Assembly: GCA_002841335.1 (NCBI GenBank)
Contig: PHEY01000001.1
Coordinates: forward strand, 964 to 64,963
DNA length: 64,000 nt
Direction: 5' to 3'
Origin: Actinobacteria bacterium HGW-Actinobacteria-2
GTDB lineage: Bacteria > Actinomycetota > Actinomycetes > Propionibacteriales > Propionibacteriaceae
The notes beneath the pieces were generated by a model. That model ran no database searches. It saw nothing but the letters and a program-made list of their open reading frames with translations, and was not told the DNA's origin. Below, in pieces: positions 1 to 64,000 of this stretch (position 1 is its first letter; each line of letters opens with the position of its first letter). A program made the translations under genes and the position numbers.

Positions 1-456
1 CGTGGTGGTGCTCCTCGTGCCGGTGGTGGTTACCGCGGTGATCGTGACCAGGTTCCTCGTGCGGGTGGCTATCGCGATGATCGTGGTGGTGCTCCTCGTA
101 CCGGTGGTGGCTATCGCGGTGATCGTGACCAGGCCCCTCGTAGTGGTGGCTATCGCGACGATCGTGGTGGCGCGCCTCGTACCGGCGGTGGCTACCGCGG
201 CGATCGCGATCAGGCTCCTCGTTCCGGTGGTTACCGTGGTGACCGCGATCAAGCTCCCCGTACCGGCGGTGGCTACCGTGGCGATCGCGATTCGGCCCCC
301 CGCAGTGGGGGTTACCGTGGTGACCGCGATCAAGCTCCCCGTACCGGCGGTGGATACCGCGGTGACCGCGATCAGGCTCCTCGTTCCGGTGGCTACCGTG
401 GCGACCGCGACCAGGCACCCCGTGGCGGTGGCTACCGAGACAGTCGTGGCGGTGAC
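1..456 (+). repeat. Coding tandem repeat, 39/42-nt units
   Basis: About eleven units alternate between 13 and 14 codons, each ending in GGY or GGGY. They encode RGDRDQAPRSGGY and RGDRDQAPRTGGGY with variants such as RDDRGGAPRTGGGY. Differences between units are mostly at third codon positions, so the protein repeat is being kept. The array starts before the window. Confidence 0.85.
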
Positions 457-1545
457 TCCGATCGGCGACCCACCGGCTCGCGTCCTTATGTGTCTTCGGC
501 CGATCGGGATCGCGACGACGCTGCTCCGCGCGCCCCACGACTTCCGAAGGATCTCGACCTCGGCCAGCTTCCGCGCGGCGTCCGCGCCGAACTTCGCGGC
601 CTCTCACCAGAGAAGGCTGAGTATGTCGGTGGTCACCTGCTGATGGCCGGCCGCTTGGTCGACTCAGATCCCGAGCTGGCCAACCAGCATGCGCAGGCGG
701 CCAAGCATTCCGCGTCCCGCCTGCCGATCGTGCGCGAGGCCGTGGGCGAGACCGCCTACGCCGCCGGCGACTTCGCCGAAGCACTGTCGGAGTTCCGTGC
801 GCTGCGACGGATGACCGGCACCAACGAGTACCTGCCGGCGATGGCCGACTGTGAGCGCGCTCTGGGCCGGACCCAGGCCGCCTTGAAGCTGATCCGCGAG
901 GGTCTGGCCGAAGACCCCGAGGTTCCCCAACTGGTGGAACTCCGGCTGGTCGAAGCCGGCGTGCGCGCAGGCACCGGACAGTTCGACGAAGCCATGCGGC
1001 TGTTGCAGTCCGAGATCGAGGCCATCGGGACCCGCGGCACCAAGGTCGCGCGGGCTCGGCTTCGGTACGCCTACGCCGACTACCTTGAACAAGCCGGCCA
1101 GGTGGAAGCTGCCGAGCGCTGGTTCGTGGCAGCTGCCTCGCTGGATCCGGACGAGACCACCGACGCCGCCGAGCGGGTAGACCGACTGCGCGGTGTGGTC
1201 ATCGACTTTGACGACTCCGAGGACGAACTGGAGGACTCCGAGGACGACACCGATGAGGTGGACGAGTTCGTGGATGAGTCCGAGGAGCTGGGGGAGTCTG
1301 ACGATTCAGAGGGGTCTGACGATGGCTTCGAAGGCGACCTCGAGGATTCCGAAGGCGACAGCGATGAAGTGGACGAGTCCGAGGAGCTGGGAGAGTCTGA
1401 CGAGGATTCCGCCGACGATTCGCAACAGTCTGAGGATGACTCCGCTGACCAGCTGGACGAGTCCGCGGAAGCTGAAGAGGCGCCGGTCGACGAGGTGGAC
1501 GACGCTGCTGAAGCCGAGTCGGTGAGCGACGGCGAGGAGCGCTGA
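1..1545 (+). CDS. TPR-type protein with RGDRD/GGY repeat N-terminus and acidic C-terminus (5' end missing)
   Basis: The frame is open from base 1, so the start lies upstream of the window; 514 codons are visible. Three regions can be read. Codons 1 to about 150 are tandem copies of RGDRDQAPRTGGGY and a 13-residue variant, rich in Arg, Gly, Asp and Tyr. Codons about 165-400 are helical and Ala/Leu/Glu-rich, with alternating A-x-x-A and G-D/Y-x-x-A patterns like tetratricopeptide repeats. From about codon 400 the tail is almost entirely Asp, Glu and Ser. The position just before a HAD phosphatase and tlyA matches the small TPR protein found there in other actinobacteria. The middle domain suggests protein binding; the Arg/Gly repeat resembles disordered RNA- or partner-binding segments. 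Function is not known. An ATG at 490 lies inside the frame, but the repeat continues upstream with coding character, so it is probably not the start. Confidence 0.75.
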   Translation, partial: RGGAPRAGGGYRGDRDQVPRAGGYRDDRGGAPRTGGGYRGDRDQAPRSGGYRDDRGGAPRTGGGYRGDRDQAPRSGGYRGDRDQAPRTGGGYRGDRDSAPRSGGYRGDRDQAPRTGGGYRGDRDQAPRSGGYRGDRDQAPRGGGYRDSRGGDSDRRPTGSRPYVSSADRDRDDAAPRAPRLPKDLDLGQLPRGVRAELRGLSPEKAEYVGGHLLMAGRLVDSDPELANQHAQAAKHSASRLPIVREAVGETAYAAGDFAEALSEFRALRRMTGTNEYLPAMADCERALGRTQAALKLIREGLAEDPEVPQLVELRLVEAGVRAGTGQFDEAMRLLQSEIEAIGTRGTKVARARLRYAYADYLEQAGQVEAAERWFVAAASLDPDETTDAAERVDRLRGVVIDFDDSEDELEDSEDDTDEVDEFVDESEELGESDDSEGSDDGFEGDLEDSEGDSDEVDESEELGESDEDSADDSQQSEDDSADQLDESAEAEEAPVDEVDDAAEAESVSDGEER

Positions 1546-1550
1546 CTGCG

Positions 1551-2540
1551 ATGTCTGCGCTGATCGAGGGCTACGACGCCGCCCTGTTCGACCTGGACGG
1601 GGTGATCTACCTCGGGCCACAGGCCGTGCCGGGCGCCGTCGCGGCACTGTCGGCGCTGCGCGCGCACCGAACCACGGTGATGTTCGTCACCAACAACGCT
1701 GCGCGTCCGGCTCAGGTGGTGATCGACCAGCTCACCGAGCTGGGGATCGCCGCCGACGACGCCTCGGTGCTGACCAGTGCCCAGGTGGCGGCTAGCGCCC
1801 TGGCCGCTGAATGGCCGCGTGGCACCAAGGCGCTGGTGAGCGGCAGTACCAACCTGGCCGGCCTCCTCGGTGAGGCCGGGTTCCAGATCGTCGAGGACGC
1901 CGACGACCATCCGGCGATCGTGGTCCAAGGCTACGACCCGGACCTGAGCTGGCGCCGACTGGATGAAGCCACCTTGGCCATCCAAGCCGGTGCTCGGTGG
2001 TACGCCACCAACTCCGACGCTTCCCGACCGACCGACCGCGGACTCGTCCCGGGGGTCGGGGGAGCGATCGCGGTGATCGCCACCGCCCTCGGACAAAGCC
2101 CAGAGGTGTTCGGCAAGCCGCACCTGCCGATGTTGCGCGAGGCGATCTCGCGGACTGGTGCGCGGCGTCCGATCTTCGTCGGCGACCGCCTCGATACCGA
2201 CATCAGCGGCGCCCAGAGGGCCGGCATCGATTCGCTGCTCGTGCTCAGCGGTGCGCACGGTAAGTTCGATCTGGCTAGCAGTAATGAGGTGCATCCAACG
2301 TACATCGGACGCGATGTTGGCGCACTCCTCCTGCCCCCACGCATCGCTGAGCACACCCCGGACGGCATCCGCTGCGGCGAGCAGTTCGCCACCGCGACGG
2401 ACGGACGGCTGCAGCTGGTCGGTGATCACCGTGACATCGACAGCCAACTCGACGCACTGTGGGCGGCCCTTCAACTGGTCTGGGCCGACCCCCGTATTGA
2501 TGCCCGTGCCGCGCTGGAGTCTCTGGAACTCCTGCCCTGA
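1551..2540 (+). CDS. HAD-superfamily (IIA) phosphatase
   Basis: A 329-residue cytosolic hydrolase of the NagD/p-nitrophenylphosphatase type. Motif I, DLDGVIY, is near residue 13, with Asp nucleophile and acid/base; motif II is FVTNNAARP near residue 46; a C-terminal VGDRLDTDI carries the Mg-binding acidic residues. The large cap between motifs II and III is typical of HAD-IIA. It starts 5 nt after the preceding stop, so the two are probably cotranscribed. The last 100 residues extend past the core HAD fold and are not recognised. The physiological substrate cannot be told from sequence; phosphoglycolate or a nucleotide/sugar phosphate are family possibilities. Confidence 0.85.
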   Translation: MSALIEGYDAALFDLDGVIYLGPQAVPGAVAALSALRAHRTTVMFVTNNAARPAQVVIDQLTELGIAADDASVLTSAQVAASALAAEWPRGTKALVSGSTNLAGLLGEAGFQIVEDADDHPAIVVQGYDPDLSWRRLDEATLAIQAGARWYATNSDASRPTDRGLVPGVGGAIAVIATALGQSPEVFGKPHLPMLREAISRTGARRPIFVGDRLDTDISGAQRAGIDSLLVLSGAHGKFDLASSNEVHPTYIGRDVGALLLPPRIAEHTPDGIRCGEQFATATDGRLQLVGDHRDIDSQLDALWAALQLVWADPRIDARAALESLELLP

Positions 2541-2599
2541 GCATGCGGTCGCGGGCTATCGTTGGCCGACTTGAAAGTACTTCTGTTGAGGAGGAAGTG

Positions 2600-3190
2600 A
2601 TGGAAGCCACCGGCCGCCATTCGGTAGCGAACGACCTCGCCTTGGTCGCCGTCTTCGGTGCACTGATCACCGCCTTTTCGATCGTGCCAGCCATCCCCAT
2701 CGGGATCGGCGTACCGATCACCCTGCAGACCCTGGCCGTGGTGCTGGCCGGGCTGGTCCTCGGCCCCTGGCGAGGTGCTTTGGCCACGGCGTTGTACATC
2801 GTGGTCGGCCTGGCCGGGCTACCGGTTTTCGCCGGTGGCATCGCCGGTCCGGCGATCTTCGGTCGCCCGTCCATCGGCTATCTGTTGGCCTTTCCGCTCG
2901 GTGCGATCCTGGCCGGCCTCATCGCTCGTCGAGTGGCGAACTGGCGTGGCGCTAAGCAGTACGCGGGCTTCTTCGTCGCCGGCATCGCCGGGTCGCTGGT
3001 GATTCACGCCAGCGGCATCGCCGGTCTGATCCTCGGCGTTGCCCACCTCAATCCGACCGCGGCCTTCCTCACTGACGTGGCCTTCTGGCCGGCCGACTTG
3101 CTGAAGATGTTCGTGGCCGCAGCGATCGCGGTGGCCGTCCACCGCGCGTTTCCCGCGGTGCTGACTGCCCGTCGACCGGTGACGGCCTGA
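2600..3190 (+). CDS. bioY: Biotin ECF transporter, substrate-binding S component BioY
   Basis: A 196-residue membrane protein that binds biotin and delivers it to an energy-coupling module. Six hydrophobic segments are visible, with the family signature around VPITLQTLAVVLAG and the small-residue run following GPWRGALATALYI. The ATG at 2600 is chosen because GAGGAGG (2588-2594) lies just upstream; an in-frame codon at 2543 has no ribosome site. The two following genes encode the ATPase and the transmembrane coupling protein, so this is a complete BioYMN transporter. A TATCGT hexamer (2556-2561) and an AAGTACTT palindrome (2574-2581) upstream could be promoter and operator, but no named biotin repressor site was recognised. 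Confidence 0.92.
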   Translation: MEATGRHSVANDLALVAVFGALITAFSIVPAIPIGIGVPITLQTLAVVLAGLVLGPWRGALATALYIVVGLAGLPVFAGGIAGPAIFGRPSIGYLLAFPLGAILAGLIARRVANWRGAKQYAGFFVAGIAGSLVIHASGIAGLILGVAHLNPTAAFLTDVAFWPADLLKMFVAAAIAVAVHRAFPAVLTARRPVTA

Positions 3191-3191
3191 G

Positions 3192-3893
3192 TTGATCGAG
3201 CTCGTTGAGGCCGGCGTCGCGGTCGAGGTCCCCACAAGCGGGGGCACGGCGCGCCGTACCCTGCTGGAGCCGACCAGCCTTCGCCTCAGCGAGCAGCGCA
3301 TCGCCATCATCGGCGCCAACGGGTCGGGCAAATCGACTCTGCTGCGTCTGCTGAACGGACTGGTGCTGCCCACGTCCGGCCGCGTCCTGGTGGACGGTCT
3401 GGACGTCCGCACCGAGGGACGCCAGGTGCGACGGCGGGTGGGTTTTGTGTTTACCGATCCCCAAGCACAGTTGGTGTTGGCCACCCCGGTGGACGACGTG
3501 GAACTGTCGCTGCGGTCGCGGATCACCGATCGGGTGGCCCGCCGGGCTGAGGCACTGCGCCTGCTGAACGAGCGTGGCCTGGGCGAGATCGCCGAGCAAA
3601 GCGTCTACGACCTGTCCGGCGGTGAACGCCAACTCGTCGCCCTCACCTCGGTGCTGGCGACAGAGCCGGCGGTGCTGCTCGCCGACGAGCCGACGACCCT
3701 GCTGGATCTGCGCAACCGTGACCGGGTCCAAGCGATCCTGGCCGAACTCAGCCAGCAGGTGATCGTGGTCACCCACGATCTCGAGCTCGCCTCCACCTCG
3801 GACCGGGTGCTGGTGATCGACGCCGGAGGAGTGGTCGCGGACGGCCAGCCGTCGACGGCGATCGACGCCTACCTGAAGTTGGCCCGGCCATGA
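3192..3893 (+). CDS. bioM: Biotin ECF transporter ATPase (A component, BioM)
   Basis: A 233-residue ABC ATPase that powers biotin import with BioN and BioY. Walker A is GANGSGKST (residues 41-49), the Q-loop lies near FTDPQAQL, the signature LSGGERQ is near residue 142, and Walker B with catalytic Glu is VLLADEP. A switch His follows in VVTHD. The start is TTG, one base after the bioY stop, and the gene overlaps bioN by four bases, so translation is coupled. The length matches dedicated group I ECF ATPases. Confidence 0.92.
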   Translation: MIELVEAGVAVEVPTSGGTARRTLLEPTSLRLSEQRIAIIGANGSGKSTLLRLLNGLVLPTSGRVLVDGLDVRTEGRQVRRRVGFVFTDPQAQLVLATPVDDVELSLRSRITDRVARRAEALRLLNERGLGEIAEQSVYDLSGGERQLVALTSVLATEPAVLLADEPTTLLDLRNRDRVQAILAELSQQVIVVTHDLELASTSDRVLVIDAGGVVADGQPSTAIDAYLKLARP

Positions 3894-4510
3894 CGCTGTT
3901 CGGGCTGTATGTGCCGGGTGCCAGCTGGCTGCACCGGCTCAGCGCCGGCTGGAAGTACCTGGCATTGCTCCTGCTGACCATCCCGGCCCTGGCCTTGGCC
4001 ATGGTTCCGGTCAGTCTGGTCGCCCTGGCGGTGACCATGATCCTGCTGGTCAGCGCACGGATCCGGGCCGGACGCGCCTGGGGGCTGCCGTTGAGCTTCT
4101 GGGTCCTGGCCGCGATTCTGGCCGTCTATCAAGTCGTGGTGGGACGCGCCGACCTGGCGATCGTGGTGGTGGCGAACCTGCTCACCGCGGTGTACGCCAG
4201 TCGGCTGTTGACCATGACCACTCCCGGCCCGGTGCTGATCGATGCGCTGGTGAGCGGGCTGCGTCCACTGCGCAAGCTGGGAGTCGATCCCGAACTCGTC
4301 GGGCTGGCCATCGCGGTCATGTTGCGGTCGGTGCCCGTGCTGCTCGACAGCTTCACCCAGGTGCGGCAGGCCGCCCGAGCCCGTGGCCAGGAACGCAACC
4401 TGATTCTGCTGGTCACCCCGGTGGTCGTCCGCGCGGTCGGACATGCCCAGGAGACCGGCGCGGCCCTGTTGGCTCGTGGTCTGGGCGAGGACGTCCGGCC
4501 CGCAGCCTGA
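3890..4510 (+). CDS. bioN: Biotin ECF transporter T component (BioN)
   Basis: A 206-residue transmembrane coupling protein (CbiQ/EcfT family). Hydrophobic segments fill residues about 20-100, and a C-terminal cytoplasmic segment holds the coupling helices, including the Ala-Arg-rich QVRQAARARGQ element that contacts the ATPase in this family. The ATG at 3890 overlaps the bioM stop. It completes the bioYMN operon; the next gene probably has its own promoter. Confidence 0.9.
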   Translation: MTLFGLYVPGASWLHRLSAGWKYLALLLLTIPALALAMVPVSLVALAVTMILLVSARIRAGRAWGLPLSFWVLAAILAVYQVVVGRADLAIVVVANLLTAVYASRLLTMTTPGPVLIDALVSGLRPLRKLGVDPELVGLAIAVMLRSVPVLLDSFTQVRQAARARGQERNLILLVTPVVVRAVGHAQETGAALLARGLGEDVRPAA

Positions 4511-4526
4511 GGCGCCCGATCCGGCC

Positions 4527-4532
4527 TAAGAT
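4527..4532 (+). promoter_or_regulatory. -10 hexamer TAAGAT before the 52-residue ORF
   Basis: TAAGAT ends 6 nt before the GTG at 4539, the spacing expected when transcription starts on or next to the start codon. No Shine-Dalgarno sequence is present between them. Confidence 0.45.
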
Positions 4533-4538
4533 GTCGCC

Positions 4539-4697
4539 GTGACCGAAACCGAACCGACGCCTCCGCCGACCACCGGGCTGCCCGCCTTGGATGAGGCATT
4601 GGCGGCTGTGGACCTGTCCGGGCCGGTCAGCGAACACCCTCAGCAGCTGGCTCAGGCGGTGGAAGCGATGCAGGCCGCCCTGCGTAATCCGCAGTGA
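4539..4697 (+). CDS. Conserved-position small protein, 52 residues
   Basis: GTG start, reading MTETEPTPPPTTGL and continuing to a stop at 4695-4697. The N-terminus is a Thr/Pro/Glu-rich tail; the rest (DEALAAVDLSGPVSEHP, then QQLAQAVEAMQAALRNP) looks like two short amphipathic helices. It overlaps the tlyA start by four bases (GTGA), so it is probably translated and coupled to tlyA. A small unnamed ORF sits at the same place in mycobacterial genomes. No domain is recognised. Real coding status is supported by codon use and the overlap, not by similarity search. Confidence 0.65.
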   Translation: MTETEPTPPPTTGLPALDEALAAVDLSGPVSEHPQQLAQAVEAMQAALRNPQ

Positions 4698-5443
4698 GTC
4701 AACGCCTGGACCGAACGCTGGTCGAGCGGGGTTTGGCCCGCTCCCGGCAGCAAGCGACCGAAGCCATCCGCGCCGGCCAGGTGCAGGTCAACGGCCGTGT
4801 GGTGCTGCGTCCGTCCACGCCGGTCGAAGCCGATGACCAGGTGGTCTCCGAGGTCGCCGACCGCTATGTCTCGCGGGCGGCCCACAAGCTCTCCGGCGCG
4901 CTGACGGCCTCCGGGCTGGCCGTTCCGGCTCGGGTTCTCGACGCCGGCGCGAGTACCGGTGGGTTCACTCAGGTCGTCCTGGAAGCCGGGGCGGAGCAGG
5001 TCTACGCGGTCGATGTCGGGCACGGGCAACTAGTCGACGCGCTGCGCGCTGACTCGCGGGTGGTCGTCCGAGAACGGTTGAACCTGCGCGACCTCACCCT
5101 GGCCGATCTGGACGACGCGCCGGTGGACCTGGTGGTCGCAGATGTCTCCTTCATCTCGCTGAAGCTGCTGCTGGAGCCACTGTTCGCGGTGCTGTCTCCC
5201 GCAGGGCACGCGTTGCTCCTGGTCAAGCCGCAGTTCGAGGTCGGACGCGCTGCGCTGGACACCCACGGTGTGGTCATTGATCCGCGGCGCCGCCGACAGG
5301 CGGTCGAGGGCGTGATCGCTGCCGGCCAGGCGCTCGGACGTCCGGCGCTGTGGCAGGGGGCCAGCGAACTGCCCGGAGAAGCGGGCAATGTGGAGTTCTT
5401 CGTCCATTTCGGGCCGGCGGCGGCGCCGCTATCCACAACCTGA
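4694..5443 (+). CDS. tlyA: TlyA-family rRNA (cytidine-2'-O)-methyltransferase
   Basis: A 249-residue protein with an N-terminal S4 RNA-binding domain (residues 1-60, ARSRQQATEAIRAGQVQVNG) followed by an FtsJ/RrmJ-type SAM methyltransferase domain. The SAM motif is VLDAGASTGGF (81-91). Candidate catalytic Lys-Asp-Lys-Glu residues are in RAAHKLSG, VVADVSF, LLVKPQFEVG and NVEFFV. In mycobacteria this enzyme 2'-O-methylates 16S and 23S rRNA and makes ribosomes sensitive to capreomycin. The GTG start overlaps the preceding stop. Confidence 0.92.
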   Translation: MSQRLDRTLVERGLARSRQQATEAIRAGQVQVNGRVVLRPSTPVEADDQVVSEVADRYVSRAAHKLSGALTASGLAVPARVLDAGASTGGFTQVVLEAGAEQVYAVDVGHGQLVDALRADSRVVVRERLNLRDLTLADLDDAPVDLVVADVSFISLKLLLEPLFAVLSPAGHALLLVKPQFEVGRAALDTHGVVIDPRRRRQAVEGVIAAGQALGRPALWQGASELPGEAGNVEFFVHFGPAAAPLSTT

Positions 5444-5487
5444 GCCCGATCTGGGTCCCACAGGTCAGCAATGCCCGTCGTTCCGAC

Positions 5488-5493
5488 TAGGGT
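5488..5493 (+). promoter_or_regulatory. -10 hexamer TAGGGT before nadK
   Basis: TAGGGT ends 7 nt before the GTG at 5501. This supports 5501 over the upstream ATG at 5471, which would precede the promoter, and suggests a leaderless transcript. Confidence 0.5.
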
Positions 5494-5500
5494 TTGCTGC

Positions 5501-6433
5501 GTGAGCCCGAATACCCGGCAGGTCGCGCTGACCATCCACCCGTTCAGGCCGGCCGCTGTGGCTGCCGCCGTTGAGTTTGTACTGGGCATGACCACGCGCG
5601 GAATCACCTGTTTGGCCAACGCCGAAGACCGCACACGCATCGTCGAGCGCGTCCCGCAGGCCCTGCTGGGGGAGTTGGCGGACGCGCAGGACGGCTGCGA
5701 ACTCATGGTCGTGTTCGGCGGTGACGGAAACATCCTTCGTGCCGCCGAATGGGCCGTGCCGCGTGGCGTCCCGGTGATGGGGGTCAACCTCGGTCACGTC
5801 GGCTTCCTGGCCGAACTGGAGTCCTTCGAAGTGCCGGCATTGATCGAGCACGTCGCTGCGGGCAACTATCAGGTCGAGGAGCGGATGACCATCCAGACCA
5901 TCGTCCGCGACGCCCCGGGCGGCACCGAAGTGTGGCGGTCGTTCGCGGTGAACGAGGTGTCGCTGGAGAAGCTGGCCCGCGAGCGAATGCTGGAAGTGCT
6001 GGTCCGCATCGACGGACGTCCGCTGTCGCGGTGGGCCACCGATGGCGTGCTGGTCTCGACGCCGACCGGATCGACGGCCTACGCCTTCTCCGCCCACGGC
6101 CCGGTGATCTGGCCGGAACTGTCGGCGCTGCTGCTGGTGCCGCTGAGCGCGCACGCGCTGTTCGCCCGTCCGTTGGTGCTGTCGGATCAGACCGTGGTCA
6201 CCATCGAGGTGCTGCCGACGCCGGACTACGGCGGTGGCGTGGTCTGGGGTGACGGTCGCCGGTCCACTGATGTGGCCGCCGGGATGGAGATCGAAATCCG
6301 GCGCAGCGATCGTCCGCTGCGGCTGGCGCGGATGTCCTCCCAGCCGTTCGTCGAACGCCTGGTACGCAAGTTCGGGCTGCCCGTGGACGGTTGGCGCGGT
6401 GCCGCTGAGCGGGACGCTCGGCATGCTGACTGA
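5501..6433 (+). CDS. nadK: NAD kinase
   Basis: Phosphorylates NAD to NADP with ATP or polyphosphate; 310 residues from the GTG at 5501. Motifs are FGGDGNILRAAE, VNLGHVGFLAE, TDGVLVSTPTGSTAYAFSA and the C-terminal YGGGVVWGDG region. The usual GGDGT is GGDGN here; the substitution is read directly from the DNA (GGA AAC). The start is chosen because a TAGGGT hexamer sits 7 nt upstream; an ATG at 5471 is possible. It overlaps recN by 11 nt, the common actinobacterial nadK-recN pair. Confidence 0.92.
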   Translation: MSPNTRQVALTIHPFRPAAVAAAVEFVLGMTTRGITCLANAEDRTRIVERVPQALLGELADAQDGCELMVVFGGDGNILRAAEWAVPRGVPVMGVNLGHVGFLAELESFEVPALIEHVAAGNYQVEERMTIQTIVRDAPGGTEVWRSFAVNEVSLEKLARERMLEVLVRIDGRPLSRWATDGVLVSTPTGSTAYAFSAHGPVIWPELSALLLVPLSAHALFARPLVLSDQTVVTIEVLPTPDYGGGVVWGDGRRSTDVAAGMEIEIRRSDRPLRLARMSSQPFVERLVRKFGLPVDGWRGAAERDARHAD

Positions 6434-8099
6434 GCTGCGAATCGCCGATCTGGGCGTGATCGGCGAGGCGGTCATCGAGCCCGGGCAGGGATTCACCGCG
6501 GTGACCGGCGAAACCGGCGCAGGCAAGACCATGATCGTCACCGGCCTGGCGCTGCTGGCCGGAGCGAAGGCCGACCCGAAGCTGGTCAGGAACGGCGCGG
6601 ACCGCGCGCTGATCGAGGCGCGCTGGGAAGTCGTCGGCGAAACCGAAACTCTTGATGAACTCGGTGCCGAGATCGAGGACGGCGAAGTCCTGCTTTCTCG
6701 GCAGTTGGGCGCGAACCGCTCCCGGATGGCGATCGGTGGTGTCGCGGTGCCGCTGAGCGCGGGCACCGGGCTCGTGGGGGAGTGGATCACCATTCACGGC
6801 CAGTCCGAGCAGCTTCGCCTGGGCACCGCCGAGCGCCAGCGGGAGGTTCTTGATCGCTACGCCGGCACGGAACTGGCAGCCGAACTCGCTCGCTACCGGG
6901 CCGACTACGTCGCCCGTCAGGCGGCCGCGACGGAACTGACTGACCTGACTTCGGCGTCGCAGGCTCGGGCCCGGGAACTGGATCTGCTCCGCTTCGGCCT
7001 GGACGAGATCGCCGCCGTCGACCCGCAGCCCGGCGAGGACCAGGCACTGGCGGCCGAAGCGCGTCGACTGCAGGCCGTCGACGACCTGCGCCAGTCGGCG
7101 CAGACCGCCGTGGTGGCTCTGACCGGCGACGATGAAGGCTTCGGTGAGAACGCCGACGCACTCTCTCTGGTGGCCGCCGCGCGCAAGGCGTTGAGTAACG
7201 CGGTGGAGTCCGACCCCGAACTGGCCCCGATCAGTGACGAGCTGGGCGGGGCTGCGGCCGCGCTGGCCGATGTCGGCGCCGCGCTGTCGTCCTATCTGGC
7301 CTCATTGGACGCCGACCCGCTGCGGCTGGAATGGATCGCCGGCCGGCGCGCCGAACTGGCCCACCTGACCCGCAAGTACGGCGAGACCGTTGACGAGGTG
7401 CTGGCCTGGTCGGCACAGGCGGCCGAGAGCGTTATCCATCTGGACGCGGGGGACTCCCGGGTGGAGGAGTTGCGCGCCGAGATCGCCCGCCTCGACGAGC
7501 GGCTGCACGCCTCAGCTACCCGCATCACCGCGGCGCGCCGGACGGCTGCCGATCAGCTCTCCGGCCTGGTGGCCGCGGAGTTGGCTGCGCTGGCCATGCC
7601 CAAAGCGCGGTTGTCCTTCGACCTCAAGCCGATCGAGTTGGGGCCGCATGGCGCCGACCAGGTGAGCCTGCTGTTCTCGGCCAACCCGGGCAGCGAGCCC
7701 GGGCCGTTGTCGAAGGTGGCCTCCGGTGGTGAGCTGAGTCGGGTGCGGCTGGCGCTGGAAGTGGTGCTGGCCGCTGAGGCCAGCGGCCAAACCTTCGTCT
7801 TCGACGAGGTCGATGCCGGCGTCGGTGGGGCTGTCGCGCTGGAGATCGGACGGCGGCTGGCGCGGCTGGCCCAGACCTGTCAGGTCATCGTGGTGACCCA
7901 TCTGGCGCAGGTGGCAGCTTTTGCTGATCGGCACTACGTGGTGGCCAAGTCCGACGACGGTTCGGTCACCACCAGCGGAGTGCGGTCCGTCGACGGCGAT
8001 GACCGCGTGGCCGTTCTGGCGCAGATGATGGGCGGGTTGGAGTCCAGTGATTCCGCCTCTGCGCACGCTCGGGAACTGCTTGCGTCCGCTCAGCCGTGA
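6423..8099 (+). CDS. recN: DNA repair protein RecN
   Basis: An SMC-like ATPase of double-strand-break repair, 558 residues from ATG 6423. Walker A, GETGAGKTMIV, is near residue 32. The N-terminal head runs to about 170, a coiled-coil region rich in Ala/Glu/Arg fills the middle, and the C-terminal head carries the signature KVASGGELSRVRLAL and Walker B TFVFDEVDAGVGG. The open frame extends upstream into nadK, but the canonical N-terminus MLTELRIADLGVI starts here. The 166 bp after it (to pyrG) hold no gene that I can support. Confidence 0.95.
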   Translation: MLTELRIADLGVIGEAVIEPGQGFTAVTGETGAGKTMIVTGLALLAGAKADPKLVRNGADRALIEARWEVVGETETLDELGAEIEDGEVLLSRQLGANRSRMAIGGVAVPLSAGTGLVGEWITIHGQSEQLRLGTAERQREVLDRYAGTELAAELARYRADYVARQAAATELTDLTSASQARARELDLLRFGLDEIAAVDPQPGEDQALAAEARRLQAVDDLRQSAQTAVVALTGDDEGFGENADALSLVAAARKALSNAVESDPELAPISDELGGAAAALADVGAALSSYLASLDADPLRLEWIAGRRAELAHLTRKYGETVDEVLAWSAQAAESVIHLDAGDSRVEELRAEIARLDERLHASATRITAARRTAADQLSGLVAAELAALAMPKARLSFDLKPIELGPHGADQVSLLFSANPGSEPGPLSKVASGGELSRVRLALEVVLAAEASGQTFVFDEVDAGVGGAVALEIGRRLARLAQTCQVIVVTHLAQVAAFADRHYVVAKSDDGSVTTSGVRSVDGDDRVAVLAQMMGGLESSDSASAHARELLASAQP

Positions 8100-8183
8100 C
8101 ATCTCGCGGGCCAGCAGCCGCGATTGGATGATCCCGCAGCGGAGGCCGGAGAAGGCCGATGCATCCAGTGCAGCACCCGAACA

Positions 8184-8198
8184 CGGTGATCATCACCG
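8184..8198. promoter_or_regulatory. 15-bp palindrome upstream of pyrG
   Basis: CGGTGAT-C-ATCACCG is a perfect inverted repeat with a single central base, placed about 55 bp upstream of the pyrG -10 hexamer. It could be a protein-binding site. The cognate regulator is unknown and a chance palindrome is possible. Confidence 0.25.
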
Positions 8199-8235
8199 AT
8201 GTTGCGGCGTCCCGCGGAGCGTCGACTTGGTGTGA

Positions 8236-9927
<1,692 letters not shown>

Positions 9928-9931
9928 CCTG

Positions 9932-10621
9932 ATGGCGCGGGAACTGGCGTGGGACGACATCGCCGACCGGCGGGAGTCCTGGCCGGTTACCCGGCATGAG
10001 GTGCTAGCACGAGGCAATGTCTCCTCCTTCGTGGTCGACACCGTCCAGACCCCTGATGGGGGGTCGATGACCCGGCAGTACCTGCTGCATCCCGGTGCCG
10101 TGGGCGTGATCGCCTGGGACGACGCCGATCGAATCGCCGTGGTGCTGCAGTACCGGCATCCGGTGGCGCACACCCTGATGGAGCCGCCTGCGGGCCTGCT
10201 CGATCAGGACGGTGAGGATCCGCTGCTGGCCGTTCAGCGTGAACTGGCCGAGGAGGCTGGGCTGGCGGCGACCGACTGGCGGGTGCTGGTGGATCTGTTC
10301 ACCACGCCGGGTGGCAACCAGGAGTCGGTCCGGGTCTATCTGGCGCGGCAGCTGTCCGAGGCGCCGGCCCCCGAGGGTTTCGTGGCCGACTCCGAGGAAG
10401 CTCACATGGAGATCGCGTGGGCGCCACGGGCCCAGGTGGTCTCAGCTGTGCTGGCCGGACGGGTGCAGAACCCTGTGCTGGTGGCCGGGGTGATGGCACT
10501 GGAGACCGCCCGCCTTGGCGGACGGTTGCCCGAGTTGCGTCCGGCTGATGCCCCCTGGCCGGCGCGGGACGCCTGGGCTGCGCAGAATCGGGAACTGAAC
10601 GATGTCGGCAACCCCGGCTGA
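9932..10621 (+). CDS. Nudix hydrolase, ADP-ribose pyrophosphatase type
   Basis: A 229-residue Nudix protein. The Nudix box is GEDPLLAVQRELAEEAGL (about residues 92-109), preceded by the PPAGLLD segment typical of ADP-ribose pyrophosphatases and followed by FTTPGGNQESVRVYLA. It probably hydrolyses ADP-ribose or a related nucleoside diphosphate sugar. It lies between pyrG and xerD, as in mycobacteria, and overlaps xerD by 20 nt. Confidence 0.88.
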   Translation: MARELAWDDIADRRESWPVTRHEVLARGNVSSFVVDTVQTPDGGSMTRQYLLHPGAVGVIAWDDADRIAVVLQYRHPVAHTLMEPPAGLLDQDGEDPLLAVQRELAEEAGLAATDWRVLVDLFTTPGGNQESVRVYLARQLSEAPAPEGFVADSEEAHMEIAWAPRAQVVSAVLAGRVQNPVLVAGVMALETARLGGRLPELRPADAPWPARDAWAAQNRELNDVGNPG

Positions 10622-11540
10622 ACGCGCGGTTCGCAGCTTCCTGGATCACCTGGCCGTCGAGCGCGGCGCCTCCGGTCACACCGTGGCCGCGTATCGCCGT
10701 GATCTGGCTCGCTATCTCGACTTCCTGGCCCGTCGGGGCGTGGCCGAACTCAGCGCGGTGACCCCGGCCGAGATCAGTGGCTTCGTGGGTTGGTTGCAGA
10801 CACCGGAGGGCGACCGGGCCGCGTTGTCGGTGACCAGCGCCACCCGGGCATTGTCCGCGGTGCGCTCGCTGCACTCATTTCTGGCCACCGAAGGCGTCAC
10901 CGTCGACAGCGCCGCAGCCGGGGTGCATCCCCCCAAGACACCGCGACGACTGCCCAAGGCGCTCAGCCTCGACCAGGTGCAGGCGGTCCTGGACACCCCC
11001 GACGTCAGCACGCCCGGCGGGCTACGGGACGCCGCCCTGCTCGAACTCCTCTACGGCACCGGCGCCCGGATCTCGGAGGTGCTGGCCATCGACGTGGACG
11101 AAGCCGCCGCGCTGCTGGCCAACCCGGACTCCGGCCTGCGGCTGTTCGGCAAAGGCCGCAAGGAGCGGATCGTGCCGGTCGGGTCCTATGCCCGTACCGC
11201 GATGGAGGCCTGGCTGGTGCGGGGACGTCCGGCGTTCGCCCAGGCGTCGAGTCGGCCTAGTCCGGCGCTGCTGCTGAACAGCCTGGGGCGCCGACTCAGC
11301 CGCCAAAGCGCCTGGCAGATCCTGCACGGCGCCGGTGAGGCCGCGCACCTGGGGGTGGAAATCTCTCCGCACACGCTGCGGCACTCCTTCGCCACGCACC
11401 TGTTGGACGGCGGCGCGGACGTCCGAGTGGTGCAGGAACTGCTCGGTCACGCCTCGGTCACCACCACCCAGATCTACACCTTGGTGACCGCCGAACACCT
11501 GCGTGAGGTGTTCCTTTCGGCACATCCGCGAGCCCGTTGA
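10602..11540 (+). CDS. xerD: Tyrosine recombinase XerD
   Basis: Resolves chromosome dimers at dif with XerC; 312 residues. The N-terminal core-binding (SAM-like) domain is at about 8-95. The catalytic domain has Arg in GARISEVLAID, Lys in FGKGRKERIVP, HTLRHSFATHLL (His and Arg), GHASVTTTQIYT with the His and the nucleophilic Tyr. The catalytic set is complete. The position after pyrG/Nudix and before parA-scpAB is the standard xerD locus. No dif site is visible nearby. Confidence 0.93.
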   Translation: MSATPAERAVRSFLDHLAVERGASGHTVAAYRRDLARYLDFLARRGVAELSAVTPAEISGFVGWLQTPEGDRAALSVTSATRALSAVRSLHSFLATEGVTVDSAAAGVHPPKTPRRLPKALSLDQVQAVLDTPDVSTPGGLRDAALLELLYGTGARISEVLAIDVDEAAALLANPDSGLRLFGKGRKERIVPVGSYARTAMEAWLVRGRPAFAQASSRPSPALLLNSLGRRLSRQSAWQILHGAGEAAHLGVEISPHTLRHSFATHLLDGGADVRVVQELLGHASVTTTQIYTLVTAEHLREVFLSAHPRAR

Positions 11541-11592
11541 CCGAGGGACGGAATGATCGGCGAGCCGGTGAAGACTTGTCGACAAATCCGCC

Positions 11593-11598
11593 TAGGCT
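11593..11598 (+). promoter_or_regulatory. -10 hexamer TAGGCT before parA
   Basis: TAGGCT ends 7 nt before the GTG at 11606. A TTGTCGACAA palindrome lies just upstream (11575-11584). This supports 11606 as the start rather than the in-frame TTG at 11537. Confidence 0.5.
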
Positions 11599-11605
11599 GT
11601 GGGGC

Positions 11606-12517
11606 GTGACCAAGACCAAGACGAAGTCCTCCGAGGCCCTGTTCGAGCAAGACGAGTCTGTCGAGGTCGGTGAGATCGGTCCGACCGGACGTCCCATGCC
11701 GGACTTCCCGGTGCCCAGCGTGCCGGACCCGAGCAAGCCCAAGGACGCCCTGGTCATCGCCATGTGCAACCAGAAGGGTGGCGTCGGAAAGACCACCACG
11801 ACGATCAACCTGGGTGCCGCTCTGGCTGAGACCGGACGCAAGGTGCTGCTGGTCGACTTCGACCCGCAGGGCTCGTTGTCGGTCGGTCTGGGCGTCAACC
11901 CGCACACCCTGGAACTGAGCATCTACAACCTGCTGCTCAACCGCGGCGCGGACATCTCCGACGTGATCCTGCCCACTGTGGTCGAGGGCCTGGATCTGCT
12001 GCCGTCCAACATCGATCTGTCCGCCGCCGAGGTGCAGTTGGTCTCCGAAGTGGCCCGCGAGCAGACCCTCACCCGGGTGCTGTCGAAGGTCAAGCACCAG
12101 TACGACCTGATCCTGATCGACTGTGCGCCTTCGCTCGGTCTGCTGACCGTGAACGCGCTCACCTGTGCCGACTGGGTGCTGATGCCGCTGGAGCTGGAGT
12201 TCTTCGCGCTGCGCGGTATCGCCCTGCTGACCGACACCATCGAAAAGGTTCAGGAGCGGCTCAACCCCGACCTCAAGGTGCTCGGCATCCTGGGCACCAT
12301 GTACGACGCGCGCACCCTGCACAGCCGCGAAGTGCTGGAGCGAGTGGTCTCAGCCTTCGGCGATGTGGTGTTCCACAACGTCATTCGGCGCACGATCAAG
12401 TTCCCCGAGACCACAGTGGCCGGCGAGCCGATCACCACCTACGCGTCGTCCTCTCCGGGCGCCAAGTCGTACCGCATGCTGGCCCGAGAGGTGTTGTACC
12501 GATGCCCAGGCGCGTAA
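11606..12517 (+). CDS. ParA/Soj-family ATPase linked to scpAB
   Basis: A 303-residue ParA ATPase with deviant Walker A CNQKGGVGKTTTTINLG, switch VDFDPQGSLSVGLG and Walker B YDLILIDCAPSLGLLT. A Pro- and acid-rich N-terminal tail of about 45 residues precedes the domain. It heads an overlapping run parA - RHH protein - scpA - scpB - rluB. This is the second, ScpAB-linked ParA of actinobacteria, not the parAB pair near the origin; no parB follows. The likely role is chromosome organisation with the SMC-ScpAB complex (inference from context). Confidence 0.88.
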   Translation: MTKTKTKSSEALFEQDESVEVGEIGPTGRPMPDFPVPSVPDPSKPKDALVIAMCNQKGGVGKTTTTINLGAALAETGRKVLLVDFDPQGSLSVGLGVNPHTLELSIYNLLLNRGADISDVILPTVVEGLDLLPSNIDLSAAEVQLVSEVAREQTLTRVLSKVKHQYDLILIDCAPSLGLLTVNALTCADWVLMPLELEFFALRGIALLTDTIEKVQERLNPDLKVLGILGTMYDARTLHSREVLERVVSAFGDVVFHNVIRRTIKFPETTVAGEPITTYASSSPGAKSYRMLAREVLYRCPGA

Positions 12518-12795
12518 ACCTGCCGGGGACCGATGCATTGTTCCGGCGCACCGACACCGCCGATCCCGAGGTGGTGGCCGGAAGCGGACGAGTTCGGCAC
12601 GAGGAGAAGATCACCGTCTATGTCACCAGCGACGAACTGATCGCCTTGGAGCAGGCTCGTCTGCTGTTGCGCGCCGAGCACGGAGTGGCCGTGGATCGCG
12701 GTCGGATCGTGCGCACCGCGATCGGTTTGGCGGTGGCCGACCTGGCCGCCCGTGGCGCAGAGTCCGACCTGGTCCGTCGGCTCGAAGCGTCGTGA
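12502..12795 (+). CDS. Small ribbon-helix-helix-like protein between parA and scpA
   Basis: 97 residues. It starts at ATG 12502, inside the last 16 nt of parA, and ends in a GTGA overlap with scpA. After a basic/flexible 35-residue N-terminus comes KITVYVTSDELIALEQAR, a beta strand plus helix, then HGVAVDRGRIVRTAIGLAV, the second helix, the order expected of an RHH DNA-binding domain. RHH proteins serve as centromere-binding partners of some ParA ATPases, so this may be the DNA-binding partner of the adjacent ParA. That role is inferred from fold-like pattern and position only. Confidence 0.7.
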   Translation: MPRRVNLPGTDALFRRTDTADPEVVAGSGRVRHEEKITVYVTSDELIALEQARLLLRAEHGVAVDRGRIVRTAIGLAVADLAARGAESDLVRRLEAS

Positions 12796-13658
12796 ATGCC
12801 ACCTCGGCCGGCCCGATCGAGCGCAGTGCCTTCACCGTTTCGCTGACCAACTTCTCCGGTCCGTTCGACCTGTTGCTGCAGCTGATCAGCAAGCACAAGC
12901 TGGACGTCACCGAAGTGGCCCTCTCCCAGGTCACCGACGACTTCATCGCACATATCAAGGCCGCCCAGGCCAGCCAAGGCTCCACGTGGTGGGACCTGGA
13001 TCAGTCCAGTTCCTTCATCGTGATCGCCGCGACCCTGCTCGATCTGAAGGCCGCGCGGCTGTTGCCGTCCGGTGAGGTCGACGATGCCGAGGACCTGGCG
13101 CTGTTGGAGGCGCGCGACCTGTTGTTCGCCCGGCTGCTGCAGTACCGGGCGTTCAAGATCGTCTCGGGCTGGATCTCGGAGACCCTCAATCAACAGGCGC
13201 GGCGCTACCCCCGTCCCGGTGGGCTGGAGGAGCGGTTCGCGAAGCTCCTGCCCGCGCCCACCCTGGACGGCTTCGCCGACGTGATCGCGGCCTTCGCCGC
13301 CCGCGCGATGACGCCGACCGAGCCGACGGTGGTGCCGCTGGCGCACCTGCACATGCCACTGGTGAGCGTGCGTGAACAGGCCGACCTTTTGGTGTCGCGA
13401 TTGCGTGAGCATTCCTCGCTGAGCTTCCGCAGCCTGACCGCAGACGCCTCCGACAAGCTCGTGGTGGTGGCCCGCTTCCTGGCGCTGCTGGAGTTGTTCC
13501 GGGAGCGCGCGGTGACCTTCGAACAGCTGAATCCACTGGGGGAGTTGACGGTGCGCTGGCTGGGAAACGAGATCGACCCCGACGCGATCGGGGCCGAGTT
13601 CGATGCCGCCGACATCCCTGCCGCCCCCGCCGAAACGAATGAGGACGATGATGCCTGA
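12792..13658 (+). CDS. scpA: Segregation and condensation protein A
   Basis: A kleisin that bridges SMC heads; 288 residues. The signature FSGPFDLLLQLISKHKLDVTE is near residue 17 (read in two parts, FSGPFDLLLQL and ISKHKLDVTE), with a following helical region and the C-terminal winged-helix segment LLELFRERAVTFEQ. The frame is open far upstream, but the GTG at 12792 is right at the RHH stop and gives the canonical N-terminus. It overlaps scpB by 8 nt. Confidence 0.93.
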   Translation: MNATSAGPIERSAFTVSLTNFSGPFDLLLQLISKHKLDVTEVALSQVTDDFIAHIKAAQASQGSTWWDLDQSSSFIVIAATLLDLKAARLLPSGEVDDAEDLALLEARDLLFARLLQYRAFKIVSGWISETLNQQARRYPRPGGLEERFAKLLPAPTLDGFADVIAAFAARAMTPTEPTVVPLAHLHMPLVSVREQADLLVSRLREHSSLSFRSLTADASDKLVVVARFLALLELFRERAVTFEQLNPLGELTVRWLGNEIDPDAIGAEFDAADIPAAPAETNEDDDA

Positions 13659-14256
13659 CACCTTTGCGCCCGCGCTGGAGGCCCTGCTGATGCTGGCCAC
13701 CGAACCGGTGAGCGCTGCCGACCTGGCCGAGGCGGTCGGCGAGCCGGAAGCGGCGGTCGACGCCGCACTGGCCGAGTTGGCGGCCTTCTACGACAGCACC
13801 GGACGCGGCTTCGAACTGCGCCACGTCGGCGGCGGCTGGCGCTACTACACCCGCGAGGAGCACGCCGAACTGATCTCCACCTGGCTGTTGGAGGGCCAGC
13901 GGGGGAGCCTCAGCCAGGCGGCATTGGAGACCTTGGCGGTGGTCGCCTACCTGCAGCCGATCAGCCGCGGGCGGGTATCGGCCGTGCGCGGGGTGAACGT
14001 GGACGGCGTGATGCGCACCCTGGCCACCCGCGACCTGATCGAGGAAGTCGGACGCGATCCGGAGACCGGAGCGCGCCTGTTCGCCACCACCGGCTACTTC
14101 CTGGAACGGATGGGGCTGAGCAGCTTGGACGAACTGCCGCCGCTGGCCCCGCATTTGCCGGAGGCCTCCGCGCTGGAAGCCGAGTTGGCCGACCTGGCTG
14201 CGGCTGCGGTGCCCGAATCCCAGGCGGTGCCGCTGGTGGAGGCCGACGATGAGTGA
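13651..14256 (+). CDS. scpB: Segregation and condensation protein B
   Basis: A winged-helix dimer that binds ScpA and completes the SMC condensin; 201 residues from ATG 13651. The family core LSQAALETLAVVAYLQPISR and SAVRGVNVDGVMRTLATR is clear. ATG 13648 is equally in frame; 13651 is preferred because GAGG (13641-13644) is then 6 nt away. It overlaps rluB by 8 nt. Confidence 0.92.
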   Translation: MPDTFAPALEALLMLATEPVSAADLAEAVGEPEAAVDAALAELAAFYDSTGRGFELRHVGGGWRYYTREEHAELISTWLLEGQRGSLSQAALETLAVVAYLQPISRGRVSAVRGVNVDGVMRTLATRDLIEEVGRDPETGARLFATTGYFLERMGLSSLDELPPLAPHLPEASALEAELADLAAAAVPESQAVPLVEADDE

Positions 14257-14980
14257 GGCTGAGGGCGTCCGGCTGCAGAAAGTGCTTGCCGCGGCCGGAA
14301 TCGCGTCGCGCCGAGCAGCGGAAGAACTGATCGACGCCGGCCGGGTCGAGGTGAACGGCCAGGTGGTCGCAGAGCAGGGCATGCGGGTCGATCCCGCCCG
14401 AGACGAGATCCGAGTGGACGGCGCCCGGGTGCCACCGCAGCGCAGCCATCGCTACCTGGTGTTGAACAAGCCGCGCGGCGTGCTGTCGGCGATGGAGGAC
14501 CCGCACGGACGCCCGACCCTGGCGGCCTACGTCCCCGAGGGGGAGCGGCTGTTCCACGTCGGACGCCTCGACGCCGACACCGAAGGCTTGCTGCTGCTGA
14601 CCAACGACGGCGACCTGGCCCAACGGCTGACGCATCCGTCTTATGAGGTCAGCAAGCTGTATCTGGCCGAGGTCGCCGGAAACCTTACCGATGCCACCGC
14701 GTCCAAGCTGCGCAAAGGGATCACCCTCGACGACGGGCCGATCAAGCCTGATCAACTCAGCATCGTCCAACGCACCGACCAGCGCAGCCTGGTGCGGGTT
14801 CGCCTGCACTCGGGCCGTAACCGGATCGTGCGGCGGATGTTCGACGCCGTCTCTCACCCGGTGCGGCGGCTGTCCCGGCTGGCCATCGGGCCGGTGAAGC
14901 TGGGCGACCTCAAGCCCGGTCAGACCCGCGAGCTGAGCCGCGAAGAACTGGGCGAGTTGTTCGATCTGCTGGGGCTGTAA
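14249..14980 (+). CDS. rluB: rRNA pseudouridine synthase (RluB/RsuA family)
   Basis: 243 residues. An N-terminal S4 domain (VRLQKVLAAAGIASRRAAEE) is followed by the pseudouridylate synthase domain with the catalytic Asp in GRLDADTEGLLLLTNDG and the C-terminal RVRLHSGRNRIVRRMF motif. It probably modifies 23S rRNA; RluB, RluE/F and RsuA cannot be separated by eye, and RluB is the usual call after scpB. It is the last gene of the overlapping run from parA. Confidence 0.88.
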   Translation: MSEAEGVRLQKVLAAAGIASRRAAEELIDAGRVEVNGQVVAEQGMRVDPARDEIRVDGARVPPQRSHRYLVLNKPRGVLSAMEDPHGRPTLAAYVPEGERLFHVGRLDADTEGLLLLTNDGDLAQRLTHPSYEVSKLYLAEVAGNLTDATASKLRKGITLDDGPIKPDQLSIVQRTDQRSLVRVRLHSGRNRIVRRMFDAVSHPVRRLSRLAIGPVKLGDLKPGQTRELSREELGELFDLLGL

Positions 14981-15013
14981 GCACGCCTGGTCACTGGACT
15001 GGGCAAGCTTGGG

Positions 15014-15019
15014 TAACCT
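15014..15019 (+). promoter_or_regulatory. -10 hexamer TAACCT before the FKBP-like lipoprotein
   Basis: TAACCT ends 7 nt before the GTG at 15027. This favours 15027 over the in-frame codon at 15009, which would lie upstream of the hexamer. Confidence 0.45.
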
Positions 15020-15026
15020 TGCCGTC

Positions 15027-16019
15027 GTGCTGAATCGTCGTGCTCTTGCTCTGGCTCTGATCCCCGTGTTCGCCCTCGCCGGCTGTGGTGCTCCCGCAGC
15101 GACGTCGACACCGACTCCGAACCCTGGCGCCTCCTCGGTTGTGCCCAGTCCGTCTCCCTCGCCGAGCGCGAGTGTGCCGGTGCGCACGAACCTGGACGGA
15201 ATCAAGGTGAGCGGTGCGTGGGGCAAGCTGCCGAAGGTGACCATCCCCGCGCCGTTCGCGATCGACAAGACTCAGGCCAAGGTGCTGATCGCCGGCAAGG
15301 GGGCCGAGGTCACCGCAGACGGACTGTTCAGCTTCCGCTACTACTTGGCGGCCGGCCCCACCGGTAAGAAGCTGGAGGAGAGCTTCTCCAGCAAGTCCGA
15401 CTTCACCACGACGCTGTCCGGCCTGATCAAGGGCTTCCAGACCACGCTGGTGGGCAAGAAGGTCGGCAGCCGGGTGCTGCTGGCGGTGACCGGGCCGGAC
15501 GGCTACGACTCCCAGGGTGGTTCCCAGGACGGCTCGATCAAGGTGGGCGACACCTTGATCTTCGTGGTCGACATCGTCGGCGCGGCGGTGGCACAGCCCA
15601 GCGGCAAGACCGTCACCCCGCCCGCAGGCCTGCCGACGGTGACCGGCGGTGCGGCCGACAAGCCGACAGTGACAATGCCCGGCACGGCTGCGCCGGCCGC
15701 GATGTCTGCGGTGTCCCTGATCGAAGGTACGGGTGCGAAGGTCGCCAAGGATGACACCATCTACGTGCGCTACGTCGGCTACTCGTGGAAGACCGGAAAG
15801 CTGGTCGACGACCAGTGGACGCCGAATGATGGCCTGCTCAGCTCGACGATCTCCGGCTGGCAGACCGGGCTGCTCGGGAAGCGCGTCGGGTCGCGAGTGC
15901 TGCTGGTGCTGCCACCCAAGGACGGCTACCCACAGGGCAGCAACAACCCGCCGCTGGAGGCCGGGGACACCATCGTCTACGTGATCGACATCCTCTACAC
16001 CTACAAGAAGACGGCCTAA
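15027..16019 (+). CDS. Lipoprotein with two FKBP-type peptidyl-prolyl isomerase-like domains
   Basis: 330 residues. A signal peptide with lipobox LAGC places the acylated Cys near residue 18; a Ser/Thr/Pro linker follows. Two related domains run about 70-190 and 230-330. Each has the FKBP pattern of a G-F/W-Q-T-x-L-x-G-K-x-V-G-S-R-V-L-L core (KGFQTTLVGKKVGSRVLL and SGWQTGLLGKRVGSRVLL), then a DGY loop and a terminal GDT-I-VV/YV-IDI strand. The active-site aromatic set looks diverged, most in the first domain. Likely an extracytoplasmic folding factor. Its stop overlaps the convergent gluQ stop. Confidence 0.8.
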   Translation: MLNRRALALALIPVFALAGCGAPAATSTPTPNPGASSVVPSPSPSPSASVPVRTNLDGIKVSGAWGKLPKVTIPAPFAIDKTQAKVLIAGKGAEVTADGLFSFRYYLAAGPTGKKLEESFSSKSDFTTTLSGLIKGFQTTLVGKKVGSRVLLAVTGPDGYDSQGGSQDGSIKVGDTLIFVVDIVGAAVAQPSGKTVTPPAGLPTVTGGAADKPTVTMPGTAAPAAMSAVSLIEGTGAKVAKDDTIYVRYVGYSWKTGKLVDDQWTPNDGLLSSTISGWQTGLLGKRVGSRVLLVLPPKDGYPQGSNNPPLEAGDTIVYVIDILYTYKKTA

Positions 16020-16912
16020 GCCACCACCCACGGCCCGCGCGGCAGCCGCGTCGGGTCGAAGCGGGGGAGCAGGTCGGTGGGGGTGACCGGTTCGTCAGGT
16101 GCGGCCAGGTCCAATGAGGCCGCCACGCGGGTCAACACCTGAGCGGCGGTTACGCCGCGACCGCGGAGATCGGCCAACGTGACCGCACCGTCGCGTTTGG
16201 CGAGCCGCTGGCCGGCCGCATTCACCGCCAACGGGACGTGCGCATAGACCGGTGCGGTGCCGCCGAGCGCGGCGGCCAGCCAGGCTTGGCGAGGCGCGGA
16301 CTCCAGCAGGTCGTCGCCGCGCACCACCTGATCGACGCCGCTGAACAGGTCATCGACCACCACAGCCAGGTTGTAGGCCGGCGTGCCGTCGTTGCGCAAC
16401 AGGACGAAGTCGTCGACGACTCCGGTCACCTCGCCGTGCAACACATCGATAATCGTGCTCGATGCCCCCTCCGCACGGACACGCAAAGCGGCCGGACGGC
16501 TGGCGGCAAGCTCCGCGCGGCGGGCCGCCGTCAACCGCAGACAGGTCCCCGGATATGGCCGCAATGCCGAGTGCGGCGCCGAGGAGGCTTCGGCGATCTC
16601 CCGCCGCGTGCAGTAGCAGGGATAGGTGTCCAGGCTTGTCACGGCGTCGCGGTAGGCGTCCAAGCGCTGTGACTGCCAGACCACCGCACCGTCGAAATCC
16701 AATCCGAGCGCGGCCAGATCGGCCTGCTGCTGCGCCGCCACGCCGACGGCTGCGGCTACGCGAGCAGTATCGAGGTCCTCGATTCGCAGATGATGTGCCC
16801 GTCCGGTAGAACGTGCGAAAAGCCACGACAACAGCGCCGTCCGCAAGTTGCCTAGATGCAACGCCGAGGTCGGACTCGGTGCGAATCGTCCCGCTCCGCT
16901 GATTGAGGTCAC
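16016..16912 (-). CDS. gluQ: Glutamyl-Q tRNA(Asp) synthetase
   Basis: A 298-residue paralogue of glutamyl-tRNA synthetase lacking the anticodon-binding domain; it attaches glutamate to queuosine-34 of tRNA-Asp. The HIGH-like motif is SALHLGNLRTALLSW, and the KMSKS-like motif RLAKRDGAVTL comes late. Zinc ligands appear as YPCYC and a later YPGTCL, the family CxC...YxxxC pattern. The start is GTG with a GGGAG site upstream. A TAGGCT hexamer about 26 nt upstream on the same strand may be its -10. Confidence 0.9.
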   Translation of the reverse strand: MTSISGAGRFAPSPTSALHLGNLRTALLSWLFARSTGRAHHLRIEDLDTARVAAAVGVAAQQQADLAALGLDFDGAVVWQSQRLDAYRDAVTSLDTYPCYCTRREIAEASSAPHSALRPYPGTCLRLTAARRAELAASRPAALRVRAEGASSTIIDVLHGEVTGVVDDFVLLRNDGTPAYNLAVVVDDLFSGVDQVVRGDDLLESAPRQAWLAAALGGTAPVYAHVPLAVNAAGQRLAKRDGAVTLADLRGRGVTAAQVLTRVAASLDLAAPDEPVTPTDLLPRFDPTRLPRGPWVVA

Positions 16913-17026
16913 CGCGGCTCCCTTCTATCGACGGTTCAGCCTAATGATGCTCGCCGCGTCTGTTCCGATGCGGGGCCCAGGCCCGCTAGCATTCGGGCGA
17001 ACGGTGATCTCGTGACGGGGTGGAAT

Positions 17027-17854
17027 ATGAAGAAATGGGTGGCCATTGCGGCCTCGATAGCGCTGGCTTTCGCCTTCCCGGCGAGCGCGGTCGCCGAAGA
17101 CACACCGCCGCCGAGCGTGGCCGTCGGTGACTTCGCGCAGTACGTCGTGCCCAAGGGTAAGAAGACCACGGTCAAGCCCCAGATCACCACGCAGGGTGCT
17201 GTCATCGTCATGTCAGTGAAGATGACGGTCAAGCATGGCAAGAAGACGGTCGCCAGGAACGCGAATAGCGTCAAGTTGCGTGCCGGCAGCTACCAAGTGA
17301 CCACGACGGTCCAGTGGACGTCGAGCAGCGTGCCGGGGATCAACACCACCGTTGCGACCAAGCCATTGCGAATCTCGACCTTCAGCTCCTCGAAGGCCGC
17401 GAAAGGGATTGTCGCCGCTTTCAACGCTGTTCGGCTGAAGAACGCCGCCATCACCGATTTCATGACCAGGTATGGCCTTGGCCCCTCGGCGATGACCCTG
17501 CACCGCTCCACCACGCTGGACAAGGTCGCCACTTCGTGGGCCAAGAAGTCCGCGAAGAAGCGCAAGTACATCGATCCGGACTGGTCGAAGGTGCCGGCGG
17601 CGTACGAATGGGCGTGGTATCTGCCGATCAGGACCGGGAATCCGTATGTGCCGACGATGAGCCAGGAAGCGACCGAGTGGTTCGCTGATGGCGACGATCC
17701 GATGATGAGCTGCGGAGCACATGCCAGCGGTGACGACGTTGTCGCTGACTGCAGCGACAACGTGGAGGCTCTGTGGTCGAGGCTGGGCGTGGGCTTCGCC
17801 TGGGACAGCAAGGGTTGTCTCTGGGTCGTCCTGATCATCGCGACGCACAAGTAA
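17027..17854 (+). CDS. Secreted protein, diverged CAP/SCP-like domain
   Basis: 275 residues from ATG 17027, which follows a GGGGTGGA ribosome site. MKKWVAIAASIALAFAFPAS is a signal peptide, with likely cleavage after AVA. The middle is a Lys/Thr/Val-rich beta region. The C-terminal half resembles a CAP (PR-1) fold: FNAVRLKNAA, then TLDKVATSWAKK, and at the end RLGVGFAWDSKGCLWVVLI, matching the G-V-G-x-A...G-x-x-Y/W-V-V pattern. Two Cys (MMSCGAH, VADCSDN) could form a disulfide. Standard CAP active-site His residues are not obvious, so the domain call is moderate and function unknown. Confidence 0.6.
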   Translation: MKKWVAIAASIALAFAFPASAVAEDTPPPSVAVGDFAQYVVPKGKKTTVKPQITTQGAVIVMSVKMTVKHGKKTVARNANSVKLRAGSYQVTTTVQWTSSSVPGINTTVATKPLRISTFSSSKAAKGIVAAFNAVRLKNAAITDFMTRYGLGPSAMTLHRSTTLDKVATSWAKKSAKKRKYIDPDWSKVPAAYEWAWYLPIRTGNPYVPTMSQEATEWFADGDDPMMSCGAHASGDDVVADCSDNVEALWSRLGVGFAWDSKGCLWVVLIIATHK

Positions 17855-17951
17855 GGCTCGGGCCCCCGCATCCCTGCGCTCACTGGGCGCGCTGCGGGAG
17901 TCGCTGCGGCAGCGCTGATAATCTCGTGCCCGGCACTGGGAGAACGGAAAA

Positions 17952-18902
17952 ATGACGCAGCAGAAGTCCGAGCGGATCATGAATCTTGCGATCTGCCTGC
18001 TCATGTCGCGCCGCTATCTGGAGAAGGCCCGGATCCGGGAGATCGTCGAGGGCTACCACGACCTGTCCGACGCCGCCTTCGAGCGCACCTTCGAGCGCGA
18101 CAAGGACGAGCTGCGCAGCCTGGGCGTCCCGGTGGAGACCGGGAGCAACGACGTGTTCTTCCCCGACGAAGTCGGCTACCGGATTCGCCGGGAAGATTTC
18201 GAGCTGCCGGCGATCGAGTTCACCGCGGCCGAGACCGCCGCGCTCGGCCTGGCGGCCACGGTGTGGGAGTCGGCCACGCAAGCCGGGCAGACCACGTCCG
18301 CGCTGGCCAAGCTGCGGGCTGCCGGGGTTGATCCCGACCCGTCCCGGTTGGCCGCGCTGGCCCCGGCGATCGGTGCCCGGGAACCGGCCTTCGACACCGT
18401 CTGGGCGGCCTACGCCGAACGTGCCCCGATCAGCTTCAGCTACCGCGGCGAGACCCGACAGGTCGAGCCGTGGGCGATGACCTCGCGGCGAGGGGCCTGG
18501 TACCTGTTGGGCTACGACCGCGGACGCCAGGAAGCCCGAATGTTCAAGCTGGCCCGGATCGACGGTGCCGCCAGCCGGATCGGCAAACCAGGCAGCTACC
18601 AGGTCAGTGACACCATGGACGTCGACGCCGCCTGGACGCGGCTGGAACCGGCCGCCCCCGACGAGGTCGGTATCGTCGCGCTGCGGACCGGCCGAGCCCA
18701 CGACCTGCGTCGACGCGCGGTGCCGGATGAGACCCCGGTGCCGTCCGGCTTCGAGGCATTCGCGCTCAGCTACTCCCGCGCCGGTGACTTCGTCGCCGAG
18801 GTGTGCGCCCACGGGCCGGACGTGATCGTGCTGGCCCCGGCCGCTCTGCGGCAGGCCGTGATCGAGCACCTCACCGCTGTCGCCGAGGGGGTGCACCGAT
18901 GA
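17952..18902 (+). CDS. pafB: Transcriptional regulator PafB (HTH-WYL)
   Basis: 316 residues. The N-terminal winged-helix segment (ERIMNLAICLLMSRRYL...IREIVEGYHDLSDAAFERTFERD) precedes a WYL domain (SFSYRGETRQVEPWAM, then RRGAWYLLGYDRGR) and a WCX extension. PafB pairs with PafC to activate the LexA-independent DNA-damage regulon in mycobacteria. ATG 17952 is preceded by GGGAG and by a TAATCT hexamer near 17918. pafA, which normally precedes pafBC in proteasome-bearing actinobacteria, is absent here. Confidence 0.9.
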   Translation: MTQQKSERIMNLAICLLMSRRYLEKARIREIVEGYHDLSDAAFERTFERDKDELRSLGVPVETGSNDVFFPDEVGYRIRREDFELPAIEFTAAETAALGLAATVWESATQAGQTTSALAKLRAAGVDPDPSRLAALAPAIGAREPAFDTVWAAYAERAPISFSYRGETRQVEPWAMTSRRGAWYLLGYDRGRQEARMFKLARIDGAASRIGKPGSYQVSDTMDVDAAWTRLEPAAPDEVGIVALRTGRAHDLRRRAVPDETPVPSGFEAFALSYSRAGDFVAEVCAHGPDVIVLAPAALRQAVIEHLTAVAEGVHR

Positions 18903-19837
18903 CATCGGCAGAGCAGGTGTCGCGGCTGTTGGCCCTGGTGCCCTACCTGCAGCGGCACACCGACGCTGACGTGGACACCACGGCGGCCACCTTCGGGGTG
19001 ACCGGCAAGCAGCTGCTGGCCGACCTGAAGGTGCTGTGGTACTGCGGGCTGCCCGGCGGGCTCCCCGGCGACCTGATCGAGATCGACTTCGACGCCATCG
19101 ATGCCGGTCGCATTCGACTGTCGAACGCCGACTACCTGGCCCGGCCGATGCGGTTCAGCCCGGACGAGGCCCTCAGCCTGGTGGTGGCGCTGCGTGCGGT
19201 GGGGGAGTTGGTCGGTGACGACCAGGGCGACGCGGTGGCGTCGGCCCTGGCGAAACTCGAGGCTGCTGCAGGGGTGTCTGCGCTGCCCAAGGTGGCGGTC
19301 GCCGGCGGTGAGGCGGAGGTTCGCGACGTGCTCACTGCGGCTATCGATGCCGCCGAGACCGTGGAGTTCGACTACACCGATGCCGGGCTGCAGCCGTCCC
19401 ATCCAGAAGTGAGCCCGGTGCGGCTGCTGGTTCGCGACGGCATCGGCTACCTCCAAGCCTGGAACGCCGAGCGCGGCGACTGGCGTACCTACCGGTTGGA
19501 TCGGATCGTGGCCATCCAACGCACCGGACGTCGGGCCGCTGTGGTGGCTGAACCCCCGGTCTTCGATCCGGGCTGGTTCGAGCGCAGTGCTTCTGCCCGG
19601 GAGATCACCCTGGTCCTCGAGCCGGGATCGCGATGGCTGGCCGAATACATCCCGGTGCAGGCGGTCACCGAGCTTGCCGACGGGGTCGAGCTCGACCTGC
19701 TCGTCGCCGACCCGGCCTGGTTGCGGGCGTTGATCCTTCGGCTGGGCCCGGCGCTACGTGAGCTCCGTCCTGCCGAGGCGGCCGATTCAGCCCGGGCTGC
19801 GGCCGCCGAGGCACTGGCTGCCTATCGCGCAGGGTAG
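18899..19837 (+). CDS. pafC: Transcriptional regulator PafC (HTH-WYL)
   Basis: 312 residues from ATG 18899, overlapping the pafB stop (ATGA). The N-terminus SAEQVSRLLALVPYLQRHTD with TAATFGVTGKQLLADLKVLW is a winged helix; the WYL-type domain is VEFDYTDAGLQ...VRDGIGYLQAWNAE...WRTYRLDRI. It forms the PafBC heterodimer with the upstream product. The open frame extends upstream inside pafB, but the overlap start gives the family N-terminus. Confidence 0.9.
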   Translation: MTSAEQVSRLLALVPYLQRHTDADVDTTAATFGVTGKQLLADLKVLWYCGLPGGLPGDLIEIDFDAIDAGRIRLSNADYLARPMRFSPDEALSLVVALRAVGELVGDDQGDAVASALAKLEAAAGVSALPKVAVAGGEAEVRDVLTAAIDAAETVEFDYTDAGLQPSHPEVSPVRLLVRDGIGYLQAWNAERGDWRTYRLDRIVAIQRTGRRAAVVAEPPVFDPGWFERSASAREITLVLEPGSRWLAEYIPVQAVTELADGVELDLLVADPAWLRALILRLGPALRELRPAEAADSARAAAAEALAAYRAG

Positions 19838-19840
19838 GGT
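19835..19840 (+). promoter_or_regulatory. -10 hexamer TAGGGT before the small membrane protein
   Basis: TAGGGT overlaps the pafC stop codon and ends 6 nt before the ATG at 19847. This suggests a separate leaderless transcript for the small membrane protein and the tat genes. Confidence 0.45.
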
Positions 19841-19846
19841 TTCGCC

Positions 19847-20035
19847 ATGATCTGGGTACTGGTGTTCGGGCTGATCGCCCTGGCTGGACTGATCATGCTG
19901 GTGAGCTACGCGGTGTGGCTGGCGCACAAGGCGTCCGACCTGTTCAGTGAGTTGGAGATGCTGGGCCGGCGTGCCGAGGAACTCGCCGACCTGCTGAGTC
20001 AGATCGAACCGACGCCTCAACTTGAGGGCGACTAG
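19847..20035 (+). CDS. Small single-pass membrane protein, 62 residues
   Basis: One hydrophobic segment (residues 2-25, WVLVFGLIALAGLIMLVSYA) is followed by a cytoplasmic amphipathic helix ELEMLGRRAEELADLLSQI. The layout resembles a Tat A/B-type topology without sequence identity to it. It lies between pafC and tatA, where small unnamed membrane ORFs are found in other actinobacteria. Function unknown. Confidence 0.7.
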   Translation: MIWVLVFGLIALAGLIMLVSYAVWLAHKASDLFSELEMLGRRAEELADLLSQIEPTPQLEGD

Positions 20036-20072
20036 GCTTGGCCGGCGTTCGCAGGCGTCGAAGGAGGCGGTA

Positions 20073-20327
20073 ATGCCCAACGGGTGGGAATGGGCGATCC
20101 TGGTGCTGATCGCTGTGCTGCTGATCGGTGGCGCCCGGTTGTCCGGGATCAGTCGGGACGCCGTCGAAAGCAGCTCCGAACTTGAGGAAGCGCCGACCGA
20201 AAGCGCCGAGCCGAAGAGTCCGAGTTCACCGGCCTCTGCCGTCCTGGCCGCACCGGAATCCACGAGCACACCGGGTTCATCCGCCCCGGTCGGCGACGAG
20301 CCGGCCCCGCCGACCGAGACCGACTGA
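20073..20327 (+). CDS. tatA: Twin-arginine translocase subunit TatA, degenerate
   Basis: 84 residues from ATG 20073, with AAGGAGG at 20061-20067. MPNGWEWAILVLIAVLLIGG is the membrane helix. Normal TatA continues with FG, then KKLPxxARxLGxSxRxFK; here it is GGARLSGISRDAVESSSELE. The hinge Phe is lost, the helix is acidic rather than basic, and the tail is Ser/Pro/Glu-rich. The identification rests mainly on position next to tatC and on the first helix. Whether it can work as TatA is uncertain; another TatA/TatB may be encoded elsewhere. Confidence 0.7.
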   Translation: MPNGWEWAILVLIAVLLIGGARLSGISRDAVESSSELEEAPTESAEPKSPSSPASAVLAAPESTSTPGSSAPVGDEPAPPTETD

Positions 20328-20333
20328 GAGCCG

Positions 20334-21152
20334 ATGGCCACATTGAGTTCGCGGCTGGCCTGGCTGCGGCCGCCGAAGCCGACCGTCGATGGGGTGATGA
20401 CTCTCTCCGACCACCTGCGAGAGTTGCGCTACCGGGTGATCGTGTCCGCGCTCGCGATCGCGCTGGGTGCGATCGCCTCGGGAATCTGGTACCAGCAGTT
20501 GTACCTGGTGATGATGCGGCCCTACGTGCTGGCCACCGAGATGCTCAAGCAGAGCAACCCTGATCTGAACGCCACCACGGTGATCTCCGGGGTGACCGCA
20601 CCGTTCATGTTGGTGATGCAGATCGCCGTCGTGGCCGGACTCGTGCTGTCCAGCCCGATCTGGCTCTACCAGCTGTGGGCCTACATCGCTCCGGCGTTGC
20701 TGGCCAAGGAGAAGAAGTATGCGCTCGGCTTTCTGGCCGCGGCGATTCCGTTGTTCCTGTTCGGCGTTGTGGTGGGCTATTACATCCTGCCCCAAGGCAT
20801 CTCGGTACTGCTGGCGTTCACGCCCAGCTCGGTGACCAACTTGTTGGACATCAACGACTTCCTCAAACTCACCCTGCAACTCATGGTGGTTTTCGGACTG
20901 GGCTTCCTGATGCCGGTGGTGATCGTCGGAGCGAACCTGATGGGGGTGGTGACCGCCAAGCAGTTGGCGAGAGCGCGCACCTATGTGATCTTCGGCATCT
21001 TCGTGTTCGGCGCGGTCGCCACCCCGAGCAGTGACCCCTTCTCCATGTTGGCCCTCGCCATTCCGATGACCGTGCTCTACCTTGTCGCAGAAGTCATCTG
21101 TCACATCAACGACCGGCGCAAGGCCGGCAGGACGGCCGAGGTGGAGACGTGA
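20334..21152 (+). CDS. tatC: Sec-independent protein translocase TatC
   Basis: A 272-residue polytopic membrane protein that recognises twin-arginine signal peptides. The N-terminal signature MTLSDHLRELRYRVIVSAL carries the conserved cytoplasmic Glu/Arg; six hydrophobic segments follow, including PIWLYQLWAYIAPALLAKEKK and FGLGFLMPVVIV. It starts 6 nt after tatA and overlaps the next gene by four bases. Confidence 0.95.
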   Translation: MATLSSRLAWLRPPKPTVDGVMTLSDHLRELRYRVIVSALAIALGAIASGIWYQQLYLVMMRPYVLATEMLKQSNPDLNATTVISGVTAPFMLVMQIAVVAGLVLSSPIWLYQLWAYIAPALLAKEKKYALGFLAAAIPLFLFGVVVGYYILPQGISVLLAFTPSSVTNLLDINDFLKLTLQLMVVFGLGFLMPVVIVGANLMGVVTAKQLARARTYVIFGIFVFGAVATPSSDPFSMLALAIPMTVLYLVAEVICHINDRRKAGRTAEVET

Positions 21153-22099
21153 GCCAGCACCGACACGGCTCGACCATGACCTTGGTGGTCAACCCGTCGG
21201 CCGGACGCGGACGGACAGCGAAGCTGCTGCCCAAGGTGACCGCTGCGTTGGTGGCGGGGCTGCCGTCCGACACGGTGAAGGTGATCCAGACCAGCAGCGC
21301 AGCGGAGTCCAAGGCTCGCTGTGCCGAGGTCGTGCGGGCCGCGCAGGCGACCGCCTCGGACACCCGTCGCGACTCGCTGGTGGTGATGGGCGGCGACGGG
21401 ATGATGCACATCGGCCTCAACGCCGCGGCGCAGACCGAGGTGCCCCTAGGCCTGATTCCCGGCGGACGCGGCAACGACTTCTGCCGTGGCGTGGGCGTCC
21501 CGACCGATGCGTTGGCGGCGGTGCAGGCGATCGTCGACGGCGTGGTCCGGCGCATCGATCTGGCCTCGGTCACCGGAAAGCTGGTCGACGGCACCGATCA
21601 CCGGTGGGTGGGCTGCATCGTGTCCACCGGCTTCGACGGCCGGGTCGGCTACCGCGCAGACCACATGAAGCGAAGCTACGGCGGGTTGGAGTACGTCATC
21701 GCCACGCTCGCCGAACTGCGCACCTTCGAGCCGCTGAACTACCGCATTCTGATCGACGGCGTGCCGCGAGAGCAGACCGCGATGTTCATCGCCGTCGGCA
21801 ACTCGGCCTACTACGGCGGCGGGATGCAGGCGTGCCCGACCGCGGAACTCAACGACGGCCTGCTCGACCTGACCGTGATCAACCCGGTCAGCCGCGCCAC
21901 CTTGGTGCGACTGCTGCCCACGATGTTCACCGGTGGCTTCGTGAACGACCCCGCGGTGGAGTTGCTGCGGGCCACCGAGGTCGTCCTCGACGGCGACGGA
22001 CTGTACGCGATGGCCGACGGCGAGGAGTTGGGCCCGGTGCCGGTCACCGTCCGGGCGGTCCGGGAAGCGCTGAGCGTCTACGTCCCGGCGCCACGATGA
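21149..22099 (+). CDS. Diacylglycerol/lipid kinase (DagK/YegS family)
   Basis: 316 residues. The catalytic N-terminal domain has VVNPSAGRGR, VMGGDGMMHIGLNA (GGDG nucleotide motif) and GLIPGGRGNDFCR; the C-terminal beta-sandwich has YYGGGMQACPTAELNDG and a closing DGEELGPVP segment. It likely phosphorylates diacylglycerol or a related lipid and recycles it into phospholipid. The start overlaps tatC and its stop overlaps helY (ATGA), so the gene is inserted into the usual tatC-helY junction in a translationally coupled way. Confidence 0.9.
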   Translation: MSQHRHGSTMTLVVNPSAGRGRTAKLLPKVTAALVAGLPSDTVKVIQTSSAAESKARCAEVVRAAQATASDTRRDSLVVMGGDGMMHIGLNAAAQTEVPLGLIPGGRGNDFCRGVGVPTDALAAVQAIVDGVVRRIDLASVTGKLVDGTDHRWVGCIVSTGFDGRVGYRADHMKRSYGGLEYVIATLAELRTFEPLNYRILIDGVPREQTAMFIAVGNSAYYGGGMQACPTAELNDGLLDLTVINPVSRATLVRLLPTMFTGGFVNDPAVELLRATEVVLDGDGLYAMADGEELGPVPVTVRAVREALSVYVPAPR

Positions 22100-24810
22100 G
22101 TTACTTGGCCGAGTTCGCCGCCGGCTATCCCTTCGCCCTCGACGACTACCAAGTGCTCGCTTGTGAGCACCTCGATGCCGGCAGCGGCGTCCTGGTGGCC
22201 GCGCCGACCGGTGCCGGCAAGACCGTGGTGGGGGAGTACGCGGTACACGTGGCCCTCAAAACCGGCCGAAAGTGCTTCTACACCACCCCGATCAAGGCGC
22301 TGAGCAACCAGAAATACCACGATCTGTGCCTGCGCTACGGGGAGTCGTCGGTTGGCCTGCTGACCGGCGACACCAGCATCAACTCCGAGGCGCCGATTGT
22401 GGTGATGACCACTGAAGTGCTGCGCAACATGATCTATGCCGCCTCCTCGACGCTGGGCGGGCTGGGCTACGTGGTGATGGATGAGGTTCACTACCTCGCC
22501 GATCGCTCCCGCGGGGCGGTCTGGGAGGAAGTGATCATCTCCTTGGCCGAGTCGGTGCAACTGGTGGCGCTGTCGGCCACCGTGAGCAATGCCGAGGAGT
22601 TCGGTGACTGGCTGGACGAGGTGCGTGGCGGCGTCGAGGTGGTGGTCACCGAGCGACGCCCGGTGCCGCTCTACCAACACGTCCTGGTGGGACGACGGTT
22701 GCTGGAGTTGTTCGTCGGCAACGATGTGAACCCCGAACTGCTGGCGATCGCCAAGGAAGAGACCCGCAACCAGCGCGACGACAGCCGCCGTCCGCGTGGA
22801 CGCTCGGGCAACGGGCGACGAACGGTCGGCTACGGCTCAGGACGTTACGGCGGCGCGGCCGCCCGCACCCGACTGGAGACCTCCCGCCACTTGGTGCCGC
22901 GCCGTGACGGGGCGATCGAGCGACTGGGGGCAGCGGGCTTGCTGCCGGCGATCTACTTCATCTTCTCCCGGCAGGGTTGCGACACCGCGGTGGGGCAGTT
23001 GATGAACTCCGGGCTGCGGCTGACCAACGCCGACGAGCGCACCCAACTGCAGGCGATCGCGCGCCGGCACACGGCCGGACTGAGCGTGTATGACCTGGCC
23101 GCCTTGGACTACGACAGTTTTCTGGCCGCCTTCACCGCCGGTATTGCCGCTCACCACGCCGGGCTGCTGCCGGCGTTCAAGGAGGCGGTGGAGGAGGGCT
23201 TCGTTCGTGGCCTGGTGAAGGTGGTGTTCGCCACCGAGACCCTCGCCCTGGGCATCAACATGCCGGCGCGCAGCGTGGTGCTGGAGAAGTTGGTCAAGTT
23301 CAACGGCGAAGCCCACGCCGACATCACTGCCGGGGAGTTCACCCAGCTGACCGGCCGGGCCGGGCGCCGCGGCATCGACACCGAAGGTCACGCGGTGATC
23401 TGTTGGCAGCCCGGGCTCGATCCTCGGGCATTGGCGGGGTTGGCCTCCCGGCGCACCTATCCGCTGCGTTCCAGCTTCCAGCCCACCTACAACATGGCGG
23501 TCAACCTGGTGGCCACCGTCGGTCGCGAGCGCGCCCGGACGCTGCTGGAGCAGTCCTTCGCCCAATTCCAGTCCGACCGGTCGGTGGTCGGCCTGGCCCG
23601 CTCGATCACCGCCAACAAGGCCCGGATCGCGGCCGATTGGAGTGAGGTCGCCTGTGACCGCGGCGACGCCGAAGGCTACTTCCGGCTGCGCGGACGCATC
23701 TCCGCGCTGGAGGCTGAGGCTGCCCGGCTGCGGCGCTCGGACCGGCGCGCCGAAGCCCTCCAGGTGATGGCGACGCTGAAGGTGGGCGACATCATCGACA
23801 TCCCGGCCAAGCGTCACCGCGGCTGGGCGGTTGTGGTCGAGACCGGCCGCAGCATGGACGGCCCGACCGTGCTCACCGCCGATCGGCAGGTGAAGCGGCT
23901 GAGCGTGGTCGACTTCCCCGAGCCGCCGACCGTGGCCGGACGAGTGAAGGTGCCCAAGCATTTCGATCTGCGTTCGCCGGCCTCCCGACGCAACCTGGCC
24001 GCCGCTTTGCGGCAGCGGGTGGAGTCCGACCAGTTCGCTCCGCCGATCAACGCCACCGGCGCGGACGCCGAGGCGATGGCCCGGGTGGGTGAGCTTCGCG
24101 CCGAGCTGAAGGCCCATCCGGTGCATTCCTGCCCCGACCGTGAGACCCACGCCCGCTACGCCGAGGCTGCGCTGCGGGCCGAGCGGGACAACGAGAGTCT
24201 GCAGGCTCAGGCGGACCGGCGTACCAACACCATCGCGGTGCGCTTCGACCGGATCTGTTTAGTGTTGGAGTCGCTGGGCTATTTGAACGACGGCGGCACC
24301 GCGGTCACTGACTCGGGACGGATGCTGGCGCGGCTGTACTCCGAGCTGGATCTGGTGACCGCCGAGGCGATCCGCGAGGGCGTCTTCGACGGTCTCAGCG
24401 CAGCGCAGCTGGCCGCGGTGATCTCCTGTCTGGTGTTCGAAGCCCGCGGCGACCGCCGTGAGCCGGCCCGGATGCCGGATCGCGCCAGCGAGGCCGCCGG
24501 AATCCAGCTGCGCAAGGTGTGGCGCTCGGTGTGCATGACCGAGCGTGATCATCGCCTGCCCAGCGCAGCTGAGCCTGAGATCGGGTTCGCCGAGGCCATT
24601 CACGCCTGGGTCGGGGGAGCAGAGCTCGCCGACGTCCTGGCCATTTCGGGGTTGACCGCCGGAGACTTCGTCCGGTGGGCTCGGCAGGTGGCCGATGCTA
24701 CCGGCCAGCTGGCCGATGCCGCCGGCGGTGGTCCGCTCCGACAGGTGGCCAGGGAAGCGATCTTCCGCACCCGCCGCGGTGTCGTCGATGCCGCGCCGTT
24801 GGAGGATTAG
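22096..24810 (+). CDS. helY: DEVH-box RNA helicase HelY (Ski2/Mtr4-like)
   Basis: 904 residues. RecA-like domain 1 has the Q region, Walker A APTGAGKTVV (GKT at about 41-43), TTPIKALSNQK, and DEVH at about 129-132 followed by LSATVSN. An Arg/Gly-rich insertion (RRPRGRSGNGRR) sits between the RecA domains. Domain 2 has FATETLALGINMPARSV and QLTGRAGRRGIDTEG. A large C-terminal region (about 500-904) matches the Ski2-like arch/helical region. Likely RNA processing or decay. The frame is open for 1 kb upstream, but that is shadow sequence of tatC and the kinase; the MSYLAEFAAGYPF start is canonical. Confidence 0.92.
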   Translation: MSYLAEFAAGYPFALDDYQVLACEHLDAGSGVLVAAPTGAGKTVVGEYAVHVALKTGRKCFYTTPIKALSNQKYHDLCLRYGESSVGLLTGDTSINSEAPIVVMTTEVLRNMIYAASSTLGGLGYVVMDEVHYLADRSRGAVWEEVIISLAESVQLVALSATVSNAEEFGDWLDEVRGGVEVVVTERRPVPLYQHVLVGRRLLELFVGNDVNPELLAIAKEETRNQRDDSRRPRGRSGNGRRTVGYGSGRYGGAAARTRLETSRHLVPRRDGAIERLGAAGLLPAIYFIFSRQGCDTAVGQLMNSGLRLTNADERTQLQAIARRHTAGLSVYDLAALDYDSFLAAFTAGIAAHHAGLLPAFKEAVEEGFVRGLVKVVFATETLALGINMPARSVVLEKLVKFNGEAHADITAGEFTQLTGRAGRRGIDTEGHAVICWQPGLDPRALAGLASRRTYPLRSSFQPTYNMAVNLVATVGRERARTLLEQSFAQFQSDRSVVGLARSITANKARIAADWSEVACDRGDAEGYFRLRGRISALEAEAARLRRSDRRAEALQVMATLKVGDIIDIPAKRHRGWAVVVETGRSMDGPTVLTADRQVKRLSVVDFPEPPTVAGRVKVPKHFDLRSPASRRNLAAALRQRVESDQFAPPINATGADAEAMARVGELRAELKAHPVHSCPDRETHARYAEAALRAERDNESLQAQADRRTNTIAVRFDRICLVLESLGYLNDGGTAVTDSGRMLARLYSELDLVTAEAIREGVFDGLSAAQLAAVISCLVFEARGDRREPARMPDRASEAAGIQLRKVWRSVCMTERDHRLPSAAEPEIGFAEAIHAWVGGAELADVLAISGLTAGDFVRWARQVADATGQLADAAGGGPLRQVAREAIFRTRRGVVDAAPLED

Positions 24811-24866
24811 CCCCCAGCGAGGTGTCCGAGGGGTTCGCGGCGGAACGGTCTGGGCGCTGAGGTCGC

Positions 24867-24872
24867 TAGCCT
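24867..24872 (+). promoter_or_regulatory. -10 hexamer TAGCCT before hisF
   Basis: TAGCCT ends 6 nt before the ATG at 24879; no ribosome-binding site lies between them. Confidence 0.5.
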
Positions 24873-24878
24873 TGAACC

Positions 24879-25640
24879 ATGTCACTCGCCATCAGGGTCA
24901 TTCCGTGTCTGGACGTCCATGACGGCCGGGTGGTCAAAGGGGTCAACTTCCTGAACCTGCGCGATGCCGGTGACCCGGTCGAGTTGGCAGCGGCCTACGG
25001 ACGTGCGGGCGCCGACGAACTGGTTTTCCTCGACATCTCGGCCTCCTCCGAGGGTCGGGCGACCACCTTCGACATGGTGCGTCGCACGGCAGAGACGGTG
25101 TTCATTCCGCTCGCGGTGGGCGGGGGAGTGCGCAGTGTCGAAGACGTCGACACGCTGCTGCGTACCGGCGCGGACAAGGTGGGCATCAACACCGGCGCGA
25201 TCACCCGCCCGGCCGTGATCGACGAGATCGCCCACCGGTTCGGCAATCAGGTGCTGGTGCTGTCGTTGGACGCGCGCCGGGAAGCCGGGCAGCCGTCCGG
25301 CTTCGGGGTCACCACGCACGGCGGACGCCAAGCGGCCGGGCTGGACGCGATCGCCTGGGTCAAGGAGGCCACCGAGCGTGGCGCGGGGGAGATCCTGCTC
25401 AACTCGATGGACGCCGACGGCACCACCGACGGGTTCGATGTGGAGATGATCGCCGCGGTGAAGGCTGTGGTCGACGTCCCGGTGATCGCCTCGGGTGGCG
25501 CTGGCACTGTCGACCATTTCGTCGCTGCGGCCCAGGCCGGTGCGGACGCGGTGCTGGCCGCCAGCGTCTTCCACTACGGGACGCTGTCCATCGCTGAGGT
25601 GAAGGCGGGTCTGGCGCAGGCCGGTTTCCCCGTACGCTGA
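24879..25640 (+). CDS. hisF: Imidazole glycerol phosphate synthase subunit HisF
   Basis: A (beta/alpha)8-barrel cyclase, 253 residues, making IGP and AICAR from PRFAR with ammonia from His[20 protein letters not shown] carries the first catalytic Asp; [15 protein letters not shown] carries the second; phosphate loops GGGVRS and ASGGAGT are present. HisH and the other his genes are not in the window. The next gene starts 4 nt downstream. Confidence 0.96.
25633..25638 (+). promoter_or_regulatory. Possible -10 hexamer TACGCT before the HIT gene
   Basis: TACGCT lies in the last codons of hisF and ends 6 nt before ATG 25645. The spacing matches the other leaderless-type starts, but it could equally be coding sequence of hisF. 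Confidence 0.3.
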
Positions 25641-25644
25641 AGCC

Positions 25645-26046
25645 ATGGATTGCCTGTTCTGCGCCATCATCGCCGGTGAGATTCCGTCCCGGCAGGTCTA
25701 CGCCGACGACGCTGCGGTGGCCTTTCTCGACATCAGTCCCTGGCATGCCGGGCACACCTTGGTGGTGCCGCGCCGCCATGTCGCCGACGCCTTGAGTCAG
25801 CCGGAGGCTCTCAGCGAGATCGCTCCGGCGATCAACGCCACCGCTCGGCTGCTCACCGAGCGGCTGGAGGCAGCGGGGATGAACATCCTGATCAACTCCG
25901 GCGCAGTGTCAGGCCAGGAAGTGTTCCACCTGCATGCGCACCTGATCCCGCGCTATGCCGATCATCCGGGCATGGCTGCACTGATGGAGCGCGACTCCGA
26001 CATCGACCTGGACGCGGTGCATCAGCGCATCATCGCTCAGGCCTGA
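25645..26046 (+). CDS. HIT-family nucleotide hydrolase
   Basis: A 133-residue histidine triad protein (HINT-like). The N-terminus CLFCAIIAGEIPS has the Cys-x-x-Cys common in this group. The triad is HLHAHLIPRY near residue 95, preceded by NILINSGAVSGQEVFH. It probably hydrolyses AMP-amidates or other adenylated compounds. Its stop faces the convergent SpoIID gene with a 4-nt gap. Confidence 0.92.
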   Translation: MDCLFCAIIAGEIPSRQVYADDAAVAFLDISPWHAGHTLVVPRRHVADALSQPEALSEIAPAINATARLLTERLEAAGMNILINSGAVSGQEVFHLHAHLIPRYADHPGMAALMERDSDIDLDAVHQRIIAQA

Positions 26047-26050
26047 GCGC

Positions 26051-27292
26051 TCACTTCTTCGACAGCGGGTTGACCGAACCGGTCGTCGACAGTGAGAACA
26101 GGGTCTCCTTGAGTCCGAACTTGGACTTGAAGCTGCCGCCCGACACCGTCACCGAACCGGACGCACCGGTGATCACGACCTTGGACACCCGGCCCTTCCC
26201 GTCGTAGGGGCCGACATCGGCGCGCTCGGTCACCTGAATCGAGGTGAACGTGCCGATCGTCGGGTAGGCCTTCTGGATCGCTGCCGCGCTGAGGGTGACC
26301 GACCAGGCGCGAACCGGATCGTATGGATCCTGCTTCGCGGCCAGATAGGGCACTCCGGCATAGCCGGCGGCCCAACCGCCATTCGAGCTGGAGAACTGAG
26401 TCAACGCCAGGTTGCCCTGGTAAAGCACCACCTTGTTGGCGGTCGCCGCGATCGCTGCATCGGTGGTGGGGTAGCGGGAGGAGACGTCCTTGTAGACCTG
26501 GCAAGCCGAGGTGTCGCAGATGTCGTACACGTAGCCCTTCGGCTTGGCCGAGCGTTCCTTGGCCGCGTAGGTACGCGCCGCGACCGATTGCGCCTTGAGA
26601 GCTTCGCTGGCCCAGCTTGCCGGCATCTCGGCCGGCACCACCGAGCGCAGGTAGGTCTCCATGCTCAGGTAGTTGACGGTGATCGCCTTGCCGCTCTTGA
26701 ACCGCAGCGCCAGCTTGCCCGGGTAGCTGCGGGTGGAGCCGTCAGGCATGGCCAGCTTCACCGTGCCAGTGTTGGGGTTCGACACGTACCAGGTGCGCGT
26801 TGGCGAGAGCTTGTTGGAGTACTTCACGTACTTGCCTGAGGTGTTGCGGTAATACAAGACCCGCTTGGAGCCCTTTCGGGACACCCGCCACTTGGTGTAT
26901 TTGCTGGACGTCGGCAAGGTGACCTTCTTGCCCGCCGAGTCGGTGACGATCTGGCCGGACACCGGACGGAAGTGCAGCGCCGAGTCGCTGTCCGCGGTGA
27001 TCCATACCCGCATGGTGTTGCCGTCGGGAAGGTCGCCGAGAGTGGTATCGGTGTAGTAGAAGGCCACGATCTGGTCATAGGTCAGGCCGGCCTTGGCCGC
27101 GCCGTACGCGCCGTACTGAGACATTCCTTTGCCGTGGCCCCAGCCGGCGCCATTGATGACGACCTGTTGATCGGGCGGCGTGACGACGTCGTCTGCGGCG
27201 GCGGGAATGGCGGCACCGAGGACCAGCGCACCGACGCTGGTGAGGGAGGCGACGATCCGGAGGCCGAGCCGCTGTCTGCTTTCTGAGGGCAT
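26051..27292 (-). CDS. Secreted SpoIID/LytB-domain protein
   Basis: 413 residues. Signal peptide at 1-33 with cleavage near AAAADD. GHGKGMSQYGAYGAA is the substrate-binding motif shared with SpoIID transglycosylase-like proteins, followed by a Lys/Thr-rich beta region. The core NYLSMETYLRSVVPAEMPASW (read as METYLRSVVPAEMPASW), ALKAQSVAARTYA and the closing TNGG/GW-type segment SSNGGWAAGYAG are the SpoIID domain. It acts on cell-wall glycan outside the cell. No sporulation genes accompany it; such proteins occur in non-spore-forming actinobacteria. AAGGA precedes the ATG. Confidence 0.88.
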   Translation of the reverse strand: MPSESRQRLGLRIVASLTSVGALVLGAAIPAAADDVVTPPDQQVVINGAGWGHGKGMSQYGAYGAAKAGLTYDQIVAFYYTDTTLGDLPDGNTMRVWITADSDSALHFRPVSGQIVTDSAGKKVTLPTSSKYTKWRVSRKGSKRVLYYRNTSGKYVKYSNKLSPTRTWYVSNPNTGTVKLAMPDGSTRSYPGKLALRFKSGKAITVNYLSMETYLRSVVPAEMPASWASEALKAQSVAARTYAAKERSAKPKGYVYDICDTSACQVYKDVSSRYPTTDAAIAATANKVVLYQGNLALTQFSSSNGGWAAGYAGVPYLAAKQDPYDPVRAWSVTLSAAAIQKAYPTIGTFTSIQVTERADVGPYDGKGRVSKVVITGASGSVTVSGGSFKSKFGLKETLFSLSTTGSVNPLSKK

Positions 27293-27457
27293 GATTGGGG
27301 GGTCCTTAGGTGTGCTTTCAGCTTGTACTCATCATGGCTCGCGGCGTGTCGACTTGCCAGCCGAGAGGCAAAACCTCCAGGTTCGGCGGCTGAAGTCGTA
27401 CCTTCTGGTCGAGGCTTCGCGGTGGCGACCAGGATGTGGGACTGCCGGTGTCGATGT

Positions 27458-27486
27458 TTGACAAGGCCGCTGGTTGCCGCGACTCT
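27458..27486 (+). promoter_or_regulatory. Promoter of the ilvBNC leader
   Basis: A perfect -35 TTGACA (27458-27463) is followed after 17 nt by GACTCT (27481-27486), which keeps the A2 and T6 of the -10 consensus. The predicted transcription start, about 7 nt further on, falls on the GTG of the leader peptide at 27493. Confidence 0.5.
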
Positions 27487-27492
27487 TGTCCC

Positions 27493-27534
27493 GTGCGGAA
27501 GTTCATTCTCGTAGTTAGCAAGCGTGTCGGCTGA
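27493..27534 (+). CDS. ilvBNC leader (attenuator) peptide, 13 residues
   Basis: GTG start, reading MRKFILVVSKRVG then stop. Residues 5-8 are Ile-Leu-Val-Val: all three branched-chain amino acids in a row, the signature of a ribosome-stalling leader. It ends 22 nt before an intrinsic terminator and 93 nt before ilvB. When charged BCAA-tRNAs are scarce, a ribosome stalled on codons 5-8 would cover the 5' arm of the first hairpin. The peptide has no other expected function. Confidence 0.8.
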   Translation: MRKFILVVSKRVG

Positions 27535-27556
27535 GACCATCTCTACCCGACACGCT
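27521..27556 (+). promoter_or_regulatory. ilv leader hairpin 1 (pause/protector stem)
   Basis: AGCGTGTCGG (27521-27530) pairs perfectly with CCGACACGCT (27547-27556). The 5' arm lies within codons of the leader peptide, directly after the BCAA codons, so translation position controls its formation. An antiterminator pairing with the next stem could not be settled by eye. Confidence 0.65.
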
Positions 27557-27588
27557 CCCTCGTCTGCTCATGCAGCGGGGGTTTTTTT
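27557..27588 (+). terminator. ilvBNC attenuator terminator
   Basis: CCCTCGTCTGC and GCAGCGGGGG form a 10-bp stem with one bulged T and loop TCAT, followed by seven T residues (27582-27588). It is the clearest intrinsic terminator in the window and lies 40 nt before the ilvB start, so it must be read through for ilvBNC expression. Confidence 0.85.
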
Positions 27589-27627
27589 CTGTCCGTACCC
27601 CGTCCAAACGTCAAAGTGAGGTAACAA

Positions 27628-29376
27628 ATGCCTGGGGAGTCACCGCAGTCGATGACTGGAGCACAGTCGCTGGTCAAGTCCCTGGAGCGAGTCGGCGTCG
27701 AGGTGATCTTCGGCATCCCCGGCGGGTCGATCCTCCCGGCCTATGACCCGCTGTACGACTCCACGATCCGCCACATCCTCGTTCGTCACGAACAGGGCGC
27801 CGGGCACGCCGCCGAAGGCTACGCCCAGGCGACCGGACGGGTCGGCGTCTGCATCGCCACCTCCGGTCCGGGCGCGACCAACTTGGTCACCGCGATCGCC
27901 GATGCCTACATGGACTCGATCCCGATGGTGGCGATCACCGGGCAGGTGGCCAGCCGCGCCATCGGCACCGACGCCTTTCAAGAGGCCGACATTCGGGGCA
28001 TCACCTTCCCGATCACCAAGCACAGCTTCCTGATCACCGATCCACTGGAGATCCCGCACGCCATCGCGGCGGCCTTCCATCTGGCCAAGACCGGACGCCC
28101 TGGCCCGGTGCTGGTCGACATCGCCAAGGACGCGCTGGCCTCGATGACGGAGTTCGTCTGGCCCGAGGAGCTCGACCTGCCGGGCTACCGTCCGGTCACC
28201 AAGCCGCACGGCAAGCAGATCCGCGAAGCCACCCGCCTGATCGGCGAGGCCGAGCGTCCGGTGATCTACCTCGGCGGCGGCGTCAACCGGGCCCGCGCCT
28301 GGGCGCAGCTGGCCGAACTGGTCGAGATCACCAAGATCCCGGTGATCACCACCTTGATGGCGCGTGGCGCTTTCCCCGACAGCCACCCGCTGAACTACGG
28401 CATGCCCGGCATGCACGGCACGGTTGCTGCGGTGGGTGCGTTGCAGCGTTCCGACCTGCTGATCACCCTGGGTGCCCGCTTCGACGACCGCGTCACCGGC
28501 AAGCTGGAGACCTTCGCGCCCGACGCCAAGGTCATCCACGCCGACATCGATCCGGCCGAGATCAGCAAGAACCGCCTGGCCGACGTCCCGATCGTGGGGG
28601 ATCTGGCCGAGGTGCTCACTGAGCTGAACGCCGCTCTGCGCGACGAGCCGAGCCATGATTACACCGCGTGGGTGTCCTACCTCGACGGGCTGCGCTCCCG
28701 TTACCAGCCCACCGAGTACCCGCCGGTCGAGGACGGCCTGCTGAGCCCGGAGTACGTGATCAAGCGGATCGGCGAGATCGCCGGCCCCGAAGCCACCTAC
28801 GTGGCCGGCGTCGGCCAGCACCAGATGTGGGCAGCGCACCTGTTGCCGCACGAGCGTCCGATCAGCTTCTTCAACTCTGGCGGTGCCGGCACGATGGGCT
28901 ACTGCGTGCCCACAGCTATGGGGGCCAAGGTCGGACGTCCCGATGAAGTGGTGTGGGGCATCGACGGCGATGGCTGTTTCCAGATGACCAACCAGGAGCT
29001 GGTGACCTGCTTCCTGGAGAACATCCCGGTGAAGATCGCCGTCCTGAACAACCGCAGCTTGGGCATGGTGCGGCAATGGCAGACGCTGTTCTACAACGAG
29101 CGCTACTCCAACACGAACCTGCAGTCGCACCTGGTGCCCGACTTCCCCAAGCTCGCCGAAGCGATGGGGGCGCTCGGGTTGCGCGCCGAAACCGTCGAAG
29201 AGGTGGACGCGGTCATCAACCAGGCCATGGAAGTCAACGACCGTCCGGTCGTGGTGGAGTTCGTGGTGCACAAGGACGCGATGGTGTGGCCGATGGTTGC
29301 GGCCGGTACCAGCAATGACGACATCAAGATCGCTCGGGACCTGGCTCCCGATTGGAGCGGGGAGGAAGACCTGTGA
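27628..29376 (+). CDS. ilvB: Acetolactate synthase large (catalytic) subunit
   Basis: Condenses pyruvate with pyruvate or 2-ketobutyrate, the first common step of Val/Leu and Ile synthesis; 582 residues. The TPP-activating Glu is in [31 protein letters not shown] follows; the FAD domain is central; the C-terminal TPP/Mg motif runs [15 protein letters not shown] to [20 protein letters not shown] precedes the ATG. It overlaps ilvN by four bases and is controlled by the upstream attenuator. Confidence 0.97.
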
Positions 29377-29915
29377 ACACCCACACTTTGAGCGTGCTGG
29401 TCGAGAACAAGCCGGGCGTCCTCGCCCGAATCTCGGGCCTGTTCGCCCGCCGCGGCTACAACATCGAGTCGCTGGCGGTCGGTCCGACCGAGAACGAGGA
29501 GTTCTCCCGGATCACCGTCCAGGTGGCCGTCAGCAGCCAGCAGGTGCTGGAGCAGATCATCAAGCAGCTGAACAAGCTGATCGAGGTGCTCAAGATCGTC
29601 GAGCTCGAGGAGACCGCTTCGGTGCGTCGCGAGCTGATGCTGATCAAGGTCAAGGCCGATCCGGCCACTCGCAGCCAGATCATCGAGATCGTCCAGCTGT
29701 TCCGCGGGAAGACCGTGGACGTCCACAACGAGGCGATGACCATCGAGGCGACCGGCTCTCCGGATAAATTGGAGGCCCTGCTGGAGATGCTCAAGCCCTA
29801 CGGCGTGCGCGAACTGGTGCAGTCGGGACTTGTCGCGCTTGGTCGCGGCGGGCGCTCGCTGTCGGATCGTGCCAAGATCGAGAAGACCCGCGCCTCTGCA
29901 GGCTCGGCCAACTGA
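29373..29915 (+). CDS. ilvN: Acetolactate synthase regulatory subunit
   Basis: 180 residues from GTG 29373, with GGAGGAAG upstream. An N-terminal ACT domain ([31 protein letters not shown]) confers valine feedback; a second ACT-like half ends in [17 protein letters not shown]. It activates and regulates IlvB. The start overlaps the ilvB stop. Confidence 0.96.
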
Positions 29916-29921
29916 AGCTGA

Positions 29922-30962
<1,041 letters not shown>

Positions 30963-30965
30963 GCT

Positions 30966-31007
30966 ACGCACGAAGGGCCGCCGGTTCTCCGGCGGCCCTT
31001 CGTGCGT
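30966..31007 (+). terminator. ilvC terminator hairpin
   Basis: A perfect 19-bp inverted repeat, ACGCACGAAGGGCCGCCGG and its complement, with loop TTCT, begins 3 nt after the ilvC stop. No T-run follows, which is common for high-GC terminators. Confidence 0.8.
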
Positions 31008-31038
31008 CCCGCCCCCGTCCCCGCCCCCTCCGCCAGAC

Positions 31039-31096
31039 GCCCCCGAATCGCGCAACCGCTACCGAAACTTCGGCAGCGGTTGCTCATTTCGGGGGC
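31039..31096. repeat. 58-nt quasi-palindrome, copy 1
   Basis: Nested inverted arms: GCCCCCGAA/TTCGGGGGC (9 bp), GCAACCGCT/AGCGGTTGC (9 bp) and CCGAA/TTCGG around a 2-nt centre. It shares 45 of 58 positions with the copy at 32120, in the same orientation, and lies upstream of the DUF559-type gene. It is separate from the ilvC terminator. Confidence 0.85.
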
Positions 31097-31215
31097 CTTT
31101 GGACGACGGGACGTGGGCAGAGGGGGAGCAGCCGCGCGGGCGGCGGTGTTGTCGGGGTGTTGGCAATCGGCTCTGGGGCCTTGATGTGCGTGCTGGAAGG
31201 CGATGCGCTTGCAGC

Positions 31216-32106
31216 ATGGAGGTTCTGAGGGCGGCGCGTTTCGCCAACGAGGGGATCCGGGTGCAGGACCTGCTGCGGGCAGGGCCGGAGGTCGGATTGG
31301 TGCGGGTGCGCCATGGCGGGTATGCCCGGGCGCTGGCCGACGGCACCGAGGGGCGACATCGGCAGTTGGTCGCGGCCACCTACCCGTTGCTGGGGGAGCG
31401 CACCGTCCTGAGTCATGGCAGCGCGGCCCTCCTTCATGGCTTGCCCGTGTGGGGATCCCTCCTCGATGTGGTGAGCGCGACCAGATCAGAGGGGGGTCAT
31501 GGGCGGCGAGGGCGCAATCTTCACGTTCGCCTCGCCGAACTCGACGTCGGTGAGATCGTCGACGTCGATGGTCACAGGTGCACCTCCCTGGAGCGGACGG
31601 CGCTCGACGTCGCGAGGATCGTCACCTACGAGCGGGCTGTAGCCGTGTTGGATGCAGCACTCCGAATGGGGGCGAGCCGCAGCATCCTGGACGACACGGC
31701 GGCCCGAGCTAGAGGACGGACAGGCGCAGCCAGCGCGGCGCGAGCGCTGCAGTTCGCCGATCCTCGTTCGGAGAGCGTGGGGGAGTCGGTCAGCCGTGTG
31801 CGGATCGCTCGCGCCGGGCTCCCGCGGCCGGATCTGCAGGTCAATCTGTACGACGATGACGGCGTCTGGCTGGCTCGCTCCGACTTTGCCTGGCGTGAGC
31901 AGCGGGTGATCGGAGAGTTCGACGGACGGGTCAAGTACCGCGGAAGTGTCGAGGAAGTGGCCGACACGGTGATGCGCGAGAAGTCACGCGAGCAAGCGAT
32001 TCGCGACGCGGGCTGGTGGGTCGTCCGCTGGAGTTGGCACGACTTGGCCGACACGCCGGCCTTCCGCCGGCGCCTAGAGACCGCACTGCGCCGGCCCCTC
32101 GGCTGA
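31216..32106 (+). CDS. DUF559/AbiEi-like protein with Vsr-type nuclease domain
   Basis: 296 residues from ATG 31216. The N-terminal 100 residues ([41 protein letters not shown]) resemble the winged-helix N-terminus of AbiEi-type proteins. The C-terminal 90 residues look like a PD-(D/E)XK fold: Asp in [10 protein letters not shown], then [11 protein letters not shown] giving E-x-D-x-x-x-K, and [19 protein letters not shown] as the following helix and strand, as in DUF559/Vsr-like endonucleases. Function is unknown; antitoxin, nuclease or selfish-element roles are all possible. No toxin gene is adjacent. Two homologous 58-nt palindromes flank it. Upstream in-frame codons exist from 31099 but are Arg/Cys-rich and unlikely. 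Confidence 0.75.
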
Positions 32107-32119
32107 TCATCGCGAATCC

Positions 32120-32177
32120 GCCCCCGAAGTGCGCATCTGCCGCCGAAATATCGGTAGCTGCTGCTCGTTTTGGGGGC
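32120..32177. repeat. 58-nt quasi-palindrome, copy 2
   Basis: Same length and orientation as the copy at 31039, 78 percent identical. The outer arms GCCCCCGAA/TTTTGGGGGC pair with a wobble; the inner CCGAAATATCGG is conserved; the middle arms differ in both halves from copy 1. It starts 14 nt after the DUF559-type gene and ends 54 nt before the P-type ATPase start. Confidence 0.85.
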
Positions 32178-32231
32178 ATCTGGGTGGGGGAAGGCTGGGG
32201 AGCCCTGGGTTCGTCTGGCAAGCTGGCGGCC

Positions 32232-34652
32232 ATGACGAACACCACTGTGGTCGCCGCTGGTCTGAGCGACGCGGACGTCGCTGAACGGGTCGCGCGGGGC
32301 GAGGTCAACACGCTGCCACCACGTAGTGGACGCACCACCTGGGACATCATTCGAGCCAACGTGTTCACCCGGATCAACTTCTTGCTGATGGTGCTGTTCG
32401 TGATCGTGTTGAGCACCGGCAGCCTGGGCAATGCGCTGTTCGGCTTCCTGATCATCATCAACTCCGGCATCGGCGCGGTTCAGGAGCTTCGCGCCAAGCG
32501 CACCCTGGACAACCTCGCTGTGGTGGGGGAGGGCAAGCCGCTGGTCCGGCGCAACGGCGTGGCGTCCGAACTGCTCCGGGAGTCCATCGTCTTGGACGAC
32601 ATCATCGAGATCGGGCCTGGCGATCAGATCGTCGTCGACGGAGAAGTCATCGAGGCGTCGTATCTGGAAGTGGACGAGTCCCTGCTGACCGGTGAGTCGG
32701 ACGCTCTGGTGAAGCAACTCGGCGATGAGGTCATGTCGGGCAGCTTCGTGGTGGCCGGTGTGGGTGCCTTCCGGGCGACGCGGGTCGGCCATGAGTCCTA
32801 CGCGGCCCAGCTGACCGCCGAGGCCAGCAAGTTCTCGCTGGTGAAGTCAGAGTTGCAGACCGCGATCAACAAGATCCTGCGCCTGATCACCTGGCTGCTG
32901 ATTCCCGTCGGCGTGGTCACCGTGTGGGTGCAATGGACGCAGAATCCTGGCGCTCCCTGGCAGGAGATCGTGCTGCGGATGTCGGGCGCCTTGGTGCCGA
33001 TGGTGCCCGAAGGGCTGGTGCTGTTGACCTCGCTGGCCTTCGCGGTCGGGGTTATTCGGCTGGGGCAGTTGAACGTACTGGTGCAGGAACTGCCGGCGAT
33101 CGAAGGCCTGGCACGCGTGGACGTGGTCTGCGCCGACAAGACCGGCACGCTCACCGAGAACGGCCTGCAGTTCACTCACGCGACCCCCGTGGACGGCGCT
33201 GATCAGGATCAGATCGACCAGGTGCTGACCCAGTTGGCCACCGCCGATCCCCGTCCGAACGCCTCAGTGAAAGCGATCGCGCACGCGCTGCAGCCGGCGG
33301 GAGAGGTGTGGCCCACGACCGCGATGGCGCCGTTCACGTCGGCGAAGAAGTGGTCGGGAATGAGCTTCGGCGACCAGGGCAACTGGGTGATCGGTGCCCC
33401 GGACGTGTTGGCGCCCACCGGAAGCGCGGTGGCTGAGGAGGCCGAGCAGATCGGAATCACCGGACGTCGGGTGCTGCTGCTGGGCCGCAGCGACCTGGCC
33501 GTGGATGATCCTGCTGCGCCCGGCGTGGTTACGCCGATGGCGCTGGTGGTGATGGAGCAGAAGGTTCGTCCCGAAGCCGCTGGAACCCTGGCCTACTTCG
33601 CCGAACAGAACGTCGCGGTGAAGGTGATCTCCGGCGATAACGCCAAGTCCGTGGGTGCGGTGACCGGCTCCTTGGGGGTCGACACCGGCGAAGTCGTGGA
33701 CGCCCGCACGCTCCCGGACGACCCGACCGCCTTCGCCGACCGCGTCGAAACGGCCAGCGTGTTCGGCCGAGTGACCCCGCAACAGAAGCGCCAGATGGTC
33801 GCAGCACTGCAATCGCGCGGCCACAACGTGGCCATGACCGGCGACGGCGTCAACGACGTCCTGGCGATCAAGGACTCCGATCTGGGCGTGGCCATGGGGT
33901 CGGGTGCCGCCGCGACCCGCTCGGTGGCTCAGATCGTGTTGCTGAACGACGACTTCGCCACCCTGCCGCACGTGGTAGCCGAGGGACGGCGGGTGATCGG
34001 CAACATCGAGCGGGTGGCCAACTTCTTCCTCACCAAGACGATGTACTCCATCGTGTTGGCGCTGCTGGTAGCGGTCGCCCAGTTGCCGTTCCCGTTCGTG
34101 CCGATGCACGTCTCGTTCATCGGGTGGTACACGATCGGCATTCCGGCGGCGATCCTGGCGTTGGCTCCCAACGCTGAACGTGCCCGCGCCGGCTTCCTGA
34201 AGCGGGTGATGAGCTTCTCGATCCCGGTGGGCCTGGTGATCGGCGTGACCGCCTTCGTGTCCTACCTGGTGTCGCTGCAGTCGGTGCCCACGTCGGCCAC
34301 CCCGACCCAAGCCAGTACGGCAACGGTGATCGCGGTGATGATCGCCGGCGGCTGGGCGATGATCGCCATCGCCCGTCCCTACCAGTGGTGGAAGGTCGCG
34401 ATGATCGCGATCATGATCACCCTCGCCCTCCTGACCGTCTTCTGGCTGCCCGGCTGGTACGCCCAGATGCTGCCGGTCTGGCCGTGGTTGGCCACCGCCA
34501 ACCCGCAGCTCGACCCGTCCAACGTGGCCTTGAACACCACCGCAGCCTGGTTCGGACTGGGCGCGGCGGTGCTGGTGGAGGCCATGTGGTGGATCTCGGG
34601 CCGGGTCACCGGCCTGCACCGCCGGGTTTTCGGCAGCCTCGCGGAGCGCTGA
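32232..34652 (+). CDS. P-type cation-transporting ATPase, CtpE-like
   Basis: 806 residues. Actuator motif LLTGESD, phosphorylation motif [12 protein letters not shown], and hinge motif [24 protein letters not shown] are all present. The M4 segment reads [16 protein letters not shown]. About ten hydrophobic segments are visible, four before the P domain and six after. The shortened nucleotide domain and PEGL segment match the mycobacterial CtpE group, reported as calcium transporters; ion specificity is inferred from that. ATG 32232 is chosen because upstream codons overlap the palindrome and the DUF559-type gene. Its stop is 3 nt from the convergent leuB stop. Confidence 0.88.
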
Positions 34653-34655
34653 GGC

Positions 34656-35726
34656 TCAGCCCAGACGTGCGGCGATCTCGTCGCCGATGACTGAGGTGGA
34701 ACGAGGCGTCGTCCCGCGCTCGGCGATGTCGGCGTCCACGGCGGCCTCGATCCGGCGAGCGTCGTCGCCGCGGCCCAGGTGATCCAGCAGCAAGGCCATG
34801 CTCAAGATGGTCGCGGTCGGATCGGCGATGCCCTTGCCGGCGATGTCGGGTGCCGAGCCGTGCACGGGCTCGAACATCGACGGGAACCGGCCTTCGGGGT
34901 TGATGTTCGCCGACGCGGCCAGTCCGATGCCGCCGGTGACGGCCGCGGCGAGGTCGGTGAGGATGTCACCGAACAGGTTGTCGGTGACGATCACGTCGAA
35001 GCGCTGCGGATCGGCGACCAAGGCGATGGTGGCCGCGTCCACGTGGAGGTAGTCGGTTGCCACGTCCGGGTGCTCGGCGGCGACGGCCTGGAACAGGCGG
35101 TTCCACAGCCCACCGGCGTAGACCAGCACATTGTGCTTGTGCACCATGGTGACCTTCTTGCGGCGCTTCTCCGCGCGAGCGAAGGCGTCGCGGATCACCC
35201 GCTCGACGCCGTGGGCGGTGTTCACGCTGAGTTCGTTGGCGATCTCCTCAGGAGTGCCACCGCGGACGGTGCCGCCGTTGCCGATGTAGAGGCCCTCGGT
35301 GCCTTCACGGACCACCACGAAGTCGATCGGGCCGCGACTGATGATCGACTCGGCCAGGGGAGTGGGCACGCCGGGGTAGAGCTTGGAGGGGCGCAGATTC
35401 ACGTAGTGGTCGAAAGCGAAGCGGAGCTTCAGCAGCAACCCGCGCTCCAGCAGACCGGACGGAATCGCCTTCGAACCCGGCGCGGCACCGACCGCACCCA
35501 GGATGATCGCGTCGCTGGCGGCCAGCTGTTCCAACTCGGCGTCGGGCAGGACCTCGCCGGTGCGCTGCCAGCGCTCCGCGCCCAGATCGTGATGGACGAA
35601 GTCGAAGGTGTCGGCGCCGACCACCTTGGTCAGAACCTTGAGGCCTTCGGCGACAACTTCGGGGCCGATGCCGTCGCCGGCGATGACAGAGATGACGGGC
35701 TTGCCCGCAGCAGATGGTGCACTCAC
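34656..35726 (-). CDS. leuB: 3-isopropylmalate dehydrogenase
   Basis: 356 residues from GTG at 35726. Oxidative decarboxylation of 3-isopropylmalate in leucine synthesis. [19 protein letters not shown] is the N-terminal nucleotide-binding segment; [13 protein letters not shown]-type substrate loop ([13 protein letters not shown]), [15 protein letters not shown], and Mg-binding [17 protein letters not shown] are present. The longer open frame upstream is not coding; a TAGCCT hexamer lies 7 nt upstream of this start. It is divergent from ilvE, 70 bp apart. Confidence 0.94.
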
Positions 35727-35733
35727 CCGCGCG

Positions 35734-35739
35734 AGGCTA
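35734..35739 (-). promoter_or_regulatory. -10 hexamer TAGCCT before leuB
   Basis: Read on the minus strand, TAGCCT ends 7 nt before the leuB GTG, consistent with a leaderless transcript and with the chosen start. Confidence 0.5.
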
Positions 35740-35783
35740 CCGGGGCGAGCCGGTCGCGAGAGGCTGCGTCTCATCCCAGGCGC

Positions 35784-35789
35784 TACCAT
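35784..35789 (+). promoter_or_regulatory. -10 hexamer TACCAT before ilvE
   Basis: TACCAT ends 7 nt before ATG 35797. It is back to back with the leuB promoter about 45 bp away. Confidence 0.45.
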
Positions 35790-35796
35790 TTCGCGC

Positions 35797-36879
35797 ATGT
35801 CGCTGCGCTTCGAGCTGTCCGCCAACCCGCAACCTCGCACCGAAGAGGAGGTCGCCGCCGTCCTGGCCGACCCCGGCTTCGGCGCCAAGTTCACCGACCA
35901 CATGGCGGTGGCCACCTGGACCAAGTCCGGTGGCTGGGCTGACGGCGCGATCAAGCCCTACGGGCCGTTCCAGATCGATCCGGCCGGTGCGGTGCTGCAC
36001 TACGCCCAGGAGATCTTCGAAGGGCTGAAGGCCTACCGGCACGCCGACGGCTCGATCCACCTGTTCCGGCCCGAAGCCAACGCGCGACGGCTGCAGACGT
36101 CGGCGGCGCGGATGATGCTGCCCGAGCTGCCGGTGGAGGACTTCGTCGATGCCGTAGTCGAACTCGTTCGCGCCGATCAGCGCTGGGTGCCGGACTCCAG
36201 CGGCGAGAAGAGTCTGTACCTGCGTCCGTTCATGTTCGCCGACGAGGTGTTCTTGGGCGTCCGGGCGGCTGAACGGGTCACCTTCGCGGTGATCGCCTCC
36301 CCGTCGGGGCCGTACTTCTCCGGTGGGGTGAAGCCGGTCGACATCTGGGTGACCGACACCTACGCCCGCGCCGGGGTCGGCGGGACGGGGGCGGCCAAGT
36401 GCGGCGGCAACTACGCCGCCTCGCTGATCGCCCAGTACGAGGGCTACGAGCACGGCTGCTCCCAGGTGCTGTTCATCGAGGCCGCGGACAAGGATCGGGT
36501 CGAAGAGCTTGGTGGCATGAACGTCTTCCTGGTCAAGGCGGACGGCACCTTGGTCACCCCGGCGTTGACCGGCACCATCTTGGAAGGCATCACCCGCTCG
36601 TCGGTGCTGACCGTTGCCGCCGAACTCGGCCTGAAGCCGGAGGAGCGGCGGATCACTCCCGATGAGTTGTTCGGCGGGATCGCCGACGGCAGCACCATTG
36701 AGGCGTTCTCCTGCGGCACCGCTGCGGTGGTCACCCCGATCGGCGCCTTCCGCTCGGTGAACGGCGAATGGCGGCTCCCGGAGGCCAATCCGCACACCCT
36801 GGCCATCCGTGACGCGATCCTCGACATCCAGTACGGGCGCGTGCCCGACACTCGTGGGTGGCTTCGCCGCGTCGTCTGA
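35797..36879 (+). CDS. ilvE: Branched-chain amino acid aminotransferase
   Basis: 360 residues, PLP fold type IV. Final transamination to Val, Leu and Ile. Substrate and PLP motifs include [20 protein letters not shown] (read as [11 protein letters not shown]), [10 protein letters not shown], the Lys of [13 protein letters not shown], and the late [13 protein letters not shown] phosphate loop. The N-terminus [17 protein letters not shown] fits the group II enzymes of actinobacteria. Confidence 0.95.
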
Positions 36880-36988
36880 ATCACCCCCGGACGGGCCTCG
36901 CAGCGTCTCAGCGCGTGGAAACCTTCTCGTAACATCGCCCTAGCAGGCAGACTCAGCCGAATACCGTTGGACTACACAAGGGCTATAC

Positions 36989-38575
36989 ATGACTTCGATC
37001 CTGCCCGCGATGCCGGACACCTTCCATGTCTATGACACGACCCTGCGCGACGGCGCGCAGCAGGAGGGCCTTCAACTCAACGTCAACGACAAGCTGAAGA
37101 TCGCCCGCTACATCGACGAGTTGGGGGTCGGCTTCATTGAGGGCGGTTGGCCCGGCGCCAACCCCAACGACACCACCTTTTTCGCCCGCGCCGCCGCCGG
37201 TGAGCTGCAGCTGAAGAACGCCAAGCTGGTCGCCTTCGGCGCCACCCGCAAGGCCGGGACGACGGCGGCGGAGGACCCGCAGGTGCGGGCCCTGATCGAT
37301 GCCGGCACCGAGATCGTCACGATCGTGGCCAAGAGCCATGACGAGCACGTCTCCCGCGCCCTGCGTACCACGCTGGAGGAGAACCTGGAGATGATCGCCG
37401 ACACCGTGCGGCATCTGGTCTCCCAGGGCCGGCGGGTGTTCGTCGACGCCGAGCACTTCTTCGACGGCTACAAGGCCAACCCCGACTACGCGCTGGAAGT
37501 CATTCGCACCTCCGCCGACGCGGGTGCGGAAGTGTTCGTGCTGTGCGACACCAACGGCGGCATGCTGCCCTCCCAGATGGGTGATGTGGTCTCGGCCGCA
37601 GCGGGCATCGGGGTCGACTTGGGCATCCACTGCCACAACGACACCGGCTGTGCGGTGGGTAACACCATGGCCGCGGTCGATGCCGGTGTGATGCACGTCC
37701 AGGGAACCCTCAATGAGTACGGCGAACGGACCGGCAACGCCAACCTGATCACCGTGCTGGCCAACCTGCAGTTGAAGTACGAATGGCCGCTGGTTCCCGA
37801 CCACGCACTCGGCGAGGCGACCCGGATCGCCCATGCGGTGGCGGGGGTGGCCAACGTGCCGCTGGCCGGACGCCAGCCCTACGTCGGTGCCTCCGCTTTC
37901 GCCCACAAGGCGGGCCTGCACGCGTCGGCGATCCGCGTGGACTCCAACCTGTATCAGCACATCGACCCGACCCTGGTCGGCAACGACATGCGAATGCTCG
38001 TCTCTGACATGGCCGGACGCGCGAACGTCCAGATGAAGGGCTCCGAGCTCGGCTACGACCTGTCCAACCGCGATCTGGCCGCCAAGGTGACCGATGCGGT
38101 CAAGGCCCGCGAAATGGACGGCTACTCCTACGAGTCGGCCGATGCCAGCTTCGAGTTGCTGATGCGCGAGGAGCTCGGCTTGACCGAGGACTTGTTCGAG
38201 GTGCTCAGTTGGCGGGTCATCACCGGCCACGAGCTGAAGCCCGAAGGCGACTCCGAGGCCACTGTGAAGCTGCGCGCCAGCGGCGGCATGCACCACCTGG
38301 TCGGCGAGGGCCACGGCCCGCTGAACGCCTTGGACGTGGCCCTGCGCGGCGCCCTGAAGCAGGCCTTCCCGCAGGTGGACACCTTCGAGCTGACCGACTT
38401 CAAGGTGCGCATCCTCGACCAGGGTCATGGCACCGACGCGATCGTCCGCACCCTGATCGACATGACCGACGGACAACGCACTTGGACCACCGTCGGGGTG
38501 GGCACCAACATCATCGAGGCCTCCTGGGAGGCCCTGTCCGACGGCTACCGCTGGGGTTTGCTGCCGACCGAGTGA
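36989..38575 (+). CDS. cimA: (R)-citramalate synthase
   Basis: 528 residues, LeuA-like. VYDTTLRDGAQQEGLQLNVN is the catalytic start; HCHNDTGCAVGNTMAAVDAG is the metal-binding HxH region with downstream Asn; the C-terminal 130 residues form the LeuA-type regulatory dimer domain ending in TDGQRTWTTVGVGTN. The GAQQEG variant and length match CimA/long citramalate synthases rather than LeuA. It would make 2-ketobutyrate for isoleucine from pyruvate and acetyl-CoA, bypassing threonine. AAGGG precedes the ATG. The specificity for pyruvate is inferred from family membership. Confidence 0.85.
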   Translation: MTSILPAMPDTFHVYDTTLRDGAQQEGLQLNVNDKLKIARYIDELGVGFIEGGWPGANPNDTTFFARAAAGELQLKNAKLVAFGATRKAGTTAAEDPQVRALIDAGTEIVTIVAKSHDEHVSRALRTTLEENLEMIADTVRHLVSQGRRVFVDAEHFFDGYKANPDYALEVIRTSADAGAEVFVLCDTNGGMLPSQMGDVVSAAAGIGVDLGIHCHNDTGCAVGNTMAAVDAGVMHVQGTLNEYGERTGNANLITVLANLQLKYEWPLVPDHALGEATRIAHAVAGVANVPLAGRQPYVGASAFAHKAGLHASAIRVDSNLYQHIDPTLVGNDMRMLVSDMAGRANVQMKGSELGYDLSNRDLAAKVTDAVKAREMDGYSYESADASFELLMREELGLTEDLFEVLSWRVITGHELKPEGDSEATVKLRASGGMHHLVGEGHGPLNALDVALRGALKQAFPQVDTFELTDFKVRILDQGHGTDAIVRTLIDMTDGQRTWTTVGVGTNIIEASWEALSDGYRWGLLPTE

Positions 38576-38607
38576 TTCTTGGCTGCCCGGGCGGTGCGCG
38601 GCTCGCC

Positions 38608-38613
38608 TAAGCT
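38608..38613 (+). promoter_or_regulatory. -10 hexamer TAAGCT before the DUF1707-type gene
   Basis: TAAGCT ends 7 nt before ATG 38621, with no ribosome-binding site between. Confidence 0.45.
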
Positions 38614-38620
38614 CGTCGCC

Positions 38621-39232
38621 ATGAGTCTTGAACCGCTTGACCGTGATGCGGCCCGAGCGCGCCTGCGCAGCCTGGCAGAGCAGGGTCTGATCGATCCGGC
38701 GACCCTGGATGCCCAGTTGGCTGCGGTCGACACCGGCGATCCCCGCACGCTGGCCTTGGCGCAGCATGGTTACACGGCGGCCGGGTATCGGGAGGACGAT
38801 CCGCTGGTGATCTCGGCCGGCTGGTCGAGCCAGCGTCGAGACGGCGCGTGGGTCGTCCCGCCGTATCTGGACGTGCAGGCCAAGGCCTCCAATGTGCGGC
38901 TGAACTTCCTGCAGGCCCAAGCTGCAACCACCCTGATCAGGGTCGAGGTCAGCGGTGCGATGGGCAATGTGAAGCTGATCCTGCCCGCCGGGTGGGCGGT
39001 GGACGCTGATCGACTGCACGCCGGCATGGGCACGATTCGGATCCGCGTGTCGAACCAGCCCGCGCCCGGCTGCCCGGTGCTGGTGCTGCGCGGCTCGCTG
39101 GCGATGGGCAACCTGAAGGTGCGTTACGGCACGCGTGGGCAGGTGCGGCGCAGTCAACGCGCCCTGCGTGGACGTAGGGGCTCGGTACCCGCGCTGAATC
39201 CTGTGTCAGGCGCCGGGGAGAACCGCGGCTAG
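38621..39232 (+). CDS. DUF1707-type protein with LiaF-like C-terminal domain
   Basis: 203 residues, no signal peptide or membrane segment. The N-terminal 45 residues (DRDAARARLRSLAEQGLIDPATLDAQL) are the short helical DUF1707-type module. Residues about 80-170 form the beta-rich domain seen at the end of LiaF/DUF2154-type proteins (GAMGNVKLILPAGWAV, MGTIRIRV, GSLAMGNLKVRYG). The last 25 residues are Arg/Gly-rich. Proteins of this type are linked to envelope stress responses, but no sensor kinase is nearby. Its TAG overlaps the deoA stop (CTAG). Confidence 0.7.
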   Translation: MSLEPLDRDAARARLRSLAEQGLIDPATLDAQLAAVDTGDPRTLALAQHGYTAAGYREDDPLVISAGWSSQRRDGAWVVPPYLDVQAKASNVRLNFLQAQAATTLIRVEVSGAMGNVKLILPAGWAVDADRLHAGMGTIRIRVSNQPAPGCPVLVLRGSLAMGNLKVRYGTRGQVRRSQRALRGRRGSVPALNPVSGAGENRG

Positions 39233-40515
39233 CTGATCCGCTCCAACACGATCGGCCCGGGCATCACTGGGGCTGCGCTGATGGTGGCCGCTCCGACCAG
39301 CGCTTGGCGGGCCCGTTCGATCCGCTCGGGAGTGTCGGTGTGCAGGGAGAACAACGGCTGCCCGGCGCGTACCGCCTCACCGAGGCCGGCATGCCAGGTA
39401 ACCCCGGCGGCGGCTTGCACCGGATCGCCCTGCTTGGCCCGACCGGCGCCCAGACGCCAGGCGGCCAAGCCGACCGCCATCGCATCCAGATCGGTCAGGT
39501 AGCCGTCGGCCTCGGCCGTGACCACCTCGGTGTGCTTGGGGGTGGGCAGGGGGGCGTCCGGATCGCCGCCCTGGGCCCGGATCATCGCCTTCCAGGTGTC
39601 CATGGCCTTGCCGGAGGCCAGTACCTGAGCCGGGTCGGCATCGATGCCGGCGCAGGCCAGCATCTCGACGGCCAAAGCCACCGTCAGCTCCACCACATCG
39701 GACGGTCCACCGCCGGCCAGCACCTCGATCGACTCGGCGACCTCCACGCCGTTGCCGGCGGTGCGCCCGAGCGGGGCGTCCATGGCGGTGATCAGGGCCA
39801 CGGTGTTCACTCCGGCGTCCTTGCCGATCTCGACCATCGTGGTGGCCAACGCGCGGGAGTCCTCGCGGGTCTTCATGAACGCACCGGCGCCGGTCTTCAC
39901 GTCCAGCACCAGGGAGGCGGTGCCCTCGGCGATCTTCTTGCTCATGATCGAGGCCGAGATCATCGGGATCGATTCGATGGTGGCGGTGACGTCGCGCAGC
40001 GCGTACAGCTTCTTGTCGGCCGGCGCGAGTCCGGCACCGGCCGCGCAGATCACCGCGCCGACCTCTTCCAGTTGGGCCAGCATTTCGGCATTGCTCAGAC
40101 TGGCGCGCCAGCCGGGGATGGCCTCCAGCTTGTCCAGGGTGCCGCCGGTGTGACCCAGGCCACGGCCGCTCAACTGGGGGACGGCCGCGCCACAGGCGGC
40201 CACCAGCGGGGCCAACGGCAGGGTGATCTTGTCGCCGACCCCGCCGGTGGAGTGCTTGTCGACCGTCGGGCGGCTCAGCGAGGAGAAGTTCATCCGCTCG
40301 CCGGTGGCGATCATCGCGGCGGTCCACCGGCTGAGTTCATCGCGCTCCAGGCCGCGGAAGAAGATGGCCATGGCCATGGCCGACATTTGTTCATCGGTGA
40401 CCTGACCGGCGGTGTAGGCATTGATCAGCCAGTCGATCGCTTCGGCGGCCAGGTGGCCACCGTCCCGCTTGAGGCGGATCAGCTCGACGGCATCGAATTC
40501 AGCGGCGTTGCTCAT
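39229..40515 (-). CDS. deoA: Thymidine phosphorylase
   Basis: 428 residues. Cleaves thymidine to thymine and deoxyribose-1-phosphate. The signature DKHSTGGVGDKITLPLAPL, with the glycine-rich phosphate site, is near residue 85; GRGLGHTGGTLDKLE, MSKKIAEGTASLVLDVK-type segment and a C-terminal HxG/biotin-like domain (VQAAAGVTWHAGLGEAVRAG) are all present. A reverse-strand TAGGGT 6 nt upstream suggests its own promoter, although it lies 37 nt downstream of the Crp/Fnr gene in the same direction. Confidence 0.94.
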   Translation of the reverse strand: MSNAAEFDAVELIRLKRDGGHLAAEAIDWLINAYTAGQVTDEQMSAMAMAIFFRGLERDELSRWTAAMIATGERMNFSSLSRPTVDKHSTGGVGDKITLPLAPLVAACGAAVPQLSGRGLGHTGGTLDKLEAIPGWRASLSNAEMLAQLEEVGAVICAAGAGLAPADKKLYALRDVTATIESIPMISASIMSKKIAEGTASLVLDVKTGAGAFMKTREDSRALATTMVEIGKDAGVNTVALITAMDAPLGRTAGNGVEVAESIEVLAGGGPSDVVELTVALAVEMLACAGIDADPAQVLASGKAMDTWKAMIRAQGGDPDAPLPTPKHTEVVTAEADGYLTDLDAMAVGLAAWRLGAGRAKQGDPVQAAAGVTWHAGLGEAVRAGQPLFSLHTDTPERIERARQALVGAATISAAPVMPGPIVLERIS

Positions 40516-40521
40516 GATCGA

Positions 40522-40527
40522 ACCCTA
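40522..40527 (-). promoter_or_regulatory. -10 hexamer TAGGGT before deoA
   Basis: On the minus strand TAGGGT ends 6 nt before the deoA ATG, so transcription would start at or next to the start codon. Confidence 0.5.
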
Positions 40528-40552
40528 GAACCTTGACCGAACCGGCGCACAA

Positions 40553-41245
40553 TCAGCGAGCGAGCTGGGCCAAAGTCTCACGGTCCTTGAGCTGGAAGCT
40601 ACGTCCGTCGATGGTCAGCAGGCCCTCATCGGCCATCCGGCCGAGCTCGCGCGTCATGGACGCCCGGGAGACCTGCAGGTGGTCGGCCAGCTCTTGCCGG
40701 GTCAACGCGGGCTCCACCCGTCCGGTGGGATCGGCGGCTCGGACCAGGTAGAACGCGAGCCGCTGGCGCAGGCTGCGTCGGGTCAGCAACTCACCGCGCG
40801 CGTTGAGGTGGCGGGCGCGGTCGGCCAGCAGGCGCACGCAGTTGGCGAGCAGGAGCTCACGGATCGCCTGGGGTTCGCCCGGCTTCATCAGCGCATCGGT
40901 GGAGACCACCAGCACGCGCACCGGTTTGGCGGCGTGCACATCGGCCGGCCAGCGGGGACGCGGAGCAAAGGCGGTCACTGCGCCGCAGGCGCCGCCGGCG
41001 TTGACCACGTCGATGATGTGGCGGCTGCCGTCGGAGCGGGTGCGGATCACCTGCAGCCGTCCGGACAGCACCACGAAGAAGTCGCGTTGTTCCTCGGCGC
41101 GGTGGGCCAACACGGCACCCGACGGGTGGCTGGCCACGCGGGCGTATCCGTCGGCGAGGAGCTGCTCGAACTCGGCAGCCCCCAATCCACGGCCCAGCAC
41201 GGACGCGGTGAAGGCCTCGGCGTCGGGCGGTGAGCCGGGCGTCAT
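40553..41245 (-). CDS. Crp/Fnr-family regulator, probable hcp activator
   Basis: 230 residues from ATG at 41245, preceded by GGGAGG. The N-terminal cyclic-nucleotide-type beta-barrel (HPSGAVLAHRAEEQRDFFVVLSG read in parts; GRLQVIRTRSDGSRHIIDVV), the long dimer helix (AIRELLLANCVRLLADRARH), and the C-terminal winged helix LTRQELADHLQVSRASMTREL are all present. Only one Cys, in NAGGACG, lies in the barrel and one in the dimer helix, so no Fnr-type 4Fe-4S site is evident. It is divergent from hcp, like HcpR-type nitrosative-stress regulators; that role is inferred from context and the shared operator. Confidence 0.82.
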   Translation of the reverse strand: MTPGSPPDAEAFTASVLGRGLGAAEFEQLLADGYARVASHPSGAVLAHRAEEQRDFFVVLSGRLQVIRTRSDGSRHIIDVVNAGGACGAVTAFAPRPRWPADVHAAKPVRVLVVSTDALMKPGEPQAIRELLLANCVRLLADRARHLNARGELLTRRSLRQRLAFYLVRAADPTGRVEPALTRQELADHLQVSRASMTRELGRMADEGLLTIDGRSFQLKDRETLAQLAR

Positions 41246-41260
41246 GCAGCCTCCCAAAGT

Positions 41261-41274
41261 GTTGCCCGGGCAAC
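41261..41274. promoter_or_regulatory. Palindromic operator between the Crp/Fnr gene and hcp
   Basis: GTTGCCCGGGCAAC is a perfect 14-bp palindrome, 16 nt upstream of the regulator ATG. Its centre is about 41.5-42.5 bp upstream of the hcp start predicted from TAGCCT, the class II activator position of Crp/Fnr proteins. Confidence 0.65.
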
Positions 41275-41293
41275 AGACCCGGCGGTGATGGCG

Positions 41294-41303
41294 AATCTAG
41301 CCT
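41294..41303. promoter_or_regulatory. Overlapping divergent -10 hexamers for hcp and the Crp/Fnr gene
   Basis: AATCTAGCCT reads TAGCCT on the plus strand (41298-41303, toward hcp) and TAGATT on the minus strand (41294-41299, toward the regulator). The two hexamers share the central TA, so polymerase should occupy only one direction at a time. Confidence 0.45.
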
Positions 41304-41364
41304 GTCGAAGCAGCAGCGCCACAAGCGGCGGCCTGCGTACTCCTTACCAGGAAGGCATTCCAGC

Positions 41365-42954
41365 ATGGGCATGTTCTGTTTCCAGTGTGAGCAGACCGTC
41401 GGCGGCACCGCGTGCATCGACGTCAGTAACTGCGGCAAGACAGTTGAGACCTCCGACGCGCAGGATCGCATCACCTATGAACTGATGAAGTTGGCGGTGG
41501 CAGCCGAAGGCACCGGACGCGACGGCGAACTGGCTGTGACCTTCATGGAGGCGCTGTTCAGCACGGTCACGAACGTGAACTTCGACGCAGAGTCCTGCAA
41601 CACCCTCGCCGACGAGATCGACGCCACCCGCACCGCCATCACCGCCGGTGCAGAGACCACGCTGGAGGCCGTGTCCGGGCCGGAGGCGATCTTCACCACC
41701 GACGGCGCTGAGGCGTCCCTGCGGGCGCTGCTGGTGCTCGGCCTGCGCGGCATGGCCGCCTACGCCCACCACGCCCACGTGCTGGGCTTCCGCGACGCCG
41801 AGGTCGACGCCTGGCTGATCAGCGGCATGGCTGCGGCTTCGCGCTCCCACGAGGTCGGTGAATGGCTCGGGCTATTGCATGACTTCGGCATGGTCAACTT
41901 CCGCTGCCTGGCGCTGCTGGATGAGGCCAACACCACCAGCTACGGCAACCCGACGCCGACCGCGGTGAGCATGGAGGTCCAGGCCGGCCCGTTCATCGTG
42001 GTCACCGGCCACGACCTGCACGACCTGAAGATGCTGGCCGAGCAGTGTGAGGACGCCGGGGTGGCCATCTACACCCACGGTGAGATGCTGCCGGGTCACG
42101 CCTACCCCGAGCTGGCCAAGTACTCCTGCCTGAAGGGCCACTTCGGCACCGCCTGGCAGAACCAGCGCAAGGAGTTCCTGGGCGTGCCCGGCGCCTTCTT
42201 GTTCACCACGAACTGCCTGATGCCGCCGCTGCCCGCCTACGCCGGCAACATCTTCACCACCGCGATGGTGGCCCACCCGGGGCTGGCGCACATTCCGGCG
42301 GCCGCGGACGGCAGCAAGGACTTCTCGGCGGTGATCGCCAAGGCCAAGGAACTCGGCGGCTGGAGCGAGGCCAAGCTGTTCAGTGGCATCAACGGGGGCA
42401 GCGAACTGACCACCGGTTTCGGTCACAACGCGGTCCTCGGCGTGGCCGACGTGGTCCTGGACGCCATCAAGGCCGGCGACCTGAAGCACATCTACCTGGT
42501 GGGCGGCTGTGACGGTGCCCTGCACGGCCGCAACTACTTCACCTCACTGGTGGAGAACACCCCGTCGGACAGCATCGTGTTGACCCTGGCCTGCGGGAAG
42601 TTCCGGTTCAACGACCTGAACCTGGGCACCGTCGGCGGCCTGCCGCGGATGCTCGACATGGGCCAGTGCAATGACGCCTACTCCGCGGTCAAGGTAGCTT
42701 CCGCGCTGGCCGAGGCGCTCGGGGTGGGCATCAACGACCTGCCGCTGTCGCTGGTGCTGTCCTGGTACGAGCAGAAGGCGGTCTGCGTCCTGCTGAGCTT
42801 GTTGGCCCTCGGGGTGAAGAACATCTACCTCGGACCCAGCCTGCCGGCCTTCGTTTCGCCGGACGTGCTGCAGGTGCTGGTGAGCGAGTTCGGCCTGCGG
42901 CCGACCAGCTCGGTGGAGGCGGACTTGGCGGACATGCGTCCCGTGCTGGCCTGA
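41365..42954 (+). CDS. hcp: Hybrid cluster protein (hydroxylamine reductase)
   Basis: 529 residues from ATG 41365, with AGGAAGG 9 nt upstream. An Fe-S protein that handles nitric oxide or hydroxylamine in anaerobic or nitrosative conditions. The N-terminal CFQCEQTVGGTACIDVSNC gives Cys 5, 8, 17 and 23 (C-x2-C-x8-C-x5-C) for the cubane. Hybrid-cluster ligands are in YTHGEMLPGHAYPE, FTTNCLMPP, GGCDGALHGRNYF and LTLACGKFRFN. No hcr reductase gene is adjacent. A stem-loop terminator follows, so it is probably monocistronic. Confidence 0.95.
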   Translation: MGMFCFQCEQTVGGTACIDVSNCGKTVETSDAQDRITYELMKLAVAAEGTGRDGELAVTFMEALFSTVTNVNFDAESCNTLADEIDATRTAITAGAETTLEAVSGPEAIFTTDGAEASLRALLVLGLRGMAAYAHHAHVLGFRDAEVDAWLISGMAAASRSHEVGEWLGLLHDFGMVNFRCLALLDEANTTSYGNPTPTAVSMEVQAGPFIVVTGHDLHDLKMLAEQCEDAGVAIYTHGEMLPGHAYPELAKYSCLKGHFGTAWQNQRKEFLGVPGAFLFTTNCLMPPLPAYAGNIFTTAMVAHPGLAHIPAAADGSKDFSAVIAKAKELGGWSEAKLFSGINGGSELTTGFGHNAVLGVADVVLDAIKAGDLKHIYLVGGCDGALHGRNYFTSLVENTPSDSIVLTLACGKFRFNDLNLGTVGGLPRMLDMGQCNDAYSAVKVASALAEALGVGINDLPLSLVLSWYEQKAVCVLLSLLALGVKNIYLGPSLPAFVSPDVLQVLVSEFGLRPTSSVEADLADMRPVLA

Positions 42955-42963
42955 GTTCACCAG

Positions 42964-43008
42964 CCGCGGTGGGGGAGAGGCGCGCGGGCCTTTCCCTCAC
43001 CGCGGTTT
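42964..43008 (+). terminator. hcp terminator hairpin
   Basis: A 17-bp stem with two G-U wobbles (CCGCGGTGGGGGAGAGG against CCTTTCCCTCACCGCGG) and an 8-nt loop, starting 9 nt after the hcp stop and followed by TTT. Confidence 0.75.
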
Positions 43009-43049
43009 CGCTTGTTCGCTCACGTTCGAACCAGCCGAGTCCGGGCGGC

Positions 43050-43055
43050 TAGGGT
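43050..43055 (+). promoter_or_regulatory. -10 hexamer TAGGGT before the FAH-family gene
   Basis: TAGGGT ends 7 nt before ATG 43063. A GTTCGAAC palindrome at 43024-43031 lies where a -35 or operator would be. Confidence 0.5.
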
Positions 43056-43062
43056 GAGCGCC

Positions 43063-43866
43063 ATGCGTATTGCCCGATTCGTCGCTCAGGGCGACCCCAC
43101 CTACGGTGTGGTCGAGTTGGCTGAGGACTCCGGATCCAATCCGGACACCATCGCCGTGGTCAGCGGAGATCCGTTGGCCGGTCCCGTCCACTACACCGGG
43201 GAGCGGGTGAACCTGGCGGACGTCCGCCTGGTCTCACCGGTGATCCCGCGCAGCAAGGTGCTGGGGATCGGCCGTAACTACGCCGATCACGCCGCCGAGC
43301 GCGGTGTGGAGGTGCCCGAGACGCCGTTGGTGTTCCTCAAGCCCAACACCTCGGTGATCGGCCCCGGCGAGCCGATCATCTACCCGGCCGAGACCAGCAA
43401 CGTGAACTACGAGGGCGAGCTCGCCGTGGTGATCGGACGGATCTGCCGCCGGGTGCCGGTGGAGCGGGCTGCTGAGGTGATCTTCGGCTACACCGTGGCC
43501 AACGACATCACCGCCCGCGATTTGCAGGCCAGTGACGGCCAATGGGCCCGGGCCAAGGGCTTCGACAGCTTCGCCCCGTTGGGTCCGTGGATCGTCACCC
43601 ACCTCGATCTGGCCGAGGCCTCGCAACTCGATCTGGTCACCACCGTCAACGGCGAGATGCGCCAGCAGGGCAACACCTCCCAGATGGTGCACTCGATCGC
43701 CGAGCTGATCGCGCACGTGTCGAGCTTCACCACGCTGCTGCCCGGCGACGTCATCCTCACCGGCACTCCCAGCGGCATCGGCCCGCTACAGGTGGGCGAC
43801 TCGGTGAGTGTGACCGTGTCCGGCATCGGCACCCTCACCAACCCTGTCGTGTCCGAGGACGCCTGA
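43063..43866 (+). CDS. Fumarylacetoacetate hydrolase-family protein
   Basis: 267 residues. Core motifs KVLGIGRNYADHAAE, PLVFLKPNTSVIG, NYEGELAVVIGR (metal-binding Glu), GYTVANDITARDLQ and LTGTPSGIGPL are those of the FAH/oxaloacetate tautomerase-decarboxylase fold. The substrate is unknown; it may be a 2-keto acid enol or acylpyruvate. In other actinobacteria this gene sits between leuB and gltX; here gltX is absent and a CPBP protease follows with a 1-nt overlap. Confidence 0.88.
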   Translation: MRIARFVAQGDPTYGVVELAEDSGSNPDTIAVVSGDPLAGPVHYTGERVNLADVRLVSPVIPRSKVLGIGRNYADHAAERGVEVPETPLVFLKPNTSVIGPGEPIIYPAETSNVNYEGELAVVIGRICRRVPVERAAEVIFGYTVANDITARDLQASDGQWARAKGFDSFAPLGPWIVTHLDLAEASQLDLVTTVNGEMRQQGNTSQMVHSIAELIAHVSSFTTLLPGDVILTGTPSGIGPLQVGDSVSVTVSGIGTLTNPVVSEDA

Positions 43867-44885
43867 TGGCCTGGAAGCCGTCGAACCTCGTCCGCTACGA
43901 GCCCGCGCCCGGCGTGACCTACCCGCAGGCGCTACGAATCACCGACCCGAGCTTCTCCGGCGTACGCCAGGTAATGCTGGGCATCGGCGGGGCGATGTTC
44001 GGATTGCTGCTGCTGATCACGGTGCCAGGTGTGGTCAGTGGCGTGATGATGCAGGTGTTCTACGCCCTCCAGGGCTCGCCAGTGCCGTGGGCCGAATATG
44101 CGGCAGCGACCAAGACCTTCGGCTCGCCGGCGGCGATGGCAGCCACCCAGCTGGGGTTGGCGGCGATGATTCCGGTTTCGCTGGCGCTGGTGCTGTTCGT
44201 CAACCGGTTCCAGCCGCGATGGCTGCATTCGGTGCAGCCGGGATTCCGCTGGCGCTACGCGGTGGCAGCCTTCGGGGTGGCCGTGCTGATCGTCGGCGTG
44301 ATCTGGGTGCTGTCCCGGATCGGCCAGCCCTGGGTGATCCATCCCGAGGCGCAGTTCGGCTGGTATCTGGCAGCGGTCGTCGTGATCACTCCGTTGCAGG
44401 CAGCCGGTGAGGAGTATTTCTTCCGCGGCTACCTGATGCAGGCCATTTCGCTGACCGCAGTCGAACTGCGTCCCTCCGGTGAGCAGCAGGGCTGGCGCGG
44501 GCGGGCGGTGGAGTGGCTGGCCAAGGAGTATCCGACCTGGGCGGGCATCATCGGCTCGGCGCTGATCTTCGCCCTGCTGCATCCCTCGCCCAATGTCGCC
44601 GCCTTCCTCTACCCGCTGGCCTTCGGCATCCTGGCCGGCTTCCTGGTGGTCAAGACCGGCGGTCTGGAGGCGGCGATCGCGGTCCACGTGGTCAACAACG
44701 TGATCACCTTCGGCTACGCGGCTCTGTCGGGAACCATGGTTGCCACCTACACCAACCGCGTCATCGGGTGGCTGGATCTGGTGGTGGTCGTCGGTTCTTT
44801 CGCCCTGTTCACGGTCGCAGCGATCTACGTTGCCCGCCGGATGAATGTCGCGACGCGGACACCCGCGGCTCGGTTTGGACGCTGA
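43866..44885 (+). CDS. CPBP-family intramembrane metalloprotease
   Basis: 339 residues from ATG 43866, which shares its A with the preceding TGA. About eight hydrophobic segments. The CPBP/CAAX-protease motifs are GEEYFFRGYLMQ (EExxxR), FALLHPSPN (FxxxH) and AIAVHVVNNVITF (HxxxN). The substrate is unknown; family members process prenylated proteins, bacteriocin precursors or membrane proteins. Confidence 0.88.
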   Translation: MAWKPSNLVRYEPAPGVTYPQALRITDPSFSGVRQVMLGIGGAMFGLLLLITVPGVVSGVMMQVFYALQGSPVPWAEYAAATKTFGSPAAMAATQLGLAAMIPVSLALVLFVNRFQPRWLHSVQPGFRWRYAVAAFGVAVLIVGVIWVLSRIGQPWVIHPEAQFGWYLAAVVVITPLQAAGEEYFFRGYLMQAISLTAVELRPSGEQQGWRGRAVEWLAKEYPTWAGIIGSALIFALLHPSPNVAAFLYPLAFGILAGFLVVKTGGLEAAIAVHVVNNVITFGYAALSGTMVATYTNRVIGWLDLVVVVGSFALFTVAAIYVARRMNVATRTPAARFGR

Positions 44886-44987
44886 GTGCGGCTCTAGTAA
44901 GGTAAGTCGTCGCTGGCCTCACCGGGCCGGCAAGTCTATGAGTGGTGCGAAGGCCGAGACCCGGTCGGAACTAACACTGGTAGACGA

Positions 44988-45059
44988 TGGGGTATGGGGT
45001 AATTGGCAGCCCGGCGGTTTCTGGTTCCGCTAGTCTAGGTTCGAGTCCTGGTACCCCAA
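44988..45059 (+). tRNA. tRNA-Gln (anticodon CTG)
   Basis: Acceptor TGGGGTA pairs with TACCCCA. The D-arm is GGG/CCC, the anticodon loop TTCTGGT holds CTG, and the T-arm has GGTTCGAGTCC. The anticodon stem has one T-T mismatch at its loop end. CCA is not encoded. Confidence 0.93.
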
Positions 45060-45083
45060 CGCAGCGAAGAGTTGCGTTGGTCG

Positions 45084-45099
45084 ATTCGCCGCGGCGAAT
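45084..45099. repeat. Perfect 16-bp palindrome between the two tRNA genes
   Basis: ATTCGCCGCGGCGAAT is fully self-complementary. An 8-bp hairpin (45056-45063 with 45073-45080) overlaps the tRNA-Gln 3' end just upstream and could end or process its transcript. The palindrome could be part of tRNA processing or a binding site; no known consensus fits. Confidence 0.4.
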
Positions 45100-45139
45100 T
45101 GGTTGCGCTAGTCTTCGCTCGCGTTGCGAGAGCACGCGT

Positions 45140-45215
45140 GGCCCCGTTGTGTAGCGGCCTAGCACGCCGCCCTCTCAAGGCGGTAGCGGGGGTTCGAATC
45201 CCCTCGGGGCTACCA
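45140..45215 (+). tRNA. tRNA-Glu (anticodon CTC), CCA encoded
   Basis: Acceptor GGCCCCG pairs with CGGGGCT including a terminal G-T. The D-arm is GTG/CAC, the anticodon arm CCGCC-CTCTCAA-GGCGG holds CTC, and the T-arm is GGGGG-TTCGAAT-CCCCT. The discriminator is A45212 and CCA follows at 45213-45215. Confidence 0.95.
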
Positions 45216-45222
45216 CGTGAAA

Positions 45223-45256
45223 CACCTTGTCGGACGAGAGTCCGGCAAGGTGTTTT
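45223..45256 (+). terminator. Intrinsic terminator after tRNA-Glu
   Basis: CACCTTGTCGGAC pairs with GTCCGGCAAGGTG around loop GAGA, with one T-G wobble, followed by TTTT. It begins 7 nt after the tRNA CCA. Confidence 0.85.
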
Positions 45257-45348
45257 CTCATCTCAGGGCAATGGGCGACCCGCAACGGCGTGGTCACGGT
45301 TCGATGTGAATCTCCTAGGAGCAGGCTTTCTCGGTCCCGTCTGCCAAT

Positions 45349-45360
45349 AATCTATAGATT
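45349..45360. promoter_or_regulatory. 12-bp AT-rich palindrome before the DUF1566 lipoprotein
   Basis: AATCTATAGATT is perfectly palindromic and unusually AT-rich for this genome. It contains TATAGATT, which could serve as a -10 region; the start codon is 29 nt downstream with an AAGGAGA site between. Confidence 0.4.
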
Positions 45361-45388
45361 CCGAGTCAGATCACATCAAGGAGAGTCC

Positions 45389-46825
45389 ATGTCATCCATT
45401 CCGCGCCGGGCGCGCCGCCGAGCCACAACAGTGGGCTCGTGGGCCGCCGTGACGCTGGTCGCCTCGGCGCTGGTTCTCAGCGCCTGCTCCACTGCGTCAA
45501 CGCCGAGCGCCTCGCCGGCGGCAGTCGGCAAGACCAATGACCTCGCCTTTGCCGTGGTCGATACCTCGCAGAGCAAGTGCTACAACAACGACGCCGAGAT
45601 CGATTGCCCGCAGGCGGGGGAGGCATTCTCCGGCCAGGACGCGCAGTTCAGCGAGAACCCGACCTCATACACCAACAACGGCGATGGCACGGTGACCGAT
45701 CATGTCACCGGGTTGATGTGGCAGCAGGCGATGAGCGACAAGGTCTCCTACGCCGATGCCATTTCCGGCGCTTCGGTTCAGACGACCGGCGGGTACAGCG
45801 ATTGGCGGGTGCCGACGATCAAGGAGCTCTACTCGCTGATGAACTTCAACGGCACCGACATCTCGGCCTCCTCGAGCGGGACCGTCGTGCCATTCATCGA
45901 CTCGGTCTTCGGCTTCACCTACCCCGACACCAGCGGCGGCAATCGTCCGATCAACTCCCAGTGGGTGACCTCGACCGAGTATGTCTCCACGGTGCTGAAC
46001 AACGACAAGTGCTTCTTCGGGGTGAACTTCGTCGATGGCCGGATCAAGTGCTACCCCGAAGCAGCTCGCCAGGGGAGTGACGGCAAGGACTACTACGTCC
46101 GCTACGTGCGCAATGCTGACGGCGCCACGACGTCGACCTATGGCATCAACTCCTTCTCCGATCAGGGCAACGGCACCGTGAAGGACGCTGCGACCGGGCT
46201 GACCTGGGCGCAGAAGGACTCGGGCAAGTCGATGAACTGGCAGTCGGCCCTGGCCTACTGCAGCGCCCTGGATGCCGGGGGAGTCGATGACTGGCGTTTG
46301 CCGAACGCCAAGGAACTGCAGTCGATCGTCGACTACTCCCGCTCGCCGGCCACCACGAAGTCCGCGGCTATCGACCCGATCTTCTCCTCGACCAAGATCA
46401 CCGACGAAGCCGGAAAGACCGACTGGGGCTTCTACTGGACCTCGACCACGCATATCTCGACAGTGAACGTCTCTGATGCGGTCTACATCGTCTTCGGGCG
46501 CGGAATGGGCTACATGGAGGAGTACGGCGGGTGGATCGACGTTCATGGGGCGGGTTCGCAGCGCTCTGACCCCAAGGTCGCCGCGGCCAGCGGGACGCAG
46601 GCCTCCAGTAGTACTCAACCGTCGGGCGGTACTCAGCCGACCGGTGCTCCTGGTGGCACTCCGCCGACCGGTGGCCCTGGTGGTACTCCGCCGGCAGGGG
46701 CCCCGAGCGGCGGCCCGTCCACGGGCAGTGAGACGCCGAGCAATGGCAACGCCTCCCAGCAGGGTGCCCAGCATGATGCCATCCGGACCGACAACCTGGT
46801 CCGGTGCGTGAGCAGCGGCCACTAG
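45389..46825 (+). CDS. Lipoprotein with two DUF1566 (Lcl C-terminal) domains and a Gly/Pro/Thr tail
   Basis: 478 residues from ATG 45389. Signal peptide with lipobox LSAC (Cys near 32), then a Ser/Ala/Pro spacer. Two related domains follow: NNGDGTVTDHVTGLMWQQ ... GGYSDWRVPTIKELYSLM, and DQGNGTVKDAATGLTWAQ ... VDDWRLPNAKELQSIVDY. These G-T-V-x-D-x-x-T-G-L-x-W and D-W-R-x-P-x-x-K-E-L patterns define DUF1566. Residues about 400-460 are GGTPPTGGPGG-type repeats, rich in Gly, Pro and Thr. Probably a surface protein, perhaps for adhesion, as in the Legionella Lcl family; function is inferred. Confidence 0.82.
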   Translation: MSSIPRRARRRATTVGSWAAVTLVASALVLSACSTASTPSASPAAVGKTNDLAFAVVDTSQSKCYNNDAEIDCPQAGEAFSGQDAQFSENPTSYTNNGDGTVTDHVTGLMWQQAMSDKVSYADAISGASVQTTGGYSDWRVPTIKELYSLMNFNGTDISASSSGTVVPFIDSVFGFTYPDTSGGNRPINSQWVTSTEYVSTVLNNDKCFFGVNFVDGRIKCYPEAARQGSDGKDYYVRYVRNADGATTSTYGINSFSDQGNGTVKDAATGLTWAQKDSGKSMNWQSALAYCSALDAGGVDDWRLPNAKELQSIVDYSRSPATTKSAAIDPIFSSTKITDEAGKTDWGFYWTSTTHISTVNVSDAVYIVFGRGMGYMEEYGGWIDVHGAGSQRSDPKVAAASGTQASSSTQPSGGTQPTGAPGGTPPTGGPGGTPPAGAPSGGPSTGSETPSNGNASQQGAQHDAIRTDNLVRCVSSGH

Positions 46826-46842
46826 CCGGCTCGCTCAACGAA

Positions 46843-46876
46843 GGGGCAGTCCTGATCGGGGGGTCGGGGCTGCCCC
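46843..46876. terminator. Possible bidirectional terminator
   Basis: GGGGCAG (46843-46849) pairs with CTGCCCC (46870-46876) across a 20-nt loop, in the 65 bp between two convergent genes. There is no T-run, so support is weak. Confidence 0.35.
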
Positions 46877-46890
46877 TGAGTGTCTTCGGC

Positions 46891-47523
46891 CTAGTAGCCG
46901 AGGTATCGGTCGGGGCGGTGGTTGAACGCCAGCACCAGATTCAGCACCACCGCGCCGGCCACCGACAACAGCACGTTGGTCAGCGGCACAACGGCCAACG
47001 CAGAGGCGATGATCACCGCGTCGGTGACCAGTTGCACCCAGCCGGCCCTCCAGCCCAACTTCTCCTGCGCCAGCAGAGCGACCGTGTTGAGACCGCCCAA
47101 GCTGGAGCGGTGCCGAAAGACCATCAGCATGCCCACCCCGGCCAGCAGATTGCCCACCAGCACCGCATAGACCGGGTCGACCACGAAACCCGGCATCATC
47201 AGCGGATGCAGGAAGGCGAAGCCGGACACAAACGCGATCGAGATCAGCGTCCGGACGGTGAAGTCGACGCCCTTCTGATGCAGCGCCAGCACCATGAACG
47301 GCAGGTTGATCGAGAAGAACAGCACCCCGAACGGCCAGCCGGTGGGGTAGCTCAGCAGCAGCGACAGCCCGGCGGTGCCACCGGTGACCGCATGCGCCGT
47401 CTTCAGCAAGAAGATGCCGATGGAGGTCACAAAGGTCCCGCTGAGCAGGCCGAACGCGTCCTCGGGCAGACTGTGGCGCAGGTGCGGGGCATCCGCCGGG
47501 GCGGACGAAGCTGATTGGCTCAC
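46891..47523 (-). CDS. YitT-family membrane protein
   Basis: 210 residues with five to six hydrophobic segments. GGTAGLSLLLSYPTGWPFGVLFF and HRSSLGGLNTVALLAQEK-like segments carry the small-residue and G-G-x-N pattern of the YitT/DUF161 group. Function is unknown. Its ATG overlaps the stop of the upstream aminotransferase by four bases, so the two form an operon on the minus strand. Confidence 0.78.
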   Translation of the reverse strand: MSQSASSAPADAPHLRHSLPEDAFGLLSGTFVTSIGIFLLKTAHAVTGGTAGLSLLLSYPTGWPFGVLFFSINLPFMVLALHQKGVDFTVRTLISIAFVSGFAFLHPLMMPGFVVDPVYAVLVGNLLAGVGMLMVFRHRSSLGGLNTVALLAQEKLGWRAGWVQLVTDAVIIASALAVVPLTNVLLSVAGAVVLNLVLAFNHRPDRYLGY

Positions 47524-48596
47524 CCGGCCAGACTCACCTGCTCGGCCAGCACCGCCAGCACCCGGTCATTGGCCTCGCGGGAGGCGATGGTGATGCGCAC
47601 GCCGTCGCCGGCGTAACCGCGAACCAGGATCTCGGCTTCGTCGAAGGCCTCCATGAGCGCCTCGCGCACCTCGTCCTCCAGGCGAATCCAGATGAAGTTG
47701 GCCGCACTGTCGGGCAGATTCCAGCCCAGTTCGCGGGCGGCCGCCAGGACGCGCTCACGCTCGGCGACCACCTCGGCGGCCCGGGCGAGCACGTCGTCCT
47801 GGGCGCCCAGGGCTGCGACTGCAGCGGCCTCGGCGACGCCGCTGACCGAGAACGGGATCTGCGTGCGCCGCAGGCCCTCCGCGATGCCGGCGGTGGCCAC
47901 CGCGTAGCCCACCCGCAGGCTGGCTAAGCCGTAAGCCTTGGAGAAGGTCCGCAGCAGGCAGAGGTTGTTGAACTCGGCCAGCAGCGCCAGCGAATCAGGG
48001 CCGTCGGTGGCGTACTCACGGTAAGCCTCGTCGAGGACGACCAGCACCGAACTGGGCACCTTGCCCAGTAGGTAGCGGACCTCGTCGTGAGTCATTCCGG
48101 TACCGGTGGGGTTGTTCGGTGAACACAACAGGATCACCTTGGTGCGATCGGTCACCGCAGCGGCCATCGCGTCCAGGTCGTGCCGTTCATCGTCGGCCAG
48201 CGGCACTTTGACCGCCGTGGCACCGGCGACCTGGCACAGGATCGGGTAGGCCTCGAACGACCGCCAGGCGAAGACGACCTCGTCGCCGGGATCACACATG
48301 GCGGTGATCAGCTGGGACAGCACGCCGACACTCCCCGGGCCGACGGCGACCTGGTCGAGTTCCACCTCCAGCTGCGCTGCGATGGCCTCGCGCAGGGTGA
48401 GGCATCCCATGTCGGGGTAGCGATTGACTCGCACTGCTGCGCGGGCGATCGCCGACAGCACGGCCGGAACCGGCAGAAAGTGGCTCTCGTTGGACGCCAG
48501 TGGCTCGGTCAGGGCGGAGACGGCGCGGCGTCCGGCGACATAGGCCGGCAGTGATTCCACAGCAGGGCGCGGCTGAGGGGAGGGCTGGGACTTCAT
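47520..48596 (-). CDS. Class I/II aminotransferase, HisC-like
   Basis: 358 residues from ATG at 48596, after a GGAAGGAAG site; a longer frame to 48650 is less likely. PLP fold type I: LASNESHF near the N-terminus, LCSPNNPTGTG, VVLDEAYREYA, and the Schiff-base Lys in RTFSKAYGLASLRVGY. Closest by pattern to histidinol-phosphate or aromatic aminotransferases of actinobacteria. It is not next to other his genes and is paired with a YitT protein, so the substrate is open. Confidence 0.85.
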   Translation of the reverse strand: MKSQPSPQPRPAVESLPAYVAGRRAVSALTEPLASNESHFLPVPAVLSAIARAAVRVNRYPDMGCLTLREAIAAQLEVELDQVAVGPGSVGVLSQLITAMCDPGDEVVFAWRSFEAYPILCQVAGATAVKVPLADDERHDLDAMAAAVTDRTKVILLCSPNNPTGTGMTHDEVRYLLGKVPSSVLVVLDEAYREYATDGPDSLALLAEFNNLCLLRTFSKAYGLASLRVGYAVATAGIAEGLRRTQIPFSVSGVAEAAAVAALGAQDDVLARAAEVVAERERVLAAARELGWNLPDSAANFIWIRLEDEVREALMEAFDEAEILVRGYAGDGVRITIASREANDRVLAVLAEQVSLAG

Positions 48597-49090
48597 GGCT
48601 TCCTTCCGTATGGCCTTCTTAGTGAATCGGATGACCACGAGGATCGCCAAGCGGCGTCCCAGGAGGCAGAAGGCCGCCAGATCGGGCCGGATCGCGGTAA
48701 GGGGGCTCTGATACCGCGCTGGTGCGGGCTGTTGTGACCGGTGTGGGCAGCGCGATCAAGCTCACCCCGCCAGTGCTCGTGCCCTCCTTTCTGGTGGCCT
48801 GGCGCCAGCGGTGACTGCGCTGGGTGGCGCCGGCGGATTTCCCTCGGTGGGTCGCTCGCCGGTAATCTCATTCATGCGTTGACGTCCGTTTCGGGGATGC
48901 CGAACCGACGTCCGCACTCAAGGAGCTACCAGGCCGTGACGTGCCCCATCGTTGGTTCGACCAGTGCGTTCGTGGCATTGGACCCGTTCGCCGTCACCGG
49001 TGATGGAACCGACGGCTACGGTAGAAGCCAACTGGACCAGATGGACGGCTCGGTGTGCGTCCTGGCGAATCGCCTGCTGAAGGAATCGAA
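48597..49090. other. Intergenic region without a supported gene
   Basis: About 490 bp between divergent genes. A 30-codon frame (48722-48814) and a 117-codon frame (from 48741) are open, but their residue content (runs of Arg, Ser, Cys, Trp) and lack of ribosome sites do not support them. It probably holds the divergent promoters; GGTAATCT near 48860 is one candidate -10. It could also be remnant coding sequence. Confidence 0.4.
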
Positions 49091-50128
49091 GTGAGAACCA
49101 AGCGGATCAAGACGATCACCTTTGTCATCCCGTGCTACAACTCCGCGGCGTACATGGACGCCTGCATCGAGTCGATCCTCGGCGGCGGACGTGACATCGA
49201 GATCATCATCGTCAACGACGGCTCGACCAAGGACGACACCGCCCAGAAGGCCGACGAGTGGGCGGCTGCTCACCCCGATGTGATCAAGGTGATCCATCAG
49301 GAGAACGCCGGCCACGGCGGCGCGGTGATGGCCGGCTTGCGGGCGGCGACCGGGGTCTACTTCAAGGTCGTCGATTCCGACGACTGGCTCGATCGGACCG
49401 CGCGCGACCTGCTGATGGCCAAGCTGCGCGGCTTCATCGCCGGCGACAACCTGGTCGACCTGGTGGTCACCAACTACGTCTATGAGCACGTCTCGACCGG
49501 CTCGCAGAAGATCATTCGCTACCGCGGTGCGCTGCCCACCAACAAGATCGTCACCTGGGACGAGGTGGGCGTCTTCGGCCCCGGGCAGAACATCATCATG
49601 CACGCGGCCACCTACCGCACCCAGGTGTTGCGCGACAGCGGGTTGGACCTGCCCAAGCACACCTTCTACGTCGACAACATCTTCGTCTACGTGCCGCTGC
49701 CGTACGTGAAGACCCTGCACTACCTGCCGGTCAACCTGTACCGGTACTTCATCGGCCGCGACGACCAGTCGGTGAACGAGCCGGTGCAGTTGAGCCGTTT
49801 GGACCAACAGATGCGCATCACCAAGGTGATGAGCGAGGCCTACGTCCTGCCCGACGAGATCCCCAGCAAGCGGCTTGCCCGCTACATGGAGGGCTTCTTG
49901 GCCCTGATCATCGCCGCATCGTCGATGTTCTCCGTGATTCGGGCCGATGCCGACGCGCTGCAGATGCGCAAGCAGATGTGGGCCGACCTGTTTGCCAAGG
50001 ACGTCAAGATGGCCAAGCGTCTGGGGCGGCACCCGCTGGTGTTGGGGTCGAACCTGTCCAGCCCGACCGGTCGCAAGCTGTCGGTGGCCTTGTACCGTCT
50101 CGCGCAGCGGATCTACCGCTTCAGCTGA
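49091..50128 (+). CDS. Family 2 glycosyltransferase
   Basis: 345 residues from GTG 49091, with AAGGA upstream. GT-A fold: TFVIPCYNSAAYMDACIESIL, IIIVNDGSTKDDT (nucleotide-sugar Asp), NAGHGGAVMAGLRAATG, and VVDSDDWLD as the metal-binding DxD region. The C-terminal half (acceptor side) ends in a basic helical segment without a membrane anchor. The acceptor is unknown; it could act in cell-wall polysaccharide or capsule synthesis. No other glycan genes are adjacent. Confidence 0.85.
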   Translation: MRTKRIKTITFVIPCYNSAAYMDACIESILGGGRDIEIIIVNDGSTKDDTAQKADEWAAAHPDVIKVIHQENAGHGGAVMAGLRAATGVYFKVVDSDDWLDRTARDLLMAKLRGFIAGDNLVDLVVTNYVYEHVSTGSQKIIRYRGALPTNKIVTWDEVGVFGPGQNIIMHAATYRTQVLRDSGLDLPKHTFYVDNIFVYVPLPYVKTLHYLPVNLYRYFIGRDDQSVNEPVQLSRLDQQMRITKVMSEAYVLPDEIPSKRLARYMEGFLALIIAASSMFSVIRADADALQMRKQMWADLFAKDVKMAKRLGRHPLVLGSNLSSPTGRKLSVALYRLAQRIYRFS

Positions 50129-50136
50129 GTCGGGCC

Positions 50137-51051
50137 TCACGCCTCGGCGGCGGCCTCAGCTGCAGCGTCGTCGTCGAAATGCGGATGGACGGTGGTCAGC
50201 CGGATCACTCCGGTGATGGCCGCGGCGCCCAGCAGGATCATCAAGGTGGCCGACAGCGGATCGAGGTGGGCGCCTTCGCCCAGCACCGCGATGCCCCAGA
50301 TGACGGCCACCACCGGTGAGGTGATGGTCATCGAGGCCACGACCAACTCGGCCGGGCCGCTGGCATAGCCATGCTGGACCATCCATCCGGCGGTCGCGCT
50401 GCCGATCACCAACGCCACCAGGGTTCCCCAGAAGGCCGGGGCGTGCACCCAGTCGGTCTGCTTGGCGAACTCCATCAGTGACTTCACCAGCGAGGCTTCC
50501 AGGCCGTAGAAGACGGCACCGCCGGAAGCCCAGAACAGGCAGCGCCACTGGTTCGGACCGCGCGAACCGATGAACCCCAGCGCGGCGGCGACCAAATACA
50601 CCACGCCGGCACCGATCACGACCCGCCACGGATCGAGGTCATTGCTCTCCGGGGCGGCGTTGATGCCGCCGACGATGATGAAACCGCCGATGGCCAACAC
50701 CGTGCCGACGGCGGCCACCCGGGCTGCGGTGGGAACGGGCACCTTGTGCTTGCGGGACTGGATGATCATCGACCAAGGGAAGGCCAGGACGCCGACGGGC
50801 TGAACGATCGACACCGGGGCCAGGCTCAACGCGGTGATCTGGCAGGCCAACGAGGCGCCCAGGAGCGCCAGCCCGGCCTGCCAGCGGGGGGACTTCATGC
50901 TCTCCCACAGGGTGCGCCAGTCGAGCTTGGCCTTGTCACCGTTCTCGGAGACCTCGGCGACCACCACCCGGTCCTGCATATAGGCCGAGTAGGCGAAGAA
51001 GAAGGAGCCAACGGTTTGGAGCAGGACGGCCAGCAGGATATTCAGCTGCAA
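50137..51051 (-). CDS. DMT-superfamily transporter, NIPA-like
   Basis: 304 residues from a TTG at 51051, preceded by AAGGAA; the longer open frame has no membrane segments and is not coding. Nine to ten hydrophobic helices. LQLNILLAVLLQTVGSFFF starts the first, and ITALSLAPVSIVQPVGVLAF carries the A-P-x-S-x-V-Q-P motif typical of NIPA/EamA-type carriers. The acidic tail is Asp/Glu/Ala-rich. The substrate is unknown; magnesium is a family possibility. Confidence 0.78.
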   Translation of the reverse strand: MQLNILLAVLLQTVGSFFFAYSAYMQDRVVVAEVSENGDKAKLDWRTLWESMKSPRWQAGLALLGASLACQITALSLAPVSIVQPVGVLAFPWSMIIQSRKHKVPVPTAARVAAVGTVLAIGGFIIVGGINAAPESNDLDPWRVVIGAGVVYLVAAALGFIGSRGPNQWRCLFWASGGAVFYGLEASLVKSLMEFAKQTDWVHAPAFWGTLVALVIGSATAGWMVQHGYASGPAELVVASMTITSPVVAVIWGIAVLGEGAHLDPLSATLMILLGAAAITGVIRLTTVHPHFDDDAAAEAAAEA

Positions 51052-51184
51052 TGCCGTTCCTTCCTCGCAATATCGTCCCCGACCCGGCCCTACGCTACTC
51101 CAGGATGGCAGCGAAGATGATGACGTCGCCGGGTGTGGGGTTCCATCCTCGCAGGGGAGTCGTCGATAGCGAGGGAGGCCCACC

Positions 51185-52261
51185 ATGGGGAGCAACGCAC
51201 CGTCGTCGGCCGCGCAGTTGGCGGCGCGCGCCGAGTTGCAGGGCTTCGTACAGGTCACCGACTCCCGTGCACCGCTGTATGCCCGTCTGGCCGTCGGACT
51301 CGCCGACGACACCGAAGCAGTCTCGTTGTTGGCCGCTGCGCCGGCCTCGGCCCGGATTCCGGTGACCCTGTTCGCCGCGATTCACGATTTGCTGCTGGCT
51401 GACCCGAGTGAACCGCTGGCCGCCTGGTATCCCAATCTGGTCGCAACTCCCCGCACCGACGACCCGGTGCCGGCTGCCCGCGAGCTGTGCCGACGTCGGC
51501 GCGACGACCTGCTCGCCCTGGTCACCACGCGCGTGCCACAGACCAACGAGTTGGGACGCAGTGCGGTGCTGCTGCTGGCGCTCGCGGCGCTCGGCGACGA
51601 GATGGGACCGCTGGCGCTGCTGGACGCGGGGGCGAGCGCCGGAATCAACCTGATTCCCGACCGGCTGCGGGTCGACTACGACGGGCATCAGGTGGGTCCC
51701 GGTCCGCTGGCGCTGACCTGTGGTGTTCGTGGGAAGGCAAAGGCGGACCGGCTGCCGTCCGCGGTGCCGGTGGTGGCCGATCGGCGCGGTCTGGACCTGC
51801 GCCCGGTCGACCTGGGGGACCCGGAGCAGGTGCGCTGGCTGGAGGCGTGCGTGTGGCCGGACCAGACCGACCGGTTCGATCGGCTGCGCCTGGCGGTGGC
51901 TGAGGTCCGGCGTACCGGGGTCGTCGTCCAGCGCGGTGATGTGATCACCGACCTGCCGGCGGCCCTGGCGCAGCTGCGGTCAGGGCATCCGGTGGTGACG
52001 ACTTCGTGGGTGCTGAACTACGTCGGCGAGGACGGTCAGCGTGCCTTCAGTGCGGTGATCGACGACCTCGGTCGGGACCGGGATCTCACCGTGGTGAACT
52101 ACGAGGAACCTGACCTCACGCCGGGGCTGGACTGGTCCGCCGAGTTGGCCACCGAATCGCTGAGCGTGTTGCGAGTGCTGCGCTGGCGTGCCGGCGAACG
52201 CAGTGTGGAGTACCTGGCCACGGGCCATCCCCACGGCTACTGGTTCAGCTGGCTGGACTGA
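51185..52261 (+). CDS. DUF2332 family protein
   Basis: 358 residues. TNELGRSAVLLLALAALGDE, LLDAGASAGINLIPDRLRV and the C-terminal TSWVLNYVGEDGQRAF and GHPHGYWFSWLD match the actinobacterial DUF2332 family. The D-A-G-A-S-A-G segment looks like a SAM-type glycine loop, so a methyltransferase-like fold is possible. GGGAGG precedes the ATG. Function unknown. Confidence 0.8.
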   Translation: MGSNAPSSAAQLAARAELQGFVQVTDSRAPLYARLAVGLADDTEAVSLLAAAPASARIPVTLFAAIHDLLLADPSEPLAAWYPNLVATPRTDDPVPAARELCRRRRDDLLALVTTRVPQTNELGRSAVLLLALAALGDEMGPLALLDAGASAGINLIPDRLRVDYDGHQVGPGPLALTCGVRGKAKADRLPSAVPVVADRRGLDLRPVDLGDPEQVRWLEACVWPDQTDRFDRLRLAVAEVRRTGVVVQRGDVITDLPAALAQLRSGHPVVTTSWVLNYVGEDGQRAFSAVIDDLGRDRDLTVVNYEEPDLTPGLDWSAELATESLSVLRVLRWRAGERSVEYLATGHPHGYWFSWLD

Positions 52262-52268
52262 GACCTGT

Positions 52269-52997
52269 TCAGCCTTCGCTGGCGCCGCTGCGGCGGAGCA
52301 CTTCGGACAACCGCTCGGCGGCGGCGATCACGGCCGGGGCGTGCAGGCGTCCGGGCTGACGCGAGAGACGCTCTATCGGTCCGGACACGCTGACCGCTGC
52401 GATCACCTTGCCGCTGGGGGAGCGGACCGGCGCCGATACCGAAGCCACGCCGGGCTCGCGTTCGGCGACCGACTGGGCCCAGCCGCGACGGCGGACGGTG
52501 GCCAACGCGACCGCGGAGAACGAGGAGCTCTGCAGTCCGCGCTGAATGCGGTCGGGATCCTCCCAGGCCAGCAGCACCTGGGCGGCCGAGCCGGCGCTCA
52601 TGGTCAGTTGCGTGCCCACCGGAATGGTGTCGCGCAGACCGACCGGACGCTCCGCGGCGGCGGCGCAGACGCGCAGGTCACCTTGGCGGCGGAAGAGCTG
52701 GGCGGATTCGCCGGTGATGTCGCGCAGGCGGGCCAGCACCGGGCCGGCGGTGGCCAGCAGTCGATCCTCGCCGGCGGCGGACGCCAGCTCGGTCAGGCGC
52801 GGGCCGAGGACGAAGCGTCCCTGCAGGTCGCGGCTGACCAAACGGTGATGTTCAAGGGCGACCGCGAGTCGGTGGGCGGTCGGTCGGGCCAGTCCGGTTG
52901 CGGTCACCAGACCAGCCAGGGTGGTTGGACCCTGTTCCAGTGCTGTGAGCACGAGAGCTGCTTTGTCGAGAACGCCAACGCCACTTGAACTGTCCAT
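52269..52997 (-). CDS. ltbR: IclR-family regulator of leucine genes (LtbR/NdgR type)
   Basis: 242 residues from ATG at 52997. The N-terminal winged helix (VLTALEQGPTTLAGLVTATGLARPTAHRLAVAL, seen in parts) is followed by the IclR effector domain (LRDTIPVGTQLTMSAGSAAQVLLAW, SVSAPVRSPSGKVIAAVSVSGP). It is divergent from leuCD with 87 bp between. This is the conserved actinobacterial arrangement in which the regulator controls leuCD and other amino acid genes; the name follows that context. The extended frame to 53174 runs across the leuC promoter and is rejected. Confidence 0.88.
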   Translation of the reverse strand: MDSSSGVGVLDKAALVLTALEQGPTTLAGLVTATGLARPTAHRLAVALEHHRLVSRDLQGRFVLGPRLTELASAAGEDRLLATAGPVLARLRDITGESAQLFRRQGDLRVCAAAAERPVGLRDTIPVGTQLTMSAGSAAQVLLAWEDPDRIQRGLQSSSFSAVALATVRRRGWAQSVAEREPGVASVSAPVRSPSGKVIAAVSVSGPIERLSRQPGRLHAPAVIAAAERLSEVLRRSGASEG

Positions 52998-53018
52998 AGG
53001 ATAAGACTGCCGTCTCGA

Positions 53019-53042
53019 ATCATGATATGCAAGCGCTAGAGT
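53019..53042 (+). promoter_or_regulatory. leuCD promoter with candidate regulator site
   Basis: ATCATGAT (53019-53026) is a palindrome in an AT-rich patch, and TAGAGT (53037-53042) is a -10 candidate. The palindrome would lie in the promoter spacer, a place where bound regulator represses. The leuC start is 42 nt downstream with a GGAGG site, so this transcript has a leader. Confidence 0.4.
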
Positions 53043-53084
53043 CTGATGAATCGTAGGAAATCTGCGAGGAGCAATGGAGGTCCG

Positions 53085-54482
53085 ATGGGAAAAACCCTCA
53101 GTGACAAGGTATGGGAACAGCACGTGGTGCGTACAGCACTCGGCGAACCCGATCTGCTGTACATCGACCTGCACCTAGTGCATGAGGTCACCAGTCCGCA
53201 GGCGTTCGACGGCCTACGGTTGGCCGGACGGCAGGTGCGGCGTACCGATCTCACGATGGCGACCGAGGACCACAACACCCCGACGTTGAACATCTTGGCT
53301 CCGATCGCCGACCCGGTATCGAAGCTGCAGGTCGACACGCTGCGCGCCAATGCCGCCGAGTTCGGCGTCCGGATTCACTCCCTCGGCGATCTGGACCAGG
53401 GCGTGGTGCACATCATCGGCCCGCAGTTGGGTCTGACCCAGCCCGGTCTGACCGTGGTCTGTGGCGATTCGCACACCGCGACCCACGGCGCCTTCGGGGC
53501 GCTCGCCTTCGGCATCGGCACCTCCGAGGTGGAGCACGTGCTGGCCACCCAGACGCTGACCCAGGCCCGTCCCAAGACGATGGCGGTCAACATCAACGGC
53601 GAACTGCCCGACGGTGTCACCGCCAAGGACGTCGTGCTGGCGCTGATCGCCAAGGTCGGTACCGGTGGCGGCCAGGGCTATGTGGTCGAGTACCGCGGCT
53701 CCACGATCGAAGCCATGTCGATGGAAGGTCGCATGACCATCTGCAACATGAGCATCGAGTGGGGCGCCAAGGCCGGCATGGTCGCACCCGACCAGACCAC
53801 CTTCGACTACCTCAAGGGACGTCCGCACGCCCCCGAGGGTGCCGAGTGGGACGCCGCCGTGGCGCACTGGAAGACCCTGTTCTCCGATCCCGACGCGGCG
53901 TTCGACGCCGAGGTCGACATCGACGCCACGCAGCTCAGCCCGTTCGTCACCTGGGGCACCAACCCCGGTCAGGGCGCTCCGCTGAGCGCGGCCGTGCCGA
54001 CGCCGTCGGACTTCTCCGACCCGGTCGAGGCTGCTGCGGCCGAGCGGGCCCTGGAGTACATGGGCCTCAGCGCGGGCACGCCGCTGCGTGAGGTCACGGT
54101 CGACACCGTCTTCCTGGGCTCCTGCACCAACGGACGGATCGAAGACCTTCGTGCGGCCGCCGAGGTCCTGGCCGGACGCACGATCGCCGACGGTGTGCGG
54201 ATGCTGGTGGTGCCCGGATCTGCGCGGGTGAAGCTGCAGGCCGAAGCCGAGGGGCTGGATGCGGTGTTCACCGCCTTCGGCGCCGAATGGCGGGCCGCGG
54301 GCTGCTCGATGTGCCTGGGTATGAACCCCGACCAGTTGGCTCCCGGCGAGCGCAGCGCGTCCACCTCGAACCGCAACTTCGAAGGCCGGCAGGGCAAGGG
54401 TGGGCGTACCCACCTGGTCTCCCCGCTGGTCGCGGCGGCCACCGCCGTCCGTGGCGCCTTGAGCTCCCCGGCAGATCTGTAA
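53085..54482 (+). CDS. leuC: 3-isopropylmalate dehydratase large subunit
   Basis: 465 residues from ATG 53085, with GGAGG 5-9 nt upstream. Aconitase fold: [27 protein letters not shown], and the three 4Fe-4S Cys in [18 protein letters not shown] and [11 protein letters not shown]. Isomerises 2- to 3-isopropylmalate with LeuD. The leader-bearing transcript and the divergent IclR regulator mark it as regulated. Confidence 0.97.
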
Positions 54483-54493
54483 GGACGATAGAC

Positions 54494-55099
54494 ATGGACA
54501 AGTTCTCCTCCCACACCGGGATCGCGGTGCCGCTGCGCCGCAGCAATGTCGACACCGACCAGATCATTCCGGCGGTCTACCTCAAGCGGGTCACCCGCAC
54601 CGGCTTCGAGGACGGGCTGTTCGCCGCATGGCGCAACGACCCCGCGTTCGTGCTGAACCAGCCGGCGTATGCCGCCGGTTCGATCCTGGTCGCCGGTCCG
54701 GACTTCGGCACCGGTTCCTCGCGTGAGCACGCGGTCTGGGCCCTGCAGAACTACGGCTTCAAGGTGATCATCGGCTCGCGTTTCGCCGACATCTTCCGTG
54801 GTAACTCCGGCAAGGCCGGGCTGCTGATCGCCGTGGTCGACCAGAGCGTGGTTGAACAGCTGTGGGCGTTCATCGAAGCCCACCCGGGCGTGGAGCTCAG
54901 CGTCGACCTGGTGGCCAAGACCATCACCGCCGGTGACCAGGTCTTCGAGTTCGTGATCGACGACTACACCCGCCACCGCCTGCTGGAGGGGCTGGACGAC
55001 ATCGGCATCACGCTGAGCCACGAGGCCGACATCGCCGCCTTCGAGGCGACCCGTCCGGCTTGGCTGCCGAAGACATTGCCTGCCAAGATCGCTGGGTGA
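54494..55099 (+). CDS. leuD: 3-isopropylmalate dehydratase small subunit
   Basis: 201 residues from ATG 54494, 11 nt after leuC with AAGGA between. [43 protein letters not shown] and the [11 protein letters not shown]-type segment are the swivel-domain motifs. It pairs with LeuC. A strong hairpin 22 nt after the stop marks the end of the leuCD operon. Confidence 0.96.
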
Positions 55100-55120
55100 G
55101 TTCGGCCCGACATCATCGCC

Positions 55121-55154
55121 CGACCCCGATCCGAATGACCTCGGATCGGGGTCG
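55121..55154 (+). terminator. leuCD terminator hairpin
   Basis: CGACCCCGATCCGA and its exact complement form a 14-bp stem with a 6-nt loop ATGACC. There is no T-run. The ATG in the loop (55135) is in frame with the next gene but is probably not a start. Confidence 0.7.
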
Positions 55155-55155
55155 T

Positions 55156-55902
55156 GTGCCGCTCCGGGTCGCCAACCCGACCCCAGTTCAGCCGATCTAT
55201 CGACATCTGGCCCGCCTCGGCGGGTGGCTGCTGCGCCGATTGGTCGATCGGGATTGGGACAGCGCAGAAAACCTGCCGACGACCGGCGGCGTGATCGTGG
55301 TGAGCAATCACATCTCCAACGTCGACCCGCTGTGCCTGGGGCAATACCTGATCTGGAACGGCCGGTGGCCACGAGCGCTGATCAAGGCCGACCTGTTCGC
55401 CATGCCGGTGCTGGGACGGCTGGCTCGGGTCACCGCCCAGATTCCGGTCGAGCGGGGCACGGAGCGCGCCGAGGAGGCGCTGACCAGGGCCGGTGAGGCG
55501 CTGGCCGCCGGGGAATGCGTCCTGATCTACCCCGAAGGGACGATCACCGCCGATCCGGACACCTGGCCGATGACGCCGCACCCCGGCGTGGCCAAACTGG
55601 CGCTGGCCACCGGCGCTCCGGTGATTCCGATCGGGCAGTGGGGTGCCAACTTCGTGATGCCGGGCAAGAAGCTGGTTTGGCCGCGCTTTCGTCCGCGCCG
55701 CACGATGATCTTCCGGGCCGGTCCGCCGATTGACTTGGCCGATCTGCGCGGCAGCCGAGCCCCGGCCGACGTGCTCCTGGCGGGGGAGCGGATCATGGCA
55801 GCGGTGACCGGCCTGGTCGCCGAGATTCGCGGCGAAACCCCGCCGGAAGACGTCTACGACCTGCGCGCGGGCCACCGAGTTCCCCGTGGCGCGGGCGCTT
55901 AG
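55156..55902 (+). CDS. 1-acylglycerol-3-phosphate acyltransferase (PlsC family)
   Basis: 248 residues from GTG 55156, just after the hairpin; GTG 55096 or ATG 55135 are alternatives. PlsC motifs: VVSNHISNVDPL (H-x4-D), LFAMPVLGRLARVTAQIPVER, LIYPEGTITAD (EGT) and GAPVIPIGQWG. It transfers an acyl chain to lysophosphatidic acid at the membrane. It precedes ddl; gpsA, often found between them, is absent. Confidence 0.88.
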   Translation: MPLRVANPTPVQPIYRHLARLGGWLLRRLVDRDWDSAENLPTTGGVIVVSNHISNVDPLCLGQYLIWNGRWPRALIKADLFAMPVLGRLARVTAQIPVERGTERAEEALTRAGEALAAGECVLIYPEGTITADPDTWPMTPHPGVAKLALATGAPVIPIGQWGANFVMPGKKLVWPRFRPRRTMIFRAGPPIDLADLRGSRAPADVLLAGERIMAAVTGLVAEIRGETPPEDVYDLRAGHRVPRGAGA

Positions 55903-55943
55903 CGTTGGCCGCTAAGGTGGGGCCGATCAACCCCGGAGGTCAG

Positions 55944-57056
55944 ATGTCCATGTCGTCCACCCGTACGCGGGTGCTCCTCGTGTTCGGCGGTGCCAGCTCA
56001 GAACACCAGATCAGTTGTCTCACCGCCGGCGGGGTGGCTCGAGCCATCGACCCGCAGCGGTTCGAGGTGATCGGAGTGGGCATCACCAGTGACGGCGACT
56101 GGGTGCGCGTGTCGGCCGAGGAACTGGTCGGCTACGAAGTCTGTGACGGTGTGCTGCCCAGCGTGCCGTCGGATCGGCCGCGGGCGCTGCTGGTGCCGGG
56201 GGCACCGACCGCCGTCGCCACGGTGGACGGCGAGTGCCTCACCGACCTGGCCGCTTTCGACGTGGCGTTCGCGCTGCTGCACGGCCCCTTCGGCGAGGAC
56301 GGCACCATTCAAGGGTTGTTCGAGATGGCCGGGGTGCGGTACGTCGGCGCCGGGGTGGCGTCCAGCGCGATCGGGATGGACAAGGACCTGATGAAGAGGT
56401 CGATGGCCTCGGCCGGGCTGCCGGTGGGGCCGTGGGAGACCATCACCGCCCTGGACTGGGCCACCGACCGCGACGGTTGCCTGGCTCGTGCGGCGGCGCT
56501 GAGTTTCCCGGTGTTCGTGAAGCCGGCCCGGGGCGGATCGAGTCTCGGCATCGTCAAGGTCGATGACCCCAGCGGTCTGTCCACCGCGATCGACGAAGCC
56601 CGCGGCTTCGATCCGAAGGTCGTCATCGAGCAAGGCTTCACCGGCTTCCGGGAGATCGAGGTCGCCGTCCTGGGCGGCCTGGACGGTGTGCCGCGGGTGT
56701 CCCTGCCCGGCGAGATTCGGATGCATACCGCAGACGCCTTCTATGACTTCGACGCCAAGTACCTGCCGACCGACCAGGTCAGCCTGGACGTCCCGGCCAA
56801 CCTGGACGACGACACCATCGCCGCAGTGCGCGAACTCGCCGGACGAACCTTCTCCGTGATGGGGGTGGAAGGGCTGGCTCGTGTCGACCTGTTCGCCACT
56901 GACGAAGGGCTGTTCGTCAACGAGCTCAACACCATGCCCGGCTTCACCCGCACCTCGATGTTCCCGATGATGTGGGCCGCCTCCGGGCTGGAGTACCCCG
57001 AACTGATCGCCACCTTGGTCGAGTTGGCGCTGGCGCGTCCGTTGGGGCTGCGGTGA
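55944..57056 (+). CDS. ddl: D-alanine--D-alanine ligase
   Basis: 370 residues from ATG 55944 with GGAGGT upstream; ATG 55950 is also possible. ATP-grasp enzyme of peptidoglycan synthesis: VLLVFGGASSEHQIS, ALLHGPFGEDGTIQGLFE, VFVKPARGGSSLGIVKV and the Mg site VNELNTMPGFTRTSMFP. All signature residues are present. It overlaps thiL by four bases. Confidence 0.95.
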   Translation: MSMSSTRTRVLLVFGGASSEHQISCLTAGGVARAIDPQRFEVIGVGITSDGDWVRVSAEELVGYEVCDGVLPSVPSDRPRALLVPGAPTAVATVDGECLTDLAAFDVAFALLHGPFGEDGTIQGLFEMAGVRYVGAGVASSAIGMDKDLMKRSMASAGLPVGPWETITALDWATDRDGCLARAAALSFPVFVKPARGGSSLGIVKVDDPSGLSTAIDEARGFDPKVVIEQGFTGFREIEVAVLGGLDGVPRVSLPGEIRMHTADAFYDFDAKYLPTDQVSLDVPANLDDDTIAAVRELAGRTFSVMGVEGLARVDLFATDEGLFVNELNTMPGFTRTSMFPMMWAASGLEYPELIATLVELALARPLGLR

Positions 57057-57994
57057 GCGGCACCGCGGGCGAGATCGGCGAGTTCGGGCTGATCGCCCGG
57101 ATCACCGCCGGTGCCGGTGCCGGCGGCCCGGTTCGGGTGGGCGTCGGTGACGATGCCGCGGTGCTGCGGTTGGGCGGCGACCTGGCCGTGTCCACCGACA
57201 CGATGGTCGAGAACGTGCATTTTCGTCGCACCTGGTCGGGGCCTACTGATGTGGGTCGAAAAGCAGTGGCCGCGTGTGTGGCCGACGCCGAAGCCATGGG
57301 CGCGGCACCGGTTGCGGTGGTGATCAGTTTGGCGATGCCGGCCGACACCCCCACCGAATGGGTCGACGGTTTCGCCGCTGGCGTGCAGTTGGAGTGTGAT
57401 CGCGCCGGCGTCCGGCTGGTCGGTGGCGATCTGACCACGTCCACCGAGATCGTGGTCACGGCCACGGTCCTGGGCGACCAAGGTGGGCTGGCGCCGGTGA
57501 CCCGAGCCGGTGCCCGGCCGGGGCAGTTGGTGGCTTTCGTCGGACGTCTGGGCTGGGCTGCGGCCGGGCTGGCCGTCCTGACCAGGGGTTTTCGTTCGCC
57601 GGGAGCGGTTGTGGTGGCCCATCGGGTGCCGGAGGTGCCCTACGGCGAGGGACGGATCGCCGCCGAAGCCGGTGCCGGGGCGATGATCGACGTGTCCGAC
57701 GGATTGCTGGCCGACCTGGGTCACATCGCCGACGCCTCGGGGGTGCGGATCGAGTTGAACTCCGCGGCCTTCGAGATCGCCGAACCCCAACAGGCGGTGG
57801 CCGCAGCGATCGGTGGGGGAGACCCGCTGAACTTCCAGCTCACCGGCGGTGACGATCACGCTCTGGTGGCCACATTTGCGCCCAAGGACGTCCCGGAAGG
57901 CTGGACGGTGATCGGCGAAGTCGTAGCCGGAGATCCGGCCGTGCTGGTGGACGGCGCGGTGCCCGAACTCGACGGCGGCTGGACGCACTTCTAA
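57053..57994 (+). CDS. thiL: Thiamine-monophosphate kinase
   Basis: 313 residues from GTG 57053. Makes thiamine diphosphate from TMP. VGVGDDAAVLRLGGD and VSTDTMVENVHF carry the Mg-binding Asp residues; VVGGDLTTS-type segment (RLVGGDLTTSTEIV), MIDVSDGLLADLGHIA and TGGDDHALVATF follow. The frame is open further upstream inside ddl, but the GTGA overlap start gives the family N-terminus. Confidence 0.93.
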   Translation: MSGTAGEIGEFGLIARITAGAGAGGPVRVGVGDDAAVLRLGGDLAVSTDTMVENVHFRRTWSGPTDVGRKAVAACVADAEAMGAAPVAVVISLAMPADTPTEWVDGFAAGVQLECDRAGVRLVGGDLTTSTEIVVTATVLGDQGGLAPVTRAGARPGQLVAFVGRLGWAAAGLAVLTRGFRSPGAVVVAHRVPEVPYGEGRIAAEAGAGAMIDVSDGLLADLGHIADASGVRIELNSAAFEIAEPQQAVAAAIGGGDPLNFQLTGGDDHALVATFAPKDVPEGWTVIGEVVAGDPAVLVDGAVPELDGGWTHF

Positions 57995-58072
57995 GCAAAA
58001 GCGCTGCGACAAGCGGCGCGGCGATCTGACTCGGTCCCGGCGTGGAAGCCGGGGATTGTCGGCGGCATCGCC

Positions 58073-58078
58073 TAGGTT
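58073..58078 (+). promoter_or_regulatory. -10 hexamer TAGGTT before ftsK
   Basis: TAGGTT ends 6 nt before ATG 58085. A 6-bp CCCGGC/GCCGGG hairpin at 58036-58053 just upstream may end the thiL transcript. Confidence 0.5.
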
Positions 58079-58084
58079 GGGCTC

Positions 58085-60493
58085 ATGGCGACCCGCACGT
58101 CTTCCCCTTCGCGGAGCCGGAGTAGTGCATCCACGCGCTCTCGCGCCTCCAGCAGTACGGGGAGAAAGAAGTCCACCAGCTCTCGCAGCCGGCAGCCCGA
58201 GCCCTCGGGCCTGTCGAAGCTGCTGTCGGCCATCGGCCGAGGCATCGCTGCCGCCTGGCGCGGCACGGCGCGCGCCCTCGGTAACGGCCTGCGGGCCATC
58301 GCACCCGCGGTGAAGGACCTCGAGCCGGAGAAGCGGCACGACGGATCGGCCTTCACCCTGCTGCTCTTCGCGCTGCTGGTCGCGGCGCAGTTCTGGATCG
58401 GTCTGCCGGACCCGGTCGGCACCTGGGTGGCGATCGCGGTGACCACCGTGGTCGGTGTCTTCGCCTATGCGGTGCCGGTGGCGGCCATGGCGATGAGTTG
58501 GCGGACCTTCCGCCACCCCGAGCGTCACGGCAGCGCCGGCCGCCAAGCAGTGGGCTGGATGCTGGCCCTGTTCGGGGTGCTGGGCCTGCTGCACATCGCC
58601 CGCGGCTACCCGCCGGGCAATGTGCCTGCGCTGGTGCGCGAGGCCGGCGGTTTCCTCGGCTTCTTGTCCTCGTCGATGCTGATGCAGCCGCTCGGGCCGT
58701 GGGGTGCGGTGCCGATCCTGCTGGTGCTCGCGGTGATCGGGCTGTTGGTGATCCTCGGCGTGCCGTTGAACGAGATCGGGCCACGGATCGCCGCCTTGGC
58801 GGCGCGACTGCGTCCGGCCGATCGCGGCGAGATCGAGTACGGGATCAGCCATCGTGCCTTTGACACCCCGCTGGTCGAGGACGAGATCGACGACCCCGAC
58901 GCCCAGGCCACCGAAGTGATCAGCAATCGTCCGCGCCCCGGACGCCCGCAGAAGAGCGTGGCTCGCGAGCTCGAAGTGCCCGAACTGTCCTCGGCGCCGC
59001 TGCGCGCCGAACAGCCGGCGCTGAGCGGCGACGTGGTCTACGAACTGCCCGACCCCTCGATCCTGAAGGCCGGCTCGGTGCCGAAGGCCCGCACCGCCGC
59101 CAGCGACCAGGTGGTGCACAGCCTCACCCAGGTGCTGCGCCAGTTCGAGATCGATGCCCAGGTCACCGGGTACACCCGTGGCCCGACCGTCACCCGCTAC
59201 GAGGTCGAACTCGGCAATGCGGTGAAGGTGGAGAAGGTCACCGCGCTGAGCAAGAACATCGCCTACGCCGTGGCTTCGGCCGACGTCCGGATCCTGTCGC
59301 CCATTCCGGGTAAGTCCGCCATCGGCATCGAGATCCCCAATGCCGACAAGGAGATCGTCTCCCTCGGTGATGTGCTGCGCTCCAACCGCGCCCGCAATGA
59401 CCACCACCCGATGACCGTGGGCCTGGGCAAGGATGTCGAGGGCGGCTATGTGGTGGCCAACCTGTGCAAGATGCCACACCTGCTCGTGGCCGGTGCCACC
59501 GGTTCGGGCAAGTCGAGCTTCGTGAACTCGATGATCACCTCGATCATGATGCGTTCCACGCCCGAAGAGGTGCGGATGCTGCTGGTCGACCCCAAGCGCG
59601 TCGAACTGACCCACTACGAGGGCATTCCGCACCTGGTCACCCCGATCATCACCAACGCCAAGAAGGCCGCCGAAGCCTTGCAGTGGGTCGTGCGCGAGAT
59701 GGACGCCCGCTACGACGACCTGGCCGCGTTCGGCTTCCGTCACGTCGACGACTTCAACAAGGCGGTACGCGCCGGCCAGGTGAAGGTGCCGCCGGGCTCG
59801 GAACGCGTTCTGGCGCCCTACCCGTACCTGCTGGTGATCGTCGACGAGCTCTCCGACTTGATGATGGTCGCCCCGCGTGATGTGGAGGACTCGATCGTCC
59901 GGATCACCCAGTTGGCTCGCGCCGCCGGCATCCATCTGGTGCTGGCCACGCAGCGTCCGTCCACCGATGTGGTCACCGGCCTGATCAAGGCCAACGTGCC
60001 CTCACGGCTGGCGTTCGCCACCAGTTCGATGACCGACTCCCGAGTCATCCTCGATACCCCCGGCGCAGAGAAACTGGTCGGGCAGGGCGATGGACTTTTC
60101 CTGCCGATGGGGCAGTCCAAGCCGTTGCGTGTGCAGGGCGCCTGGGTGACCGAAGCCGAGATTCGGGCGGTGGTGAAGAAGGTCACCGAGCAGCTGGCCC
60201 CGCAGTACCGCGAGGACGTGGCCGCTCCGGTCGAGTCGCGCGCGGTCGCCGAGGACATCGGTGACGATCTGGAACTGGTGCTGGAAGCCTGCCAACTGGT
60301 GGTCAACCTGCAGCTGGGTTCCACTTCGATGCTGCAGCGCAAGCTGCGTGTCGGCTTCGCCAAGGCCGGCCGGCTGATGGACATTCTGGAGACCCGCGGC
60401 GTGGTCGGGCCCTCGGAGGGTTCCAAGCCGCGTGAGGTGCTGGTCAAGCCCGATGACCTGGACGAGGTTCTCGCCGCACTTCGCGAAGGCTGA
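58085..60493 (+). CDS. ftsK: DNA translocase FtsK/SpoIIIE
   Basis: 802 residues. A basic Ser/Arg-rich N-terminus (1-60) is followed by four hydrophobic segments to about residue 240, a short acidic linker, then the alpha/beta motor domain. Walker A is [14 protein letters not shown] near residue 470; Walker B is [35 protein letters not shown] follows. The C-terminal gamma winged helix ([29 protein letters not shown], read in parts) binds KOPS-like sites. It moves chromosome termini through the septum and activates XerCD. The linker is short compared with proteobacterial FtsK. Confidence 0.95.
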
Positions 60494-60503
60494 GCCAAGC
60501 CGG

Positions 60504-60509
60504 TAGTTT
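60504..60509 (+). promoter_or_regulatory. -10 hexamer TAGTTT before rimO
   Basis: TAGTTT ends 6 nt before the GTG at 60516. Confidence 0.4.
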
Positions 60510-60515
60510 GAACAG

Positions 60516-61952
60516 GTGAGTTCCCCCACGCCAGGCGCGCCCGTGCCGGTGCACCTGATCAGCCTCGGTTGTGCCCGCAATGAAGTCGATTCCGAGGAAC
60601 TGGCCGGGCGGCTCGCCGCCGACGGCTTCACTCTCGTGGACGACCCCGATGCGGCTGAGGCCATCGTGGTGAACACCTGCGGCTTCATCGACGCCGCCAA
60701 GAAGGACTCCGTCGACACCCTGCTGGCCGCCGCCGACCACAAGGGCGGTTCGGTGAAGGCCGTGGTGGCCGTGGGTTGTCTGGCCGAACGCTACGGCGCC
60801 GAACTGGCCGAGGCCCTGCCCGAAGCCGATGCCGTCCTGGGCTTCGACGACTACCCCGACATCGCCGCGCGGCTGACCGCGATCCTGGCCGGTGAGCGTC
60901 CGGTCGCCCACGAGCGTCGGGATCGGCGCAGCCTGCTGCCGTTGACCCCGGTCGCCCGTCCGGCGGAGGCAACGGGGTTGTCGGTGCCCGGCCATGGCGG
61001 TGCCGCCCCCACGCCGGCCAGCGGACCGCGGGTGCTGCGGCAGCGGCTGGGCAGCGGCCCGTCCGCGCCGTTGAAGATCGCCTCGGGTTGTGACCGCCGC
61101 TGCGCCTTCTGCGCGATCCCGAGCTTCCGCGGCTCCTACCTGTCTCGTCCGGTCGGCGAGGTGGTGGCCGAAGCCCGCTGGCTGGTCGAATCCGGCGTTC
61201 GGGAAGTGGTGCTGGTCAGCGAGAACTCCACCGGCTACGGCCGCGACCTGGGCACCAATCTGGAGACCTTGATCACCGAACTGGACGGTGTGGACGGACT
61301 GGACTGGATTCGGGTCAGCTACCTTCAGCCCGCCGAGATCCACCCATCGCTCCTGCACGCCATGCTCGACCTGCCGCGGGTGGTGCCCTACTTCGACGTC
61401 CCCTTCCAGCACGCCAGCGAACCGCTGCTGCGCCGGATGCGTCGCTTCGGCAACCCCGAGTCGTTCCTCGACCTGCTGGCCCGGATCCGGGCTGTGCGTC
61501 CCGATGCCGGCATTCGCAGCAACGTGATCATGGGCTTCCCCGGCGAAACCGAGGAGATGGTCGACGAGCTGGCCGACTTCCTGGCCGAAGCCCGGCTGGA
61601 TGCCGTCGGCGTGTTCGGCTACTCCGATGAGGAGGGCACCGAGGGGGAGCGGCTGCGTCCCAAGGTGGAACCAGAAGAGATCGACGCCCGCGTCGACCGA
61701 ATCTCCAGTCTGGTGGAGGCGGTCAGCGCTGATCGGGCCACCGACCGCATCGGCGAACGTGTGCAGGTGTTGATCGAAGGTCGCGACGAGAACGGACGGC
61801 TGGTGGGTCGCGCCGCCCAGCAAGGGCCGGAGACCGACGGCCAGACCACCTTGCGGGAGGCCCGCTCAGATGCCGGTGTGGGTGACCTGGTGTGGAGTAT
61901 CGTCAACGAGGCGGACGGGGTGGACCTGATCGCCGAGGTGGAGAACTCATGA
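60516..61952 (+). CDS. rimO: Ribosomal protein S12 methylthiotransferase RimO
   Basis: A radical-SAM enzyme that methylthiolates an Asp of S12; 478 residues. The N-terminal MTTase domain has [15 protein letters not shown] and [15 protein letters not shown]; its third Cys is in VGCLAERYG. The radical-SAM cluster is [11 protein letters not shown] (about 192-199). The C-terminal TRAM domain includes [15 protein letters not shown]. An Ala/Pro/Gly-rich insertion of about 35 residues precedes the radical-SAM domain. GTG start; it overlaps pgsA by four bases. Confidence 0.95.
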
Positions 61953-62566
61953 GCCAGGCCGAAACCCCCAGCAAGCCGCCGATTCCGGCGCAACTTCCCA
62001 ATGCCCTCACCGTGCTGCGTTTGGTGCTGGTGCCGGTGTTCGTGGTGCTGATGGTGATCGAGCCCTCGGTGGGCTTCGGTTGGCGACTGGCAGGCATGAT
62101 CGCGTTCGGTGTCGCGATCCTCACTGACTTCTTCGACGGTCGGCTGGCCCGCAAGTATGACTTGGTCAGCGACTTCGGCAAGATCTGGGACCCGATCGCC
62201 GACAAGGCGATCACCGGTGCCGCGTTCATCTTGCTGAGCATCTTCGGTGAGCTGCCCTGGTGGATCACCGTGTTGATCCTGGTGCGCGAATGGGGCATCA
62301 CCTGGATGCGCGTGGTCATGCTGAAGTACGCGGTGATGGCGGCCGCGCCGGCGGGCAAGCTGAAGACCGTCCTGCAGGCGATCGCGCTGCTGATCTGGCT
62401 GCCGTATCCGATCACCCAGACCGCGCCGTTCTGGTTCTGGCTCGGGTGGCTGGTGATGGGGGCCGCGCTGGCGCTGACCGTGATTACCGGCGTGATGTAC
62501 ATCCTCGACGCGCTGCGGCTGCGCGCCCAGGGCAGCAAGACGCCCTCGGACGATGATGCCGCCTGA
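61949..62566 (+). CDS. pgsA: CDP-diacylglycerol--glycerol-3-phosphate 3-phosphatidyltransferase
   Basis: 205 residues from ATG 61949. First step of phosphatidylglycerol synthesis, in the membrane. The CDP-alcohol phosphotransferase motif runs from DFFDGRLAR to GKIWDPIAD with the required spacing (D-x2-D-G-x2-A-R-x8-G-x3-D-x3-D). Four to five hydrophobic segments. It overlaps rimO and cinA. Confidence 0.94.
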
Positions 62567-63050
62567 GCGGGTCGCTCGCGACCTGGTGGCCGCCCTCGCC
62601 GCGGCCGGCTCGACCCTGGCAACCGCCGAATCCCTCACTGGTGGGCTGATCGGCGCCGCGATCACCGCGGTTCCCGGTGCCTCGGCGGTCTACCGCGGGG
62701 GAGTGGTCACCTACGCCACCGAGCTGAAGGCGTCCCTGGGAGGCGTGCCGGACGACGTCCTGGCCGCGCACGGCCCGGTCGCACCGGAGACCGCGATCGC
62801 GATGGCGCGCGGCGTCCGTGTTCGAGCCGGGGCCGACTGGGCGGTGTCGGCGACCGGGGTTGCCGGCCCCGATCCCCAGGACGGACATGGGCCCGGGGAG
62901 GTCTGGTTGGGCTTTGCCGGTCCGGACGACGCCGCCGAGGCCGTGCGAATCGACTGCGTCGGCGACCGCGAGGACGTCCGGGCTGCGGCGGTGGCCGAGG
63001 CATTGTCGGGGTTGTTGGCTAGGCTTACCGCCGCCTCAAGTCGAGGTTGA
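62553..63050 (+). CDS. CinA-family nicotinamide-nucleotide amidohydrolase
   Basis: 165 residues, the C-terminal-type CinA domain alone (PncC). STLATAESLTGGLIGAAITAVPG, YRGGVVTYATELKASLGG, and SATGVAGPDPQDGHGPGEVWLG are the family motifs. It recycles NMN to nicotinate mononucleotide. Two ATGs in tandem (62553, 62556) overlap the end of pgsA by up to 14 nt. Confidence 0.9.
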   Translation: MMPPERVARDLVAALAAAGSTLATAESLTGGLIGAAITAVPGASAVYRGGVVTYATELKASLGGVPDDVLAAHGPVAPETAIAMARGVRVRAGADWAVSATGVAGPDPQDGHGPGEVWLGFAGPDDAAEAVRIDCVGDREDVRAAAVAEALSGLLARLTAASSRG

Positions 63051-63110
63051 GGAACAATGCGACACCCGCGTGGCGTTGTCCAGAGCAGAGATTGACCCAC
63101 TGAAGGCAGG

Positions 63111-63116
63111 TAGAGT
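63111..63116 (+). promoter_or_regulatory. -10 hexamer TAGAGT before clgR
   Basis: TAGAGT ends 6 nt before ATG 63123, again without a ribosome-binding site between. Confidence 0.45.
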
Positions 63117-63122
63117 CGAAGC

Positions 63123-63428
63123 ATGGTCAGCCAGGTGCATCCCAAGCCGGTGATCCTGAGGGAGATCCTCGGTGAATCGCTGCGTGAGTTGCGCACGTCT
63201 GAAAACCTCACCCTTCGCGAAGTGTCCGGACGGGCGCAGGTCAGCCTTGGCTATCTGTCGGAGATCGAGCGCGGCCAGAAGGAAGCCTCCTCCGAACTGT
63301 TGAACGCGATCTGCGGTGCGCTGGGCGTGCCGCTGTCGAGCGTGCTGCGGTTGGTGTCGGATCGGATGGATTCGCACACCGCCGAAGTGACCACGCTGCC
63401 GTTGCGGCCGCGCGTTCAGGCCGCCTGA
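63123..63428 (+). CDS. clgR: XRE-family regulator ClgR
   Basis: 101 residues. One helix-turn-helix of the XRE type: LRELRTSENLTLREVSGRAQVSLGYLSEIERGQKEAS (visible in order) and then LLNAICGALGVPLS. The SLGYLSEIERGQKEAS recognition helix is typical of ClgR, the actinobacterial activator of clp protease and stress genes. The C-terminal 20 residues are Leu/Arg/Ala-rich, and the protein ends in QAA, like ClpP-degraded ClgR proteins elsewhere. Confidence 0.9.
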   Translation: MVSQVHPKPVILREILGESLRELRTSENLTLREVSGRAQVSLGYLSEIERGQKEASSELLNAICGALGVPLSSVLRLVSDRMDSHTAEVTTLPLRPRVQAA

Positions 63429-63432
63429 CTCG

Positions 63433-63627
63433 ATGCGCGAAGTAGAACTCCGCGCTCGGCTCGACCAGCACCTTTCCCACCCATACTCGCTGCTGTGGGC
63501 CCAGACCCAGGTACTCGGATCCCTGGGGCAGCGCACTGTCGACGAGGCCCTGGCGGCCGGCGTCCCGTGCAAGCAGATCTGGCGTTGCGCGTGGGCTGAG
63601 TTGGAGCTTCCCGAGTCCTATCGGTAA
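63433..63627 (+). CDS. DUF3046 protein
   Basis: 64 residues from ATG 63433, 5 nt after clgR. MREVELRARLDQHL, then LGSLGQRTVDEALAAGVPCKQIW and ELPESYR, match the small DUF3046 family found before recA in many actinobacteria. Function unknown; a single Cys and conserved Trp residues are present. Confidence 0.85.
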   Translation: MREVELRARLDQHLSHPYSLLWAQTQVLGSLGQRTVDEALAAGVPCKQIWRCAWAELELPESYR

Positions 63628-63649
63628 GTGTGCGGCGTGTCGTCGCATT

Positions 63650-63672
63650 TCGAACACCTGTTCGCCTAGGCT
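63650..63672 (+). promoter_or_regulatory. recA promoter 1 with LexA (SOS) box
   Basis: TCGAACACCTGTTCGC (63650-63665) matches the actinobacterial LexA palindrome TCGAAC-n4-GTTCGA with one end mismatch. It touches a TAGGCT -10 hexamer (63667-63672), so LexA would block this promoter. The predicted start is near 63679, about 105 nt before the recA ATG. Confidence 0.8.
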
Positions 63673-63728
63673 TTGCTGCATCGAGCTTTCGCCGGGGTTA
63701 TGCACAACCTCGACACCATGTGAACCAC

Positions 63729-63750
63729 TGTCAGTGGCGCTCCCTAAGGT
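63729..63750 (+). promoter_or_regulatory. recA promoter 2, PafBC-type (RecA-NDp) motif
   Basis: TGTCAGTG, 8 nt, then TAAGGT (63745-63750) fits the LexA-independent damage promoter motif TTGTCRGTG-N8-TANNNT, lacking only the first T. In mycobacteria this promoter is driven by PafBC, which is encoded at 17952-19837 in this window. The predicted start is near 63757. Confidence 0.75.
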
Positions 63751-63784
63751 GAAGGCGACGAGATAGCGGAGAAAGGAAACCAGC

Positions 63785-64000
63785 ATGGCGGTTGCAGACC
63801 GGGAGAAGGCGCTGGCAGCAGCACTGGCTCAGATCGAGAAGGCTCACGGCAAGGGCTCAGTGATGCGCCTGGGTGACGAAACTCGCCAGCCGATCGAGGT
63901 GATCCCCACCGGGTCGATCGCCCTGGATGTGGCTTTGGGTATCGGCGGTCTGCCGCGTGGGCGGGTGGTCGAGATCTACGGCCCGGAGTCCTCGGGTAAG
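63785..64000 (+). CDS. recA: Recombinase RecA (3' end beyond the window)
   Basis: The first 72 codons are visible. ATG 63785 follows [26 protein letters not shown], then [11 protein letters not shown], and the P-loop beginning GPESSGK at the very end of the window. RecA forms filaments on single-stranded DNA for recombination and LexA cleavage. Two damage promoters lie upstream. Whether the gene carries an intein cannot be seen. Confidence 0.95.

Follow-up and report, generated by a model that had tools for sequence, protein, structure and literature searches.

Dispersed bacterial palindromes with a known dedicated enzyme are those served by RAYT/TIRYT-type tyrosine (HUH) transposases, as presented in the sections of the papers that concern us here (PMC8049555, PMC3116915, PMC3733652). 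According to the same sections, REPINs rely on RAYTs, which are single-copy genes inherited vertically (PMC8049555, PMC3116915, PMC3733652), the classes of REP palindrome adjoin their RAYTs, and genomes that contain a RAYT hold more REPINs (PMC8049555, PMC3116915). CGTC-tagged REPs resemble the elements described below in being dispersed palindromes without a dedicated RAYT, and differ from them in that the excerpt cited names no nuclease that goes with them (PMC3733652). In the open-access literature, we found no report of DUF559, AbiEi or Vsr genes with dispersed palindromes.

The window analyzed here is a stretch of 64,000 nucleotides from Actinobacteria bacterium HGW-Actinobacteria-2 (genome G000). 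Two 58-nt palindromes (31039-31096 and 32120-32177) flank a predicted nuclease gene on the plus strand (31216..32106; ATG at 31216, TGA at 32106), just as the initial annotation had proposed. The covariance model R1, built on eight G000 copies, scores them at 81 and 72.7 bits; they are 77% identical over a 65-nt alignment (45 of 58 positions are equal between the 58-mers) and pair with themselves at 24/29 and 20/29 positions, respectively. The upstream palindrome starts 76 nt past the stop codon of ilvC (29934..30962, plus strand), and the downstream one 13 nt past that of the nuclease gene. Both ilvC and the right-hand neighbor (32233..34652, plus strand), which we take, following the initial annotation, to be a P-type ATPase, lie outside the unit, and the ATPase is the neighbor at the orthologous ilvC locus in relatives too. 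The earlier suggestion that ilvC has a terminator of its own agrees with a perfect 19-bp hairpin directly 3' of the gene (30966..31007). No T-run was found 3' of either window palindrome, and no terminator-like site was called in the window unit. The 58-mers have a 9-mer like GCNNCCGAA near positions 1 and 20 and the complementary 9-mer at 31 and 50, which places the four half-sites of the upstream copy at 31039-31047, 31058-31066, 31069-31077 and 31088-31096. The pattern GCCCCCGAA-N30-50-TTCGGGGGC has a single match in the window, the upstream copy, and none in 100 dinucleotide shuffles. At the far left of the window, positions 1-437 hold coding-type tandem repeats with an 81-nt period.

Between the upstream palindrome and the gene there is a TGTTGTC/TGTTGGC direct repeat (31147..31164, plus strand). 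TGTTG occurs in at least two copies in 13 of the 14 upstream regions of the close clade (nuclease relatives with at least 52% identity, short fragments in G020 and G016 being left out), at 14.8 per kb versus a background of 0.85 per kb. In these 13 regions the TGTTGTC repeats are spaced 20-22 nt apart, or 11 nt in certain cases, the window among them, and they are conserved although the palindromes diverge. The repeat is a possible operator.

The N-terminus of the protein is matched by the PADLOC model for AbiEi (E=7.7e-9), and a model of the whole protein (pLDDT 88.4) has the AbiEi antitoxin 6y8q as its best Foldseek match (E=5.2e-3), in line with the AbiEi likeness noticed originally. The C-terminal domain (about residues 172-296), modeled alone (pLDDT 86.8), matched Vsr first (1cw0, E=3.7e-3) and the homing endonuclease I-Bth0305I second (3r3p, E 0.017). 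All of these Foldseek E-values are weak, none being below 0.001, and the likeness to Vsr claimed earlier is upheld at that level by the predicted fold. E19, D52, E63, D65 and K69 (fragment numbering) are among the residues invariant in 42 homologs. Against Pfam, the window protein gave nothing confident (one meaningless match, E 0.17), against NCBIfam it gave no match, and a profile search of PDB sequences returned none; at E<=0.1, AbiEi_4 was matched by 6, DUF559 by 4 and MTES_1575 by 4 of 15 relatives, and by the window protein none. As modeled, the protein is AbiEi-like at its N-terminus and Vsr-like at its C-terminus, and a nuclease role is predicted. The AbiEi-like region recalls the AbiE type IV toxin-antitoxin systems. 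Here, however, the neighbors are ilvC and the P-type ATPase, no AbiEii nucleotidyltransferase toxin is adjacent, and the protein has a C-terminal nuclease domain and goes with dispersed palindromes. Similarly, the predicted fold of the C-terminal domain is shared with Vsr and I-Bth0305I, whereas the N-terminal part is different, the gene lies outside any intron, neither of its two neighbors is a methylase, and it is associated with palindromes.

Many copies of the element had been predicted, and many were found. R1 gave 26 matches over both strands of G000, corresponding to 13 sites, and pattern searches located 97 sites in G014, 43 in G019 and 23 in G012 (the reversed pattern gave 0). The G000 sites are intergenic, most of them shortly 3' of stop codons; when flanking ORFs were read by hand (neighbors were readable at 12 of 13 sites), 4 sites lay between convergent and 8 between tandem ORFs, and 0 between divergent ones. 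The tails of the 11 G000 solo sites are mostly T-poor, one having 6 T in 10. None of the 13 G000 copies has GTAG/CTAC within 8 nt of either end; 12 have it internally, in the inner half-sites. Rfam was searched for a known RNA family, which was rejected: all seven matches were far under the gathering score and six were to microRNA families. Separately, two solo palindromes of G000 enclose a 454-aa ORF (L013, 6844-8409 of C8); its place is taken by just 482 nt in G004 and by 1264 nt without a match to the ORF in G010, which raises the possibility of recombination at the palindromes.

We next consider the genus, represented by 30 genomes, most of them MAGs, in 25 of which IlvC was found. Close-clade nucleases number 15 genes in 11 of the 30 genomes, three genomes having 2-3 genes, and R1 matches (E<=0.01) occur in 14 genomes. 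At the same threshold, every one of the 15 genes has an R1 palindrome on each side (14/14 fetched loci plus L096), and none was found at 19 other nuclease loci or at 5 RAYT loci. All 11 nuclease-bearing genomes carry palindromes, at about 9-97 sites each; these and the other R1 counts per genome are lower bounds (at least the number given), and the halving of both-strand matches is approximate. Of the 19 genomes without a close-clade gene, 16 have zero R1 sites, G010 has 1, G017 has 3 and G020 has 18. The last of these (80% complete) retains a C-terminal nuclease remnant beside a palindrome, and its contig breaks 10 nt past ilvC. Gene-less genomes are scattered over an IlvC tree of 24 genomes, in which well-supported sister pairs with and without the gene show 13 sites in G000 and 3 in G017, 9 in G004 and 1 in G010, and 10 in G006 and 0 in G003 (completeness 83%); G007 and the G015/G018/G021 clade have zero. 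Many of the genomes that lack both gene and palindromes may simply be early-branching or incomplete. The three G017 sites are orthologous to G000 sites and less palindromic, pairing at 15/28, 20/29 and 17/28 positions versus 28, 23 and 23 of 29 in their G000 orthologs, although two of the three G017 copies have indels, so that ungapped counts run low. By sequence, sister species without the nuclease have few palindromes, and less palindromic ones. The nucleases of G011 and G002 seem frame-disrupted near the C-terminus (assembly error is possible), and both genomes still have palindromes. At the ilvC locus of G017 (L169), another long palindrome, GGGGACGGTTCCTCGTGTCCC..GGGACAGGAGGAACCGTCCCC, stands where G000 has the unit; it is reminiscent of RAYT-type REPs.

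More distant nucleases of the genus have palindromes of other kinds. Flanking palindromes of a further sequence are found in a middle clade (42-47% identity) and are clear in L078, L081 and L082. The flanks of L079 and L080 are alike, but their best upstream and downstream palindromes differ, and the palindrome test, for which L064 was too short, found no flanking palindrome at L065. In the far clade, 4 of 12 loci (L012, L066, L068 and L071) score at least 12 on the downstream side alone, each with one long palindrome of other sequence there.

At the shared ilvC locus, palindromes differ among species and the upstream and downstream copies remain alike. For 23 of 30 close-clade flanks (ties counted) the nearest flank is the partner flank; for the 7 exceptions it belongs to the gene at the same locus in a related genome. 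Solo palindromes were nearest to a nuclease flank of their own genome in 10/11 cases in G000, 10/19 in G012 (19 of 23 sites used) and 35/40 in G014, where 41 were fetched and the 40 used of 97 sites were the first listed and therefore non-random; none of the 43 G019 sites was used. Among the 40 from G014, 18 were nearest to the flanks of L096, 17 to those of L094, 0 to those of the third gene, L095, and 5 to flanks of other genomes. Of the 19 from G012, 8 went with L091, 2 with L090, 8 with the L091 ortholog in the sister genome G016 and 1 with L095. Judged by these nearest matches, most dispersed copies are closest to nuclease flanks from the genome in which they lie.

A similar arrangement is seen beyond the genus. 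The homolog set comprised the best 80 of 459 loci in a scan of genome contigs; L115, L118 and L161 lie in genus genomes, and 62 loci lie beyond the genus. At 46 of 78 loci (L103 and L115 were too short), the similarity between upstream and downstream flanks was higher than the 99th percentile of the same-locus controls; against a cross-locus control (99th percentile 44, maximum 70.5), just 24 of the 62 loci beyond the genus exceeded 44. Palindromes were scored at 77 loci (L103, L115 and L162 dropped), with a threshold of 12 or more on both flanks. By this test, both flanks carry palindromes at 41 of 77 loci versus 0 of 281 control placements, including 12 of 13 close-clade loci; 36 fall under the two-sided threshold. 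Of the 62 loci outside the genus, 28 carry palindromes on both sides and 55 on one or both. The expected enrichment of palindromes beside such genes is therefore borne out by these counts and by the close clade, but does not extend to the three other DUF559-like paralogs of G000, which have no such palindrome pair. The link between gene and palindrome is clade-specific. The opposite result, palindromes with no link to these genes, was looked for and did not occur.

Among the matches listed, palindrome sequences vary from genus to genus. In 62 of 115 palindromes, one arm contains a direct repeat 6 nt or longer; 59 of these 62 (38 of 41 beyond the genus) have a pitch of 19 or 20 nt, and the longest within-arm repeat averages 6.09 versus 3.73 in shuffled arms. 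This two-turn pitch of the half-sites suggests that they are recognized as duplex DNA. In Pseudonocardia spinosispora, queries taken from the flanks of two of its nucleases identified two palindrome families, each with at least 40 distinct sites and at non-overlapping places. In the upstream regions of the homologs L100-L167 (without L104), at about -40 to -117 relative to the start of the gene, two further motifs were observed: GTCCACAG in 35 of 67 (about 0.75 expected), and TTGTCCACA, which resembles a DnaA box, in 12 of 67.

Copying is most visible in G014, where three pairs of identical 58-mers stand at unrelated places. Their extra match extends just 2-6 nt per side and the flanks past the first 20 nt have 3-11 matches per 20, and identity so limited argues that a small unit was copied. 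The palindromes are multi-copy and, by these comparisons, appear to be copied as units of about 62-70 nt. One G014 copy (C4:158918-158975) is a hybrid that joins half of one subfamily to half of another, a hint that turnover may proceed by half elements. The gene unit itself sits at two loci common to several species in 13 of 15 cases. One G014 gene, which groups (100/99) with the gene at the ilvC locus of G019, sits elsewhere in G014, and the ilvC locus of G014 retains a solo palindrome whose outer motif is as in the G019-like unit. In G010 the order is ilvC, one palindrome, then the ATPase. Orthologous sites thus exist in three states: unit, solo palindrome, or neither. Empty sites with clean junctions had been anticipated. 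At the level of the unit this was realized: the two genes flanking the G014 unit are adjacent in G011 (a presence/absence difference without polarity), and there are ilvC sites with one or no palindrome. A clean empty site for a single palindrome was, on the other hand, not found at the three G000 C8 solo sites checked against the sister G017, which has there other-looking DNA without an R1 match, a decayed relic, and an additional ~1.9 kb that includes a different ORF. The one unit-level empty site (G014/G011) was compared for a target-site duplication, and its flanks were too diverged to score. Carriage by viruses or plasmids was not seen: 237 pattern stretches in viral contigs included no relative, and in plasmids three Tsukamurella records were found, none covering 80% of the query. 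Taken together, the proposal that the gene either spreads a palindrome family or is spread along with it is supported, and we infer movement itself from sequence comparison.

We think that the palindrome-gene-palindrome unit is probably the home of a nuclease, for the most part inherited vertically, that recognizes and maintains small dispersed palindromes. The association of gene with palindrome is strong and general. That the nuclease binds and cuts the palindromes, and hence spreads or maintains them, is what we infer as best supported. In this mechanism, the AbiEi-like part would dimerize or tetramerize and bind the half-sites in double-stranded DNA, and the Vsr-like domain would nick or cut within or near the palindrome. 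Repair off another copy could then homogenize and spread palindromes. The flanking copies would allow the gene unit to be copied to another site, and recombination between them would lose the unit and leave a solo palindrome.

Several other explanations have to be weighed against this mechanism. The protein could be a DNA-binding regulator, or of the nucleoid type, with the palindromes as its operators and a nuclease fold that is inactive on them. The DNA targets of AbiEi antitoxins are inverted repeats that precede the antitoxin genes, the N-terminus is AbiEi-like, and binding sites, too, would decay once the binder was lost. Nevertheless, copies have the whole 58 nt in common, spacers included, and some are identical at unrelated places, which needs copying and not convergent binding sites. 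In addition, the separate TGTTGTC repeat is more operator-like DNA, the nuclease residues are invariant among homologs, and the lack of divergent gene pairs at the 12 readable G000 sites also makes a purely regulatory role unlikely. Strong hairpins at intergenic sites, mostly just past stop codons, might instead be ordinary bidirectional transcription terminators multiplied at gene ends. This is barely credible, since the window unit has no terminator-like match and the 11 solo tails are mostly T-poor, ilvC already has its own hairpin, the palindrome sequence is tied to the nuclease, and 16 of 30 same-genus genomes have zero sites; the terminator reading was set aside for the absence of terminator-like sites.

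Two further explanations give the nuclease gene a different part. If another enzyme (a Y1 RAYT or transposase) spread the palindromes, the nuclease unit would be a passenger caught between two copies, as the classical REP-RAYT link described in the cited excerpts might lead one to expect (PMC3116915, PMC3733652). RAYT-type genes occur in 14 of the 30 genus genomes in a survey of enzymes that covered RAYTs (PF01797). However, G000 has no PF01797 match despite its 13 palindrome sites, nor do G013 and G006 with about 66 and 10, while G003, G005, G007 and G021 have RAYTs and zero R1 sites. The RAYT as driver was not favored on account of this distribution and of the five RAYT loci without R1 palindromes; flanking in 15/15 cases, plus gene-specific palindromes in other genera, would hardly be expected of a passenger, an origin that we find quite improbable. 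A homing-like selfish gene, in which the nuclease cuts solo palindromes and repair copies the flanked gene in, is suggested by the second structural match, a Vsr-fold homing endonuclease, by the existence of unit, solo and empty states, and by the three genomes with 2-3 close-clade genes. A carrier genome has, however, far fewer copies of the gene (1-3) than of the palindrome (about 9-97), and two loci common to several species account for 13 of the 15 genes. Homing of the gene would thus be rare at best, and as a general account it is very improbable.

Returning to a nuclease that maintains its own palindromes, its likeness to REPINs and RAYTs is one of layout: a few, vertically inherited genes, each beside its own type of palindrome, one class per gene, as in the excerpts cited (PMC8049555, PMC3116915). 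As is also described there, palindromes are more numerous in genomes that hold the gene, with G020 and its gene remnant as the exception. In contrast, the window protein has no HUH/Y1 domain (PF01797), its enzyme being AbiEi plus Vsr-like; the element lacks a terminal GTAG and is built from four half-sites whose pitch is 19-20 nt; and the arrangement was found in actinobacteria. Since the HUH domain was tested for and is absent, the system is not a REPIN/RAYT member, alike as the layout is. The best reading, by analogy, is a REPIN/RAYT-like arrangement built on an unrelated nuclease. Both protein and DNA element are non-homologous to the RAYT/REPIN pair, and the layout is convergent. We also lean towards a broader view, that of a second, independent REP-like class, widespread in actinobacteria, in which AbiEi/Vsr-like nucleases copy and homogenize their own four-half-site palindromes on double-stranded DNA and the unit occasionally moves.

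These results suggest an unrecognized partnership of a nuclease with small spreading DNA elements. If true, palindrome populations would have evolved with a second class of enzyme, and a common group of 'DUF559/AbiEi' proteins in actinobacteria would gain a role. The spread of REP-like elements, an old question, would become testable with a different chemistry, and the pairs of gene and palindrome would provide many natural pairs of protein-DNA specificity.
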